Assembly (NCBI RefSeq): GCF_019823105.1
Contig: NZ_CP081959.1
Location: 186,001 to 250,000, forward strand
Reading direction: 5' to 3'
DNA: 64,000 bases
Source of the DNA: Halobaculum magnesiiphilum
GTDB taxonomy: Archaea > Halobacteriota > Halobacteria > Halobacteriales > Haloferacaceae
In this document: positions 1-64,000 of the stretch, piece by piece
Layout of the letters: every line of letters begins with the position of its first letter
How positions within the stretch are numbered: the first letter of the stretch is position 1
Notes under the pieces: generated by a model
The model's input: only the letters and a program-made list of their open reading frames with translations
What the model was told of the DNA's origin: nothing
Databases searched by the model: none
Position numbers and translations under genes: made by a program

Positions 1-1
1 T

Positions 2-850
2 AATTTCAATCATGATCCAACGTTCTACGAGGAATTGAAACCACCCTTCCAATGGAGTGTGGACGAGAATAGGGACCCAGAGCACAGCGCGAAGCAAAGA
101 ATCCGGGAGAAAAAGATGGGTTCGTTGAAGAAGTCAATATACCAATCATTTGGCGGAACAGGTTCAATGAAAGGATTTGTTAATCAATTACTTAAAAATG
201 AGCGAGATAGTCCGCTATCTCCGAAGGATGTGCTATTACCATCAACGGTCTACCGCTTGGGATTCCGGCGGGTAGCACGGGGGACGGACGAACGGACAAT
301 GATCTCTGCGGCAGTTCCTCCAGGTCCTGTTTGTGACTACAGTTTTTATGTGATTGATCCATTTTCAATCAAACCCGAGCGAGGTAACTTGTCAGAAGCT
401 CCCCTCCATGGGATGTACGAGCAGATATTCACAGACGGAGAACTATTCGTAGCATTGGGCCTGTTCAATAGTATTCCGTTCGACTTTCTGATTCGACGAA
501 AGGTCGACAACAGTATCCCAATTTATAGTTTCAAAGAAACCCAAGTTCCAGACTTAAGCCAAGGGGACGAGTGGTTCGATTACATCTCAACCCGAGCTGC
601 CCGGCTAAACTGCTACGGAGAAGACTTTGAGGAAATGCGCAACCGACTCGGCGGAATCGAACCCGCGACCGGCATGGACGAACGGCGCGAGGTCCAGGCA
701 GAAATCGACGCGGCAGCCTTCCACGCGTACGGCCTTGACCACGATCAGACGGCCTTTGTGCTAGACGACTTCCATCGAGTACAGAACCCCCGAATCATGG
801 ACGAGGACTACTTCGAAATGGTGCTAGAGAAGTACGAGGATCTCGCTTAG
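2..850 (+). CDS. C-terminal part of an Eco57I/TaqI-like DNA methylase or type IIG restriction-modification enzyme (5' end outside window)
   Basis: The frame is open back to the first bases of the window, so only the C-terminal ~282 residues are visible; the internal TTG at 35 is not a convincing start. The pattern FVALGLFNSIPFDFLIRR (about residues 137-154 counted from position 35) and the later segment with AEIDAAAFHAYGLDHDQTAFVLDDF match the C-terminal target-recognition part of Eco57I-type methylases as I know them. The catalytic N/DPPY motif would lie upstream and cannot be seen. It ends 60 bp before a convergent recombinase gene, as expected for the edge of a defence or mobile module. 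The methylase assignment is inferred from the C-terminal pattern only. Confidence 0.6.
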   Translation, partial: NFNHDPTFYEELKPPFQWSVDENRDPEHSAKQRIREKKMGSLKKSIYQSFGGTGSMKGFVNQLLKNERDSPLSPKDVLLPSTVYRLGFRRVARGTDERTMISAAVPPGPVCDYSFYVIDPFSIKPERGNLSEAPLHGMYEQIFTDGELFVALGLFNSIPFDFLIRRKVDNSIPIYSFKETQVPDLSQGDEWFDYISTRAARLNCYGEDFEEMRNRLGGIEPATGMDERREVQAEIDAAAFHAYGLDHDQTAFVLDDFHRVQNPRIMDEDYFEMVLEKYEDLA

Positions 851-910
851 GAAACTCAATCTCTGGAGGACAAGAGAATCGCACACAATCTCATCGACAA
901 TTTGTATCCG

Positions 911-1579
911 CTAATGGATTTCGCTTAACGCTCGCCGAGTCATCGAGCCATCGATGTTGAGATACTGCCGTGCAGTGTCGATATCTTCCCACCCAAACAT
1001 CGCTCGTAGCGCTGGTAGATCAAGTCCACGTCCAGCGTGATACGAAGCGGCGGTTGCTCGGAGTCCGTGAGGGGTCGTCTGATTTGGAGACAGTCTTGGT
1101 GCCTTTTCGAGTGCGGTCTGCAGCCTCCGCTGTAATGTAGAGAACGAGTACGCCCACCCACCATGGTGCTCGATGAGTTGTTTCAACGTTGTATGGACAC
1201 GCCACGAGAAGTGAAATGGGACAGCCCGTGCTGCAGCCTTCGTTTTCGGCACCCAATATCGCTTGCCGAGTGCAGCAAACGACTCCTCTGCACCGTGCTT
1301 GAGCCGTTGTTCTACGGCTTGTCGGCAGTACCCGCAGAGTCCGCCATTCTGACCCTTGTCACATGGCTGGTGCTCTGGGATCGAAATAATTTGTCTATCC
1401 CAGTCAACCCAAGATCCACGTAGGTGGGTTATCTCACCTGGCCGGAGGCCAAGACGTCCACCCAATAGTAGCACTGCACGGCTCTCAATCCGACGCCGCT
1501 CATTTTCGATTGCATTAGCTCCACAGAGGAGATACTCGAATTCTCGCTCGGTGACAGTTCGATCTTTTGAGGGTGCCAT
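911..1579 (-). CDS. Tyrosine recombinase / XerC-like integrase, catalytic domain only
   Basis: This 222-residue protein carries the tyrosine recombinase signature: Arg46 in GLRPGEI, a Lys around 112-114, His171-x-x-Arg174 in HGLR, and the nucleophile Tyr206 in ARQYLNI. The usual second histidine is Trp197 (FGWED), a known variant in the family. It begins directly at the catalytic domain and lacks the N-terminal SAM-like core-binding domain. A Cys cluster (Cys73, Cys82, Cys85) resembles a small zinc knuckle inserted in some haloarchaeal integrases. It should cut and rejoin DNA for an integrative element, though without a core-binding domain it may need a partner or may be a relic. It converges on the methylase-like gene. 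Confidence 0.8.
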   Translation of the reverse strand: MAPSKDRTVTEREFEYLLCGANAIENERRRIESRAVLLLGGRLGLRPGEITHLRGSWVDWDRQIISIPEHQPCDKGQNGGLCGYCRQAVEQRLKHGAEESFAALGKRYWVPKTKAAARAVPFHFSWRVHTTLKQLIEHHGGWAYSFSTLQRRLQTALEKAPRLSPNQTTPHGLRATAASYHAGRGLDLPALRAMFGWEDIDTARQYLNIDGSMTRRALSEIH

Positions 1580-1832
1580 ATAATGAATGAATCACGAGGC
1601 CAGATGAGCGGAATCATTCTCCAACGCCTCTGGTAGGATTCGCTGTACGCCCTGGGTAGAGACAACATTGATGCAGTGCTCAGTGAATAGCAGTCGCGAA
1701 AATCAGTCTTAGACCACGTCGTGGAACGCAGATCTGAGCCAGATGAATCCTTCTCCAGCAGGTACTGATCCTCGCCGTCCTCGGACTGAGCGCGTTCGCT
1801 TCTTGATAACCTGCGACGAGCGCTCGAGGCCT

Positions 1833-2015
1833 ATGAGCGCGGAAACATATACTCCCGTCTGCCACGCCTTCAGCGAGACGGGCGAACGGAGCGACTCGAC
1901 ACTGGTCTTTGAGACCGACAGCTGTCCCGTCGATGACGTCGGTCGCGGCGAATTGGCGACGGCGACGATTACGCAGCGAACACCTACAATGACTGACCGC
2001 GACGCGGGCTTGTGA
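1833..2015 (+). CDS. Small hypothetical protein (possible)
   Basis: A 60-codon frame starting at ATG 1833 encodes an acidic, Thr-rich peptide (starts MSAETYTP, ends TMTDRDAGL). Codon use is GC-rich at third positions, unlike random frames in the surrounding 1580-2048 stretch. It ends 33 bp before the next small ORF and shares its direction, so it may be the first gene of a run of tiny genes (1833-2539). I recognise no domain and it could be spurious. I see nothing else between 1580 and 1832. Confidence 0.35.
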   Translation: MSAETYTPVCHAFSETGERSDSTLVFETDSCPVDDVGRGELATATITQRTPTMTDRDAGL

Positions 2016-2048
2016 GGGCCCTCTGAACCACCCTCACGACACACACCG

Positions 2049-2225
2049 ATGCCCGAAAACACAGCCCGACGAAACGTCGAAGCGCGTTCTGCATACGAAC
2101 TGGCTGAGAAACACCGCGACCTCTTCGAGCGGATCGCCGAGTGTAACGACCTGACCATCGCGGAGCGGTTCGGCACGGCCCCGCTACGGAAGTTGGATGC
2201 ACACAACGGGAACGGAGGCCACTAA
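2049..2225 (+). CDS. Small hypothetical protein, 58 aa
   Basis: ATG at 2049 opens a 58-residue charged helical protein (starts MPENTARRNVEARSAYE, ends HNGNGGH). It has haloarchaeal codon bias and sits in a tight series with the next two ORFs, 4 bp before the one at 2230. The central part (LAEKHRDLFERIAE) looks alpha-helical. No known domain is recognised; it resembles small accessory proteins of haloarchaeal plasmids or proviruses. The spacing suggests co-transcription and possible translational coupling. Confidence 0.5.
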   Translation: MPENTARRNVEARSAYELAEKHRDLFERIAECNDLTIAERFGTAPLRKLDAHNGNGGH

Positions 2226-2229
2226 CGAT

Positions 2230-2385
2230 ATGAGGAGATCCACCCCGTACATCGACGAATTCTCGGGGGTACAGACAGATGACGATCTACTCGAACTGGC
2301 TGCAGCAGAGTTGGGCGTTCGCGCAGCCGAGATCGCTGCGGCAGTACACAGCGATGACCCCGAGGAGGCCGACAATGGGGATTAG
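2230..2385 (+). CDS. Small hypothetical acidic protein, 51 aa
   Basis: The start chosen is ATG 2230, after the stop of the preceding ORF; the same frame extends back to 2197 but that would overlap the upstream gene. The product (starts MRRSTPYIDEF) is acidic, with an Ala/Glu-rich helix (LLELAAAELGVRAAEIAAAV) that resembles a helix-turn-helix or coiled segment. No family is recognised. It overlaps the following ORF by 11 bp, which points to coupled translation. Confidence 0.45.
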   Translation: MRRSTPYIDEFSGVQTDDDLLELAAAELGVRAAEIAAAVHSDDPEEADNGD

Positions 2386-2539
2386 TCGCCAGTTCACGAG
2401 CGCCGAAGTCGCTCAGACGGACGACGATTGGCTCCAGGAGCACCGCGAGGAGATCGAGCGCGAGGCGAACGCAGACCACGGTGCTGCGTGGGTGTTCAAG
2501 CGGATGATCCAGTCGCTGAACGCCGGTCGCGATGAGTGA
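2375..2539 (+). CDS. Small hypothetical protein, 54 aa
   Basis: ATG 2375 lies inside the end of the preceding ORF, so the two overlap by 11 bp. The product (starts MGISRQFTSAEVAQ) is highly acidic with a helical centre (WLQEHREEIEREANADHG) and a basic C-terminal patch (FKRMIQSL). No domain is recognised. As the last of a run of small genes it is followed by a short hairpin near 2589-2609. The next gene starts at 2887, and between 2610 and 2850 I see only non-coding DNA. Confidence 0.45.
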   Translation: MGISRQFTSAEVAQTDDDWLQEHREEIEREANADHGAAWVFKRMIQSLNAGRDE

Positions 2540-2588
2540 TTGAATCGGCCATCCAGAGTAGCCAAGGAGAGACACCCCCGGCCGCTCG

Positions 2589-2609
2589 GCGGATCCCTAC
2601 GTGATCCGC
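2589..2609. terminator. Short hairpin, possible terminator of the small-ORF operon
   Basis: Perfect 7-bp inverted repeat GCGGATC / GATCCGC separated by 7 bases and followed by TTT. It lies 50 bp after the last small ORF. Archaeal termination depends mainly on T-runs, which are weak here, so the role is uncertain; a protein-binding site is the alternative. Confidence 0.25.
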
Positions 2610-2886
2610 TTTGTGTACCTCGCCGTCAGTAGCGCCCCACGACGGGTTCGTCGAAACGGCGATCGCACGGCGAGAAGAGAACTGAATGTTCCTCTCGCAC
2701 GTTCTCCATCTCGCCGGTGTTCAAAATAGAAATATCCGGCTCTGTTGAAATCCCATTAGTTCGATACTTTCCTGCTGAAACAGCCGTTCGGACGATTATG
2801 CGTATCTCACGTCGATCGACCCCTAACTCGTGAATTCCTTGACTAACGGTATATTTATTACAAATTCTTGTCGTGAACTTGATCTA

Positions 2887-3642
2887 ATGCCGGTCACTCC
2901 ACTCGGCGTCGCCACAGGCATCCTGATCACCGCTGCTGGCGGTGCAATCGTGGAACTCGTCAGGCGACGATTCAATCGTCAACAAGACGCCGAGGAATGG
3001 TACAGAGGTGCTCTCGGACTCATATCCCGCACTGAACGGATTGGTCGCCTGACCACAGAGTATCAAGAACAAACCAACACCGAAACTCTCCGATCGGAAC
3101 TTGACCCCCTCTCTGAAGACCTTAGAGAACACGCCGCTGATGCACCTTCCAGCATTCCGCAAGAAGCACGTGACCGGCTCAAATACCTCTCTGACATAAC
3201 CACCGGTCTAATCATCATCTCCGAAAAGGGAGAGGAAATGACCGCCACGGAGATGCTTTCGAATCTCCAAGGGTTCGTTCAAAAGCGTGCTGAAGATATA
3301 GACGGAGAACTTGCAGATGTTGAACAAGTCAACGAGGTAATCTCTCCTATTGACAAAGATGCTATCGCCGATGACCTTCCCGCAGAGGACGTAGACTTCG
3401 ACGAGGATGAGCTTGAACACCTGCTTGAACAGGTAAGCGATGAAACGCTCCAGACGCAGCAAATTCAGTCAATCGACGAGGTACTCAACTTCCCGTTCGC
3501 CGAGGCTAACGAACTCTTCGAAAATATGGCTATCGTAGACGAAACGATGGACGACGCGATGCGAGAGTACGTCCGTCTCTGGTTAATTGAAGTCACTGAG
3601 GAGATCTACCGCGAGATGGAAGCCCGTCGAGATCGCATCTAA
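2887..3642 (+). CDS. Hypothetical protein with N-terminal membrane segment and long acidic helical domain
   Basis: ATG 2887 is preferred over the longer GTG frame from 2830 because a TATA-like TATATTTATTA sits about 30-37 bp upstream, which fits leaderless transcription. The 251-residue product begins with one hydrophobic segment (about residues 5-22, PLGVATGILITAAGGAIVEL) followed by a basic stop-transfer cluster (RRRFNRQQ). The rest looks like soluble, strongly acidic helices. It would be anchored with its bulk in the cytoplasm. No family is recognised. It converges on the HEPN-like gene at 3866. Confidence 0.6.
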   Translation: MPVTPLGVATGILITAAGGAIVELVRRRFNRQQDAEEWYRGALGLISRTERIGRLTTEYQEQTNTETLRSELDPLSEDLREHAADAPSSIPQEARDRLKYLSDITTGLIIISEKGEEMTATEMLSNLQGFVQKRAEDIDGELADVEQVNEVISPIDKDAIADDLPAEDVDFDEDELEHLLEQVSDETLQTQQIQSIDEVLNFPFAEANELFENMAIVDETMDDAMREYVRLWLIEVTEEIYREMEARRDRI

Positions 3643-3727
3643 GTCGACCTCTGCCGGTTCCGCTGAAATCTCAGTGATGACTTCACCCTCTCTTCATAAC
3701 ACGAACCTTGGGAGTGTCCAATTAACG

Positions 3728-3747
3728 ACTAGCTTGGTTGAGCTAGT
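3728..3747. terminator. Hairpin between convergent genes
   Basis: Perfect 7-bp inverted repeat ACTAGCT / AGCTAGT with a 6-base loop. It lies in the 223-bp gap between two convergent genes, where a bidirectional termination signal is plausible. The rest of 3643-3865 has no supported gene. Confidence 0.3.
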
Positions 3748-3865
3748 AGTTCGTCGACTTCGGCCGGTACTTCGAGCCGGAGCAAACCTGCTTGTCGGCG
3801 TTCGCGGATGACGGGGGCGGCCGGGTTCGTAGTCCACCGCTCCGCTTTCTATGGCTGGACCGCGG

Positions 3866-6208
3866 TCACTCTTCGGACACGGTGGAAGGTGATGTGTGGT
3901 CGGTCGCTAGTCGGTCTGCCCGGTCGGGGCCGATACCGGGAACCGCTTGGAATGCGTCTTGGTCTGCGTCCAAGAACGCCTGTTCGCTGTCGAAGTGGTC
4001 AGCGACGCGCCACGCAAGCGTTTCGCCGATACCGGTGACGCTGGTGGCCTGTTCAAAGATGTTCAGACACTCGTCGGCGGGGACGATCGTTTCTCCGTCG
4101 ATCTCTCCTGTCGTGATGTCGTCCCGTTCCTCAAGCCGCCGGAGCGCGGTCCGGGTCGTGCTTTCGTCTATGCCGCGGACTTTCGCGTGTTCGATGATAG
4201 TGTCCCGGGTGGGTGCATCAGCAGAAGCGGCGGTCTGGTCGTCGATTACGTCCGTGATGGTGTGGAGGATCAGGTCGTTCTGGTCGAGCCAGGTGTAGTC
4301 GATGCTGTCTGGGATGTTAGGGTAGTCGTCGCGCAGTTGGTCGATTTCGTCTTGAATTTCGTCCCGGGTCAGTCCGGTCCCGTCGATGAGATAACGGTGG
4401 ATGCGACCACGGTAGACGAAGAGTTCGGTATGGCCATCGTGGCCGTTTTCACGGATGGTGACAAGGGTGTGGCCGTCGGTGGAGGTGCCGTAGCCGATGA
4501 TCTGCTTGTTCAGGTCTGTGAACAGGGAGAGGTCAGTTTCCTGGTCGTACTGTGTGGACGGGGAGAGGGTCTGCTGAGGAATACCGAAGTAGTTCAGATA
4601 GTCGGCGCTATTGAGTGTGACGAGGCATTTCAGAGTGTCGAACAGGGTTAGGACCGCGTTCAGGTAGTTCGCATTCCGGTACCGAAGCTGGCCGTGGGAA
4701 AGCCGGTTTCGGAGGTTCATTCCTTCCCGGCTCGTATATCGGTACCGGAGGTAGATGGCGTAGTGGCGTCCAAACAGGTCGCGTCCGTCGATGAACAGTC
4801 CGCCAAGGAGCTGTTGCTGAGTTCCTTCGTCGATGATTGTGTATGCTGGTCGTCCGACAGACTGGAGGGTGTCGACGATTGTTGCTTCGAGATGCGGGAC
4901 GAAGAGGAACAGCGCTGGGCGGTGGTTGTCTTCGTGGAGTTCGAGGAGTGCGTCGGTGAGGAATGCTTCTGTATCGGGGGAAAGCGTGTCTCCGATCGTG
5001 AATATATGGAAGATGTGGGATAACGTGAGGTGGCCTTCCTTGATCAGACGGTAAAGTGCGTTTCCCAGCGATGACATCTTCCCTGCTGCATAGTGGCTGT
5101 AATTGTTCGGGATAGATTCAGTGTCCGAGGGGTCAACGGAGAGTGTATGTGCTTCCGGGGAGATGATCCGGCGGCTGACGAGCTGGGAGATGACGAACTC
5201 CTCCGTTGACAAGCGAATCTTATTCGGGTCGGGGATGAGGCTACTGGAGAGTGCCAGGCAGTAGAGTGCGTACGAGCCGGATCCGGAGGCTTGCTTCACA
5301 TGCTTGAACCAGTCGACGTAGACCTGGGTGTTGTTCTCCATTTCTTCGGCGACAGCTTGCTGGAGGCTTTCGCCCTCGATCCCGTCTAAGTCCAGATCGT
5401 CCGGATTGAGTTCGTGTAGTTCAGTTTCGGTCCCGGTCCGGCGGGCTTGGAGGGCTTCCTGTTTCCAGTCGCGCTTCTGTTCGTCGCTTAGATATTCGGC
5501 ACACTCGGCAACGCCACTCTGGAGGATGTCAGCTTTCTGCAACAGGCTCTCTCGCTCAACGAGTCCGGCTTCTCTTCGGTAAGAGTCGACGAGTGCGGTT
5601 TCCACGTCCGATGTGTCACGGCCGCATGCTCGTTTGAACTCGTGCAACAGCCGAAGGTATTCTCTGAGCAGGTTGAAGCGGTTATCTGTACGGTAGGCGT
5701 CTGCGTTCGCCTTGATGAGGGTTATCCATCGGTCTTTGTGGGGGTCCGGTATATCGTCGATGTTGTCGATTGCGGCTTCGATTATTGAGGTCGTGAAGCT
5801 GGGGGTGTCGTCTGGGTGGCAGTTTTGTAGGAACTCGAGTACTCCTTCAAGTTCGTTTGTTACGTCATGGCCCTGTAATCCTGCTTTGAGGCGGACTCGC
5901 CGATATTGGTATTGGGAAGCGATGTTCACCCATTCGCGGTCCTCTGCGTCGGCAATGGCGTCCTTGAACTGGTCGAGTGCGTCACGGGCTGATTGGAATG
6001 TGTCGTCGGTGTACCAGTCCTCAAGATTGTCCACGAGTTCGGGTAGCAGGTATTCACCGTCCATCTCGTCGAGGTGGAGCCGGGTCTCGTCGCCGAGCTC
6101 TTCCTCGCCTTCCACTGATTGGAAAAGTCGGTCCAACTGCAGAGCAAAGTGGAAATCTTCCCCGGGATCCGCTCGTGCCCTGTCGAGCGCATCGAGTAAC
6201 CGGACCAT
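3866..6208 (-). CDS. HEPN-like (DUF4209-like) protein with C-terminal winged helix and helix-hairpin-helix repeats
   Basis: This is a 780-residue soluble protein. Residues ~1-430 are helical without a recognised fold. Around 480-535 it contains RNRLSHG (Arg500 to His505), an R-x4-H arrangement typical of HEPN nucleases and of DUF4209-type proteins, followed by a helical YRNANYLNAVL stretch. Residues ~658-712 look like a winged helix (RDTIIEHAKVRGIDESTT, RTALRRLEE). Residues ~720-775 carry two helix-hairpin-helix units (TGIGETLAWRV, VPGIGPDRADRL), which usually bind DNA non-specifically. HEPN domains are common RNases in defence systems, so a defence role is possible; this is inference. The gene stands alone, downstream of no obvious partner. 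Confidence 0.65.
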   Translation of the reverse strand: MVRLLDALDRARADPGEDFHFALQLDRLFQSVEGEEELGDETRLHLDEMDGEYLLPELVDNLEDWYTDDTFQSARDALDQFKDAIADAEDREWVNIASQYQYRRVRLKAGLQGHDVTNELEGVLEFLQNCHPDDTPSFTTSIIEAAIDNIDDIPDPHKDRWITLIKANADAYRTDNRFNLLREYLRLLHEFKRACGRDTSDVETALVDSYRREAGLVERESLLQKADILQSGVAECAEYLSDEQKRDWKQEALQARRTGTETELHELNPDDLDLDGIEGESLQQAVAEEMENNTQVYVDWFKHVKQASGSGSYALYCLALSSSLIPDPNKIRLSTEEFVISQLVSRRIISPEAHTLSVDPSDTESIPNNYSHYAAGKMSSLGNALYRLIKEGHLTLSHIFHIFTIGDTLSPDTEAFLTDALLELHEDNHRPALFLFVPHLEATIVDTLQSVGRPAYTIIDEGTQQQLLGGLFIDGRDLFGRHYAIYLRYRYTSREGMNLRNRLSHGQLRYRNANYLNAVLTLFDTLKCLVTLNSADYLNYFGIPQQTLSPSTQYDQETDLSLFTDLNKQIIGYGTSTDGHTLVTIRENGHDGHTELFVYRGRIHRYLIDGTGLTRDEIQDEIDQLRDDYPNIPDSIDYTWLDQNDLILHTITDVIDDQTAASADAPTRDTIIEHAKVRGIDESTTRTALRRLEERDDITTGEIDGETIVPADECLNIFEQATSVTGIGETLAWRVADHFDSEQAFLDADQDAFQAVPGIGPDRADRLATDHTSPSTVSEE

Positions 6209-6429
6209 ACGGAATACCAGGTCTTAGATTATGTAAATGACAGGCACGTACTACTCTTGAACTGGCGCTCTACTCAATCTGTCTGAAACCCGCTTCCAGC
6301 TCCGTAATGAGTTCCTCGTCCCCGCCGACAGTGAGGTGATGTTTCTTCCTTGCACCTGTTGGAGGGCTTGTTGAAGTTCTTAATAATTACGACAATTCCT
6401 CGGATGAATATCGGCGGAGAGTTGTTCTC

Positions 6430-7344
6430 TCAGCAACCGAACTTTTCTCTAAGAGGTGAGAAGATCTCCTGGGAGTGTTCCCAGTAGATGGATAACACGG
6501 TCGGGACAAAGAACCCGAAAACTAAGCCGATATAATGCGAGAATATATTCACTGCATTACCGTCCTGTACAATCTGTTTCGGGAACAAGAGTGTTGGAGA
6601 AGATAGGAACAGCGCGAAGGCAACTATCACTAACATAACATGTTCTCTGTTTGAATTAAGTTCGGAAACTGATCCCCGTACCTGATCAAACCCGATACTG
6701 TGAATTTCGTAAAATAATAGGAGAGCCGATACCACTAGAATGCCCATTGTGATAAGCAAATTAGTATAAATCCACGCAGTGAACCCAAGTGCCATAAGGA
6801 ACACCGATGTCCCGGTTGTTCCCCCTGCATCGTTCAAAACACGATATCGTACAAATGTAATCGAGGCCACAAGGAGAAGTCCCATAAAGGCCGCCCCAAT
6901 ACCTGAAAAGCCTGCTCCTGAACCTTGGCCAATTACTGCGATATTCAATAAGGCTATCACTGGTGGAAGACAAATCAGGAACGAGACAAAAGAGTACCAG
7001 AACAGCTTACGCCGATCTGCGCTTATAAACAAGAGGTATGTCGGAACGATGTATAGAATATACGCTACCAAGTTGTTGCTGAAGTGGTCGAACCCTCTGT
7101 GTACGTAGGAGGCGGACCAGATATTGAATAGAGAGGGATTTCCGTATTCCAGTACCAGTGATTGTTGAATTGATGCTGGTAGTAAATACGCCGCCGTAAT
7201 TATGCTCGGGACTGCCAGTATCAACGCGAAGTCGATAATGTGAACCCGCTCCAACACTTCTTTCCAGTAGTCATTTTTCCGTTCTTGACAGGTTCTGACA
7301 GGGGACTTCATATTCTCGGATACGAACGATATCCGATTTAACAC
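6430..7344 (-). CDS. Rhomboid-family intramembrane serine protease
   Basis: The 304-residue polytopic protein (start GTG 7344; ATG 7311 would remove 11 residues and is equally plausible) has about seven membrane segments and all rhomboid landmarks. These are His82/His87 and Asn90-91 in VHRGFDHFSNN, the catalytic serine in GAGFSGIGAA (Ser147), and the partner His270 in NIFSHYIGL. Rhomboids cut single-pass membrane proteins within or near the bilayer. The gene diverges from a membrane-anchored winged-helix regulator over a short region with repeated half-sites, suggesting co-regulation and possibly a protease-substrate relation. Downstream (6209-6429) I see no complete gene; a short frame ending near 6270 (…ITELEAGFRQIE) may be a remnant. 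Confidence 0.85.
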   Translation of the reverse strand: MLNRISFVSENMKSPVRTCQERKNDYWKEVLERVHIIDFALILAVPSIITAAYLLPASIQQSLVLEYGNPSLFNIWSASYVHRGFDHFSNNLVAYILYIVPTYLLFISADRRKLFWYSFVSFLICLPPVIALLNIAVIGQGSGAGFSGIGAAFMGLLLVASITFVRYRVLNDAGGTTGTSVFLMALGFTAWIYTNLLITMGILVVSALLLFYEIHSIGFDQVRGSVSELNSNREHVMLVIVAFALFLSSPTLLFPKQIVQDGNAVNIFSHYIGLVFGFFVPTVLSIYWEHSQEIFSPLREKFGC

Positions 7345-7360
7345 TTCGAATATGGTACAT

Positions 7361-7435
7361 GTGAATCAGCGGTATTATGGTGAGACACGTGATTCAACTA
7401 GCTGAATTACGTGCTGCACGCACTGTGAATCACGT
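7361..7435. promoter_or_regulatory. Divergent promoter with palindromic operator and extra half-sites
   Basis: Between the rhomboid and regulator genes there is an imperfect palindrome at 7386-7413: CACGTGATTCA, 6 bases, TGAATTACGTG (10 of 11 arm positions pair). Further copies of the half-site are at 7362-7368 (TGAATCA) and 7426-7435 (TGAATCACGT), the last touching the ATG of the regulator. Three or more spaced half-sites in a short divergent promoter are typical of an operator bound cooperatively by a dimeric regulator. The obvious candidate is the winged-helix protein encoded next door. Confidence 0.55.
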
Positions 7436-7969
7436 ATGTCATCTGAAAATAGGTTCACTCCACCCGGGAAAGTACAACCTGGGGACGTTTATGAGGTGTT
7501 CTCCAGTTTAGGTGAATCCGTACTTACCACGTCCGAGATAGCCGAGCAAATTGACTGGGCATCTCGATCTACAGTTCTACGCAAACTCAATGATATGGAG
7601 AAATCCGACCAGCTTCAAAATAAAAAAGCTGGAAACAAGGAGAACGCGGGGGTAGTTTGGTATCTGCCAGATGAAATTGAAGATGTTCCACAGCCAACTC
7701 CCGATCTGATCAGGATCGTTTACCGTCACCCTTGGTTTTCAATATTGACGGGTGGTCTCCTCTTCGCTGGACTCGGCTTCGCTCTCTTTATGCCTAGTTA
7801 TTTTGGTGAGGGCCTTTACCTCGGCCTGTTTCCTCGGGAACCGCTGGTACTGGTTAGCATCGGGTTGTATGTATTCGGTATCCTTGTAGCGAGTGTCGGG
7901 GGTGCGCTAGTTATTTGGGAAACAGTTGTGACTCTTGTTCAAAACAATCTAGATAAGGGGGTTCTGTAA
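7436..7969 (+). CDS. Membrane-anchored winged-helix regulator (wHTH + two TM segments)
   Basis: The 177-residue product has an N-terminal winged helix (~14-80). The segment VLTTSEIAEQIDWASRSTVLR is the likely recognition region and LNDMEKSDQLQNKK the following helix. Two hydrophobic segments follow (~97-118, with HPWFSILTGGLLFAG, and ~128-160). It would sit in the cytoplasmic membrane with its DNA-binding domain inside the cell. ATG 7436 directly follows a half-site matching the divergent palindrome, so auto-regulation is likely. Next to a rhomboid protease gene, regulated release from the membrane is an attractive inference. No exact family name is known to me. Confidence 0.7.
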   Translation: MSSENRFTPPGKVQPGDVYEVFSSLGESVLTTSEIAEQIDWASRSTVLRKLNDMEKSDQLQNKKAGNKENAGVVWYLPDEIEDVPQPTPDLIRIVYRHPWFSILTGGLLFAGLGFALFMPSYFGEGLYLGLFPREPLVLVSIGLYVFGILVASVGGALVIWETVVTLVQNNLDKGVL

Positions 7970-8027
7970 CAATTGTATCCCAACGTCTCATCATGGACCT
8001 GGGAATCTGAGCTAACTCGGCTATTGA

Positions 8028-8375
8028 GACGTCTTCTGGGCACCCGATCCCTACAACTCGGGCGGCAACCCTCGCCCGTGGCTTGTTCATACGGCAGACG
8101 ACATCCCCTACAGCGGCGAAGAGTACATCTGTGCCGGGCTGACGTTGAGCGACCTGCCTGACAATCTCGAAGTGAGAGATACTGACTGGGCGAGAGAGGA
8201 ACCCGAAGGGACCTCGTACTGCTCTCCGTGGGTGCTCGCGACTGTAAAACATGATGACGTTCAGAATCTGCAGAGGGAGTTGACAGAGGACTTCACAGAG
8301 CGGGTCACGATGCTCAGTTCCAAGTATGTGATGGGCGATCTCGATGGATTCAACCACCCTCGTCGGTCGGTGTAG
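8028..8375 (+). pseudogene. 5'-degraded PemK/MazF-like toxin remnant
   Basis: An open frame from 8028 reads VFWAPDPYNSGGNPRPWLV, then EEYICAGLTLSDLPDNLEV and SYCSPWVLATVKHDD. This resembles haloarchaeal PemK/MazF-like growth-inhibitor toxins through nearly the whole domain. An in-frame TGA at 8025 immediately precedes it, and there is no ATG, GTG or TTG before TTG 8145, so the start region has been lost. No antitoxin is found upstream; the preceding 58 bp are non-coding. Translation from 8145 would give only 76 residues lacking the N-terminal strand. I interpret it as a dead toxin gene. Confidence 0.6.
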
Positions 8376-8543
8376 ATCCACAGCTAGTATATTTCAGGCC
8401 TGTGAGTACTGATCTGAAACTTTCGCTCCTTCGTCGAATTCGTCTCAGGGTATGCCAATTCACCGGTCAGCACTCCCCTTTGTGAGATCCCTCTCACGAG
8501 TGGCTCCCGCAGACTCATTACAATCTATTATGTTCTATAGCAC

Positions 8544-8864
8544 ATGCCAATTAGCATCGACCACTTCGACGAGGATCCCGCGGACGTCCTCGATCTCCAA
8601 GAGGGGACGCAACCGTATCGTATCCTCCATTTCCTCACCGAGAACAGCGAACAAGCGTTCACCCAGACGGAGATTCACGAAACGACAGACATCAAGCGCG
8701 GGAGCGTTGGAGCTGCGCTGTCGCGCTTGGAGGGCCGCGGTCTCGTCCGCCACCGCGGGCGGTACTGGGCCATCGCACAGGATGATCGCCTCGCCTCCTA
8801 CGCGGCGCAAATGAACGCCAGCTCTGTCTCGCCGAGTGACGACTACTACAGAGATAAGGAATGA
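8544..8864 (+). CDS. MarR-like winged-helix antitoxin/regulator
   Basis: The 106-residue protein has a clear winged helix: PYRILHFLTENSEQAFTQTE, HETTDIKRGSVGAALSRLEG and GLVRHRGRYWAI. In haloarchaea such proteins precede PemK-like toxins and act as antitoxin and autorepressor. Here the ATG of the downstream toxin-like gene (8861) overlaps the TGA stop, the usual coupled arrangement. Upstream, 8376-8543 contains an A/T-rich box (CTATTATGTTCTATAG) just before the ATG, consistent with a leaderless transcript, and a small inverted repeat GTGAGA/TCTCAC that could be its operator. The toxin partner is truncated, so this may be an orphan antitoxin. Confidence 0.7.
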   Translation: MPISIDHFDEDPADVLDLQEGTQPYRILHFLTENSEQAFTQTEIHETTDIKRGSVGAALSRLEGRGLVRHRGRYWAIAQDDRLASYAAQMNASSVSPSDDYYRDKE

Positions 8865-9046
8865 GCGAGGGCTACGAGCGGGGCGCAGTCGTGAAAGGCC
8901 CTTATCTCCTCGCGGATTACGACTACTGCCCGTACATCTGCTGGAGCGATGACTCACACCCGTTCCACAACGAGAAAGTGCTCTACGCGGCCATCGAAGT
9001 AGAGCGTAAGCGTGTTCTGCGGGATAACGGGCTGGTGGGTAGTTAG
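8861..9046 (+). pseudogene. Truncated PemK-like toxin partner
   Basis: The first ~45 residues (YERGAVVKGPYLLADYDYCP, then DDSHPFHNEKVLYAAI) follow the N-terminal pattern of haloarchaeal PemK-like toxins that pair with the upstream MarR-like antitoxin. Such toxins are normally over 100 residues, but here the frame stops after 61, with an unrelated tail (RKRVLRDNGLVGS). The break coincides with entry into AT-richer DNA that carries the Orc1/Cdc6 gene. This fits disruption by an insertion or recombination junction near 9000-9045. Toxicity is probably lost. Confidence 0.6.
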
Positions 9047-9095
9047 CTTCTTGCCAGAAGTTCTAAGATATCCGTCGACAACACGCTCATCAAAC

Positions 9096-10352
9096 GTGCG
9101 TGATAATAGTAGAGCGTTTGATACTGATATTGATTCATATGCTCCTGAGAGTATGCCAGAGCGAGAAGAAGAACTGAGTGATCTCAAGAAGAAGCTGAGA
9201 CCTGCTGTACTTGGTGGGACACCGAGCCACGGAATTATTTTTGGCTCTTCTGGTCAAGGTAAAACACTTTCAATTAGACTGATGACAGAGTTGACGAAGG
9301 ATGCATGCGAAGAGGAGCAAATAGATTTTACAACTATATGGGTTGACTGTGAGGGCGCTGGGAGTTCTCATGCGGCGATAGGTCGTTTAATTAATAGTTC
9401 GCGCGAAAAACAGGGTAAAGTTGGAAATGAAGACCCTATTGGCCATCATCAAGTGACCCTTTTTAATCGAGCTAGCAGAGAACTTAGAGAAATTGGTGGA
9501 ACAATTGTCGTAGTCCTTGACGGTGTAGAAGATTTTGAGGGTTATGACTATATTCTATACGCCCTTTCAGAATTTGGAGGAGGTGGAGTGAGGGTTGGCG
9601 TGTTAGTCACATCGACCGATTTTGGGTATAGAGGAAAAATCTCTGCCGGGACAAAGTCGAGGATAGGCCCCTTTAATATACACTTCGATAGATACAGGGC
9701 ACGAGATATTGAGAATATAATCAAACGCCGTTGCGTCGCAGGGCTTCAAAAAACCGGTTTTGAGCAACCTGAGACGTATGACGGTTTTCATTCAGAGTAT
9801 ATCACTGATGATGCTATTAATCTGTGCGCGACACATGCATCAAGTGAGAAAGGCGACGCTCGGCGTGCAATTATGATTCTTAAACGGGCCGTAGCTCATG
9901 TCGATAACCACTTTAAACGCGATACTATACGGCGTGAGGATATTGATAGAGCCATTGAACAAATAGAAAAGGAAATTACTATTAAAAATATCATACAGAA
10001 ACCAACTCCCGTTCAATTTACATTGTTATGCCTAGTGAAGAATTCATTGGATGGATGTGAATGGGTCAGGACAGCTCATATAAAATCCCAATGGGATAGT
10101 GATGTGACACTGTGGCGTGAAGGGGTCGTTCATCGAACGATCCACTCATACCTGAAAAGACTTGAAGCTAGTCAACTGGTTGATAAAGAGTACAGGTCAA
10201 GCGGGTCCGATAGTTCAAGTGATTACTGGAAACTAACTGAACCAGTCGAACTTGTGCTTGAATCTATCAAAACGACCAACGATCCAGCATCTAAGTACGC
10301 TTCAAAAATAATTGACTCATATGAGATTTCTATAGAGAATGAGAGGCTGTGA
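9096..10352 (+). CDS. Orc1/Cdc6-family replication initiator (AAA+ ATPase)
   Basis: The 418-residue product, read from GTG 9096, has Walker A GSSGQGKT, Walker B IVVVLDGVED, a sensor-1-like TSTDFG and sensor-2 GDARRA. A C-terminal winged helix follows (WVRTAHIKSQWDSDVT to RLEASQLVDKEYR). The start is uncertain: the frame is open to 9012, but that part reads through the damaged toxin region, and the ORF-like segment before PESMPEREEELSDL is short. Orc1/Cdc6 proteins bind origin repeats and load MCM. Base composition is clearly AT-richer than its neighbours, suggesting separate acquisition. An origin would be expected nearby, but I could not identify classical origin-recognition boxes. Confidence 0.85.
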   Translation: MRDNSRAFDTDIDSYAPESMPEREEELSDLKKKLRPAVLGGTPSHGIIFGSSGQGKTLSIRLMTELTKDACEEEQIDFTTIWVDCEGAGSSHAAIGRLINSSREKQGKVGNEDPIGHHQVTLFNRASRELREIGGTIVVVLDGVEDFEGYDYILYALSEFGGGGVRVGVLVTSTDFGYRGKISAGTKSRIGPFNIHFDRYRARDIENIIKRRCVAGLQKTGFEQPETYDGFHSEYITDDAINLCATHASSEKGDARRAIMILKRAVAHVDNHFKRDTIRREDIDRAIEQIEKEITIKNIIQKPTPVQFTLLCLVKNSLDGCEWVRTAHIKSQWDSDVTLWREGVVHRTIHSYLKRLEASQLVDKEYRSSGSDSSSDYWKLTEPVELVLESIKTTNDPASKYASKIIDSYEISIENERL

Positions 10353-10772
10353 GCCTTCGGAGTGTTGGGGTACTATCGGAGGATCCTCGATTCATTTGCT
10401 TAGCCTCTATAACTGCCTCGACATGTCGTTTGCCGATCTCCTGGCCTGCACCTAGCGATAGAGTGTCGCTGCACTCCCGATCCGTTCTTGGGTCTCCTGC
10501 GACCCAGAAACTTCCGCCTGTGTCAGCACTTCCCCCGTGAGCGCCGCCGCACCTCCGGCACCAAAATGAAGATGTAACTGACAACCAGCGATACGATGAT
10601 TAAAAAACAGGTCTGTCACGCTGGCCGCCGACAGATGCGCGTTATCGATTTAGTAAAGCTTCAGCAGCACGACCAGACCCTACAGCTACCGTTTGAACTC
10701 TGTCCAATTCATACAATGCTCTGATGATATAGGTGACATTGTTGTGGGGTGCGTCCGTAAGAGAAGGTAATA
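10353..10772. other. Intergenic stretch without a supported gene
   Basis: About 420 bp between the Orc1/Cdc6 gene and the convergent wHTH gene. Frames here are short and of mixed codon use. The minus-strand frame 10330-10584 starts with a Cys pair (CRRCGG) but has no recognisable continuation. An A-run (TTAAAAAACAG, about 10600) and AT-rich patches could belong to a replication origin next to the initiator gene, but no repeat array is visible to me. Confidence 0.3.
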
Positions 10773-11033
10773 TCACCCGAAGAGGTCGCTGGAGTCGATA
10801 CTGAACCCACCTTCTCCGTGCTCCCGAGCGAGATCTCCCGCGAGCCACGTGCGTGGTTCCTTGTCGCGACGCGCGAGCCACCCGTCAGCCTCGAGCTGAG
10901 CCAGCACTCGGGAGACTGTTTGCCGGCTCGGCGCGTCGTCGACGCCGGCGCGCACATCTGCCGCCGAAAAACGCTTGTTTATTAATGCGAGTCGGATCGC
11001 TTCACTCGCGACGGCCGCCGCACGGTGACTCAT
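10773..11033 (-). CDS. Small winged-helix DNA-binding protein
   Basis: The 86-residue protein is a compact winged helix. It has a helical start (RAAAVASEAIRLALINKRF), a helix-turn-helix (SAADVRAGVDDAPSRQTVSR, VLAQLEADG) and a wing (WLARRDKEPRTWLAGD). It is similar in layout to many haloarchaeal MarR/ArsR-like regulators. It has no coding neighbour on its strand, and upstream (11034-11698) is a long non-coding stretch with inverted repeats that might be its targets. Its ligand and regulon are unknown. Confidence 0.7.
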   Translation of the reverse strand: MSHRAAAVASEAIRLALINKRFSAADVRAGVDDAPSRQTVSRVLAQLEADGWLARRDKEPRTWLAGDLAREHGEGGFSIDSSDLFG

Positions 11034-11397
11034 AATCGCTGTACGTCAGCTTGATTCATAAGGCTGCCTCAATAATGAGTCCTTAAGTATCAATATATCT
11101 TGGTTTTCGGATTTGGGTACCGGCAGTCGTTGCTTCCTTTCGGGTGTGTAACCTCCCGATATGCATTTAAGTACCCTTGATTTCTAAACCGGCGGTAGAG
11201 AGCTTGTACGTCCCTCTCAGAACCACATATTGCTTTGTCCCGTGCAGACAAATCAAATATGCAGTTCTCTCGCTGAGGATACATACCCGGTCTCTGCTGG
11301 CGGGTCCCAGTGTCGCGGCTGGTGTAGATCGGCGCCGTTCCGCGGCTGAAGACTAACTACTTCGCTCTGAATAGTTGGTTAGCCTGAGAGCTCAGTT

Positions 11398-11616
11398 TGG
11401 TGTGTCCAGTAGAGACACACCAACGGAAGAAGTGCCAGCCAGCGGAGGGGTACTTCGTTGTGGTGTCGCATGCAGACACACCAATACTACAGCGCCTCGT
11501 ACTCACCTCCACCTGAGCCGGCGCGGGTCACCTGGCGGCCCTTCTCCGCGAGCGACTCCACTGATTTGACTATCTGGATACTGCAAAAATGCCGAGAAAC
11601 CTAATTTGTGTGTCGA
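11398..11616. repeat. Cluster of GTGTGTC/GACACAC inverted repeats in a 665-bp gene-poor stretch
   Basis: At 11398-11422 TGGTGTGTC and GACACACCA form a perfect 9-bp inverted repeat around 7 bases. About 60 bp further TGGTGTC and GACACACCA recur around a GCATGC palindrome (~11459-11482). Near 11606-11616 GTGTGTCGACAC gives a third site. The surrounding region 11034-11698 has no supported gene; one minus frame (11090-11284, start MYPQREN) is open but unrecognised. Such spaced palindromes could be operator sites, iterons near the Orc1/Cdc6 gene, or remnants of element ends. Confidence 0.5.
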
Positions 11617-11698
11617 CACTACGTAGGAACAGGCGGGTCCAGTGAAACGGGATCTAATGAGACAGAAAAGCTATAACACAACCGACAAGCCTCCGATT

Positions 11699-11854
11699 AT
11701 GCCGACTTGTGGAAACTGCGAGAGTTTTGTTACTCAACGATATGTCGATGTTTTCGCGCCCGGTGGTGCAGAGTCAGTTCGTGTTTGTCCAAATTGCGAA
11801 GATCTTGTTCGAGACGGCAACGGTGTCAGAGAAGCACGAAGCTCGCGACAGTGA
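11699..11854 (+). CDS. Small zinc-ribbon protein (DUF7563-like)
   Basis: The 51-residue product, from ATG 11699, has two CxxC knuckles (MPTCGNCESFVTQRYVDVF and VRVCPNCEDLVRDG) and ends in a basic tail with REARSSRQ. This matches a widespread family of tiny haloarchaeal zinc-ribbon proteins of unknown function, DUF7563 as I recall. The longer frame from 11642 adds an unlikely N-terminus. It lies just upstream of the secreted metallo-beta-lactamase gene but is separated by 65 bp. Confidence 0.75.
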   Translation: MPTCGNCESFVTQRYVDVFAPGGAESVRVCPNCEDLVRDGNGVREARSSRQ

Positions 11855-11919
11855 TCGCTCCAAGGTAGTCAGCCGCAGCACCGGACACACTTAGTGCGGG
11901 CTCACTCTACTGCTAGCGA

Positions 11920-13359
11920 ATGCATCGGAGTTGGCACACAGCCCTTGTCGTCGCGGTCGTCGTCCTTGCGGGCTGTACTGGGGGAACGCCGGGTGTTACA
12001 GATGGCGGTGAGTCGCCGGTCCCGTCTACGTCGAGCACAGCCACGTCGTCGACGACGCAACAGCCGGCGCCCGAGGGCACGATGGAGATTCACTTCATCA
12101 ACGTGGGCCAGTCTGCGAGCACGCTCATTATCGGGCCCACAGGTGAGACGATGCTCATCGATACGGGCGACTTCCGGACTGACGGGGAACACGTCCTGTC
12201 GTATCTCAAGGAGCACGACATCGATCGGATCGACCACCTCGTCGTCACCCACAATGACGCGGACCATATCGGGGGCAACGCCGCGGTGATCGAATACCTC
12301 GAAACCGAAGGCGAGGGCGTCGGCGCCGTGTACGACCCCGGGATCGCCGCGAGCACGCAGACGTACGAGGCGTATCTCGACGCCGTTGAAGAGTACGATG
12401 TCACGCTGTACGAGGTCCGGGAGGGTGACGATCTTCCGTTCGAGGGCGTCGACACTCGCGTGCTCGGGCCTCCCGATCCCTATCTGGATGTCGACGGGCG
12501 CAACGAGAACGGGATCGTGCTCCACCTGACGTTCCGCCAGACAAGCTTCCTCCACACCGGGGACGCCGAGGAGCGCCAAGAGGAGTACCTCGTTGAGGAG
12601 TACGGCGAGTCACTCAACGCGACCATCTTCAAGGCTGGCCACCACGGCAGCGACAGTAGCTCCAGCTCCGAGCTTCTCGATCTCGTCTCGCCAGAAGTAG
12701 CGGTGATCTCCAGCGCCTACGATTCCCAGTACGGTCACCCCCACGAGGTCGTCTTGGAGCGGTTAGCCGAACGGTCGATCCCGGCCTACTGGACGGCGAC
12801 CCACGGCACGGTTGTCATGGAGACTAACGGCTCAGCGGTCACGGTCAAAACGCAAGCCCAAGCACCGACGGATCCGCTCGCGATTCGTGATAGTGACCCG
12901 GTCGAACCGGGCACGACCACACCCCTCGAGCAGCACGCTGTGATCACAGCTGTGGGCGGCAGCGTCCAGACAGTGACGCCGACCGCAACGTCGACACCGG
13001 CTATAACCGACGGCGGATCCGATCCCGGCGCGCTCGAGCTCGTCGAGGTGCACGCGGACGCCGAAGGAAACGATCGCGAGAACCTGAACGACGAGTACCT
13101 CGTCTTCGAGAACACCGGTGACACCGAGCTCGATCTCTCGGGGTGGACAGTTGAGGACGCCGCTGACCACATCTACACCGTTCCTGAGGGAACGACGCTC
13201 GAGCCCGGTGCGCAGATCACCGTGCACACGGGGAGTGGCTCGGATACAGCAACTGACCTGTACTGGGGCGCATCTGCACCAGTCTGGAACAATGGTGGGG
13301 ATACAGTAACTGTCCGAGCGGAGGATGAGACGATCGTGCTGCAGGAGGAGTACAACTGA
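11920..13359 (+). CDS. Secreted ComEC/Rec2-type metallo-beta-lactamase lipoprotein with lamin-tail domain
   Basis: The 479-residue protein begins with a lipoprotein signal (VVVLAGC, lipidated Cys19) and a Thr/Ser-rich linker. A metallo-hydrolase domain follows: FINVGQSASTLI, THNDADHIGG as the metal motif of the ComEC-like subfamily, HTGDAE and KAGHHGSDSSS. Residues ~365-479 resemble a lamin-tail domain (EYLVFENTGDTELDLSGW … ITVHTGSG). It is likely a cell-surface nuclease or phosphodiesterase; the substrate is unknown. The DUF3006 gene starts on its last base, so the two form an operon. Lamin-tail domains often accompany extracellular nucleases. Confidence 0.85.
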   Translation: MHRSWHTALVVAVVVLAGCTGGTPGVTDGGESPVPSTSSTATSSTTQQPAPEGTMEIHFINVGQSASTLIIGPTGETMLIDTGDFRTDGEHVLSYLKEHDIDRIDHLVVTHNDADHIGGNAAVIEYLETEGEGVGAVYDPGIAASTQTYEAYLDAVEEYDVTLYEVREGDDLPFEGVDTRVLGPPDPYLDVDGRNENGIVLHLTFRQTSFLHTGDAEERQEEYLVEEYGESLNATIFKAGHHGSDSSSSSELLDLVSPEVAVISSAYDSQYGHPHEVVLERLAERSIPAYWTATHGTVVMETNGSAVTVKTQAQAPTDPLAIRDSDPVEPGTTTPLEQHAVITAVGGSVQTVTPTATSTPAITDGGSDPGALELVEVHADAEGNDRENLNDEYLVFENTGDTELDLSGWTVEDAADHIYTVPEGTTLEPGAQITVHTGSGSDTATDLYWGASAPVWNNGGDTVTVRAEDETIVLQEEYN

Positions 13360-13664
13360 TGACTGATGATAGCGCCGACGTACCCGACGGGAAGCACACA
13401 GCAGTGGTTGATCGCTTCGAGGACGACCTCGCCGTCCTGGAGGTGACGACACCAGATGGACTCCGTCAACTCGTCGTCGACGAGGCTGAGCTACCCGAAG
13501 ATGGCCGCCACCAGGATGCCGTCCTCGAGGTGACCGTTGAGTCGCAAGAGTTGGTGGAGGCCATGTACAACGAGCGGGATACGGAATCTCGGGTGGAAGG
13601 AGCACAGGACCGATTCGACCAACTCTCGAATCGACTTGGGTCGGACAATCCAGATAACCGCTAA
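13359..13664 (+). CDS. DUF3006-like protein paired with the metallo-beta-lactamase
   Basis: The 101-residue acidic protein contains a small beta-rich domain (HTAVVDRFEDDLAVLEV, then LVVDEAELPEDGRHQDAVLE). This fits DUF3006, a family repeatedly seen next to ComEC-like hydrolases in bacteria and archaea. Its ATG overlaps the upstream TGA (TGATG), so translation is probably coupled. No signal peptide is visible, so it would act inside the cell unless carried out with its partner. Function unknown. Confidence 0.75.
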   Translation: MTDDSADVPDGKHTAVVDRFEDDLAVLEVTTPDGLRQLVVDEAELPEDGRHQDAVLEVTVESQELVEAMYNERDTESRVEGAQDRFDQLSNRLGSDNPDNR

Positions 13665-13808
13665 TAAACCGCTACGGGGCCAATCCTGAAGGCTTCGGAA
13701 GATTCATTCCAGTTTCGGTTTCCATTGATCAATTTTCGACTCGATAGTTCGGTTCCATAAATCCCGATAGAATAAAGGCGGGACACCAGTCATCTACATA
13801 CACTCGTT

Positions 13809-14237
13809 ATGGAGATATCTGACCAACTTCTTTCACTGTACACTGGAAAAATAGAAGAAACATCAGAGCGGTACGTGTTGGAAGTACCTGAACACGAACT
13901 CGATCTCGGTAGTCTCGAGAGCGGTGAAGTATACCGTATTGCTGTCCTGCTCGAATCCGATTCAACTGCTGGCATTGAACCTAGTAATACAGTCCAAAAC
14001 CAGAATCCGCACCGGCAGCCTCAGCACCAAGAGTACGATGAACCACCAGTTGAGCCAGGAGATGAACGTGTTGTCGAGATAGAGTCAACGGGAGAGGAAG
14101 GCGATGGTGTTGCGAAGGTGGATCGCGGCTACGTTGTGATTGTCCCGGAGGCTGCAGAAGGCGACAGAGTCCGCATCGAGTTGGATACGGTACGGCAGAA
14201 TGTCGGATTCGCAGATGTCGTCGAGTACGTCGACTGA
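13809..14237 (+). CDS. TRAM-domain protein
   Basis: This 142-residue protein has a TRAM fold in the C-terminal ~60 residues: ERVVEIESTGEEGDGVAKV, GYVVIVPEAAEGDRVRIEL and TVRQNVGFADVV. TRAM is an RNA-binding beta-barrel; small stand-alone TRAM proteins are numerous in haloarchaea and are proposed RNA chaperones. The N-terminal half (~1-60) is a separate beta-rich piece (YVLEVPEHELDLGSLESGE), linked by a Gln/His-rich spacer. It is transcribed alone. The gap 14238-14527 shows no convincing gene, though one frame carries a CPRCG motif. Confidence 0.8.
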   Translation: MEISDQLLSLYTGKIEETSERYVLEVPEHELDLGSLESGEVYRIAVLLESDSTAGIEPSNTVQNQNPHRQPQHQEYDEPPVEPGDERVVEIESTGEEGDGVAKVDRGYVVIVPEAAEGDRVRIELDTVRQNVGFADVVEYVD

Positions 14238-14527
14238 CTGTTCTTTTACAAACTCTGATTGTCCACGCTGTGGGCGTGATACATGTCTGTCTTCGCCTCT
14301 TGACATCTGTCACCGAGTTCCCTCAGAAATTGAGCTGTCGTAATGTGTTGGCATCGTCTTCGATAGCGAGGTGGCGAAAGAGGACGGAAATATCAATTAA
14401 TAATCAGAATAGATCGGGTTGGATCGTTGTAGAGTCTGGGACAAGGCGAATCCGCAACCGTAATATTAGCGTAGTATTGAACTGAATCTAACTATCGAAT
14501 GTACGACGCTGCAGACACGAAAGCGGC

Positions 14528-15100
14528 ATGGAATCGCGGCAACACACCGTCGCGATCGCGACGGCTGTTCGTGAGCTCGGACTCTCCGACCGAGTCGGCG
14601 ATACGGCGAGTGACCAGCTCGTCGTCGCCCACGAGCATGATCTACTCCGTGACCGTGGCGTTCGACCCTTCGCTGCCGCCGCGCTCCGTATCGAGAGTCT
14701 TGCGGCCGGGGTTCCGCGGCCGGTGTGTCGGATCGCCGCTGCTCTTGATGTCGACGAATTCGCTGCTCGAGAAGCGGTCAAGCAACTGCAGGGCACGGGT
14801 GAGGTGCCGCTCGTGCTCACAGATGTCGAAACCGTACTCATTCAGCTTTGCTTCGAAGCAGATCCACCCGACGCTGTGGCGACGGAGGCGTTCGCCTGTC
14901 TTGAAGCACTCGACAATTCGGGCAAGACGATCTATCGCTCGCGAGCAGGAATCGCCGCCGCGTGTCTCATCTACGCGTACGTCTTGGTCGAACTCGCGCC
15001 ATCACCAACGCACGAGGAGATCGCCGCGATGGCAGGCACGACGCTCATGACGACGTACACACGTCGCGACGAACTGGAGACTGTCCTCGAGGCGGAGTGA
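14528..15100 (+). CDS. TFB-like protein lacking the N-terminal zinc ribbon
   Basis: The 190-residue protein resembles the two cyclin-like repeats of archaeal transcription factor B. The first is degenerate (IATAVRELGLSDRVGDTASD … AAALRIESLAAGVPRP) and the second clearer (ATEAFACLEALDNSGKTIY, RAGIAAACLIYAYVLV, PTHEEIAAMAGTTLMTTYTR). Normal TFBs are ~300-320 residues and start with a CxxC-CxxC ribbon plus B-finger, which recruit RNA polymerase; both are absent. It could bind TBP or promoter DNA without recruiting polymerase, acting as a competitor or specialised factor. A full TFB is encoded at 38302-39261. Confidence 0.7.
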   Translation: MESRQHTVAIATAVRELGLSDRVGDTASDQLVVAHEHDLLRDRGVRPFAAAALRIESLAAGVPRPVCRIAAALDVDEFAAREAVKQLQGTGEVPLVLTDVETVLIQLCFEADPPDAVATEAFACLEALDNSGKTIYRSRAGIAAACLIYAYVLVELAPSPTHEEIAAMAGTTLMTTYTRRDELETVLEAE

Positions 15101-15131
15101 CGTTGACCTGAGACGGCGCGTGCAGCAGCTC

Positions 15132-15275
15132 TTACGACTCGTCGAGTGCGCCGATTGCCTTGTTCATATCAGGTGCGTCGACGTCGGGCTCGGAGCGCCA
15201 CTGCCAGTAGGCATACTCGTACCCATCCCCGATTCTTTGATCGATCTCATCACATATCTTGGGCGACCATAGCAT
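15132..15275 (-). CDS. Small hypothetical protein, 47 aa (possibly a remnant)
   Basis: A short minus-strand frame from ATG 15275 encodes a Trp/Tyr-rich acidic peptide (MLWSPKICDEIDQRIGDG, then YEYAYWQWRSEPD, ending AIGALDES). The composition looks protein-like rather than random, and codon use is haloarchaeal. I do not recognise a family. It sits among degraded sequence, so it may be the surviving 3' end of a larger gene. Confidence 0.35.
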   Translation of the reverse strand: MLWSPKICDEIDQRIGDGYEYAYWQWRSEPDVDAPDMNKAIGALDES

Positions 15276-15373
15276 CCGCCTGTAAGAACTGTTCGCTCTT
15301 TGGCTAGATAGTGCCGTCAGCCTAGGATTTCAGGGACTCCGTCAAGAGTGGTCTCTCTGCCAATCTACGGACT

Positions 15374-15951
15374 CTAGAGGAGTCGCTTCGTGATCACTGA
15401 CCGGAACTCATCTCTGCTGGCCTCGGTGACTTCGAAGACATGTGTGTCGTGGCGGTCGTTGGCCTCGTCGATGAATCCCCTCGTAGAGCGGTAGTGAATT
15501 GCAGCGACGAGTGAGTCTAAAAGGGACCTGGCGTCGATCAACTGGCTCAGGAATCAAGCTAACTGGACGGACGCAACCGTCTTGCGGCGACAGAGGCGAC
15601 CTGACGTCGACGCATTCGTGTCAACTACTACCTCCCAACCGGCATGCTGTGTTCCGATCGGATGGGAATCCGATTTCATCGGATCGGCAACGCACCGTGG
15701 ACTCCTCCACAGTGTACGTACTCCCGTCAGCAGGTCACCACACCGACTCAAACTCGTCCGGCAGGGCGTTGCTGGTTCTGAGACGCGTCTCGATATCTAA
15801 CCGCATTAGGCTTGCGTCCTCCCGGTTCTCATCAATGTGGTTCTTCACCGCGGTGTACCATGTCGACATGTGTCGCGTCGCTCTCGAATGTCTCTTCCAG
15901 AGTAGTAGATAGGTCGTCTGGCGTCCTCTGTCTCGGCTCTGTGACAGTCAT
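15374..15951 (-). pseudogene. Decayed gene(s) with frameshifts and stops
   Basis: Three minus-strand segments look protein-coding but lie in different frames or are split by stops. The 5' segment from ATG 15951 starts MTVTEPRQRTPDDL and stops at 'GEEPH'. A middle segment in another frame reads YTAVKNHIDENREDASLM, then LRTSNALPDEFESVW. A 3' segment reads LLDSLVAAIHYRSTRGF, then HVFEVTEASRDEFRSV, and ends at 15374. Acidic haloarchaeal composition is kept in each. I infer one or two genes inactivated by small indels; the original function is unknown. The stretch 15952-16075 contains nothing I can support. Confidence 0.4.
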
Positions 15952-16075
15952 ACGTCTATCGGCGTGTGACAATGATACTCATTCTACCACTGTAAGTGTA
16001 TCTCACGGAGCAGAAGAGACGGCTCACCTCTTTTCGAGGACTCACTTAACCGGTTGAGAGCCCCCTCACTCGCGA

Positions 16076-16363
16076 CTACCTTTCGGCCAACCGTGAGAGG
16101 TGATCAGCGAACTGTTGGAGGTGGTGGACGTCTAGATCGTCGACATCCTCAGCGCCGCGCTGTTTGACCCATTCGACGAATGAATTGACGACGCGCTCGA
16201 TCTCCCTCCGGTGTCGTCCGGAAAATCCCTTGCTCACGTTCGTGACGAACGTCTCCAAAGCGCCGGTAAGTGAGGTGGAGGGGGCGAACGCGGCCCATGA
16301 ACCCTCGATTTGGCTCCGGTATCTGTGTTCCTCACCCGACGGCGTGGCGGTATTGGATTCCAC
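16076..16363 (-). pseudogene. Tyrosine-integrase N-terminal (core-binding) domain fragment
   Basis: The 95-residue frame contains a SAM-like core-binding domain of Xer-type recombinases: LETFVTNVSKGFSGRHRREI, VVNSFVEWVKQRGAEDVDDL and HLQQFADHLSRLAER. It then meets a TAG stop, and no catalytic domain follows in any nearby frame. It overlaps the 3' end of the truncated xseA frame, so the junction between the two lies around 16370-16460. It is most likely the remains of an integrase whose element entered or recombined within xseA. Confidence 0.55.
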
Positions 16364-17277
16364 TTCGGCTTAATAGTGGACTGTGTAGATTCGGATTCAG
16401 AATATCTGAGTGCGTTGAGTGCAGAATTGGGGCATCTCGGGAGATACACGTTCACGATATACTCGCCGGCGGCGGTCGGCGTGATCGCCGCGACGTCCGC
16501 CACCTGATCCGCGATGAGTCGGTCATCAGTGTGTCCGATCGCGGTGACCACCGGGGTATTCGCGGTGAAAATCGCCTCCGCAACCCGCTCGGTGTTGAAG
16601 GCTTGGAGGTTCGAATCGCTCCCACCGCCCCGACTGACGATGATGGCGTCGACGTCCTCCGAGCGGTCGAGATGGTGGACGCCGTTCGCGATGGACGTCG
16701 GCGCGTTCGACCCCTGGACGGTTGCGTCCTTAACCAGGATGTCGACGGTGGGGTCCTGTCCGTGGATCGCGTTTTGGATGTCGTATCGTGCGTCTCCTCG
16801 GAGGGACGTGACGACGCCGACCCGCTCCGGGAACGCCGGCGGTTGCTGTTTCTGCTCATCGTCGAACCAGCCCCGCTCTTCGAGTTCGCTTCGCAGCCGC
16901 TCGACGGCAGCCGCCTGGTCGCCGTCGCCGACGACGATCACCCCCCACGGTTTGAGGTCGATTTTCCCACCTTCGACCCAGTAGTCGATATCGCCCTCGA
17001 GGATGACTTCGGTCCCGTCCTCGAGGTCGGCGTCCATCTCCCGGTAACGGTTCGCCCAGATCATACAGGGGAGCTCGGCCTCGCCGTCGGTGAGCGTGAA
17101 GTAGAGCGCCGTACTGTTCTTGTGGAGGTCAGTGACCTCCCCGATACAGCGGACGCCGTTGAGGGCAGGCGTGTCCTGGACGACCGACGCGATCCGGTCT
17201 TTCAGCTGGGACACGCTAAGGACCTCTCTCGCATCGGGTTCGACCGCCTGCCGTTCGGTATCCGGTGCGTCCGCCAT
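16234..17277 (-). pseudogene. xseA: Exonuclease VII large subunit, 3'-truncated
   Basis: Residues ~16-270 match XseA. There is an OB-fold (RCIGEVTDLHKNSTALYFTL, ELPCMIWANRYREM, VILEGDIDYW), the RVGVVTSLRGDARYDI stretch, and the IIVSRGGGSDSNLQAFN and TAIGHTDDRLIADQVAD core motifs. Similarity stops after TPTAAGEYIV, near 16460; the remaining ~75 residues are Pro/Arg-rich and read through the integrase fragment in another frame. Normal XseA is over 400 residues with a long coiled-coil C-terminus that binds XseB; both that region and xseB are missing. Exonuclease VII degrades single-stranded DNA, and this copy should be inactive. Confidence 0.75.
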
Positions 17278-17300
17278 CTCCGTTTCCTAACTTGTAAACT

Positions 17301-17372
17301 GCCCTACCCTACTCCCTCGGCGCTCTGCGCCTCGGTCCTTGAGGGTAGGGCTTTGATGTGGACTCCCGGCAA
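17301..17372 (-). ncRNA. Probable right-end/omega-RNA region of the IS200/IS605-type tnpB element
   Basis: Immediately downstream of tnpB is a perfect 10-bp inverted repeat, GCCCTACCCT (17301-17310) with AGGGTAGGGC (17342-17351). It encloses an inner hairpin GGCGC-TCT-GCGCC (17319-17331). TnpB nucleases use a guide RNA derived from the 3' end of tnpB plus the element's right end, so this structured end fits the omega-RNA scaffold. The flanking DNA that would serve as guide begins just below 17301 and runs into the xseA start region. Boundaries are inferred, not demonstrated. Confidence 0.55.
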
Positions 17373-18617
17373 TCAGTCCCCAGCAACAGGCTGGTGACTC
17401 CCGCCGTTCAACGTCCCACCATTTATACGCACGTCTACTGGTGCGTCTCCGCCCCCCGACGTGGGCGAGGAACGGAGTCTGTGTTTCCGCTTTCGGGCAT
17501 AGCGTAGCCCGATATTCTTCGCTGCATTGTAGTCCGCGTTCACCTCGTAACCGCATTTCTGGCACTCGAAGTGTTCTCCGTGGCGATTCGCTTCGTTCGT
17601 GAACCCACAATCCGTCCGAGAACAGCGTTGGGACGTGTGGTTCGGTTTGACTTGTTCCACGGAGACGACTTGTTCTGGTGCCTTGTAGGAGACGTACTCG
17701 TACAGGCGTCGGAACGCCCAAACATGGTGCCATTTAGCCTGCGGGAGACGCTCACGGATGTCGGTTAAATCCTCGAACACGATCACGTCGCAGTCGTGTT
17801 CGACGGCTTCCGAAACGATCTCATTGGCAACCGTGTGAATGTACTGCTTCCGCCAGGCTTCTTCTCGCTTTCCAAGGCGAAGCAGGGCGTTGTGTGCGGC
17901 CTGCGTGCTGCGCCGTTGCATCTCGCCACGTCGCTTCTCGAACTCGCGGCACCAATGGTCGTAGTCGTCGCCCTGCCAGAACGTGCCGGTCGAAGCTACT
18001 GCGAGGCTGTTGACGCCGAGGTCGATACCGAGGACTGTTTGGTGCCCGGTATCTGCCGAAACCTCGGACTCGTCGTCATCGTACTTTCGCGTCGTGATGT
18101 GGAAATAGAACTCGTCAGTCGTCTTGTCGTATTGCAGTGTGCTCGCCCGGAACTCGTACTCTTCTGAGAGAACGTACTGTTCGTAGGGCGTTGGGCTGTC
18201 CGCCGGGAGTTCAAAGTCGCACTCAACACGTCCGTTGACGGTGGAGAGCGAGACTTTGTTCCGGTAGAATGTGGCGCTTCGCTTATCGTAGACTATGCTC
18301 CACGAAGTGAACTCCGGTTGGCTCACACGCTTGCCCTGTTTCCATCGTTCGACGCACCCTTTCGTCGCTTGGACGGCGCGTCGGATGGCCTCTTGAACGA
18401 GGTTGGCAGTGAGATCAGTTTCTTCCCGCAGCTCCGGGTAGAGTGCGTCTCGCGCAGTTGAGTTCGCAGTGATGCAGCTCATGTAGGAGTCGTCGTCCCA
18501 ACAGAACTCGGCAGCACGATTCGCACAGTAGAGGAACTGTCGCGCAGATTCGTGGAGGTCGTCGCGCCGCTCATCGGGAACAACGAGTTTGACCGGCGCA
18601 GTTCGACGCACCTCCAT
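17373..18617 (-). CDS. tnpB: TnpB, RNA-guided nuclease of an IS200/IS605 (IS1341-type) element
   Basis: The 414-residue protein has an intact RuvC-like nuclease: Asp in VLGIDLGVNSLAVAST (~195), Glu in DVIVFEDLTDIRERL (~280) and Asp in YEVNADYNAAKNIGL (~365). A zinc ribbon lies between (CSRTDCG, then CQKCG). The N-terminal region has the usual helical and OB-like layout. No tnpA is present, so the element is non-autonomous for transposition. TnpB proteins cut DNA with an RNA guide from the element end and help element retention. The frame is undamaged and the catalytic residues are present, so it may be active. Confidence 0.9.
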   Translation of the reverse strand: MEVRRTAPVKLVVPDERRDDLHESARQFLYCANRAAEFCWDDDSYMSCITANSTARDALYPELREETDLTANLVQEAIRRAVQATKGCVERWKQGKRVSQPEFTSWSIVYDKRSATFYRNKVSLSTVNGRVECDFELPADSPTPYEQYVLSEEYEFRASTLQYDKTTDEFYFHITTRKYDDDESEVSADTGHQTVLGIDLGVNSLAVASTGTFWQGDDYDHWCREFEKRRGEMQRRSTQAAHNALLRLGKREEAWRKQYIHTVANEIVSEAVEHDCDVIVFEDLTDIRERLPQAKWHHVWAFRRLYEYVSYKAPEQVVSVEQVKPNHTSQRCSRTDCGFTNEANRHGEHFECQKCGYEVNADYNAAKNIGLRYARKRKHRLRSSPTSGGGDAPVDVRINGGTLNGGSHQPVAGD

Positions 18618-18708
18618 ATTTCAGATTACCACTCGGCGGTTCTTATAATATTGGGAGTCGGGTAGCTACCGTCGTGCGGTTGCGTCGTCCTTTGTCGGTT
18701 TCCTCTCC

Positions 18709-18740
18709 GCCCTACGCGTTCGCTACACTCGCTCCTTGAG
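18709..18740. repeat. Sequence resembling the tnpB right end
   Basis: GCCCTAC (18709-18715) followed by CGCTCCTTGAG (ending 18740) repeats, in the same orientation, the GCCCTAC … CGGTCCTTGAG order seen in the element's right-end hairpin (17301-17343), with shorter spacing. It may be the remnant of another element end or the left boundary of this one. Confidence 0.3.
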
Positions 18741-18824
18741 ATCGGAGGCTCCACCTCGAATTATGCTGAACAGGAACATCAAAAAGCTACGTTCGAGTGA
18801 CGGGGTTGGCTGCGTTACGCAGGC

Positions 18825-18992
18825 CTACAGATCGCGGGGCTGGACCGTCTTCCGGTCGTTGGCCTCGGCACGCTCTGCGGCGTCCTCGAGTAGTTCGGCG
18901 ACCTCTTCGTTGAGGGCGTCGTAGAAATCTGCCGAGACGTTGTGGTCCGAGAGTGCATCCTTCACGGCTGCTTTGACGATTAGGTCAGACAT
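18825..18992 (-). CDS. Small histone-fold-like protein (DUF1931-type)
   Basis: A 55-residue protein on the minus strand (starts MSDLIVKAAVKDALSDHNVS, ends DRKTVQPRDL) matches a common haloarchaeal mini-protein annotated as DUF1931 or CBF/NF-Y-like. The pattern of two helices with a short connecting loop and the terminal KTVQPRDL resembles histone-fold dimerisation units. A strong TATA-like box (ATTATAAAGG on the plus strand, near 19017-19026) lies upstream on the minus strand, consistent with separate transcription. DNA binding is plausible but not shown. The gap between it and tnpB (18618-18824) has no other supported gene. Confidence 0.75.
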   Translation of the reverse strand: MSDLIVKAAVKDALSDHNVSADFYDALNEEVAELLEDAAERAEANDRKTVQPRDL

Positions 18993-19181
18993 TCCAACGC
19001 GGACTTCTATTGTCTATATTATAAAGGTTCGAACTCTCGGTTTTGCCATTCTGGGTGTCAGTTGGAAACACACCAAGAAGCTCCGAAAAATCGATGCCAG
19101 TGTTGACCGTGGCGATAACCGGACTCACGGACATCAGAATTGCACCCACAGCTGGTGACTCTACAAGCCGACACGCAGAAA

Positions 19182-19204
19182 ACTATAAACTTAGTCTCGT
19201 CTAA
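19182..19204 (+). promoter_or_regulatory. dtxR promoter with overlapping palindromic operator
   Basis: A TATA-like ACTATAAAC (19182-19190) lies ~25-30 bp before the ATG at 19215, as in leaderless haloarchaeal promoters. Directly after it TTAGTCTCGTCTAA (19191-19204) forms a TTAG…CTAA palindrome-like site between the TATA box and the start of transcription. DtxR-family repressors bind TTAG-type palindromes, so autoregulation is likely. Confidence 0.5.
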
Positions 19205-19214
19205 TTTCGTTCTA

Positions 19215-19892
19215 ATGCTGAGCGCCATCATGGAGGACTATCTCAAAGCGATCTATTACCTCCAGGACGAAACGGATGAACGGGTGCGGACCTCGACGCT
19301 CGCTGAGCATATGGGTGTAGAACAGCCGTCCGTCACCAGTATGATGAAAAAATTGGCCGAGCGTGATTTGGTACATCATGAGCCCTACAAGGGGGTTGAA
19401 CTCACAGACACCGGCATTCCTATCGCTCTCGAAATCATTCGCCACCACCGGCTTTTAGAACGATATCTGACGGATCACCTCGAGTACGATTGGGCTGAGG
19501 TGCACGACGAAGCAGATCGCCTCGAACACCACATCAGCAATCAATTCGCCGACCGGATAGCAGAGCAGTTAGGGGATCCCGCAGTTGACCCACATGGCGA
19601 CCCGATTCCCACCGCGGAGCTGGATATTTCTGCACCGAAATGCGGTGAAACACTGGCCGATCATCAAGTGGGCGACAGCGTTCGAATCGAACGCGTGCCA
19701 GACGAAGACGCTGATCTACTCCGATATCTGTCCGAACACGGGATTCACCCGGGAACTGAAGTGGAAATCGTTGAGGTCACCTCATTTGGAATGGTGACAC
19801 TCGATCTCGACGGTGGCGACGAACCAGTTGCACTTCCCGAGAAAGTTGCCCGCTCTATATCCGCTCAATCTCTGTCTGAGGATACAAGCTAA
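19215..19892 (+). CDS. DtxR/MntR/SirR-family metal-dependent transcriptional regulator
   Basis: ATG 19215 is preferred because the TATA box is just upstream and the family begins with the sequence MEDYLKAIYYL a few residues later. The 225-residue protein has the DtxR winged helix (RTSTLAEHMGVEQPSVTSMM, then LVHHEPYKGVELTDTG). The metal-binding dimerisation domain has HHRLLERYLTDHL, EVHDEADRLEHHIS and the His/Glu pattern. A C-terminal FeoA/SH3-like domain (DSVRIERVPDEDADLLRYLS, GIHPGTEVEIVEV, VALPEKVARSIS) completes it. Such proteins repress metal uptake genes when Fe2+ or Mn2+ is plentiful. The next gene cluster, 128 bp downstream, encodes a metal oxidase/permease system and is the likely target. 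Confidence 0.9.
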   Translation: MLSAIMEDYLKAIYYLQDETDERVRTSTLAEHMGVEQPSVTSMMKKLAERDLVHHEPYKGVELTDTGIPIALEIIRHHRLLERYLTDHLEYDWAEVHDEADRLEHHISNQFADRIAEQLGDPAVDPHGDPIPTAELDISAPKCGETLADHQVGDSVRIERVPDEDADLLRYLSEHGIHPGTEVEIVEVTSFGMVTLDLDGGDEPVALPEKVARSISAQSLSEDTS

Positions 19893-19923
19893 CCGAGTCG
19901 GAACCTCGTCCGCCAGCGATTAG

Positions 19924-19961
19924 TTTAGACTCAATCAAAGTTTAGATGAGTCAAATATATA
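19924..19961 (+). promoter_or_regulatory. Operator and TATA box of the multicopper oxidase operon
   Basis: TTTAGACTCA (19924-19933) and TGAGTCAAA (19947-19955) form an inverted repeat with core arms GACTCA/TGAGTC 13 bp apart. A second TTTAGA lies inside it at 19941. The right arm runs straight into AAATATATA (19953-19961), a strong TATA box, so a bound repressor would block TBP/TFB. Similar sequence occurs upstream of the CDF gene at 56165. Confidence 0.5.
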
Positions 19962-20020
19962 CGTTGGATAGCTCAAGAGACTCCTATGGGCATCAAGAGG
20001 CTTGACCAGCGGAGGAGATC

Positions 20021-21280
20021 ATGCCATCGATAGATTACAGTAGCGCAGCAGACGTCACAGAACGACTTGAAGAGCGGCTGGTCGAATCACTCACCGGTGA
20101 GACGAGCGTCAGCCGCCGCACGGTGCTCGGCGGTCTCGGTGTTGCCGGGAGTGCAGCCGTCGGACTCGGGAGTTCTCGGGCAAGTGCCGCCTCCGATCAC
20201 GACGATGAGGCTGAACATGGTAACTTCGGTGCGGTGGGCGAATACCGGGATTTGGATTTCGACCCCCACGAGTTCCTCACTGCATTCAATACCGGAGACA
20301 GCGGGCAAGATAACGTTCCCCAACAGGTCTACGAAGAGGATGGCCGAACCGTGCGGGAGTTCGAGTTCACCGCCGTCGACACCACGATAGCAATCGCGCC
20401 GGGCGTTGAGTTCCAGGCATGGGCGTACAACGGCCAAGTACCGGGGCCGACGATCCGCGCCGTCGAGGGCGACCTGATTCGCGTGAAGTTCACGAATCTG
20501 GGACGACACGCACACACGATCCATCCACACCTGAAGAACCTCAACCCGAGAATGGACGGGATCCCCCAGAATGGGCCTGGCGTCCTCGATACGGGCGAGT
20601 CATTCACCTACGAGTGGATCGCCCAACCCGCCGGCACGCACTTCTATCACTGCCACTCACTCCCGTTGAAAGAGCACATCCACCGCGGACTCTACGGCAC
20701 GATCATCGTCGATCCGGACCCCGAACGCGTCAGGGAGAATCCACGCGAGTACGTCAACTACCCGGGCCCGATTACCGATGACTTCCGAGAGCAGCTCGTC
20801 GAAGAGGCGAAGAGCCGGAATCACGAGTACGCTGAAAACGACGCCGTCAACGAGATGGTGATGGTGATGAACTCGTTCGACACCAACTTCGACGGCGGTA
20901 ACGAGGTCTACGCGGCGAACACACGAGCGTTCGGCTACGGAGTCGGTGACACCGACGGCGAGGGCAACTGGACGGCGGGCGAGACGAAACGCCCCATCCA
21001 GATCGACAAGAACCAACGCCAGCGCGTGTACCTCTCCAATGCAACGGAGTTCGACCTCATCAACTCGTTCCACACGCATTCGCAGTTCTTCGACTACTAC
21101 GACCACGGGACGACGCTGACGCCGACGAATAAGACCGTGGACACGATCATGCAATGCCAGGCGCAGCGCGGCATCATCGAGATTGACTACTCCGATCATG
21201 AGCCGGGCCTGTACATGTTCCACGCCCACCAGTCTGAGTTCGCCGAACTCGGCTGGATGAGCTTCTTCGAGGTGGTCTAA
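20021..21280 (+). CDS. Secreted multicopper oxidase (Tat substrate)
   Basis: The 419-residue protein has a twin-arginine signal (SRRTVLGGLGVAGSAA, Arg32-33) after an unusually long n-region. Two cupredoxin domains follow. Copper ligands are recognisable in HAHTIHPH (163-170), HFYHCHS (His207 to His212 with Cys211), SFHTHSQFF (351-353) and LYMFHAHQSEF (401-403). This layout fits two-domain laccase or nitrite-reductase-like oxidases. Next to a ZIP permease and a cupredoxin, and behind a DtxR regulator, a ferroxidase or cuprous oxidase role in metal handling is more likely than nitrite reduction, but this is inference. The ZIP gene starts 2 bp after its stop. Confidence 0.85.
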   Translation: MPSIDYSSAADVTERLEERLVESLTGETSVSRRTVLGGLGVAGSAAVGLGSSRASAASDHDDEAEHGNFGAVGEYRDLDFDPHEFLTAFNTGDSGQDNVPQQVYEEDGRTVREFEFTAVDTTIAIAPGVEFQAWAYNGQVPGPTIRAVEGDLIRVKFTNLGRHAHTIHPHLKNLNPRMDGIPQNGPGVLDTGESFTYEWIAQPAGTHFYHCHSLPLKEHIHRGLYGTIIVDPDPERVRENPREYVNYPGPITDDFREQLVEEAKSRNHEYAENDAVNEMVMVMNSFDTNFDGGNEVYAANTRAFGYGVGDTDGEGNWTAGETKRPIQIDKNQRQRVYLSNATEFDLINSFHTHSQFFDYYDHGTTLTPTNKTVDTIMQCQAQRGIIEIDYSDHEPGLYMFHAHQSEFAELGWMSFFEVV

Positions 21281-21281
21281 C

Positions 21282-22532
21282 ATGGCGGATAAGACACGAG
21301 ACACGACGACGGACGGTGGTGTACCAGCTGAGAACGAGATAACACAACCGCTCGGCCTTCCAAAATGGGTCAGTGCGTTACTCCCGATCGTGTTGCTCGT
21401 ACTCGTCTTAGGCGTGTTTGCGTTCACGTCACCGCTCGCCGGGGTTCAGAGCGGCGAACCACTTCCCGACGTAACGGTCACGCACACGACGCTTCCGAGC
21501 GACGAAACGGTCGTCCTGCACGTGACGAATAACGGCCCCGAATCCGTGACGATATCACAGGTCCTCGTCGACGAGGCGTACTGGGATTTCCGGGTCGAAG
21601 GAGCCGGTGGTGACCAAACGCTGGCCCCGATGGAAAGTGCGGAGATCGTGATTCCGTATCACTGGAATCCGGGGTGGGACCTCGAGGTCGCGCTCGTGCT
21701 CTCTGACGGAGCGACGTTCCACAACACGATCGTCGCGCCGAGTCAGTCGCCCGGGTTTAGCCTCAGTCTGCTCGGGACGCTCGCAGTCATCGGACTGTTC
21801 GTCGGCGTCATCCCAGTCGCATTAGGGATGCTCTGGTTCCCCTACATCAAGACGATGAGTGATCGGTGGCTGCACGCCGTGCTCTTGTTCGCGGCCGGCG
21901 TACTGGGCTTCTTGGCATTTGACGCCGGGTTCGAAGCGTTCGAACTCGCCGAACGAGTTCCGGGCGCGTACGAGGGCAACCTCTTGGTCGTCTTCGGGAT
22001 CTTCGGCGCACTCCTGCTCGTCCAGGCGATCAGTGCGTGGCGTGAGGGCCGTGTCGCTGCTGGTGACAGTCGGGCGAGTAGCGGTCTCTGGATCGCCTAT
22101 CTGGTCGCGATAGGGATCGGCCTGCACAACCTTGCGGAAGGACTTGCTATCGGGAGTTCGTTCGCACTCGGGCGCGTGTCACTCGGCGCATTCCTCGTGA
22201 TCGGGTTCATGCTCCACAACGTGACGGAAGGTCCGGCTGTCGTCGCGCCGGTCGCCCGCGGGGAACGCCCTTCGCTCAAGCACTTCGCCGCACTCGGGGT
22301 GATCGCCGGCGCACCCGTCATCCTCGGGGGCTGGATCGGTAGTCTTGCATACTCGCCGACGATCGGGGCCTTCTTCCTCGCGATCGGGGTTGGCGCAATC
22401 CTGCAGGTCGACTGGGAGATCGCGCGAATGGTTCGCGATGCCGGCGGTCGCGTGGCGAGCGCGACGAACCTGCTCGCGTTCCTGCTCGGACTCGGCGTCA
22501 TGTACGTGACCGATCTCTTCGTTGTCCTCTAA
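21282..22532 (+). CDS. ZIP-family metal permease with N-terminal extracytoplasmic domain
   Basis: This 416-residue protein has one N-terminal TM helix (~25-50) and then a beta-rich outside domain of ~100 residues (LPDVTVTHTTLPSDETVVLH … VALVLSDGATFHNTIVAPS) that looks cupredoxin- or Ig-like. A ZIP domain follows, with GIGLHNLAEGLAIGSSF and GFMLHNVTEGPAVVAPV carrying the paired HNxxEG metal motifs. ZIP proteins import Zn2+, Fe2+ or Mn2+. The extra outside domain and its tight coupling to the oxidase (2 bp gap) suggest that oxidase and permease work together at the membrane. Substrate not determinable here. Confidence 0.85.
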   Translation: MADKTRDTTTDGGVPAENEITQPLGLPKWVSALLPIVLLVLVLGVFAFTSPLAGVQSGEPLPDVTVTHTTLPSDETVVLHVTNNGPESVTISQVLVDEAYWDFRVEGAGGDQTLAPMESAEIVIPYHWNPGWDLEVALVLSDGATFHNTIVAPSQSPGFSLSLLGTLAVIGLFVGVIPVALGMLWFPYIKTMSDRWLHAVLLFAAGVLGFLAFDAGFEAFELAERVPGAYEGNLLVVFGIFGALLLVQAISAWREGRVAAGDSRASSGLWIAYLVAIGIGLHNLAEGLAIGSSFALGRVSLGAFLVIGFMLHNVTEGPAVVAPVARGERPSLKHFAALGVIAGAPVILGGWIGSLAYSPTIGAFFLAIGVGAILQVDWEIARMVRDAGGRVASATNLLAFLLGLGVMYVTDLFVVL

Positions 22533-22557
22533 TAGGAAAACACTCGTTTCCGTTACA

Positions 22558-22980
22558 ATGGTCTCGAAGTTCTACAACCGACGATCGATATTGCGGCTCA
22601 GCACCGCGACCCTAGCGACTCTCAGCACCGCCGGGTGTCTAGGTGGACAGTCATCATCGGCCCAGACTGTCACGATGCCCGGTGATCTCAAATTTGAGCC
22701 GAAGACCGCGACGATCGAACCTGGTGAGACGGTTACATGGACGAACGAGAGTGACATCGATCACACGGTCACAGCCTATGAAGACGAGATTCCAGACGAC
22801 GCCGCGTACTTCGCAAGTGGTGGCTTCGAGTCAGAGCGTGTTGCGAGGAATCGGGTCACCGAGGGACTCATCGCTCCGGGCGAGAACTACGAGCACACGT
22901 TCGATCAACCTGGAACGTACGGGTACTTTTGTATCCCACACGAGAGTTCTGGGATGGTCGGGACAGTTCGAGTAAAGTAA
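22558..22980 (+). CDS. Halocyanin/plastocyanin-like cupredoxin lipoprotein
   Basis: The start chosen is ATG 22558, since the frame's TTG at 22522 lies inside the end of the ZIP gene. The 140-residue protein has a Tat-like RRSILRLSTATLATLS and a lipobox ending in Cys (STAGC). A type-1 copper domain follows, with ligands His in DIDHTVTAY, Cys and His in YFCIPHESSGM, and the terminal Met. An acidic insertion (YEDEIPDDAAYFASGGF) is shared with the cupredoxin at 49779. It probably passes electrons to or from the upstream multicopper oxidase. It is the third gene of the operon. Confidence 0.85.
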   Translation: MVSKFYNRRSILRLSTATLATLSTAGCLGGQSSSAQTVTMPGDLKFEPKTATIEPGETVTWTNESDIDHTVTAYEDEIPDDAAYFASGGFESERVARNRVTEGLIAPGENYEHTFDQPGTYGYFCIPHESSGMVGTVRVK

Positions 22981-23026
22981 TCGAACAATCAAGTTCTCGT
23001 TCCGACGAAACACATCCGCAAACTCG

Positions 23027-23545
23027 TCACGAGCCCTCCGCCAGTAGGTTATCGACGAGGCGGGTGAACCGGTCGATCATCCGATCGGGCAGCGAGGGTG
23101 TAATCTCTTCGAGGAGACGAGCGGTCTCAGTCGGCTCGGCTGCGACCAGCGTCACGTGATTATTGGCATCTCGGTGTTTCTCGATGAGATTTTGCTCCGT
23201 CAAATGATTCAAGTGCCACTCGAGAGTCCCCCGAGCAATCCCGAGAGACTCTGTGACAGCGTCCGGTCTGGATGGCCCCTGTTCGAGAACGCAGAATAAA
23301 ATGTCGCGTGCTGTTTCCCGGCGAATGACAGCGATTGCTCCCCGCTCCCACGCATCATATTCAGGTGTGTAATAGTGGGTCCGGCCATAGAGAGGTAATT
23401 CGATTACTCTCTCTTGATTCTGGAGTTCCCTGAGATGGTACTGTACCTGTCCTGGTGCGAGGTCTAGTCTCCGCGTGAGTGCGTTGAAGTGTTCTCCAGG
23501 GTGGGTGGCAATACACTCGTGAATCCGGTCACGTTGGTGTGTCAT
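23027..23545 (-). CDS. Tandem winged-helix transcriptional regulator
   Basis: The 172-residue protein contains two winged helices. The first is ~1-60 (HFNALTRRLDLAPGQVQYHL, YGRTHYYTPEY) and the second ~70-135 (ILFCVLEQGPSRPDAVTESL, IARGTLEWHLNHLTEQNLIE). This double arrangement is a standard haloarchaeal ArsR/MarR-like regulator type. Its ATG overlaps the stop of the membrane gene at 23542-23880 (ATGA), so the two are co-translated. Target genes are unknown; the operon converges on the cupredoxin operon. Confidence 0.8.
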   Translation of the reverse strand: MTHQRDRIHECIATHPGEHFNALTRRLDLAPGQVQYHLRELQNQERVIELPLYGRTHYYTPEYDAWERGAIAVIRRETARDILFCVLEQGPSRPDAVTESLGIARGTLEWHLNHLTEQNLIEKHRDANNHVTLVAAEPTETARLLEEITPSLPDRMIDRFTRLVDNLLAEGS

Positions 23546-23880
23546 GTATCCAAATTGGTCTCGTTCGAAATAGTTCGAGAGTGATAGACCGCAGCAATGA
23601 CGAGCGCGACAAGAATGACATCAAGTCCGTGTTCGAGAAGGTGATGCTCGGCTTGTGAAAACAGGCCGACGATGGTGATCCCCGCAATTGCAGAGCGTCC
23701 AAAGAGGGCAGCTAGCGCAGCGACGACTAACAGATATGGACGGGATTGGCGCTGAACGAACGCGCCGATCGCAAGTCCCAGAAGCACCGCTGTACCAGCA
23801 GCTGCGATGGTGATCACCGCGAGCAACGGAAGGGACCACGGATCGATGAACCCACTATGAAGTGGGACAAATCCCGCCAT
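23542..23880 (-). CDS. Small polytopic membrane protein (DUF7471-like), operon partner of the wHTH regulator
   Basis: The 112-residue protein has three to four hydrophobic segments (LPLLAVITIAAAGTAVLLGL, YLLVVAALAALF, IAGITIVGLF, LDVILVALVIAAVY) and a conserved-looking AEHHLLEHGLD motif before the last helix. Such membrane proteins precede tandem winged-helix regulators in many haloarchaea (DUF7471 from memory). It is the first gene of the pair and its stop overlaps the regulator start. It may sense a membrane signal for the regulator; this is inference. Confidence 0.7.
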   Translation of the reverse strand: MAGFVPLHSGFIDPWSLPLLAVITIAAAGTAVLLGLAIGAFVQRQSRPYLLVVAALAALFGRSAIAGITIVGLFSQAEHHLLEHGLDVILVALVIAAVYHSRTISNETNLDT

Positions 23881-24049
23881 CTGGGTTAAATTTGAAACGC
23901 AGTTACCTGAGAGCGTCGATTCAAATCACCCCGGATGTTAGAATTGTAGAGAGTGGTTGGTGGTTCTAAACCCCTTTAGAGGCAGCAGTCTCTATGTAGG
24001 AACCACGATTGACTCACCTTTTTGTCTTTCACAATCAGGACGTACGCAT

Positions 24050-24637
24050 ATGTCCGCATCCTCAGATCGCGCGCTACTGACGACAGTCGTCGCGGATGTC
24101 ACGCTGATTCTCGGGTATGCGATCAGTGCGGTTCACCCTGACCGTCGAGTGTGGCCCATCGGCGACAGCTCCTGGCGGTGGTGGTTCAATTGGTCAGCGC
24201 TCTCCGTCGTGTTCGCTGGGTTTCCCGTGCTGGTCGCGCTTGATCGGGATTCATTCATTTTCACCAAACGCTGGAGCAAACTCGCAGGTAGCGGTATCGC
24301 CGCACTCGGGATGGGATTTGCCCTTTCCGCCCTCTTCGAACTCGGGTGGATGGAAAGCAGTGGAAGAGAAGGGGAGCTTCGGACGGACGGTATCTACCAG
24401 TACACGCGCAACCCACAGAGCGTGGGATTCATTACGTTCATCGTCGGCGCGATCATCGCAGTGAACTCCAGGAAACTGGCTGTACACGGCGTCTTGACCA
24501 TCCTTGTGTACGCACTGTTCCCGTTTGCCGAAGAACCGTGGCTGCGAGAGCAGTATGGCCAGGAATACGATGAATACCGCAAGCGGACCCCCCGATTTAT
24601 CGGGTGGAACTTGGTGAAGAAGCTCTTCACCAGATAG
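24050..24637 (+). CDS. Isoprenylcysteine carboxyl methyltransferase-like membrane protein
   Basis: The 195-residue product starts at ATG 24050 (a longer frame from 23957 has an unlikely N-terminus). It has four to five TM segments and the ICMT/PEMT C-terminal signature: GIYQYTRNPQSVGFITFIVG, then LFPFAEEPWLREQYGQEYDE and YRKRTPRFIGW. These enzymes use S-adenosylmethionine to methylate lipids or prenylated cysteines at the membrane. The N-terminal region (~1-60) is atypical. Transcribed alone between two metal-related clusters; substrate unknown. Confidence 0.75.
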   Translation: MSASSDRALLTTVVADVTLILGYAISAVHPDRRVWPIGDSSWRWWFNWSALSVVFAGFPVLVALDRDSFIFTKRWSKLAGSGIAALGMGFALSALFELGWMESSGREGELRTDGIYQYTRNPQSVGFITFIVGAIIAVNSRKLAVHGVLTILVYALFPFAEEPWLREQYGQEYDEYRKRTPRFIGWNLVKKLFTR

Positions 24638-24714
24638 TCCGATACCGGCCTTGAGGGGGAGATTCAAGAACTCTACCAGAACCGCTTTTCCGTTGACTTC
24701 CTAACTGCCGGGTA

Positions 24715-26022
24715 ATGAGTGATGAGAGAGGTATCCCTCGTCGAGAATTCCTCAAGTCGGCCATCGCTATCGGAGGAGCAGCGGCATTTAGTGCCTGCCT
24801 AGGCCGTGAAGAGGTCGATGTCCCGACGGGCCCGGACGATCTCTCGTCGTATCCACAACGTCAACACGCTTGGAATGAGGTCCTCCCACGGGACGACCAT
24901 GGGAACGTCATCGCTCCGAGCCATCGTGTGCTCCTCTATTTGAATTACCGACGAGACGGGCAACCGAACGAAGACGACCGCGACCAAGTTGAAACAGCTC
25001 TCCGGGGTATCGAACACGCCTACGAGCGAAGCGGGGACGGGTTATTGCTCACGGTGAGTTATTCTCCGGCATACTTTGACCGATTCGACGACTCGCTTCC
25101 CGACGACGTTGACCTCCCCGATCCGGAAGCACTTGCTCCGTTCGAGGAACCCGAGTTCGATACGCCCGATGCGGTCGTCCATCTCGCAAGTAACACGGCA
25201 CAGGTGGTGCTCGGTGCCGAAGAAGCCCTCAAAGGGAACAAATCGACCCTCAACGGTGTCGATCAGCCCGACGCTGCACTGACCGATGTCTTCTCACTCG
25301 CCGACCGGCGAACTGGATTTATCGGGGATGGACTCCCGGCGGAGAATGCAGACGATGCGGAGGGTGTTCCGGCCGACAAAGTCCCGGAGGACGCACCCCT
25401 GTTTATGGGATTCAAGTCCGGCTTCAAAAAGAACCAGGCCAGTGAAGAACGTGTGACGATCCAGTCGGGGCCGTTCGCCGGTGGCACGACTCAGCATATC
25501 TCCAAGCTCCGACTGAACCTCAACCAGTGGTACAACCAGGACGACCGCTGGCAGCGTGAGGCGAAGATGTTCTGTCCGTACCACGCCGAGAACGACGTAG
25601 TCGAGGGCACTGGAGACAACCTCGGAACCAGCAGCAAAATCGACGACTGTCAGCCAACGGATGAGACGGCCCGCGAGATGGGCGTCATCGGTCACTCCCA
25701 GAAATCTGCCCGCGCTCGCGACGATGATGACTCGCCGCTCATTCTTCGACGTGACTTCGATTCTACCGACGATGGAGCCGCCAGCCTCCACTTCCTTGCG
25801 CTCCAGCGACGGATCACCGATTTCGTCGATACGAGAGAAGCGATGAATGGCACTGACGTCACCGAGCAGTCGGCCGTCGGTCAGCGGAATAACAACGGCA
25901 TCCTACAGTACATTCGTACGGAGCGTCGCGGTAATTTCCTCGTCCCGTCGCGGTCGTTGCGCGCGCTGCCACCTGCCCAGCCGACTGGGGACGCACAGGA
26001 GGTGACGCATGAATCGTCGTGA
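24715..26022 (+). CDS. DyP-peroxidase-like Tat lipoprotein (DUF7405/EfeB-like)
   Basis: The 435-residue protein has a Tat signal (RREFLKSAIAIGGAAAFSAC) with a lipobox Cys, so it is anchored outside the cell. It has DyP-like features: LLLTVSYSPAYFDRF, the RRTGFIGDGLP segment resembling the DyP GxxDG haem motif (~200), and a C-terminal LHFLALQRRITDFV region. EfeB-type DyP enzymes oxidise ferrous iron or act on haem during iron uptake. The next gene overlaps it by 14 bp and encodes a P19-like metal lipoprotein, which supports an iron or copper acquisition role. The DyP assignment is by motif and context. Confidence 0.7.
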   Translation: MSDERGIPRREFLKSAIAIGGAAAFSACLGREEVDVPTGPDDLSSYPQRQHAWNEVLPRDDHGNVIAPSHRVLLYLNYRRDGQPNEDDRDQVETALRGIEHAYERSGDGLLLTVSYSPAYFDRFDDSLPDDVDLPDPEALAPFEEPEFDTPDAVVHLASNTAQVVLGAEEALKGNKSTLNGVDQPDAALTDVFSLADRRTGFIGDGLPAENADDAEGVPADKVPEDAPLFMGFKSGFKKNQASEERVTIQSGPFAGGTTQHISKLRLNLNQWYNQDDRWQREAKMFCPYHAENDVVEGTGDNLGTSSKIDDCQPTDETAREMGVIGHSQKSARARDDDDSPLILRRDFDSTDDGAASLHFLALQRRITDFVDTREAMNGTDVTEQSAVGQRNNNGILQYIRTERRGNFLVPSRSLRALPPAQPTGDAQEVTHESS

Positions 26023-27070
26023 CGTGCTCCGAGTGGCCGGGAGCGGTTCACTCGTAGGGCTCGCGGGGTGTGCCGGCCTGTTCGAGACGCAATCGGCACA
26101 AGCACCACCGCTTCCCGAGAACCGGCCGGACGCAGTCTACTATCCGACCCACTACGAGGGCATGAAAATGCCTGGAATGAAGGAACAGGGCGGGTACAGG
26201 TGTGCGCTCACGTATTCGTATGCGCACCGGTTCTGGCTGATGAAGCCGAATGGGATCACGAAGGTCGAGATTCAATCCGAGGATTCGATCCACCTGATGC
26301 CGGTCGTGTGGGAGACACATACGGGGATCATCCCACCCGATATCAATCCGCAGCTCACGATTACACAGAGCGGGGATTCGATTGATCAGTTCGCACCGTG
26401 GCCGATGCTCTCCCAGCCGATGGGGTTTCACTTCGGCGATAACGCACAGCTCAAGGGCGACGGTACGTACACTGTCGAGGTGAGTATCGGCGGGCCGTCG
26501 ACGCGACGGACGGGGTCGCTGGCCGAGAATCAGGGGAACGCCTCGTTCACGTTCGAGTTCGAATTCAGCGAATCGACGCTCAACGAAATCTCGTATACGG
26601 ACATCCCCGACGACAGAGAAGGCACGAAGGGTGCTGTCGACCTGATGGACATGGAGATGTTACCGAGTTCGCAAGTGCCGACACCGGACGCGCTCCCTGG
26701 GGACGTTCGTGGCTCGGGGACGAGTGGGGACGCGAAGTTCGTGGTTACGATCCTCGAAGACGCGTCGCGTTTCGGTGGGGACGAGAATCAGAGGTATCTC
26801 GCTGTTTCCCCGCGCACACCCTACAATCGAACGATGCTGCCGATGATGTCGCTATCGGGGACACTGCACCGTGACGGTACGTCAGTGTTCGACGGAATTC
26901 TACAGGCGACTATCGATCCAGAGCTCCGCTATCACTACGGAGCGACGGTCGCGGATGTACGGACGGGAGATGAGCTGACGATTACAGTCGATTCGCCCCC
27001 ACAAACGGCTCGCCATGAAGGATACGAGACAGCCTTCGTTGATATGCCAGATGTGCAGGTGACGTTGTAG
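26009..27070 (+). CDS. P19/Tp34-like periplasmic metal-binding lipoprotein (DUF7350-like)
   Basis: The 353-residue protein has a Tat/lipoprotein signal (MNRRDVLRVAGSGSLVGLAG, lipidated Cys). Domain one contains YYPTHYEGMKMPGMKEQGG, typical of P19/Tp34 iron/copper-binding proteins with Glu, Met and His ligands, and a matching VQSEDSIHLMPV/PMGFHFGDN pair. A second, similar half (~215-353) contains KFVVTILEDASRF and YLAVSPRTPYNRTMLPMMSL. P19 proteins bind Fe and Cu for delivery to permeases. It overlaps the DyP-like gene and has a paralogue 230 bp downstream. Confidence 0.7.
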   Translation: MNRRDVLRVAGSGSLVGLAGCAGLFETQSAQAPPLPENRPDAVYYPTHYEGMKMPGMKEQGGYRCALTYSYAHRFWLMKPNGITKVEIQSEDSIHLMPVVWETHTGIIPPDINPQLTITQSGDSIDQFAPWPMLSQPMGFHFGDNAQLKGDGTYTVEVSIGGPSTRRTGSLAENQGNASFTFEFEFSESTLNEISYTDIPDDREGTKGAVDLMDMEMLPSSQVPTPDALPGDVRGSGTSGDAKFVVTILEDASRFGGDENQRYLAVSPRTPYNRTMLPMMSLSGTLHRDGTSVFDGILQATIDPELRYHYGATVADVRTGDELTITVDSPPQTARHEGYETAFVDMPDVQVTL

Positions 27071-27110
27071 TTCCAAAGGTGTCTTTAGAATTCCAACCGA
27101 AGCCAAACCT

Positions 27111-27197
27111 ATGGAAGAGAAGCACCTTCTACTGGGGGCGTTACTTGGCGTTGTCTCACTCCTGGTACTCACTGGATTCGTCGTTCGCTTGGCGTAG
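27111..27197 (+). CDS. 28-residue single-pass membrane peptide (candidate)
   Basis: ATG 27111 opens a 28-codon frame encoding MEEKHLLLGALLGVVSLLVL followed by TGFVVRLA. This is an acidic/basic N-terminus and one ideal TM helix. It lies in the otherwise empty 230-bp gap between the two P19-like genes, on the same strand, with an A/T-rich stretch upstream. Many bacterial and archaeal transport complexes have such tiny subunits. It could also be chance; conservation would decide. Confidence 0.4.
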   Translation: MEEKHLLLGALLGVVSLLVLTGFVVRLA

Positions 27198-27299
27198 ACA
27201 GTCACAGAATGGCCGAGGCTGACAGTTACAGAAACCCCCGGTTGACGACAGCGAGGTCGACTCAATGAATCTACCAAACATACCATCTCAGAGGAGAAT

Positions 27300-28370
27300 A
27301 TGAATCGGAGAACGTTTCTCAAACAGGGGACTGCTCTCTCGGGTGGCCTAGTGCTGTCTGGTTGCCTGGGGCGGCTCGGATTCGAGACGCAGTCTGCATG
27401 GCGTGATCCTCCGCTCGTGGAGGATCGACCTGACGCCGTCTACTATCCTGCCATCATCGAAGGAATGGGAATGTACGGAACGACGACGGCCGGCGATCTC
27501 GGATTTGCGCTGATGCATTCCTTCCCGCACCGTTTCTGGAACCTCACTGGCTCACGAAAGACGAAAGTCGTCGTTCAGTCGGATGATTCGGTGCATCTGA
27601 TGGCGAGTGTCTGGGACACCGAGACGGAGACGATCCTCCCGGTCGACGTCTCTGTCGAAATCAGTAACAGCGACGGTCGAGTGTCCTCAACCAACCTCTG
27701 GCCGATGATCTCGCCGAATATGGGGTTCCACTACGGCGACAATATCGCTCTCCCGGGGGAAGGACAGTACGATGTGACGCTCCAGGTCGGCCCCTTGCAG
27801 ACAGCTCGTACGAATCCATTCCACGGGCGATTTACAGAGGGACAGTCTGCCACGATGCAGTTCACGTTCGATACGGATGAGACGTACAATTTGGAGATTC
27901 GCCGGTTAGGCGACAAAGCAGGCACCCGTGGGACAGTCGATCTAATGGACATGGAAATGGTCCCTGAACCGGTCGTACCGACAAAATCCGACCTTCCTGG
28001 TCGACTTCTCCATGAAGGGCAATCCGGTGATGCGACGATAGTCGTTGCTCTCGTTGACGGTGACCATCGGTTTAGCGATAGTGACGGTCCCTTCCTGATC
28101 GTCTCTCCTCGAACACCTTACAATCGCGTGATGCTCCCGAGGATGGCTCTTTCAGCAACACTCAACCGAGGAGGAGACACAATCACACAAGGGACACTCC
28201 AAGCGTCTCTCGATCCCGACCTCGGGAGTTTCTATGGGATGGGTCTTGATGAACTCAAGACGGGCGATACGGTCAGAATCACCGTAGAGACACCACCTCA
28301 ACTGGCGCGGCACGATGGCTACGAAACCGCGTTCCTCGATATGGAGCCGATTGAGTTCACTGTCGAGTGA
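27300..28370 (+). CDS. Second P19/Tp34-like metal-binding lipoprotein (paralogue)
   Basis: The 356-residue protein is clearly related to the product of 26009-27070. It has a Tat lipoprotein signal (MNRRTFLKQGTALSGGLVLS, then GC), the YYPAIIEGMGMYGTTTAGDL equivalent of the metal loop, VQSDDSVHLMASVWDTETE, PNMGFHYGDN, the VDLMDMEMV linker and the second-half SPRTPYNRVMLPRMAL. The first metal loop differs (GMGMYG instead of GMKMPGM), so specificity may have diverged. The preceding gap holds GACTCAATGAATC at 27259-27271, similar to the operator motif upstream of the multicopper oxidase. It converges on a large membrane protein gene. Confidence 0.7.
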   Translation: MNRRTFLKQGTALSGGLVLSGCLGRLGFETQSAWRDPPLVEDRPDAVYYPAIIEGMGMYGTTTAGDLGFALMHSFPHRFWNLTGSRKTKVVVQSDDSVHLMASVWDTETETILPVDVSVEISNSDGRVSSTNLWPMISPNMGFHYGDNIALPGEGQYDVTLQVGPLQTARTNPFHGRFTEGQSATMQFTFDTDETYNLEIRRLGDKAGTRGTVDLMDMEMVPEPVVPTKSDLPGRLLHEGQSGDATIVVALVDGDHRFSDSDGPFLIVSPRTPYNRVMLPRMALSATLNRGGDTITQGTLQASLDPDLGSFYGMGLDELKTGDTVRITVETPPQLARHDGYETAFLDMEPIEFTVE

Positions 28371-28432
28371 TCCCTTTCTGGTCAAGCTCTGACCATAGTG
28401 TGCGACCAGTGGTCCCCTCGAAACCACCAGAA

Positions 28433-29944
28433 TCAGGGTAGATAAGGGGGCGTCGCTCCGGGAAGTGAGAGAATCCAGAGGCTAATGACGGTGTAACCGA
28501 TCATCACAATAATGAACGGGTACTGGCTCCGGATCGCGACGAGACGACTCGAGAAGAGTTCGTAGGCGGTCGCGTGCGCTGCCCAGATAGCGAGGAGATG
28601 CCCGACGAGCACGTAGGCGATACTCAAGCCCTCGAACCATCCAGGTGGAGATAATGTCAGGGGATTCGCTGGGGGCGACAGTGGGGAGACAATCGCCATC
28701 CCTAGGGCTGGACTGAGGGATACGGCCAGTCCGGTGTAGTGAGCGAGGTGATATCCCGCTGCGATGGCCAATAGCGAGGGTGCAAACCGAAAGGCGATGC
28801 GTTTTGCTGTAATGTATGTCCCAGTCCGTCGCCGAGAGAGTACACCAGCATACCAATACGCGGCGAAGAAAACGACGTAGCCACTGACGAAAAGGAGTGT
28901 GTAGATGAGAATCGCACGAATCTGTACGGCTCCCACTCCAATATTAGAGAGGCTGGCGAGTGCCTCGATAGTTGCTGCGCCCGTCTGCGTCGTGATGAAG
29001 CCGCTGTACGTGAGCTCCCAGATTAGCGCAATGACGAACGCGACATCGGAGGTGTCCGTGATTAAGTCTGAATCAGTCAGGTCGCTACCGGGCAGTTTTA
29101 CGGTGAGCTTCCCATCCCGCCGTTTTACAGGAGCGACAGCCCCGAAGAATCGGAACAGGACGGATAACGGATCTGCGTTCCCGAACCATGCGTTGGGACC
29201 GACGAGTACAGCGCCTGCAATTGTGACGACACTGTAGCCGAGGATCACAATCGAAAGAGTTGACGGGATCGTGCTGACAGGGAAAACCACCTCAATCCAC
29301 ACGAGAAGTAATAGGCCACCAACAGCTGGCCATCGGGCTAATTCTTCTGGATACGTCCGGTATCCAGTTGGGAGTAGCGAGACGATTCCTCGCCAGGGGT
29401 TCAGCACTGGCCAGAGATTGCCTCCGAGATACGTGAGCATCGGCAAGCCTGCACGAACGACGACGAACGTGACGAGGATGGTGAAGCTCGCTGTCGGGAG
29501 TTGTGGGCCCGTCACTCCGAGGTAGACTGCCAGTCCGAGGACGACGATCCCGAGTCCACGTCCGATCCACACAATAGGTGTTCGCCAGTCATCAATTGTT
29601 GGACCAGGAAACGACCAGCTGTGGAGATAACGGATAAACGCCCGATCAGTGACGAAACTTGCAAGCAGGGCAGAGGCGCCAATCGTAGCGCCGCCAGTGG
29701 CGAGATACAGCCATCGGGGAATGGCAAGTGTATCCCGTGGCTGCTTCGAGAGCGTCATTCCGTTCCCGGCAGCGACTGTTTCGGTAAACAGCGTCAATAC
29801 CGAGACCCAGGTTACAAACTGAACCAGGAGTCTGAGCTTTGTGTTCGATACGACCCAATTATGGAGCCTCGACTCTGGCCCTGACTCTGTGTGCCCCTCT
29901 CTGCGTGCTCCAGAGTTCGTGTCTGAGTCAGGCGACGATGGCAT
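28433..29944 (-). CDS. Large polytopic membrane protein of unknown function
   Basis: This 503-residue protein has about 11-12 hydrophobic segments and a charged N-terminal tail (~1-35). Recognisable features are a conserved-looking LTYLGGNLWPVLNPWRGIVS segment, VGPNAWFGNADPLSVLFRFF in a loop, His-bearing helices (AAGYHLAHYTG, AIWAAHATAYELFSS) and no ATP-binding or REGxE iron-permease motif. It resembles haloarchaeal hypothetical membrane proteins found with metal genes. Placed beside DyP- and P19-like lipoproteins, it could be a permease for the bound metal, but convergent orientation weakens this. Its stop region overlaps nothing on the right; its start overlaps the next minus gene by 17 bp. 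Confidence 0.6.
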   Translation of the reverse strand: MPSSPDSDTNSGARREGHTESGPESRLHNWVVSNTKLRLLVQFVTWVSVLTLFTETVAAGNGMTLSKQPRDTLAIPRWLYLATGGATIGASALLASFVTDRAFIRYLHSWSFPGPTIDDWRTPIVWIGRGLGIVVLGLAVYLGVTGPQLPTASFTILVTFVVVRAGLPMLTYLGGNLWPVLNPWRGIVSLLPTGYRTYPEELARWPAVGGLLLLVWIEVVFPVSTIPSTLSIVILGYSVVTIAGAVLVGPNAWFGNADPLSVLFRFFGAVAPVKRRDGKLTVKLPGSDLTDSDLITDTSDVAFVIALIWELTYSGFITTQTGAATIEALASLSNIGVGAVQIRAILIYTLLFVSGYVVFFAAYWYAGVLSRRRTGTYITAKRIAFRFAPSLLAIAAGYHLAHYTGLAVSLSPALGMAIVSPLSPPANPLTLSPPGWFEGLSIAYVLVGHLLAIWAAHATAYELFSSRLVAIRSQYPFIIVMIGYTVISLWILSLPGATPPYLP

Positions 29945-30194
29945 ATAGCATTAAGAAACCGAAGTACAGGAGCACAAGGGCTCCAAGTGCTTTCAGACGC
30001 AGCGTGCGTAACTCGTCTTCTTCGTCCGCTCTGGCAGAGATGAATGCGTCTTCCTCGTCGGCATCCAACTCTTGGGGATGTTCTAAGCCTTTGTGGAGGA
30101 CGAGGCGGTCGGTCGTTGGGAACGGATGCCCACAGTAATCACACTCCCCTGCAGGTGAGTCACGCCGTGGAACCGTAGTGCCTTCGTATGACAT
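29928..30194 (-). CDS. C2H2 zinc-finger protein with C-terminal TM anchor
   Basis: The 88-residue protein begins with a C2H2 finger (CDYCGHPFPTTDRLVLHKGL, then EH), then an acidic linker (ELDADEEDAFISARADEEDE) and one C-terminal hydrophobic helix (ALGALVLLYFGFLMLYAIVA). It should be tail-anchored with the finger in the cytoplasm. The gene overlaps the start of the polytopic protein gene by 17 bp, so the two form an operon. Such finger-plus-helix proteins are frequent beside haloarchaeal membrane proteins; function unknown. Confidence 0.75.
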   Translation of the reverse strand: MSYEGTTVPRRDSPAGECDYCGHPFPTTDRLVLHKGLEHPQELDADEEDAFISARADEEDELRTLRLKALGALVLLYFGFLMLYAIVA

Positions 30195-30313
30195 ACTCTC
30201 GAAAGCTGTTAATCGGCCGTAGGCCAGTCAGCGTTGAAACCGTTCTGGTTCGACGTTCGAACTTCTCCGCTCGTATATCGACTTACGTGGCGACATCAAG
30301 GGCGTATGGTCGG

Positions 30314-30463
30314 TTACAACAGATCGGCTAACGAAGAACGAAGTTGTACAAACATTTCCTTTGACGGCGTGGAAGTAGCTTTTTGTTCAGAGTGGTTGTC
30401 CTCGACCGGGGACTGACTCTCCGCTTCTCGCTCTTCTTCGTAGGCGTCGCAGTAGATGCACAT
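30314..30463 (-). CDS. Small CxxC protein, 49 aa (candidate)
   Basis: A minus-strand frame from ATG 30463 encodes MCIYCDAYEEEREAESQSPV and a Ser/Thr-rich tail ending FVQLRSSLADLL. The N-terminal CxxC could bind a metal. A TATA-like TTTTATAG lies ~30 bp upstream on that strand, which fits a leaderless transcript. Acidic composition suits a haloarchaeal protein. No family recognised; a chance frame cannot be excluded. Confidence 0.45.
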   Translation of the reverse strand: MCIYCDAYEEEREAESQSPVEDNHSEQKATSTPSKEMFVQLRSSLADLL

Positions 30464-30672
30464 AGAAAAGAGTAGTCAGAGCGCCTCTATAAAACCATTT
30501 GACCGAAGATGGGCTATCGCGGAGAATCGGGACTATGGAGCACTACCTGGTTAAGAGTGAGACGTTATACTGCACGAATATTAACTAACGGCTGAATCAC
30601 TGCCATATTCTATTAACGATGAGGGGATCAATAACAGACGATTTATTATATCGTGAAGCTCAATTCGAGATA

Positions 30673-31077
30673 ATGAGCGATCCATCTGACTCGGACGCAA
30701 CCTTCACCGGATCGAGTCCATGGCCACTCTTCGTCGCGATTGGATTTGCTCTCTCGGAGGTCGGTGTCGTCCTCGGGCTTCGGCCTGTCTCTGTTGCGGG
30801 ACTGTTGTTGTTCGTCGGATCTGTCGCTGGCATTCTCACAGAGGCGGAGTATATCGCTGAGCCAGCGAAAGCAGCAGGTGTTCAAGGACTCATCCTTGTC
30901 GGTCTCGGTGTCTTGTTGATCACACAGAACCAGACCGGGACGACAATCCGCGGTCAATCGATTGCGATCGCTGGAATCCTGTGTCTCGTTGGTGCACTTG
31001 TCTGGGTAGGCTTCGTTCGGAGGGAAACCCGCGCCACGGTAGCGACAGCGGAGACATCGGAAACAACATCTGATTGA
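30673..31077 (+). CDS. Small membrane protein ('cox cluster' type, DUF7541-like)
   Basis: The start chosen is ATG 30673 (MSDPSDSDATFTGSSPWPLF); the longer frame from 30619 has an atypical N-terminus. The 134-residue product has four TM helices and the loop LTEAEYIAEP, and matches a family often encoded near cytochrome oxidase genes in haloarchaea and named 'cox cluster protein'. Role unknown. No cox gene is present here. Downstream, 31078-31405 contains the promoter of the zinc ATPase and one doubtful 37-codon frame (31165-31278). Confidence 0.65.
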   Translation: MSDPSDSDATFTGSSPWPLFVAIGFALSEVGVVLGLRPVSVAGLLLFVGSVAGILTEAEYIAEPAKAAGVQGLILVGLGVLLITQNQTGTTIRGQSIAIAGILCLVGALVWVGFVRRETRATVATAETSETTSD

Positions 31078-31303
31078 GGGACCGTACTACAGTAGAATTC
31101 GCTACAACAAGAGAGAGATCACGTTCGTGGTTCTACTTGCCATCAGAATCGGTAGGGGGCGATAATGAGTCCGATGAGTACCAATGGTGATGTGGTCAGC
31201 GCCGGTCTCATCGTGTGTGGAGTCCGTACGCTTCTCCTCGAGATCAAACACGGCGAGTATCGACCAATCCGGACTTAGGTCCGGGGAATGGGACGGATTA
31301 TCG

Positions 31304-31381
31304 GCCGATTTAATAACTCGTCCCGAATACTTTATTAGATACTACCATAATAAGGGGTTTTAGTAGCAGCCGATTTAATAA
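31304..31381 (+). promoter_or_regulatory. Directly repeated 13-mer upstream of the Zn/Cd ATPase operon
   Basis: GCCGATTTAATAA occurs at 31304-31316 and again at 31369-31381, 65 bp apart, in the leader of the ATPase gene (ATG 31406). Each copy contains a TTTAATAA TATA-like core; the second is ~25-30 bp before the start and is probably the basal promoter with a flanking regulator site. The repeat may be bound by a metal sensor, but no sensor gene is adjacent. Confidence 0.4.
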
Positions 31382-31405
31382 GTCTGTAGTAGCTAGCAGG
31401 ACGTA

Positions 31406-34090
31406 ATGACCTCACCTGACGAGGAATCCCACGACGGGAGTGGTGAACCACCGGATCACACCCACGACCACGGAGCGGATTCTCACGAGCAGGGTCATAC
31501 ACATGACCACGATCACAAGGATCACGAGCACGACAATCACACTGGACAAGATGGTGATGACGTTGCCCCATCGATAGACCAGGGAGACGTTGCACAGTTC
31601 TCCGTCCCGGAGATGGACTGCCCATCCTGTGCAGGAAAGGTCGAAAACAGCGTCGGAAAGCTAAACGGAATCCGGAGCGTCGACCCGCAAGTGACGACAG
31701 GGACGTTGACCGTCTCGTACGACGGCGAGCAAACGAGTGCCACCGCGATTGCTAATCGGGTTGAAAAGGCCGGGTACACGGTGGAGGACACTGGCGAGGT
31801 CACCTCGAAATTCACGGTTCCGGAGATGGATTGTCCGTCGTGTGCGGGCAAAATCGAAAACGCCCTTGACCGGGTTGGTGGAGTGACAACATACGAGACG
31901 CAGCCGACGACCGGAACCGTCGTCGTCACGTACGATTCGTCGCGGGCTGGGGAAGCTGACGTCATCGACGCGATCGAAAGCGCTGGGTACGAGGTCACGG
32001 ATACGACAGGCGACGAATCGGGGCGTCAGGAAGCGAGCGGAGAGCGCGAGAGCATCTGGACAAGTTCGCGCGCACTCAAGACGTGGGTGAGCGGTGGATT
32101 CGTCGCCTTCGGCTTACTCTTCGAGTTCTTCCTGACCGGCCAGAATATACAGATCGCAGGTCTTCTCGGGACGGATCTACTGGTCGCTGACGTCCTGTTT
32201 CTGATTGCAGTGGCCACCGGCGGCCAGGAGATCCTTCGCAACGGCTACTACTCGGCGCGGAATCTGAACCTCGATATCGACTTCCTGATGTCGGTGGCTA
32301 TCCTCGGCGCACTCGTTGCGAGTCTTGTCTTCGGTGAGGCACTCTACTTCGAGGCCGCCACCCTCGCGTTCCTGTTCAGCATCGCGGAACTGCTGGAGCG
32401 CTACTCGATGGACCGTGCCCGAAACTCCCTCCGCGAACTAATGGATCTCTCACCGGATGAAGCAACCGTCAAGCGGAACGGGAGCACGGAGACGATTCCC
32501 GTCGACGAGGTCGCCGTGGGAGACATCGTCGTCGTCAAGCCAGGGGAGAAAATCCCGATGGACGGAAGCGTCATCGACGGTGAGAGCGCCGTCAACCAGG
32601 CACCGATCACGGGTGAAAGCGTCCCTGTCGACAAGACGACGGGCGACGAGGTGTACGCCGGCACTATCAACGAGGAGGGGTATCTCGAGGTCGAGGTCAC
32701 CTCCGAGGCCGGCGACAACACGCTCTCCCGCATCGTGGAGATGGTTGAGGACGCCCAGTCGAACAAGACCGAACGCGAACAGTTCGTTGAGCGCTTCTCG
32801 ACGTACTACACGCCAGTCGTCGTCGGCTTCGCCATCCTGACGACGGTAGCAAGCCCGTACATCTTCGGCACGACCTGGTCCACGGCCGTCGTCTACGGAC
32901 TGACGCTGTTGGTGTTGGCCTGTCCATGTGCGTTTGTCATCTCGACGCCTGTCTCGGTGGTGTCGGGAATTACGAGCGCCGCGAAGAACGGCGTCCTGAT
33001 CAAGGGCGGGAATCACCTCGAAGCGATGGGTGCGGTCGATGTCGTCGCGTTCGACAAGACGGGAACACTGACGAAGGGTGAGCTCACCGTCACCGACGTC
33101 GTTCCCCTAAACGGGAACTCGGAGGAGGACGTGCTCCGGTGTGCACGGGGACTCGAACAACGGAGTGAACACCCCATCGGCGAGGCAATCGTCGCCGAAG
33201 CCGGCAGCGCAGGGGTCACCGAGCGCGAGGTCGATGACTTCGAGAGCATCACCGGAAAGGGTGTTCGTGCCGATATCGACGGTACTCCGCACTTCGCAGG
33301 CAAACCGGGTCTGTTTGAGGAGTTAGATTTCGATCTTTCGCACGTACACGCGACGACCGACGGTGGCGTCGTGACACAGACAGCCCGGCAGATGTGTGAC
33401 CGGAACAACTGTCTCGATCTCCTCGAGGAGACCGTTCCCGAACTCCAGGCTGAAGGCAAGACCGTCGTCCTCGTTGGGACCGAAGACGAACTCGAGGGCG
33501 TCATCGCGGTCGCCGACGAGATTCGGCCGGAAGCGAAGCGAACGGTGACGCGACTGAAGCAACTCGGTGTCTCCCGAACCGTGATGCTGACGGGGGACAA
33601 CGAACGGACTGCCCGCGCGATCGCCGACCAGGTCGGTGTCGACGAGTACCAGGCCGAACTACTCCCCGAGGACAAGGTGACGGCGATCGAGGAGCTCGTC
33701 GAGGAGTACGACGGCGTTGCGATGGTCGGAGACGGCATCAATGACGCACCGGCGCTCGCCACTGCCACGGTCGGCGTGGCGATGGGGGCTGCCGGGACTG
33801 ATACCGCATTGGAGACCGCGGACATCGCCCTGATGGGTGATGACCTCGCGAAGCTTCCGTACCTCTACGAACTCGCAAACGATGCGAACGGTGTCATCCG
33901 GCAGAACATCTGGTCGAGTCTCGCTGTCAAAGCCGGGCTGGCGGTCGCAGTCCCGTTCGGATACGTCCCGATTTGGCTCGCTGTCCTCGCTGGGGATGCC
34001 GGGATGACGACGGCCGTTACCGGGAACGCGATGCGACTCTCTCGAATCACGCCAGACACAGACACCGAAACCAACGCTTCGGAGGGGTAA
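31406..34090 (+). CDS. P1B-2-type Zn2+/Cd2+/Pb2+-exporting ATPase (ZntA/CadA-like)
   Basis: The 894-residue protein has a His/Asp-rich N-terminus (~8-50), two heavy-metal domains each with MDCPSCAGK (Cys72/75, Cys143/146), the actuator TGES (402-405), the membrane CPC (506-508, LACPCAFVISTPVS), the phosphorylation site DKTGT (Asp550), SEHP, and GDGINDAPAL. The last TM region has NIWSSLAVKAGL and AGDAGMTTAVTGNAMRL; the Lys and Asp are P1B-2 determinants for divalent zinc-group metals. A short Cys-bearing insertion (QMCDRNNC) in the nucleotide domain is unusual. It pumps metal out using ATP and heads an operon with a CDF exporter. Confidence 0.95.
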   Translation: MTSPDEESHDGSGEPPDHTHDHGADSHEQGHTHDHDHKDHEHDNHTGQDGDDVAPSIDQGDVAQFSVPEMDCPSCAGKVENSVGKLNGIRSVDPQVTTGTLTVSYDGEQTSATAIANRVEKAGYTVEDTGEVTSKFTVPEMDCPSCAGKIENALDRVGGVTTYETQPTTGTVVVTYDSSRAGEADVIDAIESAGYEVTDTTGDESGRQEASGERESIWTSSRALKTWVSGGFVAFGLLFEFFLTGQNIQIAGLLGTDLLVADVLFLIAVATGGQEILRNGYYSARNLNLDIDFLMSVAILGALVASLVFGEALYFEAATLAFLFSIAELLERYSMDRARNSLRELMDLSPDEATVKRNGSTETIPVDEVAVGDIVVVKPGEKIPMDGSVIDGESAVNQAPITGESVPVDKTTGDEVYAGTINEEGYLEVEVTSEAGDNTLSRIVEMVEDAQSNKTEREQFVERFSTYYTPVVVGFAILTTVASPYIFGTTWSTAVVYGLTLLVLACPCAFVISTPVSVVSGITSAAKNGVLIKGGNHLEAMGAVDVVAFDKTGTLTKGELTVTDVVPLNGNSEEDVLRCARGLEQRSEHPIGEAIVAEAGSAGVTEREVDDFESITGKGVRADIDGTPHFAGKPGLFEELDFDLSHVHATTDGGVVTQTARQMCDRNNCLDLLEETVPELQAEGKTVVLVGTEDELEGVIAVADEIRPEAKRTVTRLKQLGVSRTVMLTGDNERTARAIADQVGVDEYQAELLPEDKVTAIEELVEEYDGVAMVGDGINDAPALATATVGVAMGAAGTDTALETADIALMGDDLAKLPYLYELANDANGVIRQNIWSSLAVKAGLAVAVPFGYVPIWLAVLAGDAGMTTAVTGNAMRLSRITPDTDTETNASEG

Positions 34091-34091
34091 G

Positions 34092-34529
34092 ATGGGTGCT
34101 GAGAACGAGGGAAATACAACGTCCCATACGGAGGCAGACCAGCAGCAATACCCGTTCGGACTCTCGTCTCCGCAGTTTGCCGTCCTCGTTGTGCTCGTTG
34201 GGCTCATCGGTCCCGGTTTACTGGTATACACCCTCGAACAGGCGAATCTCTCTGGCGTTGCTGATCTCGTGTGGATCGTCGGCTATGGTACAACCATATT
34301 CGTCGTTTGGTTCATCTGGCTTCGTCCGCTCGATTTCAGTGGCTCCTCTGCCCAGGATATATCGCTCACCGAGGAATCGGAAGAGTCCGACACAGCAGCT
34401 GAGGAACGCGATAGCGAGTCTGACTCCTCGGATCGTACTGAATCCTCGGCGGAGGATTCGACGTTGGTGACCGAAGATAGGTCGGAGGAGTCTACTCAGG
34501 AATCCCCAGAGTCCTCGGATTCGAAGTAG
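34092..34529 (+). CDS. Small two-TM protein with Ser/Glu-rich tail
   Basis: The 145-residue protein has two TM helices (FAVLVVLVGLIGPGLLVYTL; ADLVWIVGYGTTIFVVWFIW) and a long acidic Ser/Asp/Glu-rich C-terminus (~85-145) of low complexity. It starts 2 bp after the ATPase stop and ends 21 bp before the CDF gene, so it is clearly part of the operon. The acidic tail could bind divalent cations. No family recognised; an accessory role to the two exporters is inferred from position. Confidence 0.6.
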   Translation: MGAENEGNTTSHTEADQQQYPFGLSSPQFAVLVVLVGLIGPGLLVYTLEQANLSGVADLVWIVGYGTTIFVVWFIWLRPLDFSGSSAQDISLTEESEESDTAAEERDSESDSSDRTESSAEDSTLVTEDRSEESTQESPESSDSK

Positions 34530-34550
34530 CTCTCCCTCCAAAGTGAATGT

Positions 34551-35486
34551 ATGACGCTCCATGAACACACACAAGAGGATACGGCAGAACACGAACACCC
34601 GTCTGAAACAAGTGGTAGTACGCGTCGGCTTGCGCTCGTCGCGGTCGTCAATTTCCTTGGATTCGTCATCGAACTGGCTGGTGGACTCCTGTTCGGGTCG
34701 GTCGCGCTTATCAGCGACGCACTCCACATGCTGTTCGATATGCTGGCGTACGCGATGGCGTTCGGCGCGAGCTACACCGCCGAACGGTTCGAGGGTGGCG
34801 AGGCGTGGTCGTACGGTCTCCACCGACTGGAGCCGGTTGCGGCCTTCCTGAACGGCGTCTTGCTCCTCCCGATGGTCGGATACATCGTCTGGGAGTCCTA
34901 CCAGCGGTTCCTCGAGCCGGTGGCGATCAATCCAGAGTTGACGCTGATCATCGCGACGGGTGGCCTGCTGGTGAACATCGGCTCCGTGTACGTGTTGCAG
35001 GGTGGTGAGATGAGTCTCAACGAGCGCGGGGCGTTCTACCACCTGCTCGGTGACGCCGGGGGATCTGTTGCGGTAATCGTCTCGACTGCCGCCGTCGCAG
35101 TGTTTGACCTCCCTATCGCAGACCCCGTGGCGGCCGTGCTCATCGGGCTGCTGGTGCTCGCGTCGGCTGGGAACGTCCTCCGAGAAAGCACCTCGATCCT
35201 GTTGGAACGGAGCCCGGTGTCGTCCGAAGAACTCCGGGATGAATTGACGACACTCGATGGCGTCGACCAAATCGAGGATCTCCACGTCTGGCAAGTCTGT
35301 AGTCAACTCACCGTCGCAACCGTCCGGCTCACCGATACGGCGACCACACTCGAGGAGCAACGGACAATCCAGTCACGGGTTCACGATCATCTCACGGGTC
35401 GAGGAATCGACCACGCAACCGTCGAGCTCGTCGGGCATACCGACCCCGATACTGACCCTGTCGGTACGACGAATCACTCCCACTAG
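34551..35486 (+). CDS. Cation diffusion facilitator (CzcD/ZnT-like exporter)
   Basis: The 311-residue protein has a His-rich N-terminus (EHTQEDTAEHEHPSE), six TM segments with the ZnT signature ELAGGLLFGSVALISDALHM (His/Asp of site A), the second His/Asp pair FYHLLGDAGGSVAVI, and a C-terminal ferredoxin-like domain (VDQIEDLHVWQVCSQLTVAT, VELVGHTDPD). CDFs exchange Zn2+/Cd2+/Co2+ for protons. As the third gene of the ATPase operon it likely exports the same metals. It ends 2 bp before the STAS gene. Confidence 0.9.
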   Translation: MTLHEHTQEDTAEHEHPSETSGSTRRLALVAVVNFLGFVIELAGGLLFGSVALISDALHMLFDMLAYAMAFGASYTAERFEGGEAWSYGLHRLEPVAAFLNGVLLLPMVGYIVWESYQRFLEPVAINPELTLIIATGGLLVNIGSVYVLQGGEMSLNERGAFYHLLGDAGGSVAVIVSTAAVAVFDLPIADPVAAVLIGLLVLASAGNVLRESTSILLERSPVSSEELRDELTTLDGVDQIEDLHVWQVCSQLTVATVRLTDTATTLEEQRTIQSRVHDHLTGRGIDHATVELVGHTDPDTDPVGTTNHSH

Positions 35487-35488
35487 CG

Positions 35489-35896
35489 ATGTCCCACACA
35501 GCACCCAATCGAATGTTCGAAGTGTTGGACGAGACGAACGAGAACCTCATTGCGATTCGCGTCGGGAAGGGCACGCGAACAGGCTATCAAGAGCTGTACT
35601 CGCTCCTCGTCGAAAAGAGCGACCAGTACGGGCATATCCACGTGTACGAGGAAGTTCCGAACTGGACGTTCGGGACGTTTCTCACACACCTCCACGGGGT
35701 GGTTCCCGATCTCCGGTACGGCCCCGACTTCGATATCGACCGGTACGCCGCAGTCGGCGATACACGATGGGCGAAACTCTTGTTTGACTGGTGGTATGCA
35801 ATCCGGACGATCTGGCCAGTCGCTCCCAACGAAATGCGATATTTTGACGGCAAGAAACGCGAGCAAGCTCTCGGCTGGCTTCGAGAGGAAATTTAG
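35489..35896 (+). CDS. STAS/SpoIIAA-like protein
   Basis: The 135-residue protein matches the SpoIIAA-like STAS family: FEVLDETNENLIAIRVGKG, YQELYSLLVEKSDQYGHIHV, YEEVPNWTFGTFLTHLHGVV and AAVGDTRWAKLLFDWWYAI. These small folds bind lipids or partner proteins. It is the last gene of the zinc operon (2-bp gap) and overlaps the convergent arylsulfotransferase-like gene by 4 bp. A soluble accessory or regulatory role is inferred. Confidence 0.8.
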   Translation: MSHTAPNRMFEVLDETNENLIAIRVGKGTRTGYQELYSLLVEKSDQYGHIHVYEEVPNWTFGTFLTHLHGVVPDLRYGPDFDIDRYAAVGDTRWAKLLFDWWYAIRTIWPVAPNEMRYFDGKKREQALGWLREEI

Positions 35897-37215
35897 TTAC
35901 GAATTCGGTCAACTCCGCCGCCGACAATGAGGAGCGCAGAGACAAGCGTCAGGCCGAGTTGTGGTTCCCCGAACCAGAACGGCGTCGAGGGAACAACGGC
36001 CCGAAGCCCGACCAGGAGTAGTGAGAGGCCCGGCACGCCGGCGTCAGTGCTGTCGACGCCGCTTCCGTTAGTCGTATACTTCGGGGCTCCAACAGGCTCA
36101 CCGTAGGGAAGTCGGTCGGCTTCGTATGGGATACGCTCTGTTCGAACGCTCCAGACGACAGTTCCGGATTCGTCGACCTCGACGAGTCGCCGGTTGAGCG
36201 TGTCGGTGATGAGCGTGTTTCCGTTCGGGAGCCGATCTGCATCCCGAGGCCAATCGAATGCGACCCCCTCAACCTGATCTAAGGCCCACGCTGGCTCCCA
36301 CTCACCGGCCTCCGTTCGATGGAGCTCGACAACCCGGTCGTTCTCGCTGTCAGCGACGAGGACGGCATCATCTCCGAGCCACTGTGGGTTGTGCTGGTGG
36401 TTGAGCACGTCGGGGTCACCACATCGAATATCGCCATCACCATCATAGTCGGCTAACTGGCCTGATTTACGACAGTTGGCATCGTTCGAATCGTTCGTGT
36501 CCTCGTTGATGACGTCGACGACGCCTTCTCCGCGCTCGATGACGAGAAGCTGGTTGGCATTGCGTACTGAGACGAGATAGCGCCCGGTGCTGATGACGTC
36601 CACGTCGTTGATGTGCAGCCAGTCGGTCGTCGTCGGATCTTGTGGAGCGTCGTAGAACGAACTCGCATTCCACTGCCACGTGACTTCGCCGTTCTTGACA
36701 GTAAAGATACGCTCGTACTCCATATCGGTGACCAAGTATTCTCCCGATTCGAGTCGTTCGACATCGTGGACTTCGCTGTTCTTGTTCGTTCGCACCGGGA
36801 AGCTGTACTCCGAAAGCACCCGAGTGTCTTGTCCGGGGTCAATGACTCGGAATCCCGTTCGGGTACAGGGAGACTCGTACGGTCCGCACGAAGCGTACCC
36901 GCTGTCCATGAACCCGGCTAACACTGTTCCGTTCTCCGTTTGTGTGACGTCGAAATAGCTATCAGCACTCGATTCGCGCCAGGTAGTGTTCGTACCGTTG
37001 AGGAGGTAGACGCTACCGTATTCGTGCCAGCCTGGGCCACCCCCCTGAGACCCGACCAAGGTCCGGGACGTCTGGTCTGTCTCCGAAGCCGTCCCAATCG
37101 CAGGGGCGAGCATTGCACTGCTAACAAGCGTGAGAACGAACAGAACCACGCCGAAAAGGATTAGGTAGCTACCCCGACGGAGATCAGGAACGGCACCATT
37201 CGGAATGGCGTTCAT
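35893..37215 (-). CDS. Arylsulfotransferase-like (ASST-type) beta-propeller membrane protein
   Basis: The 440-residue protein starts with a TM signal-anchor (~17-40) and ends with another hydrophobic region (~410-432). Between lies an extracytoplasmic propeller with ASST-like repeats: HDVERLESGEYLVTDMEYER, WLHINDVDVISTGRYLVSVR, FDWPRDADRLPNGNTLITDT, NRRLVEVDESGTVVWSV. Such domains occur in arylsulfate sulfotransferases, but the usual catalytic His is not obvious here, and in haloarchaea the role is unknown. It is the last gene of a minus-strand operon with a small membrane protein and an HTH regulator, overlapping the former by 4 bp. Confidence 0.75.
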   Translation of the reverse strand: MNAIPNGAVPDLRRGSYLILFGVVLFVLTLVSSAMLAPAIGTASETDQTSRTLVGSQGGGPGWHEYGSVYLLNGTNTTWRESSADSYFDVTQTENGTVLAGFMDSGYASCGPYESPCTRTGFRVIDPGQDTRVLSEYSFPVRTNKNSEVHDVERLESGEYLVTDMEYERIFTVKNGEVTWQWNASSFYDAPQDPTTTDWLHINDVDVISTGRYLVSVRNANQLLVIERGEGVVDVINEDTNDSNDANCRKSGQLADYDGDGDIRCGDPDVLNHQHNPQWLGDDAVLVADSENDRVVELHRTEAGEWEPAWALDQVEGVAFDWPRDADRLPNGNTLITDTLNRRLVEVDESGTVVWSVRTERIPYEADRLPYGEPVGAPKYTTNGSGVDSTDAGVPGLSLLLVGLRAVVPSTPFWFGEPQLGLTLVSALLIVGGGVDRIRN

Positions 37216-37490
37216 TTCTGGATATACAGCGAGTACATGATGACCGCGAGACCAAGCGCGACGAACAGGCTGTTGATGAGCACGCCGAGTGCCAATCCGA
37301 CAGAAAAGAACTGGTTGGCCACGCCAGTCAGGATTGCCCCGAGTGTGATGATACCGAACCCGACACCAAGGACACGTAGCGAGTCCGCACCCGTACGCCG
37401 ATAGGCCTTAAATGCAATGTAGGTGATCCCGCCACCGAGAAGCAGGATTACGAACTTGACGACTGCAATCGCCGTGATGACGCCGTTCAT
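37212..37490 (-). CDS. Small three-TM protein (DUF7521-like)
   Basis: The 92-residue protein consists of three TM helices (VVKFVILLLGGGITYIAFKA, LGVGFGIITLGAILTGVANQ, LGVLINSLFVALGLAVIMYS). It matches a family typically encoded directly after a winged-helix regulator in haloarchaea (DUF7521, from memory). It overlaps both neighbours by 4 bp (ATGA type), so all three genes are translated as a unit. It may sense membrane state for the regulator; inferred from conserved pairing. Confidence 0.75.
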   Translation of the reverse strand: MNGVITAIAVVKFVILLLGGGITYIAFKAYRRTGADSLRVLGVGFGIITLGAILTGVANQFFSVGLALGVLINSLFVALGLAVIMYSLYIQK

Positions 37491-37864
37491 ACTTCGTCCC
37501 CCATCATCGACCAGATATCTGCAAGCCGTTCGTCGGTAGATTGCGGTGGCCGATCGACATTCACTGAAAACGTACCTGAGTCGTCCATAGAGATCGTGAC
37601 ATCCTCGAACGACCGTTCGTAGTAGGTAACCCGTCCACCTCCAGGGTTGATCGTCTCTTGTTCTCGAACGAGGGAAGCGGAACTGAGGAGTTCTAATTTT
37701 CGATACAGCGTCGACTTGGGGATGTCACATGCGTCGAGGAGCTCGTTCGCAGTCATTGGTTCGATAGTTTCCCGGAGAATAGTCCGACACGCGGGATCAT
37801 CCAGCGCATCGAGGACATCCTGCAGCCCTGGAGGGTCCTCGGAAGACACTGAATTATCTCCCAT
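37487..37864 (-). CDS. Winged-helix regulator (ArsR-like) of the ASST operon
   Basis: The start chosen is ATG 37864 (MGDNSVSSEDPPGLQDVL), as in this family; the frame to 38002 is not credible. The 125-residue protein has a helix-turn-helix (ACRTILRETIEPMTANELLD, ACDIPKSTLYRKLELL) and a wing (GRVTYYERSFEDVTISMDD). It is the first gene of the operon with the DUF7521-like and ASST-like genes. The pair with a small membrane protein is widespread in haloarchaea; the signal is unknown. Confidence 0.8.
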   Translation of the reverse strand: MGDNSVSSEDPPGLQDVLDALDDPACRTILRETIEPMTANELLDACDIPKSTLYRKLELLSSASLVREQETINPGGGRVTYYERSFEDVTISMDDSGTFSVNVDRPPQSTDERLADIWSMMGDEV

Positions 37865-38014
37865 TATTCGAGAATACGTGTTCGTCGGGAAATGGAGTCC
37901 GATTATGGACGAGAGGGTCCATCGGCACCCCGTATTCATTACGGATCCGGGCTGGGGAGTGATGATGGCTGATCCATCCAATGAGGGTGAACATAGTGAC
38001 ACAGTTATGAAACG

Positions 38015-38242
38015 CTATGATTCCTGTTGAGTTTCGAGTCGTTGTTCGCCGGCGTCGGTAATCTCGTAGAGACCCCTCCCGCGCGGAACAATACAGCCCT
38101 CACTGTGGAGATGAGCACACGCTTGGTCGATAGTGATCGGGTGCCCATCGACGATATTAGTGATCTCCATCACATGGCAAGGTGACTCGTCAACGAGCAC
38201 CTCCAATACTTCGACCTCGGTCTGTATTGAGAACTCGGTCAT
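38015..38242 (-). CDS. Small winged-helix protein
   Basis: ATG 38242 opens a 75-residue protein with a compact winged helix: VEVLEVLVDESPCHVMEITN, PITIDQACAHLHSEG and CIVPRGRGLYEITDAGEQRL. The longer frame from 38290 starts at a non-ATG codon and is less likely. It follows the TFB gene on the same strand with 60 bp between. It is probably a local regulator; no ligand domain is present. Confidence 0.65.
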   Translation of the reverse strand: MTEFSIQTEVEVLEVLVDESPCHVMEITNIVDGHPITIDQACAHLHSEGCIVPRGRGLYEITDAGEQRLETQQES

Positions 38243-38301
38243 AGTAGATAACGTGTCATTGGCATATCCGTAGCTGTATTTCGCCCGCAAAGGCCGGCCG
38301 G

Positions 38302-39261
38302 TCAGTCATGCTGCGCGTACACCTCGAGAAGCTCTTGGTATCGATTCCGGATCGTGACTCGACTCACGTGGGCGACCTCACTCACCGTCTCCTGTGTGAG
38401 CTGCTCGTTCGTGAGGTGGGTCGCAGCATACAGAGCGGCAGCCGCCAATCCGGCTGGACTCTTTCCACTGTGGACGGCATTATCTGTAGCTACCTCAAGC
38501 AGTTCTCGAGAGCGCCGTTCTGCTTCGTCGCTCACGTCAAGCGATGACGCGAATTGTGGGATATATTGCATGGGATCCTCCGGCTCGATCTCCAGCCCAA
38601 GTTCTCGGGACAGATATCGGTACGCTCGCTGGATCCTGATTTTCTCGACACGGCTGACATCGGCGAACTCCGTCAGCGGCCGTGGCATTCCATGCTGTCG
38701 AGCAGCCGCGTACAACGACGCCGTCGACATACCCTCGATCGAGCGACCGGGGAGCAGGTTCTGCTCGACAGCACGCCGATACAGGACGCCTGCAGTTTCC
38801 CGAACCGATTCCGGAAGTCCTAGAGCGGACGCCATCCGGCTGATCTCCCCGAGCGCTTGCTTGAGATTCCGCTCGTGGGCATCCTTCGTCCGGAACCGCT
38901 CGTCCCACGTCCGAAGGCGCTGTAATTGAGCACGTTTGCGACCGGAGACGGCTTGGCCGTAGGCATCTTTGTCCTGCCAGCCGATAGTCGTACTCAGGCC
39001 CTTGTCGTGCATCAGCTGCGTCGTCGGCGCACCGACCCGACTCTTTTCATCGCGTTCGTCCGAGGTGAATGCACGCCACTCCGGGCCGTGGTCGATTGGA
39101 TCATCTTCAAAAACCAACCCACAGCTTTCGCAGGTCGCCTCGCCGCTGTCGCTGTTCCGGGTAACACGGCCCTGACACTCGGGACAGGTGTTGTCGTTAG
39201 CAGACTTCACCTCACGGTCGCGTTCAATTGATCGTTCCTGGGTATGTTCTTGAGCCATCAT
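38302..39261 (-). CDS. tfb: Transcription initiation factor TFB (full length)
   Basis: The 319-residue protein has the complete TFB layout. The zinc ribbon is Cys26/Cys29 and Cys44/Cys47 (CPECQ, CESCG), the B-finger WRAFTSDERDEKSRVGAPTT, and there are two cyclin repeats (~115-200 and ~215-305) ending in the recognition helix THLTNEQLTQETVSEVAHVS. It recruits RNA polymerase to TBP-bound promoters. Haloarchaea carry several TFBs with different promoter preferences. This copy in an accessory region could reprogramme the island's genes. ATG 39258 (MAQEHTQ) is an alternative start one codon later. Confidence 0.95.
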   Translation of the reverse strand: MMAQEHTQERSIERDREVKSANDNTCPECQGRVTRNSDSGEATCESCGLVFEDDPIDHGPEWRAFTSDERDEKSRVGAPTTQLMHDKGLSTTIGWQDKDAYGQAVSGRKRAQLQRLRTWDERFRTKDAHERNLKQALGEISRMASALGLPESVRETAGVLYRRAVEQNLLPGRSIEGMSTASLYAAARQHGMPRPLTEFADVSRVEKIRIQRAYRYLSRELGLEIEPEDPMQYIPQFASSLDVSDEAERRSRELLEVATDNAVHSGKSPAGLAAAALYAATHLTNEQLTQETVSEVAHVSRVTIRNRYQELLEVYAQHD

Positions 39262-39433
39262 ACTATCGGCGTATAGGGGGTTTCCCTACAAACCGTGGGT
39301 CTTCTTAACAGTGCCGTGGGACGGCTCCTCAATGAATAGCAGGCGGTGTCCCACTCGCTGGGAATCCGGCCTAACACTTTGTCTCCAAGACATCAACTCG
39401 TCACACCGCCAGTCAGCGTCCCTACCCAATATT

Positions 39434-39949
39434 ATGTCTCAAGCCCGACTCCGCTGGCACGACGTGCGAACCACGATTTCACAGATTCCGGTCGAGTACA
39501 GGCATATCGCCGGGTTCACGCTACTAGTGACGTATATCGTGATGCTTCTCGGCGCCTACACTAGTGCAATCGGTGCTGGACTTTCCTGTCCCGATTGGCC
39601 GACCTGCTACGGGACGTGGGTTCCCTTCCTTCAACCCGAGATCATTACTAACTCGCCATACTCTGCACTCCAAATCTTCGCTGAGTGGGCTCACCGTGGA
39701 CTGGCGATGACGGCCGGGGTTCTGATCGTCGGCACGACCGTTGGAGCATGGGTGACACACCGGAATACACCGATTGTCAAATGGTCGGCCACGGCCGCTC
39801 TCGTCCTCCTTCCGTTACAGGTTATCCTCGGAGGATTGACCGTCACGGAAGATCTCCAACCGATCATCGTGACGACCCATCTCGGCGTGGCAATTCTCAT
39901 TCTCCTCTGTCTCCTGACGACCTTCCTCGTCGCATATCTCCGCCGCTGA
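39434..39949 (+). CDS. ctaA: Half-size haem A synthase (CtaA/COX15 family)
   Basis: The 171-residue protein has four TM helices, while full CtaA proteins have eight. It contains the family motifs GAYTSAIGAGLSCPDWPTCY (two Cys), the haem-ligand His in FAEWAHRGLAMTAGVLIVGT and the second His in VTTHLGVAILI. Half-size enzymes are known from archaea such as Aeropyrum. It converts haem O to haem A for terminal oxidases. It lies upstream of the DsbA/DsbB genes, which may maintain its disulphide-forming cysteines. Confidence 0.8.
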   Translation: MSQARLRWHDVRTTISQIPVEYRHIAGFTLLVTYIVMLLGAYTSAIGAGLSCPDWPTCYGTWVPFLQPEIITNSPYSALQIFAEWAHRGLAMTAGVLIVGTTVGAWVTHRNTPIVKWSATAALVLLPLQVILGGLTVTEDLQPIIVTTHLGVAILILLCLLTTFLVAYLRR

Positions 39950-40053
39950 TGACAGCGAGTCATAAAACAATGCCACAGATACCGACAATACAGCTCACTA
40001 TGAGAGCACAACACGATGCCTATGAAATCTGCTACCTGGAGTAGTGATCACGA

Positions 40054-41040
40054 ATGACTGCCCATACCTGCCCGATCTGTACAGATCAATTCGAAACAGC
40101 TGGAGCAGCGCGTGACCACACATGGAACGTTCACAGCGCCTGCCATTATTGTGGTGAACAACTCGGTGACGAGACTGACGAGCAGCTCTACAGACATTGG
40201 CTCGCCGCTCATCCCGACGACCTCTCACGTGTGGACTACAAACGGGCGGACGCAGCCGTCGATTCACGCACGTTCTCAGAGCGGCTCTCCGAGGGAGGTG
40301 TCGGAGCTGCTGTCGGAGGACTGACCCGCCGACAGCTTCTCCTCGCCGGCGGTGGTGCCGCCACTGCCGGTCTCGTGATCGGCGCCACCGCTCTCTCTAA
40401 CAATACGAGTACTGAACCGGAGGGCGGTGCGAATGCTGGAGGTGATACGGGCGCCGTCGCCACTGCCCCGATTCCCGACTCGCCTAGCGAATCCCGGTAT
40501 GCGACGATGGGGTCTGCTGATGCCGATGTCACGGTCACATACTTCGGGAGCTGGAAGTGTCCGTACTGCGCCCAGTTCAGTACGGAGATGCTTTCACAAC
40601 TCGTGACGGACTACGTGGAACCAGGAACGATCGCGCTCAAGTTCCGCAATCTCGCATATATCGGTGGCGACCCATTTCTGGGCCCCGATGCACCCGCAGC
40701 CGGCCAAGCCGGGTTAGCTGTCTGGAACACCGAGCCAGCCTCGTACTGGGCGTTCCACGAATACGTGTTCCGGAATCAGCCACCCGAGAGCGACCAGTGG
40801 GCGACCGCCGAGAGACTGGTCGAGTTTGCTCAGGCCGCAGGCGTCTCCGAGACGGCGTCGATCCGCACGGCGATCCAAGAAAACCAGTACGACGACGTGC
40901 TGCGGGCGACTGACAGGGCTGCGAGCGATACCGGTGTCGACGCCACACCCACGCTCCTCATCGATGGCACGACGGTCAATCCACTCGGAAACGAAGAGCG
41001 AACAAGACAGTTGATCGAAGATGCAGCTGGATCAAACTGA
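40054..41040 (+). CDS. Zinc-finger/DsbA fusion: membrane-anchored thiol-disulphide oxidoreductase
   Basis: The 328-residue protein begins with two C2H2-like fingers (CPICTDQFETAGAARDHTWN …H; CHYCGEQLGDETDEQLYRHW …H). An acidic linker and a TM/Tat-like segment (LTRRQLLLAGGGAATAGLVI) follow, then an extracytoplasmic DsbA-type thioredoxin fold (~145-328) with the CPYC active site in FGSWKCPYCAQFS and the cis-Pro loop DATPTLLIDG. It would oxidise or isomerise cysteines outside the cell while its fingers remain inside. DsbB overlaps its 3' end by 20 bp. The cytoplasmic fingers are unusual for a DsbA. Confidence 0.8.
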   Translation: MTAHTCPICTDQFETAGAARDHTWNVHSACHYCGEQLGDETDEQLYRHWLAAHPDDLSRVDYKRADAAVDSRTFSERLSEGGVGAAVGGLTRRQLLLAGGGAATAGLVIGATALSNNTSTEPEGGANAGGDTGAVATAPIPDSPSESRYATMGSADADVTVTYFGSWKCPYCAQFSTEMLSQLVTDYVEPGTIALKFRNLAYIGGDPFLGPDAPAAGQAGLAVWNTEPASYWAFHEYVFRNQPPESDQWATAERLVEFAQAAGVSETASIRTAIQENQYDDVLRATDRAASDTGVDATPTLLIDGTTVNPLGNEERTRQLIEDAAGSN

Positions 41041-41464
41041 GTCATGGATGTCCGACGGACGATTCTGGCTTGCAGGCGGGGCAGGCGTCGCGGCAGTTGC
41101 GACCCTGGGAAGCCTCTGGTTCAGTCTCGGCCTCGGTCTCGTTCCGTGTACCCTCTGCTGGTATCAACGTATCCTCATGTATCCGCTTGTCGTCGTTCTT
41201 GGCGTTGCCGCTCTCGAGAGCCACAACACAATCTGGCGAACGGTCGTGCCACTATCCGTGGTGGGAGCTTCAATCGCGGGATATCACTCCGTACTCCAAG
41301 CAACGACGGCCTCATGCACCTTTGCTGGTCCCTGTGCAGTCGTCCAGTGGCAGGCTCCGGTGCTCGGACTCACGATTCCGAATCTCTCACTGATCGCGTT
41401 CGTGCTCGTTACAATTACAGTCCTCGCTGGATCGAACCTCGTTGAACCTGAACGTCAGCTATGA
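41021..41464 (+). CDS. dsbB: Disulphide bond formation protein DsbB
   Basis: The 147-residue four-TM protein contains the DsbB motif VPCTLCWYQRILMYP with the CxxC that reduces quinone, and the second periplasmic Cys pair in ASCTFAGPCAVVQWQAPVLG. Start ATG 41021 lies within the DsbA-fusion gene; ATG 41048 (MSDGRF) is an alternative. It re-oxidises the DsbA domain encoded just upstream and feeds electrons to the quinone pool, possibly toward the cytochrome bd encoded nearby. Confidence 0.9.
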   Translation: MQLDQTESWMSDGRFWLAGGAGVAAVATLGSLWFSLGLGLVPCTLCWYQRILMYPLVVVLGVAALESHNTIWRTVVPLSVVGASIAGYHSVLQATTASCTFAGPCAVVQWQAPVLGLTIPNLSLIAFVLVTITVLAGSNLVEPERQL

Positions 41465-41562
41465 ATAAAATCACTACCGCGGGATGTCTTGGAATGAACA
41501 GCGCCGGAATCGACCTATCGAAGCCAGCTTGTAGGGTGGAGCCCTACGCTCACATCTGATTA

Positions 41563-42288
41563 ATGTCGTCGATATCTCGCTTCCGTTCTGTCGCCTCGGC
41601 GATTGGTCTCACATATGGGTCATACGTCGCGGGGGCTATCGTAATCCTTGCCGTCGGGACGGTCGTCGGGTTGTTCGGAGTCGACCTCACGTCACGTCCA
41701 GCCCTCAGACTGGTTGTGAGCACGTTCTTCCTCCAAGGAGTGACGTTTGGGGGCATCGCCGTCCTCTATCTCAAAGGCCGTGATCTCGGATTGCGATTCG
41801 TCCCAGTTCGTCTCCCTGACAAGCGTGATGGGGCGGTGATTGTCGGGGGGAGTATAGCGATCCTGGGGTTGCTCTTTGTGGCGTCCTCAGTAATCACGGC
41901 CCTCGGTCTGAACTCGGCTCAGAATCAGATCGTCGAAGTCGGGCGACAAAATCCGAGTGTATTCCTTCTTCTCATCCCGCTCCAATTCCTATTGGTCGGT
42001 CCGGGAGAAGAACTGTTGTTCCGGGGCCTCGTACAGGGTACCCTACGTGAAAGTCTCCATCCGGCTCGTGCAATTATCCTCGCAAGCGCTCTGTTCGCAT
42101 CGATCCATCTCTTCTCGTTGTCAGGGGAAGGCAAACTGGTGTACATCGGTATCGCATTCGTCCTAGCCTTAGTACTGGGAGCAGCGTACGAGTATACGGA
42201 CAACCTCACAGTGCCGGCTGTGATTCACGGGACGTATAACGCGGTGCAGTTCGCAGGGGCCTATCTGACGGCGACGGGCGGACTCTAA
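41563..42288 (+). CDS. CPBP-family intramembrane glutamic endopeptidase
   Basis: The 241-residue protein has six to eight TM helices and the CPBP/Abi motifs GPGEELLFRGLVQGTLRES (Glu-Glu and Arg) and SALFASIHLFSL with the second-motif His. A third conserved His lies in VPAVIHGTYNAVQF. Family members are Rce1-like proteases that cut after prenylated or membrane-embedded sites or protect bacteriocin producers. It is transcribed alone; substrate unknown. Confidence 0.85.
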   Translation: MSSISRFRSVASAIGLTYGSYVAGAIVILAVGTVVGLFGVDLTSRPALRLVVSTFFLQGVTFGGIAVLYLKGRDLGLRFVPVRLPDKRDGAVIVGGSIAILGLLFVASSVITALGLNSAQNQIVEVGRQNPSVFLLLIPLQFLLVGPGEELLFRGLVQGTLRESLHPARAIILASALFASIHLFSLSGEGKLVYIGIAFVLALVLGAAYEYTDNLTVPAVIHGTYNAVQFAGAYLTATGGL

Positions 42289-42397
42289 AACAGCCGTCGC
42301 TAGGACTGCGTACCGGTCATCGAAATAATCTGAATCAACACAGCTGGCGGCTAGCATGGATCGCAACCCCGCGGATTTCGGCTACTGGGTCGGCCTG

Positions 42398-42583
42398 TTA
42401 TGGACTGGCGCGGAACTCGCCATGTTTCATTCCCAGGAAGAACGCGATGACCGAGAAGATAATCATTGAGGGCAGAACCATCATGAAGACTGTCGAGGAA
42501 GTCATCACGGTCGTGAGCGCAATCGCCGCGACGGCGACAATAACGACGAGGGGAGCCACCGAGCGCACGAAGTCGAATTCCAT
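42398..42583 (-). CDS. Small two-TM protein (DUF7333-like)
   Basis: ATG 42583 gives a 61-residue protein with two TM helices (VRSVAPLVVIVAVAAIALTT, STVFMMVLPSMIIFSVIAFF) and a terminal GMKHGEFRASP. This matches a common haloarchaeal mini-membrane family (DUF7333, from memory). The longer frame from 42670 is less likely. Function unknown. The gap 42584-42866 holds no other supported gene. Confidence 0.65.
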   Translation of the reverse strand: MEFDFVRSVAPLVVIVAVAAIALTTVMTSSTVFMMVLPSMIIFSVIAFFLGMKHGEFRASP

Positions 42584-42866
42584 ATGTACTGTTGTGACCG
42601 GATAGACAAAACCGTTAACAAAGTAGATTTGCTGGAAACCGGAACTAACACGGTGTAAGCGGAAGCCCACCCCTTCACAGTAATTGCTGGGGTCGATTAT
42701 CTAATATGTTCGACACCCACTCACGCCGATTCTGAAAGCCGTGCACCCGGTGCACGGGGTCCTTCGATTCCAGCGCCCAGTTTGCCAGCACTAATCGCAG
42801 CCAAATCAGCAACTACTGTTCAGCCATGGGAGGACATCAAGACTGAGTAGGAGGTGAAAGAGAGAA

Positions 42867-43619
42867 CTACTCATATTGGGAGATGATCTCCAAGAGATCG
42901 ACAAACATCGCCAACACCGGATAATCAACCTCCAGACCCTCATAGAGATACGAACAGAGGTCAGTGTAGGCATCCACGTCTGCCGACCGATCGATTCGAT
43001 GAGCGTGGATTACCTCCTGCCGTTGCTGGATCCAACTCTTACATTCATCAGTCAACGTGTGAAGCGTGTCGTATCGATCGGTCAGTTCAGTATCTGAGAT
43101 TCCCTGTGATTCCGTAGAATCAAGTTCTGCTATCGCCTCTCGAATCTCTTGAACTGTAGATTGCGCGTCTTTGAGCGTAGTGAATTCAGCCTTGAGCGTC
43201 TCCAGAAAGACCCGGCGGTTGTCAATACACTGCTGTGCGGCCTCGAGGAGTCGTTGTTTGATGAGCGGTGAGAACGTAGTCGCTTCTGAAATGAGAACCA
43301 GCACATCGACCCCGAACTCGGCACTGAGGCTCGCCTCGAACGAATCACCGTACACGTCGCCGTAGTGGTCGACCGCCATCACAGTATCATAATACCACGG
43401 CTCGATAGTATCACGGATCGACTTCTCTTCGGATGTCAGGCTCTGATCCACTCCAACAACGGACCGTTCGAACCGAGGAGTCTGTGTGTCGGCAGTCTGA
43501 ATACGCTGGCGAAACCGTTGGAAAGCTTGACACTCGCGCTCGACCTCGCGTCGTTCCTGCCGAACACTATCGAGGGCAGCATCCGTGTATGTCGGCCACG
43601 AGCCTTGTGCGAGCGTCAT
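42867..43619 (-). CDS. DUF7260-like helical protein
   Basis: ATG 43619 is preferred because recognisable sequence begins soon after (AALDSVRQERREVERECQAF); the open frame extends to 43937 but that part is Arg/Pro-rich and antisense to the halocyanin. The 250-residue product is mostly helical with coiled-coil potential (~15-60, 130-190) and ends in DLCSYLYEGLEVDYPVLAMF. Such proteins are numerous in haloarchaea, with unknown function (DUF7260, from memory). Located downstream of the halocyanin gene on the same strand. Confidence 0.7.
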   Translation of the reverse strand: MTLAQGSWPTYTDAALDSVRQERREVERECQAFQRFRQRIQTADTQTPRFERSVVGVDQSLTSEEKSIRDTIEPWYYDTVMAVDHYGDVYGDSFEASLSAEFGVDVLVLISEATTFSPLIKQRLLEAAQQCIDNRRVFLETLKAEFTTLKDAQSTVQEIREAIAELDSTESQGISDTELTDRYDTLHTLTDECKSWIQQRQEVIHAHRIDRSADVDAYTDLCSYLYEGLEVDYPVLAMFVDLLEIISQYE

Positions 43620-43722
43620 CGGCAGCGTGTGTCTCCATACTGTAGGTCCGAAGCACAGTCGATGTCGGCCATATAGTGTACAAGTGATTCCGGAGCGCAC
43701 AGCTCGCAGTGTACGCGGCCGC

Positions 43723-44307
43723 CTACCCGGAGAACGAGCTGTACGAGACGCTGCCTTGATCGACGATGGTCTGGCTTTCGGGAACGTCTCCGTCCGGCGG
43801 CATACTCCCCTCCGCGGGACCGCCGGGTTCGCCAACGACAATCCGACCAACCATCCCCAGGGACTTGTGCGGGATACAGAAATAATCGTACGTGCCCGTG
43901 GTCTCGAACGTATGCTCGTACGTTGCGCCTTGTTCACTCAGAACCTCGCTGTTGAACGCTTCCGCTCCGTCGGGAATCCGCGTCACCTCTGCTGAACTCG
44001 TTCCTTGTTTGTAGGCAGTTGCTGAGTGACTCCCACTCTGGATTTCGAACGTGACTGTCTCCCCGGATTCGACGAACAGACCGATGGGATCGAAATAGTA
44101 CTCGCTCCCTTCGGTGACCATCATAACCGTGTTCGATCCCCCCGCGCCACCGGCCGTTTCTCCTCCCGAACCGCCGGTCGTCTCCTCAGTCTCGGTCGTA
44201 GTCGGCTCACCGCTACCATCACCGTTTCCAGAACTACAACCTGCGAGACTGGTTACGCCACCTGTTGCGAGAATTCCGGCTGTCTTGAGGACCTGTCGAC
44301 GCTCCAT
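43723..44307 (-). CDS. Halocyanin-like cupredoxin lipoprotein
   Basis: The start is ATG 44307 (MERRQVLKTAGILATGGVTS); the GTG two codons upstream is less likely. The 194-residue protein has a Tat lipoprotein signal ending in LAGC, a Gly/Thr/Glu-rich linker and a type-1 copper domain: SGSHSATAYKQG (His), YFCIPHKSLGM (Cys, His, Met). A C-terminal Gly/Pro-rich tail follows. It diverges from cydA across a 178-bp promoter region. A role in electron transfer next to the quinol oxidase genes is inferred. Confidence 0.85.
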   Translation of the reverse strand: MERRQVLKTAGILATGGVTSLAGCSSGNGDGSGEPTTTETEETTGGSGGETAGGAGGSNTVMMVTEGSEYYFDPIGLFVESGETVTFEIQSGSHSATAYKQGTSSAEVTRIPDGAEAFNSEVLSEQGATYEHTFETTGTYDYFCIPHKSLGMVGRIVVGEPGGPAEGSMPPDGDVPESQTIVDQGSVSYSSFSG

Positions 44308-44485
44308 ACTCACTAATCAAATCCCCCAGTATAAGGGTCGAAGGCGGATTCCCAATACATAGGACACCGCCTTCATTTGACGTACCGAAGTCGCAAAGTC
44401 GGAGTGATGGCATTCTATCCGACAGGGGTCCATTTTTTACCCGATCTGCGAATCATCGTTCAGACCAATAACGACATCTGTCGAG

Positions 44486-45919
44486 GTGAGACCGGTGGTT
44501 GATCCCGTTCTTGCGAGCCGACTCCAGTTTGCGCTCACCACGATCGTTCACATCATCTTCCCAGTGATGAGTATGGGCCTTGCACCGTTTCTCATCTATT
44601 TCACATGGAAAGAGATTCGGACCAAACAGCCGGTGTACGAACAGCTTCGTCGGTTCTGGACACGAATATTTGCGGTCAGCTTCGTCGTTGGAACGGTAAC
44701 CGGACTCGTCCTCGAGTTCGAATTCGGAACGAACTTCGCCGCGTTCTCAACGACCGCGGGGGAGCTGTTTGGCGGCCCGCTCGCCCTGGAGGGAATGATG
44801 GCATTCATGCTTGAAGCCACGTTCCTCGGTATCTTCGTCTTTGGACGGGACCGGGTGTCTGACCGGCTGTACTTCCTGTCGAGTATCGCTGTCGGGCTCG
44901 GCACCTGGCTCTCAGCCGTCTGGATCCTCATCGCGAACTCGTGGATGCAGACGCCGCGTGGGTTCGAAATTGTCGTAGAGAACGGCAATCGAATTGTGAA
45001 GCTTACCGATCCGCTCGCGGCCTATCTCAACCCACGATTCCCTTATATGTTCATCCATATGCAGAACGCTGCTGTCGAGTCGGTCGCGCTCTTCATGGCC
45101 GGCGTTGCCGCCTACTACGTGTTCCGTCACCACGTCTGGGGGTATCCGATTAAACACATCGATTTCTGGGAGAAGACGCTCAAAATCGCACTCGCTGTCC
45201 TGCTCATCACGGCCCCACTGCAAGTGATTCAGGGTGATGAGTATGCCCGCCACGTCTCCGAAACCCAACCACAGAAATTCGCCGCGATGGAAGCCGTTTG
45301 GGAAACTGACTCCTACGTCCCCGAGTATATCGTCGCGTTCCCCACGGACGTTAATGACCTGCTGAACCCCCGTACAAAAGATCTCTTTGGCATCGGCATC
45401 CCGGGTGGCGCATCCTGGCTCGCGAGTGGAGGAAACCCACAGGCAACGATACGCGGCCTCGAATCCTTCTCAACGAAAGCTCCACCAGTGGCGATCGTCT
45501 TCTGGGCGTTCCGGATTATGGTGGCGCTCGGCTTCTGGTTCATTCTGCTGGCCGTCTGGGGCGTCTATCGATGGTGGCGTGGCGAACTCTTCGAGGATGA
45601 CCTGCTGCATAAGGCGTTGATGGCGTCGTCTCTCTTGGGATTCGTCGCCGTAGAGGTCGGATGGATCGTCACCGAAGTCGGGCGACAACCGTGGGTCATT
45701 CAGGGGGTAATGAGGACGAGTGCCGGCGTCTCTCCGAGCCTCACAGGCGCCGAAGCAACGTTCACGCTCCTCGGATTCGTTGCTGGGTACATCCTGTTAT
45801 TGAGCCTCTACACATACGTCGTCGGTCGTATCATCCGAGCGGGACCACCACCCCGGGACGAACTCACGCAGAGTGATGCTGCCCACATCCAAGAGTCAGA
45901 GGTGACGTCCGGTGACTAA
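44486..45919 (+). CDS. cydA: Cytochrome bd-type quinol oxidase subunit I
   Basis: The 477-residue protein has about nine TM helices and the CydA hallmarks. These are LASRLQFALTTIVHIIFPVM with the haem His, LEGMMAFMLEATFLGIFVFG with acidic haem-d residues, the His in YMFIHMQNAAVESVALF, and GRQPWVIQGVMRTSAGVSPS in the C-terminal half. The Q-loop is short, as in the cyanide-insensitive (CIO) subtype. The start is GTG 44486. It oxidises quinol with O2, generating a proton gradient and protecting against oxygen and toxic metals. CydB overlaps its end by 8 bp. Confidence 0.95.
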   Translation: MRPVVDPVLASRLQFALTTIVHIIFPVMSMGLAPFLIYFTWKEIRTKQPVYEQLRRFWTRIFAVSFVVGTVTGLVLEFEFGTNFAAFSTTAGELFGGPLALEGMMAFMLEATFLGIFVFGRDRVSDRLYFLSSIAVGLGTWLSAVWILIANSWMQTPRGFEIVVENGNRIVKLTDPLAAYLNPRFPYMFIHMQNAAVESVALFMAGVAAYYVFRHHVWGYPIKHIDFWEKTLKIALAVLLITAPLQVIQGDEYARHVSETQPQKFAAMEAVWETDSYVPEYIVAFPTDVNDLLNPRTKDLFGIGIPGGASWLASGGNPQATIRGLESFSTKAPPVAIVFWAFRIMVALGFWFILLAVWGVYRWWRGELFEDDLLHKALMASSLLGFVAVEVGWIVTEVGRQPWVIQGVMRTSAGVSPSLTGAEATFTLLGFVAGYILLLSLYTYVVGRIIRAGPPPRDELTQSDAAHIQESEVTSGD

Positions 45920-46916
45920 TGTCGAATCGCTGGCTACGAAGCCCTTATTCGGATTGCCGCTCGCCGAACTCTGGTTCGCGCTGCTGTTTTTCATCTTTGG
46001 GATGTTCCTCTTTCTCGACGGCTTCGACTTCGGCGTAGGCGTCCTGTTTGCGACCCGTAACGACGATCACGAGAAAGAACAGCTGTTGGCGGCTGTCGGG
46101 CCGTTCTGGGACGGGAACGAGGTCTGGCTCGTCGTCTTCGGTGGGGCACTATTCGCGGCGTTTCCGTCCGTCTACGCGAATCTCTTCAGCCGGTACTATC
46201 TGTTGATGTTCGCGATTCTAGCCGCACTCGGTCTCCGAGGGCTTGCTCCAGAGATGTACGAGGAGCGTGAAGACGACCGCTGGCGGACACTCTGGGGCTA
46301 TTCGTTCGTCATCGGGAGTACCGTGACACCGTTTCTGCTGGGGCTGTTCGTGATGAACTGGCTGGTCGGAGCGACCGGCCTCATCACCCCAGTGGGGGTC
46401 CTCGGTGGTGTCACAGTCCTTGTCCTCACGATTGTCGATGGTGCGGCGTTCCTCGGCCTGAAAACCCGTGGCGCTCTGCGAGATGAGATGCGAGACTACG
46501 GTATCCGAGCTGCCGTGGGCTATCTTGGTATCGCGATCATTACTCTCGGAGTGATATATGTCACTGAGCCAGGGCTGCGCTCCTCGTTCCGTTCGATCAC
46601 CGTCGTCGCACTTGTGATGCTCACTGCTACCCTGACGGGAATCTATACCGTCGCGCTCCGTAGACGTCGGTACTACGCCGCGTTCGCGGCGACAGCCACA
46701 CTCGTCTTCGGACTCGTGGGGCTTGTCGCAACCCTTCTGTTTCCCTTCGTGGATCGGACCGCAGGACTCACCGTCCGAGAGGCGATTATCTCTACGCTTC
46801 CACTCAATATTATGTCGATCATGGCGAGCGTGCTGCTCCCGATCGTCCTCGGCTACTTTGTCATGCTCTATTCAGCGTTCAGTGGTCCCGTCGATACCGA
46901 GGAAACCTACGGATGA
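45912..46916 (+). CDS. cydB: Cytochrome bd-type quinol oxidase subunit II
   Basis: The 334-residue protein has eight to nine TM helices and CydB features: LWFALLFFIFGMFLFLDGFD with FGVGVL, VGPFWDGNEVWLVVFGGALF, and TRGALRDEMRDYG in the loop. The GTG start lies inside the cydA end, so the subunits are translated together. It completes the bd oxidase. No cydX-like small subunit is clearly identifiable, though the 76-residue membrane protein 93 bp downstream is a candidate accessory protein. Confidence 0.95.
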   Translation: MTNVESLATKPLFGLPLAELWFALLFFIFGMFLFLDGFDFGVGVLFATRNDDHEKEQLLAAVGPFWDGNEVWLVVFGGALFAAFPSVYANLFSRYYLLMFAILAALGLRGLAPEMYEEREDDRWRTLWGYSFVIGSTVTPFLLGLFVMNWLVGATGLITPVGVLGGVTVLVLTIVDGAAFLGLKTRGALRDEMRDYGIRAAVGYLGIAIITLGVIYVTEPGLRSSFRSITVVALVMLTATLTGIYTVALRRRRYYAAFAATATLVFGLVGLVATLLFPFVDRTAGLTVREAIISTLPLNIMSIMASVLLPIVLGYFVMLYSAFSGPVDTEETYG

Positions 46917-47009
46917 GACGTATAATCAGCCAACGGCGTATCGTTGAGTTGCGTGGACAGAGTGAAACAGAAAATCAACATCGCGTCCTAAATATGGTAC
47001 TCTGAACCG

Positions 47010-47240
47010 ATGACATCGACACAGCCCAATTCGGAACCCCGATTGCTGTCTCGGATCGTAGTGACGTGGATCGAACTCACGGTCATCGGGTTTGGAGGAG
47101 GTGCAATCGGTACATCGATCGGTGGCCCACCAGGATTGATTATTTATTTCGTCACGACCCTCCTCTCAGTTGGTATCCTCTTCTACAACGTAAACGAACT
47201 CATCAAACATTGGGTGGTTTCCTCTGCAGACACCAGATAG
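47010..47240 (+). CDS. Small two-TM protein downstream of cydAB
   Basis: The 76-residue protein has two hydrophobic helices (IELTVIGFGGGAIGTSIGGP; IIYFVTTLLSVGILFYNVNE) with a short charged N-terminus. It follows cydB by 93 bp in the same direction, so it may belong to the oxidase operon. No family is recognised; a small oxidase accessory subunit is possible but unproved. Confidence 0.55.
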   Translation: MTSTQPNSEPRLLSRIVVTWIELTVIGFGGGAIGTSIGGPPGLIIYFVTTLLSVGILFYNVNELIKHWVVSSADTR

Positions 47241-47310
47241 TCGTCTGCGTCGTCGGATTCGATGTCGTGAAGTGAGTGGGTTTAACTGGATTGGCCAGTG
47301 AGCTCAAAAT

Positions 47311-47385
47311 GCTCCATTGGTGTAGCTCGGCCAATCATCTCGGCATCTCACGCCGAGGACCGAGGTTCAAATCCTCGACGGAGTA
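47311..47385 (+). tRNA. tRNA-Glu (anticodon CTC), acceptor stem weakened
   Basis: A 75-nt cloverleaf. D-arm GTGTAGCTCGGCCAATCAT, anticodon stem TCGGC/GCCGA with loop ATCTCAC (anticodon CTC, reading GAG), T-arm CGAGG-TTCAAAT-CCTCG, discriminator A. The acceptor GCTCCAT pairs with ACGGAGT only with a G-U first pair and an A-C mismatch at 6-67. The usual haloarchaeal form has GCTCCGT/ACGGAGC. It could be a decayed extra copy or an integration-site relic. No intron is apparent. Confidence 0.75.
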
Positions 47386-47476
47386 TTCTCGACCGGTCAC
47401 CGACGAGGAGAAGAAAAGTCTCCCAAGAACGAAGTGAAATGGTTGGTTGACCGATGTACAGATTTGGGTCAAGAAT

Positions 47477-47884
47477 ATGCTAACTTCTTTGCGAACTAAC
47501 CTTACTCGATGCACCGTTGTCGAACTCGTCGTTATCATGTTTCCGGTCGGAGCCGGTCTGGTGTTGGGAGTCAGCTTGTTTTCACTCCCGATAGTGCTCC
47601 TTGGGTGGTTTGGGAGTGGATTGGCCGGACTCATAATTGCACTCAGCGCGAGTCGAACATCGAAGAGTGATTACAGTCTCGTACAGTGGCCACGGCCACA
47701 GACACCGGGAGACATTCTGATTAATGGAATCGCGTACAATAGCGTGGTACTGCTTGGTACGGTTCTCGCACAGGTGGTGTGGCTCGCCTCGAATAGCCCA
47801 CTCTTTGGCGTCGGGATCGGCGTGATATTACCGCTCTGGTTTCTCAAGCATATTCATCTCCTGGTGTTTCTGGGCGAGTCGTAA
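47477..47884 (+). CDS. Small membrane protein, 4 TM
   Basis: ATG 47477 (MLTSLRTNLTRCTVVELVVI) is preferred to the earlier frame. The 135-residue product has four TM helices (VVELVVIMFPVGAGLVLGVS; FGSGLAGLIIALS; SVVLLGTVLAQVVWLAS; GVGIGVILPLWFL) and no known domain. It begins ~90 bp after the tRNA. Following it, 47885-48206 contains no gene I can support. Confidence 0.55.
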   Translation: MLTSLRTNLTRCTVVELVVIMFPVGAGLVLGVSLFSLPIVLLGWFGSGLAGLIIALSASRTSKSDYSLVQWPRPQTPGDILINGIAYNSVVLLGTVLAQVVWLASNSPLFGVGIGVILPLWFLKHIHLLVFLGES

Positions 47885-48206
47885 TTGGTTCAGAGTATCC
47901 TGGTTGCACCAAGATACGCGCCGCCGAACTGAACAGCGTTGTACACTCCGTAATAAGTGACGGAACGGCCAAATTGTCCGTCAACTCGTAGGTTCCGTCG
48001 AGTACAAGGGGGCAAGTACAAACACGATTTCTTACGGAGATCCGTTTGCACTCTTCCGAGAGTGACCGCAGATAGACCAGGGGTCTGGAGGAGTCCTCAC
48101 GGAGAGAGGGTAGATTTTCGCGCTACGGGACGGGATACTGCTAAAATCCTCGATAGCGGAGTAAGGGCTTTCCGAGTCAAACCCGAATTATGGGTAGGTC
48201 AATAGC
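47885..48206. other. Intergenic stretch without a supported gene
   Basis: About 320 bp. A short inverted repeat GACGGA/TCCGTC surrounds AT-rich bases near 47960, a possible terminator or operator. Frames are short and not convincingly coding. The ZIP gene begins with GTG at 48207. Confidence 0.3.
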
Positions 48207-48941
48207 GTGGCCACCAGCTATCTGACAGCGCTCCTATTGAGTTCGATGCCGGCCCTTGGGAACATCTCCGGTGGGCTCGTCGCCGAACGGTTCGAGATCT
48301 CCGGCGATACACTCAGCTTAGCGCTCCACGTTGCGGCGGGCATTATCCTCGCTGTCGTCGGTATCGAGCTGCTTCCGACGACGTTGGAAGCCGACCCGCC
48401 GTGGCTCGTGCTCGTCGTTTTCCTCGCGGGAGGATTCTTCTCGATCGGTCTTGACAGTCTCACAGACCTCATCGCCGCTCGAACCGGCGGGGGACGTGCA
48501 AAGTCAGGTGCCTGGGGTATTTTCGCCGGCGTCGCCGTCGATCTCTTTAGCGACGGCGTGATGATCGGAGCCGGGTCGACGATTTCGCTAGGTCTTGGAC
48601 TCCTCCTCGCACTCGGTCAGGTTCCTGCCGACATTCCAGAGGGCTTCGCCACGATTGCCACCTTCAAATCGAAGGGCATCCCGCGGCGAACACGGCTACT
48701 GTTATCCCTCTCGTTCGCACTTCCAATCTTTCTCGGTGTCACCGTCGGGTACTGGCTCGTCCGTGGTCAACCTGCGATCGTCAAGTTCGGACTGCTCGCC
48801 TTTACGGCCGGAATCCTGCTCACGGTTGCCGTCGAGGAGATCATTCCCGAGGCACACAATGAAGGTGAGGCCCGTCTGGCTGCCGTCGCACTCGTGGGAG
48901 GATTCGCCCTGTTTACGCTCATCTCTATCTATTTGGAGTAG
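48207..48941 (+). CDS. ZIP-family metal permease
   Basis: The 244-residue protein has about eight TM segments with ZIP motifs: HVAAGIILAVVGIELLPTTL, ISLGLGLLLALGQVPADIPE with GFATIATFKSKG, and AVEEIIPEAHNEGEARLAAV. Unlike many ZIPs it has SDGVMIGAG in place of the usual HNxxEG, and lacks the long His loop. Start GTG 48207 directly follows an A/T-poor leader. It imports a divalent metal, unspecified. It is close in family to the ZIP at 21282 but lacks that protein's outside domain. Confidence 0.8.
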   Translation: MATSYLTALLLSSMPALGNISGGLVAERFEISGDTLSLALHVAAGIILAVVGIELLPTTLEADPPWLVLVVFLAGGFFSIGLDSLTDLIAARTGGGRAKSGAWGIFAGVAVDLFSDGVMIGAGSTISLGLGLLLALGQVPADIPEGFATIATFKSKGIPRRTRLLLSLSFALPIFLGVTVGYWLVRGQPAIVKFGLLAFTAGILLTVAVEEIIPEAHNEGEARLAAVALVGGFALFTLISIYLE

Positions 48942-48979
48942 TCTCGACCTTCAGTTCTTCAGATATTTACTGAATTCGT

Positions 48980-49692
48980 CACTGTCTAATTAAGCCAGTT
49001 TGAGAAGTGAGCAGGTCGTTGAGTTAGTTGGTCAAGATGCTCGCAGACCCGCTCAGCGAATGCTTTGCGGCGGATTTAGAAGAAACTCGGGAGTGTTCGC
49101 CGTCCGGCTTCACTCGACCGGTTGTTCACTTAGAGAGACAACAATGATTCTCTCTGAATTAGGTGTTGAACGCTCTAATAAAGCTGTTTGGCAGTGGGTA
49201 CATAGGCTGGCTGACAGCGTTCCCGACCCGCCTGAGGCGCAGCCGAAGCGGGTCGCCGTCGACAAAACCGCTGTCAAAATTAACGGTGAGTGGTCTTGAT
49301 TATACGCTGCAATAGACCTCGACACGAAACTCATTCTTGACGTGGCGTTGTTCGGACGCCATGGCACCGATCCAGCGGCTGCGTTCCTGTCTGGACTTCG
49401 TGAGAAACGCGATTTCTCAGACACGACGTTTCTCGTTGATCAGTTCGGATATCGGACTGCCCTTGTTCGAATAGGATTGAACAGTCAGGTGGACTATACC
49501 GACCGAAAACTCATCGAAAAATGGTTCCACACGCTGAAAATGCGCCTCGACTATTTCCATACTTCGTGGGTGGGCAGTCGGCGGAGCGTTCGACAATAGA
49601 TTGCTCTGTTTGCACATTATTATAACCATCTCAGACCGCACCAATCGCTTGCTGATCGAACATCGGTCGAGGAGGTCCTAAACTAGACAGTG
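48980..49692. mobile_element. Degenerate IS6-type insertion sequence
   Basis: Terminal inverted repeats CACTGTCTAATT (48980-48991) and AACTAGACAGTG (49681-49692) differ at one position and bracket a damaged transposase frame. The CACTGTCTA terminus and the ~710-bp size fit haloarchaeal IS6-family elements. I could not confirm a target-site duplication. Confidence 0.65.
49000..49686 (+). pseudogene. IS6-family transposase with two nonsense mutations
   Basis: One frame carries the full catalytic core: KAVWQWVHRLADSVPDPPEA, RVAVDKTAVKINGEW (first Asp), YAAIDLDTKLILDVALFG, FLVDQFGYRTALVRIGL, DRKLIEKWFHTLKMRL and HYYNHLRPHQSLADRTSVEE. It is broken by TGA near 49297, where a Trp is expected after GEWS, and TAG near 49597, where a Trp is expected after RSVRQ. 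No other damage is visible, so inactivation looks recent. The N-terminal zinc-finger region is also short. Confidence 0.75.
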
Positions 49693-49778
49693 CCACGTTC
49701 ACATTGAAGTAAGGCTGAAACACGGATTTCGACGTATGTACCACATTCACTATTGACGCATCGTGCGTAGTGGTGTCT

Positions 49779-50363
49779 ATGACCGAGGAGCAGGAGAACC
49801 ATCCTGTATCACGGCGGGGGGTACTTCGGGCAGCTGTTGGGGGAACTGCAACGGTAACGGCGGCTTCAACCGAAGCTGCCGCCCAGGAAACAACGATTGA
49901 CATGAACGACAACCTCGAATTCGTCCCCGCCGAGGCGCAGGTCGATCCGGGGACGACAGTCACTTGGGAGAATGTTGGATCCATCGAACATAGTGTCACG
50001 GCCTATGAAGACGAAATTCCCGACGACGCGGAGTATTTTGCGAGCGGTGACTTTGACAGCGAATCATCAGCTCGTGATGCGTATCCGGATGGCAGTATTG
50101 GAGGTGATGGAACGTACGAGCATACGTTCGAGACGGAAGGAGAATACGGGTATTTCTGCATTCCCCACGAATCTGCGGGCATGACGGGGACAGTAACTGT
50201 CGGCGGGGGCGGTGGCGGTGATGGTGGTGGCGGTGGTGGTGCACCCACTCTCCCGGATAGCGCAAAGACGCTCGGAATCGTCGCAGCGGGTGCGATGAGC
50301 GCAGTGCTCGGCCTTGCTTACTTCTTTATCAAATACGGAGGAGACTACGGTGAGTTTGAGTGA
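49779..50363 (+). CDS. Membrane-anchored cupredoxin (halocyanin-like)
   Basis: The start is ATG 49779 (a GTG three codons earlier is possible). The 194-residue protein has a Tat signal (SRRGVLRAAVGGTATVTA) without an obvious lipobox. Its type-1 copper domain has EHSVTAYEDEIPDDAEYFAS (His plus an acidic insertion) and YFCIPHESAGM. A Gly-rich hinge (GGGGGGDGGGGGGA) and a C-terminal TM anchor (LGIVAAGAMSAVLGLAYFFI) follow. The unusual acidic insertion is shared almost word for word with the cupredoxin at 22558. It is likely an electron carrier at the cell surface. Confidence 0.85.
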   Translation: MTEEQENHPVSRRGVLRAAVGGTATVTAASTEAAAQETTIDMNDNLEFVPAEAQVDPGTTVTWENVGSIEHSVTAYEDEIPDDAEYFASGDFDSESSARDAYPDGSIGGDGTYEHTFETEGEYGYFCIPHESAGMTGTVTVGGGGGGDGGGGGGAPTLPDSAKTLGIVAAGAMSAVLGLAYFFIKYGGDYGEFE

Positions 50364-50514
50364 AGAGATGCGGGACAGCCGACACCAGGCGTACATACGT
50401 AGAACGAAGCGGAATACGGCAAAACAAACGTCGCCAATTTCCAGTATTTGGGGACCGAATCGGAACTCCACCGTATCTTCTGGAGATTAACGATTTCGGG
50501 ATGACAAGCAAGTA

Positions 50515-51588
50515 CTAGAAGAGATTTAATACACTGAGGGCCATCACGCCGATACATAGGAAGTAAAAGGCATCGAACAGCAAGACCTGCCAGTGTGTGA
50601 ACCCGTGTTCGGTCGCTCCCCAGTGGGTCAGCCCCGCGTACACGGCCGGCATCAGCGCCACGAATAACAGATTCACCCAATAGAGTTGAAAGTCCTCGAT
50701 CGGAACCGTGACGAGTGCGAGCGGCACGAACGCTACGGTCATCGTGACCGCGTTGTCACCGATAACGCTCGTCGTCCCGGCGGTGACCTGACCGCTTCTG
50801 ACGACGCTCCACGTCGCGAACATCTCGGGGATCGCTGTTACGATCGCCGTCACGAATAACCCGCCCACGAGCCTCGAGATCCCGAGTGCAGCCACGATGT
50901 TCTCCGTCGAGAGAACGATACCGTACGCTCCCGACGCGAGGACGACCAGCCCGGCACCGGCGAGGCCGAGTTCTTTCTTGGTCCACTGCACGTCCTCCGA
51001 CTCGGAGCGACCCCTGAAGAACGCCTGGCCCAGATATGCGAGGTAGGCTGCCCCCATAATCCACCCATCGATGGGCTGGAGTCCCCGCCCGGATTCCGGC
51101 AGCGTGAGGACGGCGACCAGACCGAGGATGCCGAGATACGGCAGTATCAGGACGGTAACGGCCTCCTTCTGAATCCGAAGGAGATTCTCCTGGCGGTGGC
51201 GACCGTGCGTCGCTGTTTGACCGCCAGACGACGTGCTTCCCTGTCCACCGTCGCGACGTGTATCTTGCCCCTCCGTTTCGCCGCCGAGGTCTCGCTTCCG
51301 CGAGGCGACGTAGGCGATAGTAACGATGAGTGGAATGGAGACGATGTTCGACCCGAGCATCATTCCCAGCCCGATGTCGGAGACACCGCGATAGGCACTC
51401 GTGACGTTGATGCCGATTTCGGAGCCGGCGGCAGCGATCCCGACGAGGGCACCACCTGCGACCGCGGTCAATCCCAACTGTCGGCGGAGCTTCTTAATTG
51501 GATGCGAAAGTTGTTCGGCACCCCAGTGAGCAGCGAAGACCCCGACGACCAGAATGACCGCCCACAGCCACGGACTCAGCTGGACCAT
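50515..51588 (-). CDS. Sodium/calcium exchanger-like (CaCA superfamily) transporter
   Basis: ATG 51588 (MVQLSPWLWAVILVVGVFAA) is the likely start; the upstream frame to 51699 is implausible. The 357-residue protein has two CaCA-type repeats: AAAGSEIGINVTSAYRG with MLGSNIVSIPLIVTIAYVAS, and TAIVTAIPEMFATWSVVRSG with TTSVIGDNAVTMTVAFVPL. A hydrophilic loop with TEGQDTRRDGGQ separates them. The second repeat keeps Glu but lacks a canonical GSN. It exchanges a cation, probably Ca2+ or another divalent ion, for Na+ or H+. Divergent from the next gene. Confidence 0.75.
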   Translation of the reverse strand: MVQLSPWLWAVILVVGVFAAHWGAEQLSHPIKKLRRQLGLTAVAGGALVGIAAAGSEIGINVTSAYRGVSDIGLGMMLGSNIVSIPLIVTIAYVASRKRDLGGETEGQDTRRDGGQGSTSSGGQTATHGRHRQENLLRIQKEAVTVLILPYLGILGLVAVLTLPESGRGLQPIDGWIMGAAYLAYLGQAFFRGRSESEDVQWTKKELGLAGAGLVVLASGAYGIVLSTENIVAALGISRLVGGLFVTAIVTAIPEMFATWSVVRSGQVTAGTTSVIGDNAVTMTVAFVPLALVTVPIEDFQLYWVNLLFVALMPAVYAGLTHWGATEHGFTHWQVLLFDAFYFLCIGVMALSVLNLF

Positions 51589-51797
51589 ACCTGTCGAACG
51601 GAGATACGTGCCGGGGATCCATAGTAGGTGGGTCGGACTAGTGGTAGAACGTGACGACGGTATAGCATCCGGTGGCGTATGTTTCTCATGGGGCTCCACA
51701 GAAGTGGCACACCGTCGTCTATGGGGTGACGCATATCTCTCCGAGTGGCTCTCTCGAATCAGTCAGGTAGAAGTGGCTCCCTGTCCAAGACCGAATA

Positions 51798-53012
51798 ATG
51801 TCACCGGAAGAGCCTCAACCACGGGAGGGTTCCTCCCGTGGACAGACCCCTCAAATCGGAGGGTCTGTTCGGCCACTCTCTATACTTCTCGCCGCGATTG
51901 TTACGCTCACTCAGATTCCCGTCGCATCCGCCCACGGTACAACCGGAAGCGGTGGACTCTCGCAAGGACACGGACTCATCTTGGCACTGGTCGGTGCCGC
52001 CATCCTCGGCGGGTTTATCCTTCTCAAACGGACAGATCGTATCACGCCGACAACCGCTCTGTACGGCGTATTCGTCGGGATAGCTATCACTGCGCTTGGA
52101 GCCGTTCTCTTCGAGGGGCTCTCCCCGGATCCGACGTACACTGCGAGTTCGATGCCGTTCCCCCGAGCGTGGTATCAGCCACTGGCCCTGCTGAGTGGCT
52201 TGGGCATCATGGTCGCGAGCTTCGTCATTGGGTGGCTGCGCTGGCCATCCCGCCCACGGTACACGTTCCTCGGCATCCTCATGGGATTGTGGATCTCGTA
52301 CCCCTACCTTCTCCCAGAATTGGCAAGGGATACACATCCACTTGGGTACGCTATCGTCCTCGGCACGCCAATTCTGATCGGCTATGTCATCTGGAAGGAC
52401 GCAGGGGGTGTCATTCGCGCAGTTATGCGTGATCCGGTTGCGCGTCGCTTCGGCATCGGCGTCGGTGTCGTATTAGCATTCTTTTTTGTTACCGTGACGG
52501 GCTACCTCTCGTTTTTCCCCGAAGAAGGCTTCCCCGAGGAGGTGACGGTCGTCGTTCTGCCCGCAATCTATCAGCTGGTATCGTGGCCCACCCTCGAAAT
52601 CGCGATTCCGCATCTCCCGTTCGTACACATCCCGTTCTTCCTGGCCTTGTCACCTGGCCAGGTCATCGTCGTCGGGATGCTGAGCGCTCTCATCGGGTTG
52701 AACGCCGCTCTCATCGCGCGTCACTGGCGCGTTGAGGAACGGGCTGGTATGACCGAAGGGACCGCCGGGAGTGCTGCAATCGTCGGGACGTGTACCTGTG
52801 GGTGCTGCGGGCCACTCGTCGCGAAGATCGCGGTGCTCGCTGCCGGGCCATCGATTGCTGCCCCGCTCTACTGGGTATTCGTCGATTCCGCTTCGCCGCT
52901 CAGTGCGGTATTCATCGTCGGAAGTCTCCTCTTGTTTACTGGCAGTCTGCTCTACTCGGTCCAAACAGCCCGACAGCCCGAGCAATCGGCTGCCATCATC
53001 CCAGCCGACTGA
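51798..53012 (+). CDS. Polytopic membrane protein with extracytoplasmic Cys cluster
   Basis: The 404-residue protein has a cleavable-looking signal (LLAAIVTLTQIPVASA) followed by a His (AHGTTGSGGLSQGHG). About nine TM helices follow, with a distinctive VGTCTCGCCGPLVAKIAVLA motif near residue 340. Three closely spaced Cys plus a Pro suggest metal binding or redox chemistry within the membrane. A promoter-proximal His-Gly cluster lies outside. I do not recognise the family. Position between a cupredoxin/CaCA pair and a copper-type ATPase suggests copper transport or oxidase assembly (inference). Confidence 0.6.
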   Translation: MSPEEPQPREGSSRGQTPQIGGSVRPLSILLAAIVTLTQIPVASAHGTTGSGGLSQGHGLILALVGAAILGGFILLKRTDRITPTTALYGVFVGIAITALGAVLFEGLSPDPTYTASSMPFPRAWYQPLALLSGLGIMVASFVIGWLRWPSRPRYTFLGILMGLWISYPYLLPELARDTHPLGYAIVLGTPILIGYVIWKDAGGVIRAVMRDPVARRFGIGVGVVLAFFFVTVTGYLSFFPEEGFPEEVTVVVLPAIYQLVSWPTLEIAIPHLPFVHIPFFLALSPGQVIVVGMLSALIGLNAALIARHWRVEERAGMTEGTAGSAAIVGTCTCGCCGPLVAKIAVLAAGPSIAAPLYWVFVDSASPLSAVFIVGSLLLFTGSLLYSVQTARQPEQSAAIIPAD

Positions 53013-53083
53013 AATGCCGAATCTGCCGTGAGAACGCGGTTTGAGCGAACGTCTCAAGATGGGAAGGGAAAAGTCGACAGTAC

Positions 53084-53242
53084 GTGTTTTTGGGACTAGC
53101 AGCGGTACTGATCGTTGTCGGCACACTCGGAACCGGCATTCTCCCGTCGACCCCGTTCTACCAGATCCTCTCTGGAGGCATCATCGTCGCAGGCTTTACG
53201 GTCGGGCACACGGGCCTCCGTGCCTTCGAATTTCTCGAATAA
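53084..53242 (+). CDS. Small two-TM protein, 52 aa (candidate)
   Basis: The frame from GTG 53084 encodes VFLGLAAVLIVVGTLGTGIL, a short loop PSTPFYQILSGG and a second helix (IIVAGFTVGHTGLRAFEFLE). A stop at 53042 precedes the frame, and TTG 53090 is an alternative start. Its hydrophobicity pattern is regular and codon use haloarchaeal. It follows the Cys-cluster membrane protein gene by 71 bp and may be its small partner. Confidence 0.5.
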   Translation: MFLGLAAVLIVVGTLGTGILPSTPFYQILSGGIIVAGFTVGHTGLRAFEFLE

Positions 53243-53304
53243 ACCACGAAGGCCGTCTTCATCCGATCACAGCAGGTATCTGCCGCTTCGCGGGGTTGGA
53301 GCCG

Positions 53305-55839
53305 CTACTCGTTAAGCAGGTCTCGAAACGAATTCGCCGCGAGAAGACCGCCAGTCACCACGACCGCTCCCATCGCGAACACTGGATTCAGCAACCCCGC
53401 CGCCGCAAGGGGGATCGTGATCCCATTATAGAGCAGCGATAGCCCATTGTTCTGTTTGACACGCCGACGTGCTGCATCTGCGAGGTCGAACGTCGTCTCG
53501 ACCGCCGCAAGGTCGTCATCGACGATAGAAATATCCGCGGCATCGGACGCGAGCGCGGTCCCACCGCCGAGCGAGATACCCAGATCGGCCGTCGCGAGCG
53601 CCGGGGCATCGTTCGTTCCATCACCGACCATCGCGACCTGTCCCTGAGACTGTAGCCGCCGAATCGTCGCAGTCTTGCCCGCCGGCGGAACCCCTGCAAA
53701 CACGTGGTCGACTCCGGGGTGAGTGCCGAGGAAGTCAGTGGCGGCCTCGTCATCGCCAGTCAGGACGACGATCTCCATATCACGGGCACTCAACTGCATG
53801 AGCGTGTCGTCCCAGCCCGCTCGTGGCTCGTCGCCCACGACGATGACACCCTCCGCACGACCATCACGACCGACGATAACCGGAAGCTGCCCGACGTCAC
53901 GGGCCGCTGTCACCCGAGTTTCGAGGGCATCGCTCACCGACCACTCTAGATCCGCAAAGAGATCGAGATTGCCCGCGAGAACTCGCGTGTCGTCAACAAC
54001 CCCTTCGACGCCGGTCGCGTGGCTCGTGAACTCGGAGATGTTACGTGCTCGCTCGCGGTCGTCTTCATTCGCGACCCCACCATCGGCTCTGGGACCCTCG
54101 CCAGCTTGCCCCTCTTGAGCGAATGCGGTCACGATCGCGTCCGCCGCCGGGTGCGATGCTCGCTGCTCCAGGTCTGCGACGGCGGCCAACAGATCTGCCG
54201 GTGCATCCGCCTCAAGAACCTCCATCCGACCGGTCGTGATGGTACCGGTCTTGTCGAAGACGACGACGTCGACGTTCCGAAGGCGCTCGAAGACAGTTTC
54301 GTCGAACACGACGATGCCGCGGTCTACTGCCTCCTCGATACTCGTTGCGACGGAGAGGGGCGTCGCGAGCCCGAGTGCCCATGGACACCCGACCAAGAGC
54401 ACTGACAACGCCGTCAGGACGGCGAGCAGGACGCCAGCCCCCACCACGAGTGACCAGCCGCCGGCGAGAACAGCCCCACCCACGACGACTGGAATGACGA
54501 ACGACGCGAACCGGTCGGCCTGTCGCTGGACGCCGTGGTCCCCACTCTGGAGATTCCAGACCGACGTGATGAGTCGGTCGATACTGCTGGATGCACTGTC
54601 ACTCACCGTGAGGACAGCGGCGCCGTTCGTGACGACCGCGCCGCCGACGAGGTCGTCACCCGCTCGCTTCAGCACCGGGAGCGATTCGCCCGTCACAACC
54701 GCCTCGTCGACCGTACACTCGCCCTCGGCAAGGACTCCATCGACCGGGATACGTTCGCCCTCACGGACGAGCACGCTCTCTCCTGGTTCGAGGTCATTCA
54801 CGTCGACCGTCGTCGTGGTCCCATCGGCGTCATATCGTCGGGCGTCAGTAACCCGCGAGATGGTGAGGTCCGTCAGGCAGTCCATCGCCCGCTGCTTGCT
54901 CAGTGATTCGTAGAAGATCGCAGCGACCACACTCGCGGCAACCACGATCGTCAGGTCGTAGAAGACGTCGATCCGCCCGAGGAGAAACGCGATCGTGCTG
55001 TACACGTAGGCACTCACGACGGGGAGTGCGACGAGCAGATCCGTATTCGGCTGTCGCATCTTCAGACTGACATACGCACCCTGTAAGAGCGGAAGGCCGG
55101 TGAACACTAGGACCACACCCGTCAGGACAAGAAAGAGCGGCAGGATCAACAGGCCATCTCCACCGCCAATCCCGGACGCACTCGCGTACATGTCCAGCGT
55201 CCCATCGCCGAAGAACGACGAGAGCTGCGCTGGATAGAGGAGCACCGCGTACGGCAGGAGCATGAACGTCCCGAAAATAACGCCCGCAGCGTAGCGAAAC
55301 CCGAGCACCTCGTCGATGTCTCGGCCACCCGTCTCGTCTTGCCGCCGCGACTGGCCGACGACAGTCGTCGGACCATCACTGCCACCGTCACGACGCGTTG
55401 CCGTATAGCCCAGCGGACTAAGCGCGTCACAGAGAGCATCCGCCGAGATGCTCGTGGGATCGTACTCAACGCGAATCGTCTCGGTTACGTAGCTCGCTGT
55501 AGCGTCAGTAACTCCCGTACAGTCTTCGGCAATCGACTCCAGATAGGTTTCACACGTCGCACAGTGCATCCCCTCTACGTGGAGAAATACCCGTGACTCG
55601 GCCCGCTCTCCGTGGGTGTCTGTTTCGCGTTCATCAGCGTCATCGTCAGCACCGGGCCCGGCCGTGGGTCCGTGTGTCGTCTCCGGGCGACTGGAATGCT
55701 CCTCGTCACCGAGGACGCGCTGGACGTCCTGACACCCGGTAGAACAGTAGACGCCGCCGTCTTCATCCGCGACTCGGTCATTGGGGACAGCACCACCACA
55801 GAGCGCGCACGTGGCAGGTGATGAATAAGATGGAGACAT
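53305..55839 (-). CDS. Heavy-metal P1B ATPase with CPW membrane motif and N-terminal Cys-rich domain
   Basis: The 844-residue protein starts with a Cys4 module (CALCGG…YCSTGC, Cys11/14/32/36) resembling a TRASH-type metal-binding domain. A heavy-metal domain follows with GMHCATC (Cys93/96), then TGES (383-386), DKTGT (Asp529), SHP and GDGTNDAPAL. The membrane metal site reads LVGCPWALGLATP, CPW (485-487) instead of CPC, CPH or SPC. The last TM helices have LLYNGITIPL but lack the MxxS of classical Cu+ pumps. It resembles copper ATPases linked to oxidase assembly, but the metal and direction are uncertain. No chaperone is adjacent. Confidence 0.9.
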   Translation of the reverse strand: MSPSYSSPATCALCGGAVPNDRVADEDGGVYCSTGCQDVQRVLGDEEHSSRPETTHGPTAGPGADDDADERETDTHGERAESRVFLHVEGMHCATCETYLESIAEDCTGVTDATASYVTETIRVEYDPTSISADALCDALSPLGYTATRRDGGSDGPTTVVGQSRRQDETGGRDIDEVLGFRYAAGVIFGTFMLLPYAVLLYPAQLSSFFGDGTLDMYASASGIGGGDGLLILPLFLVLTGVVLVFTGLPLLQGAYVSLKMRQPNTDLLVALPVVSAYVYSTIAFLLGRIDVFYDLTIVVAASVVAAIFYESLSKQRAMDCLTDLTISRVTDARRYDADGTTTTVDVNDLEPGESVLVREGERIPVDGVLAEGECTVDEAVVTGESLPVLKRAGDDLVGGAVVTNGAAVLTVSDSASSSIDRLITSVWNLQSGDHGVQRQADRFASFVIPVVVGGAVLAGGWSLVVGAGVLLAVLTALSVLLVGCPWALGLATPLSVATSIEEAVDRGIVVFDETVFERLRNVDVVVFDKTGTITTGRMEVLEADAPADLLAAVADLEQRASHPAADAIVTAFAQEGQAGEGPRADGGVANEDDRERARNISEFTSHATGVEGVVDDTRVLAGNLDLFADLEWSVSDALETRVTAARDVGQLPVIVGRDGRAEGVIVVGDEPRAGWDDTLMQLSARDMEIVVLTGDDEAATDFLGTHPGVDHVFAGVPPAGKTATIRRLQSQGQVAMVGDGTNDAPALATADLGISLGGGTALASDAADISIVDDDLAAVETTFDLADAARRRVKQNNGLSLLYNGITIPLAAAGLLNPVFAMGAVVVTGGLLAANSFRDLLNE

Positions 55840-56089
55840 AGCTGATCACCACCGGTGAGAAGAGGTACAGCCTCGACCGCGGAACGTGGATACCGACCTC
55901 AGTCGAACGGCCATTACTGGGGGTACAGATGCATCGATATTAATGCTGTTCGGAGAGAGCGGTGCAGTCGCTCGAGGTCCTAGTGGGCTCGGGTTAGGAT
56001 ACGTTGGGTCAACTATCTATTGCATAGGTAGGTACAGTTATATAAAGAGCCTCTTGGTTACCCGTTGACTCTCAACGCACCGTGAAAAG

Positions 56090-56105
56090 TTTAGATTGAA
56101 TCAAA
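56090..56105 (+). promoter_or_regulatory. Possible DtxR-type operator upstream of the CDF gene
   Basis: TTTAGATTGAATCAAA at 56090-56105 resembles TTTAGACTCA/TGAGTCAAA upstream of the multicopper oxidase operon. It lies 60 bp before the CDF ATG (56165) within an AT-rich promoter region with several TATA-like stretches. GAGGCCTC, an 8-bp palindrome at ~56128-56135, is a further candidate site. The rest of 55840-56164 has no gene. Confidence 0.35.
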
Positions 56106-56164
56106 AACTCGATTATACGCGCCTAATGAGGCCTCTTATGTGGATGTAGCAGTATCGCTATATT

Positions 56165-57073
56165 ATGGCGGATTCACGTGTAGCCTTTCTCAAAGTCTCT
56201 TGGGCAAATGTTCTGTTAAATGCTCTCAAAATTGGTGTCGAGGGGGCACTCGGGATCCTCACAGGAAGTCTCGCCCTTACTGCCGACGCAGCGCACTCCG
56301 TTGCAGACCTCCTTGCAAGCGGTGTCGTCTTGATCTGGGGCCAGTCCGTCTATGAGGATGCAGACCAGTCACACCCCCACGGACACAACCGATTCGAACC
56401 CCTCTCCGCGCTCTTCGTCGGTGGCATGCTCGTTCTCCTCGGACTCAAACTGCTGTACGATGCGGGTCACTCAATTCTAACTGGAGTGACCGCTGAGTAC
56501 AGTATTTGGCTTATTATCGGGCTCCTGTTTGCACTCGGTGATATGTACGTCTGTTACTGGTATACCCAATACAAGAATCAGGAACTCCAGCTCCCGAGCC
56601 TCCGCGCGCTTGCTGCGGACAGTCTTAACGATCTCTATACGACTGGTGCGGCTCTGGTGGGTGTCCTCGGTATGGCAGTTGGTTACCCAGTTTTTGACCC
56701 GATTGCAGGCGGCATCGTGAGTCTACTCGTTATCCACCAAGGCGTAGATATCTCGCGAGAGAATATTCAGTATCTCGCCGATAGCGCTCCTCCGGAATCA
56801 GAACAGGAAGAGATCAAGGAGCGCATCCGGGAACACTCTGCTGTTCATGGTATTCACGATTTTGTCGCGTACTACTCTGGGCACATGATCGAAGTCGAGT
56901 TTCACGCCGAAGTCGATCAAGAACTATCGGTGGTCGAAGCACATGACGTTGAATCAGAACTCCGCCGGCGCGTCCGTGAAATCGAGCCAGTCGCTGATGT
57001 CCACGTCCACCTGGATCCGGCAGGGCTCGGAGAGTGGAAAGACGCTGATGAATCAACCACCTCTCCCGCATGA
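56165..57073 (+). CDS. Cation diffusion facilitator (FieF/MamB-like)
   Basis: The 302-residue protein has six TM helices with the CDF metal site GSLALTADAAHSVADLLASG, a HPHGHNRFEPL loop, the second-site AADSLNDLYTTGAALVGVLG, and a C-terminal cytoplasmic domain with HDFVAYYSGHMIEVEFHAEV and VADVHVHLDP. It belongs to a different CDF branch from the ZnT-like protein at 34551 (iron/manganese-type FieF or MamB). A DtxR-like operator upstream fits a role in Fe2+ or Mn2+ export. It is transcribed alone. Confidence 0.9.
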   Translation: MADSRVAFLKVSWANVLLNALKIGVEGALGILTGSLALTADAAHSVADLLASGVVLIWGQSVYEDADQSHPHGHNRFEPLSALFVGGMLVLLGLKLLYDAGHSILTGVTAEYSIWLIIGLLFALGDMYVCYWYTQYKNQELQLPSLRALAADSLNDLYTTGAALVGVLGMAVGYPVFDPIAGGIVSLLVIHQGVDISRENIQYLADSAPPESEQEEIKERIREHSAVHGIHDFVAYYSGHMIEVEFHAEVDQELSVVEAHDVESELRRRVREIEPVADVHVHLDPAGLGEWKDADESTTSPA

Positions 57074-57385
57074 ACAACCCTCGATACGGCAAACTGCAGG
57101 CTCTCTCCCTGAACTAAAACACATAACCCGGTCCCCGATCCAGTAGAGTCTCCATCGCGCCGAATCTCTGTAGCGCCGGTGATGCATCGCCTCGTGTGTC
57201 ATACGCATCTATTGACTCTCCGTCTCCTCATCACCAAGGACGAGATAGACATCCCGATATCCCATACAGCAGAAGACAACATTGTCTCCACCTTACGCGG
57301 TCGTCGGAGACAGTCCATCGCAACGTGCGCATATGAGAGACACGTATCGATAGGAGTGCTGATTGGAGCAGACGACTCAGTCGCT
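57074..57385. other. Gap between convergent genes, no supported gene
   Basis: A 312-bp stretch between the CDF and nikR stops. A long plus-strand frame here (from 57179) is antisense to nikR and lacks haloarchaeal protein composition. I see no RNA gene or clear repeat. Confidence 0.35.
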
Positions 57386-57787
57386 CTATTCCGTGGAGAG
57401 TTCCGGTTGGAGGAACATGACGTTCACGCGGCCGACGGCATCGAAATCACGGAGTCGGTACACCAACTCCCGGATTCGAGCTGCGGATCCCTGACAGAAA
57501 ACCGTCTCGAGACACCACTCCCCGTGGTGCATGTGTTGTGTGGTGCCGATGACATCCTCGAATTCGTGCTGGACGGTATGGAGTTCGCCGATGACGAGTG
57601 TGTGCTCATAATCGAACGCCAGCGCCGCGACGGCAGGACCTTCTAACCCTTCGAGCTCTGTGTGGCGCTCGATGTATTCGTGAATCGCCTCGCGGACGGC
57701 ACGGGAGCGTGATTCCAATCCTTCGTCTTGCCACGTCGTATCGAACGATTCGAGAACCTCTTGCGGAATGTTCAAACTCGTTCTCAT
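57386..57787 (-). CDS. nikR: NikR-type nickel-responsive regulator
   Basis: ATG 57787 gives a 133-residue protein with the NikR layout. A ribbon-helix-helix (MRTSLNIPQEVLESFDTTWQ, SRAVREAIHEYIERH, ~1-45) is followed by an ACT-like C-domain with the nickel ligands His74 (HTVQHEFED), His85/His87 (HMHHGE) and Cys92 (WCLETVF). Nickel binding normally triggers DNA binding. The gene diverges from a NicO-type nickel transporter, so it most likely represses or activates that gene. A longer frame to 57823 is less likely. Confidence 0.9.
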   Translation of the reverse strand: MRTSLNIPQEVLESFDTTWQDEGLESRSRAVREAIHEYIERHTELEGLEGPAVAALAFDYEHTLVIGELHTVQHEFEDVIGTTQHMHHGEWCLETVFCQGSAARIRELVYRLRDFDAVGRVNVMFLQPELSTE

Positions 57788-57822
57788 ATCTAAGCCATAG
57801 ACGGCGCTCCTCAAGAGTGTCA

Positions 57823-57851
57823 TTATTACGAACTCCCGAATCGGGTCATAA
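57823..57851. promoter_or_regulatory. Candidate NikR operator in the nikR-nicO intergenic region
   Basis: TTATTAC (57823-57829) and GTCATAA (57845-57851) form an inverted repeat with one mismatch, separated by 15 bp. CCCGA-A-TCGGG (57835-57845) forms a perfect inner palindrome. Bacterial NikR sites are GTATGA-N16-TCATAC; this is shaped similarly but differs in sequence. It sits 36 bp from both starts, suitable for controlling both genes. Confidence 0.45.
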
Positions 57852-57888
57852 CAACCGGTATAAGCGATCTCATTCTGCTATCGAGTAG

Positions 57889-58680
57889 ATGGCAAACGGA
57901 ATTCTCGGACTCGCACTCGGGGCAAGTGCTCTCGGTCTCACTCACGGGCTCGCCCCGGGCCACGGATGGGCGATTGCAGCGAGTTACGCGCTCGACAAAC
58001 AGAACAAATGGTTCTACGGCGCCGCATCGAGCCTCATTCTCGGGATCGGACATCTCATCAGTAGTATCGCGATGGTAGTCGTGTACTTCTGGGCGCTCTC
58101 GTACTTCGACCTCACCCAGATCAGCTGGATGAACTACGTCGCTGGAGCGTTACTCATTGCCCTCGGGATCTGGCAATACTTCAATGGACATGATCACACC
58201 GCGCCGGATGACGATGACGACCACGGTGACCATCACGAGCACGACGGCCACGATCAAGATCACGCCCACCACAGTCACGATCATTCCCACAGCACCGACG
58301 ATAATCAGGGGTGGATCGCTCGAGTTCGGCGGGCCGTCCCGTTTGCCGGCCAGTCCGACCATTCACACTCTCACGATCACCTCGACGAGACGCCAGATCG
58401 CGGGCTCTACGGCATGGCAGCCCTCGCGTTCGCCCTCGGATTCACCCACAACGAGGAGTTCGATATTATTGCGATCTGCACCGGCTCGACCTATTGCCTC
58501 GAACTGATGCTCATCTACTCGCTGGCCGTCATTACGTCACTCGTCGGTGTGACGCTGGTACTCGTGGCTGGCTACCAGCGTTACGAGGATCGGCTTGAAG
58601 ACTACGCCGAGTACCTGCCAGCATTCACGGCGACGATCCTCATCGTGATGGGTACGGGATTCATTTTGGGTATCTTCTAA
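57889..58680 (+). CDS. NicO/RcnA-type nickel (cobalt) transporter
   Basis: The 263-residue protein has six TM helices, the motif LGLTHGLAPGHGWAIAASYA near the N-terminus, a long His/Asp-rich cytoplasmic loop (~100-165, DHHGDHHEHDGHDQDH-type), and ALGFTHNEEFDIIAICTGST in the second half. This layout fits the NicO family; RcnA-like members with His loops export Ni2+/Co2+, while others import. The divergent NikR suggests nickel control. Direction cannot be decided from sequence alone, but the His loop favours efflux. Confidence 0.85.
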   Translation: MANGILGLALGASALGLTHGLAPGHGWAIAASYALDKQNKWFYGAASSLILGIGHLISSIAMVVVYFWALSYFDLTQISWMNYVAGALLIALGIWQYFNGHDHTAPDDDDDHGDHHEHDGHDQDHAHHSHDHSHSTDDNQGWIARVRRAVPFAGQSDHSHSHDHLDETPDRGLYGMAALAFALGFTHNEEFDIIAICTGSTYCLELMLIYSLAVITSLVGVTLVLVAGYQRYEDRLEDYAEYLPAFTATILIVMGTGFILGIF

Positions 58681-58762
58681 GTCGTAAAAACGGCCTCCTA
58701 GTGCCAGAAATAATTATCTATCCGAAAGATTTAGCCTTACGTGAATGACGAGAAAGCACTTC

Positions 58763-61087
58763 TCAGTCAGCAGATTGAGCGTCAGTAGGTGGAGTCGCAC
58801 TTGGGAGCTCGGGGAGGGATAGGTCGACGCGCCGGAGCAACTGCGCATTAATCGCGACGATCACCGTACTCAGCGACATCAGAAGCGCACCGACAGCGGG
58901 AGACAACAGAATCCCGATCGGTGCCAACACGCCTGCTGCAAGCGGAATCGCGAACACGTTGTACCCCGCCGCCCAGACGATGTTCTCTTGCATCTTCCGG
59001 TAGCTCGCCTTACTGAGTTTCACGAGCCGAACGACGTCCATCGGGTTGTTCTGGACGAGGATGACGTCCGCCGACTGGACCGCAACGTCGGTGCCACTCC
59101 CGATGGCGATGCCGACGTCGGCCCGTGTCAGCGCCGGCGCGTCGTTCACACCGTCGCCGACCATCCCCACGAGCTTCCCCTGGTCCTGGAGTTCCTGGAC
59201 TTTCTTGTCCTTGTCTTCGGGGAGTACCTCCGCGAACACCGTGTCGATGCCTAGTTCGTCGGCGACAGCGTTGGCGACGTCCTGGGAATCGCCAGTTAGC
59301 ATCGCAACCTCGATGCCCAGATCGTGGAGGGCGTCAACGACGCGGAAACTCTCCTCACGGATCACGTCGGCCATCGCAACCGCGGCGATCAACTCTCCGT
59401 CACGAACGAGATACACCACCGTCTGGGCGTTCTGGCCGGCCTCGTCCGCGAAGTGCTGGAGATGGTCGGGGATCTCGCTATCGAGTTGGGTCAACAGGTT
59501 TGGCCCGCCGACGTACACTTCGTTTCCACCATCGGACTCGTCCGACGAGCCTCCGGCGAAGCCGGAGACGTCGACGGTCGCGCGAACCCCTCGGCCTTTG
59601 ATCGCCTCGAAATTGGTCGCGTCGGGAATAGATAGATCACGTTCGTCAGCTGCCTCACGAATGGCTCGCGCGATCATGTGTTCGGAGTCACTCTCGACGG
59701 CCGCCGCCAGCGCGAGCACGTCGTCCTCGTCGACGCCGTCGACGGTCGCCATATCCACGACGCCGTGTTCGCCCTCGGTGAGCGTCCCCGTCTTGTCGAA
59801 GATGATAGCGTCCAGATTCCGTGCGTCCTCCATCGCGATCCGGTCGCGAACGAGCATCCCGTTCCGAGCGGCGAGCGACGTGTTGATCGCGACGACCAGG
59901 GGGATTGCGAGCCCGAGGGCGTGCGGACAGGCGATGACGAGTACCGTCACGACGCGCTCGATGACCGTCGCGTCGAACGAGACCGTGAGTGTCCACGCAA
60001 TCGCCGTCACGACTGCCGCCCCGAGCGCGACGTAGAACAGCCAGCCGGCCGCGCGGTCGGCCAGCACCTGGGTCTTCGACTTGCTTTGCTGGGCTTCCTC
60101 GACGAGCCGCATGATGCCCGCCAGCGTCGTCTCCTCGCCCGTCGCACCGACGTGGACACGGAGACTGCCGTCGCCGTTGATGGTGCCGCCGATGACCTCG
60201 TCGCCGGGCTCCTTCGAAACCGGTTTCGATTCACCCGTGATCATCGACTCGTTGACGTCCGAATCGCCATCCTCGATGACGCCATCCGCCGGGATGCTCG
60301 CGCCCGGCCGGACGAGTACGAGGTCGCCCTCGGAGAGTTCACTGACGGGGACCTCCTCGGTCTCTCTATCATCAGTGATTCGCTCTGCGGTGTCGGGCAT
60401 CAGCTTCGCCAGTTCGTCGAGCGCGCTGGAGGCCCGGCGCACCGACCGCATCTCGATCCAGTGCCCCAGCAGCATGATGTCGATCAGCGTGACGAGCTCC
60501 CAGAAGAACACCGACTGCGTCGGGAATACCACGCTCGCGAGACTGTAGACGAACGCGACCGAGATGGCCATCGAGATCAGCGTCATCATCCCCGGCGACC
60601 GGTCTTTCAGTTCCGGGACCGCCATCTGGAGGAACGGTACCCCACCATACGCGAAGACGATGACCGCGAAGACGGGGTTGATCCATTCGCTCCCCGGGAA
60701 TGCCGGGACGGAGAATCCGAGCCACTCCTGCAACATTTCGCTGTACAGGAGGACGGGAATCGACAGGAGCATCGAGACGAAGAAACGCCGCCGGAACATC
60801 TGCTCGTGGCCTTCGTGCATCCCGCCATGACCCTCGCCGTGTCCCTGGTGGGAACCGTGGCCGTGCCCTTCGCCCCCGTGTCCGGCGTGCTCGTGCTGCC
60901 CGTGGGACGCCGTCACACTCGCCGCGGCAGGGTGAGCCTCGTCCTCCAGTAGCTCCTGTTCTACCCGTTGCTCGTCCGACTCGGCGATCGCTTCATCGTG
61001 GTCGCCGTGTTCGTGCTGGTGACTGATGGTGTCTTGCTGGTCCTCTCCTCCCGGGGAACTCTCAGCTGACTCTTTGTGGTCGTCCAT
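58763..61087 (-). CDS. CopB-like P1B-3 copper ATPase
   Basis: The 774-residue protein has a His/Gly/Glu-rich N-terminus (~22-95, with [20 protein letters not shown]), the CPH motif (387-389, [17 protein letters not shown]), TGES (284-287), DKTGT (Asp431), SEHM near the HP-loop site and [13 protein letters not shown] marks P1B-3 pumps, which export Cu2+ or Cu+ (CopB). No Cys heavy-metal domain is present, so a separate chaperone is expected; one is encoded just upstream at 61234-61431. The HP locus is degenerate (EHM), which is unusual. Confidence 0.92.
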
Positions 61088-61233
61088 AGATCATATGCTC
61101 TTTAGAGGTGGATCCGCCGGCTTCCTGAATCTTCGGCCCTGTGACCGTACAGTAGGACCAGCTCGGGCAAGCTTCAAAGACAGCGGTTGGCCGTTGTCTC
61201 GAAGCGGCCCGTGCTATCCGCAGATAGCTAGGC

Positions 61234-61431
61234 TCAGGCGTGAGCTGTGTACCCTGCGTCTTCGACGGCCTCCACGAGGGCAGTGACCTCTACCTCACCC
61301 TCGACGCTCGCCTGTTCGCTCTTCCTATCGACGGGCACGTCAGTCACGCCGGAGACATCTTGGAGTACCTCTTCAACCGTCTGCTCACATTGTTCACACG
61401 ACATTCCTTCCACGGTAATGATCGTCGACAT
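61234..61431 (-). CDS. CopZ-like heavy-metal-associated chaperone
   Basis: ATG 61431 gives a 65-residue ferredoxin-like HMA domain (MSTIITVEGMSCEQCEQTVE) with the GMSCxxC copper loop and the terminal VEAVEDAGYTAHA. It binds Cu+ and delivers it to P-type ATPases. It precedes the CopB-like ATPase by 146 bp on the same strand, consistent with joint regulation. The longer frame to 61494 adds an unlikely N-terminus. Confidence 0.9.
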   Translation of the reverse strand: MSTIITVEGMSCEQCEQTVEEVLQDVSGVTDVPVDRKSEQASVEGEVEVTALVEAVEDAGYTAHA

Positions 61432-62049
61432 ACAGGGGTACATACGGCCCCCTCTCTTTAGCAGTCTTACCCCTCGATCATGCTGGTATCCCATAGGGAA
61501 AACTTCGGGTTCAAAATTTCATCCCATACATAACGAAATATTCCTCCGGTTTTCTAGCTGTCGCCATCGGCATCCGACGCAATTTAGCCATTCTATTAAA
61601 TTTGGAAACAATATTTATTTTTGATAGTTGATTACAAATGTCCTTCCAGACATCAGCCATCGGTGGATGATGAAGGAGTCTGCAGTCCACCAATGGCCAA
61701 TCCAACTCACGTTGCGGTTTATGAGGCAGTGGTGTATTTTGTGATGAGTGGTAATAACTATGTATTTCCAATATCGGGCAGAATACCAGCTTAAGCCCCC
61801 CATTTTGTTGGACAGTTGTTCATTTTTTTACACTCCATCAAAAAGATCTCGTCGACATCGGATCGGGGTTGTAGGTGGGCTGGCATCAGTTGGGAATCCT
61901 ATGGCACCTCGTTATGTATTTAAATTTGGATATCGTCAAAAATATACTATATTAGTAGAATAATAGACGACAAATTGCCACCGGCACTTAGAACTAAGCA
62001 CGACTGAAAACAGATTACAAGTATTCGTTTTCGCCTGGAATTAGCTAAT
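61432..62049. other. AT-rich stretch without a supported gene
   Basis: About 620 bp. From 61500 to ~61980 the sequence becomes strikingly A/T-rich (TATGTATTTAAATTTGGATA, AATATACTATATTAGTAG). Overlapping frames on both strands are short, with non-haloarchaeal composition. Possible origins are a foreign insertion, a replication or regulatory region, or degraded element DNA. I see no repeat array or RNA gene. Confidence 0.4.
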
Positions 62050-62193
62050 TCATTTCTGTGGCATGTGACGCCGACCACAGTTCGAACAGCGATAGACGAA
62101 CCGCCAGCCCCCGCCGATAGTAAACCGTCTCTTGTAGGCGTCGATCGCCCCACATTCAGGACAGATCTGCGGCAGATCGTTAGGTTCACTCAT
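62050..62193 (-). CDS. Small zinc-ribbon protein, 47 aa
   Basis: ATG 62193 gives a 47-residue protein with two CxxC motifs: DLPQICPECGAIDAYKRRF and YRCSNCGRRHMPQK, spanning a beta-ribbon (TIGGGWRFVY). Such mini zinc ribbons are widespread in haloarchaea and may bind nucleic acid. It lies 100 bp downstream of the superoxide dismutase gene on the same strand. Confidence 0.7.
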   Translation of the reverse strand: MSEPNDLPQICPECGAIDAYKRRFTIGGGWRFVYRCSNCGRRHMPQK

Positions 62194-62293
62194 CGTACTA
62201 TCTACCAAGCGAGAGTATAATAGATCGTCTGACAGGGGAGTACTATTCCACATCGGCTAACCGGACCGAAGAGTGGCTGCTAAGCGCGCTGTG

Positions 62294-62905
62294 CTACTCG
62301 AAGTGGTCGACTGATTTCTGGTACTGCTCGGCGGCGTGATTCCAATCGACAACCTCAAAGAAGGCGTCGATGAACGAGCCGCGGTCCGGGCCGTAGTCAT
62401 AGTAGTAGGAGTGCTCCCAGACGTCCAGCGCGAGGACGGGGTGGGCACCCCAGAGCGCGCCCTGGTCGTGCTTGTCGACGACGAGGTTGCGGAGCTGCTT
62501 CGCGACAGGGTCGTAGACGAGCAGCGCCCAGCCCCCGGCAGCACTCGCGGCAGCCTCGAACTCGCCTTTCCAGCCCTCGTAGGAACCGAAATCCTCCTCG
62601 ATGCGCCCGCGGAGTTCACCGGAGGGCTCGCCGCCGCCGTCCGGCGACATGTTCTCCCAGAACAGCGTGTGCAGGTAGTGGCCACAGCCGTTGTGGGTGA
62701 CGCTACGCATCGCACCGCCAGAGGAGCCGAAGTCGCCGCTCTCGCGGTTCTCGGCAAGCGTCTCCTCGGCGCTTTCGAGGCCGTTCACGTACCCCTGGTG
62801 GTGGGTGTCGTGGTGCCACGTCAGCACTTGCTCGGAGATATGCGGCTCGAGCGCGTCGTAATCGTACGGGAGTGGCGGCAGTTCGGGGGTGGAATACTCG
62901 GACAT
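62294..62905 (-). CDS. sod: Fe/Mn superoxide dismutase
   Basis: The 203-residue enzyme has the family ligands and core: PPLPYDYDALEPHISEQVLT, WHHDTHHQGYVNGLESAEE, NGCGHYLHTLFWENMSPDGG, ASAAGGWALLVYDPVAKQL and ALDVWEHSYYYDYGPDRG. It is full length. It converts superoxide to peroxide and O2 in the cytoplasm. A Mn- or Fe-dependent enzyme beside metal transporters and regulators fits a stress-defence island. Promoter DNA lies in 62906-62970. Confidence 0.95.
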   Translation of the reverse strand: MSEYSTPELPPLPYDYDALEPHISEQVLTWHHDTHHQGYVNGLESAEETLAENRESGDFGSSGGAMRSVTHNGCGHYLHTLFWENMSPDGGGEPSGELRGRIEEDFGSYEGWKGEFEAAASAAGGWALLVYDPVAKQLRNLVVDKHDQGALWGAHPVLALDVWEHSYYYDYGPDRGSFIDAFFEVVDWNHAAEQYQKSVDHFE

Positions 62906-62970
62906 TGCAACTCGAATATGCTACGCCGCCCGTATAATGGTTTGCTGACCCGTGTGTTGTTCAAGATTTG

Positions 62971-63300
62971 TCACTGCTGGGGGTTGATTCCCTGTTCAGC
63001 TAACATCACGCGTCGCCGCCGAAGAAATTCATAACTCATGAACGTTGTAAAAGCACTCAACATCGCCAGCACGATGTAGAGGGTGATGAGGAGAACGCGG
63101 GCATGAGTGACGACTGTGGCCCAGGCGGCATCAAACGTGAGAACGACGGTTAATCCACTTCCAAGGGCAACAATGAGCTTCGCCGTGCGTTGAGTCATAA
63201 TCGGTCTCTTACAGTAGGGGCACCACTCCGTATCAGCTGAAATCTGTGTTCCGCAGTGGGCGCAGGCACGTTCCCCACGGCCGTCCGAGTCAGGGGACAT
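62971..63300 (-). CDS. Zinc-ribbon membrane protein, 109 aa
   Basis: The protein starts with a zinc ribbon (CAHCGTQISADTEWCPYCKR) and continues with two TM helices (KLIVALGSGLTVVLTFDAAW; VLLITLYIVLAMLSAFTTFM) and a basic tail (YEFLRRRRVML). The ribbon faces the cytoplasm. Similar small finger-membrane proteins are common in haloarchaea; function unknown. It is transcribed separately upstream of sod. Confidence 0.75.
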   Translation of the reverse strand: MSPDSDGRGERACAHCGTQISADTEWCPYCKRPIMTQRTAKLIVALGSGLTVVLTFDAAWATVVTHARVLLITLYIVLAMLSAFTTFMSYEFLRRRRVMLAEQGINPQQ

Positions 63301-63405
63301 GACGCTGTTACAAATTCATGGCGCAAACTGCCTAACTCTTTCTACAGTACACGGTTTGTCCCCCCATCTGGTGGTACAGCTGGTTCTTGACCCCTTTGAA
63401 CCAGT

Positions 63406-64000
63406 TCAACCTCGATGTACAATCGCCAGGTCACAGTCAACCGCCTGTATCCGTTCGAACGTCGGTGTAGAAACGAACCGTGAGACAGCACCACGATCAG
63501 TACTCGCCCCGATAACGGTTAGATCGTAGAGAGACGCATTTCGTTGGAGAAATTCTTCGATTGAACTAGTTGCAATACGCGTCTCGATGGGATCTGGGAA
63601 CGACTCAATTAGATTCTCCAGTGTTATCTCAGCCATCCTTCGGTCACGTTGCCGTGACACACAGGTACACGCACTTATCCTTCCGTCGGTGGGGACGACC
63701 CGGTGGGCGAAATCCAGCATCGCATTGGCGAGTTCGCCCGAGGCACGGACCATCACCATGATGCGCTCCCATTCTGTGCGCCCGTTCGACGACCGGAAAA
63801 CGACAGCATCTGTGGTGCCGTTCAAAATCGTTCGTACGAATGGGCTAGGTTCCCCCTCCTCGATTTCGTATGGACTGACGATCAGATCACAGTTCTCGGC
63901 GTCTGCTGTCGCGAGAACTGTCTCTCCGGCAGACCCATCCTCGACGGCGACAACGAACTCGCAGGGCACGTCGACGACGGAAGTGATTCGGTCTTGAAGT
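63406..64000 (-). CDS. C-terminal part of a universal stress protein (5' end beyond window)
   Basis: The minus frame is open to the window edge (…LQDRITSVVDVPCEFVVAVE), so only ~197 C-terminal residues are seen. There is the end of one UspA fold (ENCDLIVSPYEIEEG … TTDAVVFRSSN) and most of a second (RTEWERIMVMVRASGELANA, LTVIGASTDRGAVSRFVSTP, AVDCDLAIVHRG). The second carries a G-x2-x9-G-like nucleotide loop only in degenerate form. It may be a tandem Usp or the cytoplasmic tail of a transporter; the missing part would decide. Confidence 0.75.
   Translation of the reverse strand, partial: LQDRITSVVDVPCEFVVAVEDGSAGETVLATADAENCDLIVSPYEIEEGEPSPFVRTILNGTTDAVVFRSSNGRTEWERIMVMVRASGELANAMLDFAHRVVPTDGRISACTCVSRQRDRRMAEITLENLIESFPDPIETRIATSSIEEFLQRNASLYDLTVIGASTDRGAVSRFVSTPTFERIQAVDCDLAIVHRG

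Follow-up and report, generated by a model that had tools for sequence, protein, structure and literature searches.

Membrane proteases control membrane-bound transcription factors in site-2 protease systems and in the degradation of TcpP by Tsp and YaeL, the rhomboid AarA of Providencia stuartii has as its substrate TatA, a subunit of the Tat translocase, and bacterial transmembrane transcription regulators (TTRs) are often encoded next to a membrane partner. No natural substrates are known for archaeal rhomboids, and few archaeal transmembrane transcription regulators have been characterised. TTRs are a described class (Demey et al. 2023, PMC10269533), and the archaeal regulator ArnR contains an N-terminal helix-turn-helix (HTH) domain and two C-terminal transmembrane (TM) helices (PMC6396743). 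Two rhomboids are known from Haloferax volcanii, Rho1 (HVO_1474) and Rho2 (HVO_0727) (PMC11985538, PMC4343526). Rhomboids are not mentioned in the ArnR paper or in the TTR survey, we found no report of a paired regulator for Rho1 or Rho2, and none of the open-access papers searched described a membrane-anchored regulator paired with a rhomboid. Haloarchaeal rhomboids and TTRs are already known, and what is new, as far as that literature shows, is their pairing.

We analysed such a pair in a stretch of 64,000 nucleotides (the window), part of a 271.5-kb contig; the whole genome measures 3.73 Mb. The contig fits a plasmid, as an integrase and an orc1/cdc6 gene are found nearby. The divergent layout that had been described in the earlier note, with a rhomboid gene on the minus strand and a gene for a two-TM (2TM) winged-helix protein on the plus strand, is real, and the locus contains the following features:

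6342 to 8028, no strand: stretch 91% identical to Natrinema gari, covering both genes and little else; the flanking genes differ
6430 to 7311, minus strand: gene for a rhomboid-family intramembrane serine protease (open reading frame, motifs, homologue alignment)
7312 to 7435, no strand: shared divergent promoter region of 124 bp (sequence comparison)
7336 to 7341, minus strand: TATA-like TTAAAT inside CCGATTTAACAC, candidate core promoter (sequence and archaeal promoter layout)
7362 to 7371, plus strand: partial half-site TGAATCAGCG on the rhomboid side (sequence comparison)
7386 to 7413, no strand: palindrome CACGTGATTCA-ACTAGC-TGAATTACGTG, presumed operator, 10 of 11 positions pairing
7426 to 7435, plus strand: extra half-site TGAATCACGT, an exact match, abutting the regulator ATG at 7436
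7436 to 7969, plus strand: gene for a winged-helix regulator with two C-terminal TM segments (open reading frame, hydropathy, profile relatives)

The regulator resembles TTRs and ArnR in its layout for one-component control from the membrane, with C-terminal TM helices and a putative N-terminal HTH domain that is predicted to be cytosolic. It differs from ArnR and ArnR1, which are crenarchaeal and contain a HAMP and a sensor domain, in being haloarchaeal, paired with a rhomboid, and only 177 aa long; Pfam detected neither domain in it, and its length leaves no room for them. Like Rho1 and Rho2, which span the membrane at least six times, the window rhomboid is haloarchaeal and has a Ser/His dyad, and hydropathy predicts a similar number of TM segments for it, but Rho1 and Rho2 are chromosomal, and Rho2 has an AN1 zinc finger that the window rhomboid lacks. 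Two further rhomboid relatives (27-30% identical) are encoded on the chromosome of the same genome. The likeness to AarA and TatA is that a rhomboid is tied to a signalling pathway, although AarA acts on a Tat translocase subunit rather than on a transcription factor encoded beside it. The model proposed in the earlier note was regulated intramembrane proteolysis of a membrane-bound transcription factor; site-2 protease systems, however, act on differently oriented helices, and cleavage in the window pair is hypothetical.

By its motifs, the minus-strand protein is a rhomboid-family protease with putative proteolytic activity. All of the catalytic motifs are present: HRGFDHFSNN (HxxxxHxxxN), in addition to GAGFSGIGAA (GxSG) and SHYIGL (as SHYIGLVFG), from which a complete rhomboid had already been called. 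Alignment of 25 homologues showed that H71, H76, S136, G137, H259, and G262 (numbered from the ATG at 7311) are invariant and N80 is nearly so, and hydropathy analysis indicated about seven hydrophobic segments. The protein has no match to Pfam PF01694, which 7 of the 25 aligned homologues match (best, 1.5e-6), and when the rhomboid profile was run against PDB sequences, it hit no rhomboid and gave only chance matches. AlphaFold2 predictions from two-sequence alignments gave pLDDT values of 39 for the rhomboid and 50 for the other protein, and the models were not used. A start at GTG 7344 was rejected: N. gari carries a 1-bp indel (an insertion) between the homologues of 7311 and 7344, and in Haloplanus rubicundus a stop codon closes the frame immediately before the homologous ATG. 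Because of this indel and this stop, the start is placed at ATG 7311, giving a protein of 293 aa, and the intergenic gap is therefore 124 bp rather than the 91 bp given in the earlier note.

The regulator has a winged-helix-like N terminus followed by hydrophobic segments at residues 101-119 and 137-155, in agreement with its earlier description. HVO_A0261_N and HTH_20 match it, both below the Pfam cut-offs; the winged-helix-like pattern is kept in its relatives, those found by profile show the same domain layout, and both TM segments are kept in N. gari and Haloplanus. Comparison with N. gari gave dN/dS values of 0.16 for the regulator and 0.31 for the rhomboid, a sign of purifying selection on both genes. 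From the domain architecture, the topology is predicted to be N-in/C-in with a cytosolic winged helix. Since the winged helix must be cytosolic, TM helix 1 would run in-to-out, and only helix 2 would have the N-out orientation typical of rhomboid substrates. No relatives turned up when viral contigs were scanned with the two proteins and the regulator alignment, and a phage collection contained no relative of the rhomboid.

We then compared the shared promoter. The palindrome reported at 7386-7413 and the half-site reported to abut the regulator ATG were both recovered. Only two exact copies of TGAATCACGT occur in the 64 kb, at 7387-7396 (minus strand) and 7426-7435 (plus strand), with a one-mismatch copy at 7403-7412; elsewhere in the window there are four copies with at most one mismatch. 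A regulon search across the genome returned no second copy of the palindrome with fewer than three mismatches, as expected of a local autoregulator. The palindrome alone is marginal by shuffling (p about 0.03), and by sequence comparison its strength lies in its conserved position and the extra half-sites. Haloplanus has CGTGATTCA-N6-TGAGTCACG at the same position, with 8 of 9 core positions pairing, so that the dyad is not absent from homologous promoters, although its right arm is partly decayed in N. gari. The half-site abutting the ATG reads TGAATCACCT in N. gari and TGAAGCACGT in Haloplanus, and the partial half-site on the rhomboid side reads TGCATCAACG in Haloplanus. The gap is 125 bp in both relatives, and CCGATTTAACAC, the 12-bp block around TTAAAT, is identical in all three sequences. 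From TTAAAT to the rhomboid ATG downstream of it is a distance of 25-30 nt, which by analogy would suit the TATA box of a leaderless archaeal transcript of the rhomboid gene. A perfect 7-bp inverted repeat, TCGGATA-N7-TATCCGA (7316-7336), between the rhomboid ATG and the TATA-like box is kept in N. gari and not in Haloplanus.

The divergent pair, with the same gap arrangement, was found in three genera. N. gari JCM 14663 contains exactly the 6342-8028 stretch within different flanks, and this 1.69-kb stretch has moved as a block. Plasmid pCBA1113-01 of Haloplanus rubicundus carries the pair at 67% DNA identity among other flanking genes, with 70% identity for the regulator and 52% for the rhomboid. 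The five next-closest rhomboids (42-47%), from plasmids of Halorientalis marina, Halomicrobium urmianum, and Salinigranum rubrum and from genomes G170 and G389, have no 2TM winged-helix neighbour. Haloplanus and Salinigranum cluster together in the rhomboid tree, within the clade of the window rhomboid, and in the regulator tree the three paired regulators form a fully supported clade; the simplest history from these trees is an old pair with subsequent losses. In relatives without the regulator (L065, L066, and L077), the rhomboid gene is divergent from that of a 745-aa protein with a DUF2254-like 4TM N terminus (L065:645-2882 and L066:3490-5727), an alternative conserved partner.

With a profile of 2TM winged-helix proteins, four further, separately formed pairs with rhomboids were identified (two divergent, one operon, and one convergent):

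L080 (genome G219): regulator at 3828-4412 and rhomboid at 2983-3831, same strand, operon with a 4-nt overlap
L093 (genome G333): divergent rhomboid/regulator pair
L143 (genome G278): convergent rhomboid/regulator pair, 16 bp apart
L171 (genome G375): divergent rhomboid/regulator pair

The search for the pair in other haloarchaeal genomes that had been suggested in the earlier note thus yielded three genera and four independent pairs. GFSG and HxxxxHxxxN are kept in all four rhomboids; those of L080 and L093 match PF01694 at 4e-7, and that of L171 matches it below the Pfam cut-off. The regulators of L093 and L171 are sisters (support, 0.956), their rhomboids are distant and not sisters, and the dyad TTGGTRAC-N12-GTCAMCAA occupies the same place in both gaps; the L093 gap also contains a perfect 9-bp palindrome (p 0.005). 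The Poisson probability of at least four rhomboid neighbours among 93 regulator loci is about 6e-5 at a generous chance expectation of 0.2, itself an estimate from rhomboid density, and pairing by chance therefore appears unlikely. Few rhomboids are paired in this way: of 89 sampled rhomboid loci, 2 have a 2TM winged-helix neighbour. The gene directly downstream of the L080 operon (L080:580-2691, minus strand) encodes a protein of 703 aa that combines TRAM-like repeats with an HNH domain (type IV restriction-like) at its C terminus.

We also surveyed the 93 loci for neighbours of the wider 2TM winged-helix family, using heuristic gene calls on loci that are not fully independent. At about 80% of them (75 of 93), an adjacent gene encodes a protein with two or more TM segments. 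Such proteins are encoded by 87 of 183 adjacent genes (48%) versus 57 of 347 other genes (16%; Fisher p 8e-14, inflated by related loci). The partners include DUF4870 proteins, a ~170-aa 4TM protein, small 2TM proteins of 60-75 aa, TraB/ChaN-like proteins, and rhomboids, and most of the regulator genes sit next to membrane proteins other than rhomboids. The window pair is probably one version of a widespread haloarchaeal layout, a 2TM regulator beside a lineage-variable membrane protein, and the membrane-neighbour pattern hints that one-component systems with membrane partners form a class not yet described. Throughout L178-L226, a widespread haloarchaeal tandem was observed in which the regulator is followed by a DUF4870 membrane protein, in one or two repeats (for example, L178:1625-2461 and 2516-3169); this tandem possibly represents an undescribed one-component system. 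In L070, L071, and L075 (genomes G313, G030, and G242), the regulator is divergent from a membrane protein with a weak match to TraB/ChaN (Tiki superfamily), and in L172-L174, L176, L177, L179, L198, L161, and L163 it is divergent from the conserved ~170-aa 4TM protein, which has no confident Pfam match.

Since the pairing recurs in unrelated haloarchaea, the rhomboid and the regulator probably work as a unit. The reading that we favour, with some confidence, is that of an autoregulating transmembrane transcription regulator controlling its own gene and the divergent rhomboid gene through the shared promoter. The regulator would act as a one-component protein, with the winged helix inside the cell and two helices in the membrane, and would bind the dyad and half-sites in the 124-bp promoter, thereby placing both genes under membrane-linked control in response to a presumed signal. 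Control would probably be by repression because the sites sit where the core promoter of the regulator gene should be, and the rhomboid would be the co-regulated membrane partner, putatively in physical contact with the regulator. Autoregulation is favoured by the clustering of half-sites in this gap and by the single genomic copy of the palindrome; against it stand a winged helix below the Pfam cut-offs and a palindrome that is marginal alone and decayed in N. gari, and the rarity of pairing among rhomboids counts against a functional module. The proposal in the earlier note that the regulator controls both genes is thus plausible, given that the genes are neighbours elsewhere and that a dyad lies in the shared promoter.

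Its further proposal, that the regulator is released by its neighbour, found no support. Rhomboid cleavage normally takes place close to the outer face, in segments that are N-out (PMC2941825), and cutting helix 2 there could not free the DNA-binding domain; with the predicted topology, its release is disfavoured. The regulator could still be cleaved by the rhomboid, either in its outer loop or where helix 2 begins at the outer face, and protease activity would then set the expression of both genes by destabilising, destroying, or, less likely, releasing the regulator. We regard this as unlikely. Pairing in five lineages and three gene orders would fit it, as would the sister regulators of L093 and L171, whose non-sister rhomboids look as if rhomboid pairing had been re-selected, but any cut at the outer face would leave the winged helix joined to helix 1, and a regulator is missing beside the five nearest rhomboids. 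The three regulator relatives divergent from a TraB/ChaN-like protein also point towards proteolysis, as that family includes proteases, but the DUF4870, 4TM, and small 2TM partners of most relatives are not known proteases. Bacterial rhomboids can cut multi-pass segments such as LacY TM2 (PMC2941825), the outer loop of the regulator could reach the rhomboid active site, and cleavage that destroys or modulates the regulator is possible. An archaeal module in which the rhomboid directly gates the activity or stability of the membrane-anchored transcription factor encoded divergently from it, and this factor in turn controls both genes from one shared operator, is doubtful. If such a module exists, the rhomboid-gated pair would be one member of a family of 2TM winged-helix regulators that swap partners and sense the state of whichever membrane protein is their neighbour.

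It is improbable that the rhomboid has another role, in surface-protein processing (like that of Haloferax Rho1 and Rho2) or in plasmid or defence functions with the neighbouring DUF4209 gene, and is merely tuned by the regulator. H. volcanii rho mutants have surface phenotypes (PMC11985538), the window DUF4209 protein matches the candidate defence family PDC-S39, and a 540-aa homologue (25% identity to it) lies in the same place downstream of the L093 rhomboid; the N. gari and Haloplanus pairs, however, lack the DUF4209 gene, its remaining relatives are without rhomboids, and no defence or surface genes are conserved alongside the pair. This gene was accordingly rejected as an obligate third member. 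Coincidental neighbours carried jointly by plasmid recombination are very improbable: rhomboids are mostly unpaired, plasmids or small contigs carry the pair in several cases, and the 1.69-kb stretch was transferred as one block, but chance would hardly yield another four independent pairs in a survey of 93 regulator loci or keep the promoter conserved at 67% overall identity. With autoregulation of both genes as the preferred reading, the compact pair in five independent arrangements is a concrete candidate for a rhomboid substrate or partner, with a readily testable operator.

Minor observations were made in the surroundings of the pair. The DUF4209 protein (780 aa, 3866-6208, minus strand) contains an RNxxxHG motif, which we take to be HEPN-like, and a C-terminal HHH domain. 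Just 3' of the regulator gene, a short acidic 76-aa open reading frame (8145-8375, plus strand) may be what is left of a gene where the shared cassette ends. Outside the gene pair, an isolated 81-bp stretch at 3686-3766 of the window is 93% identical to L063:557-637 on the N. gari contig.
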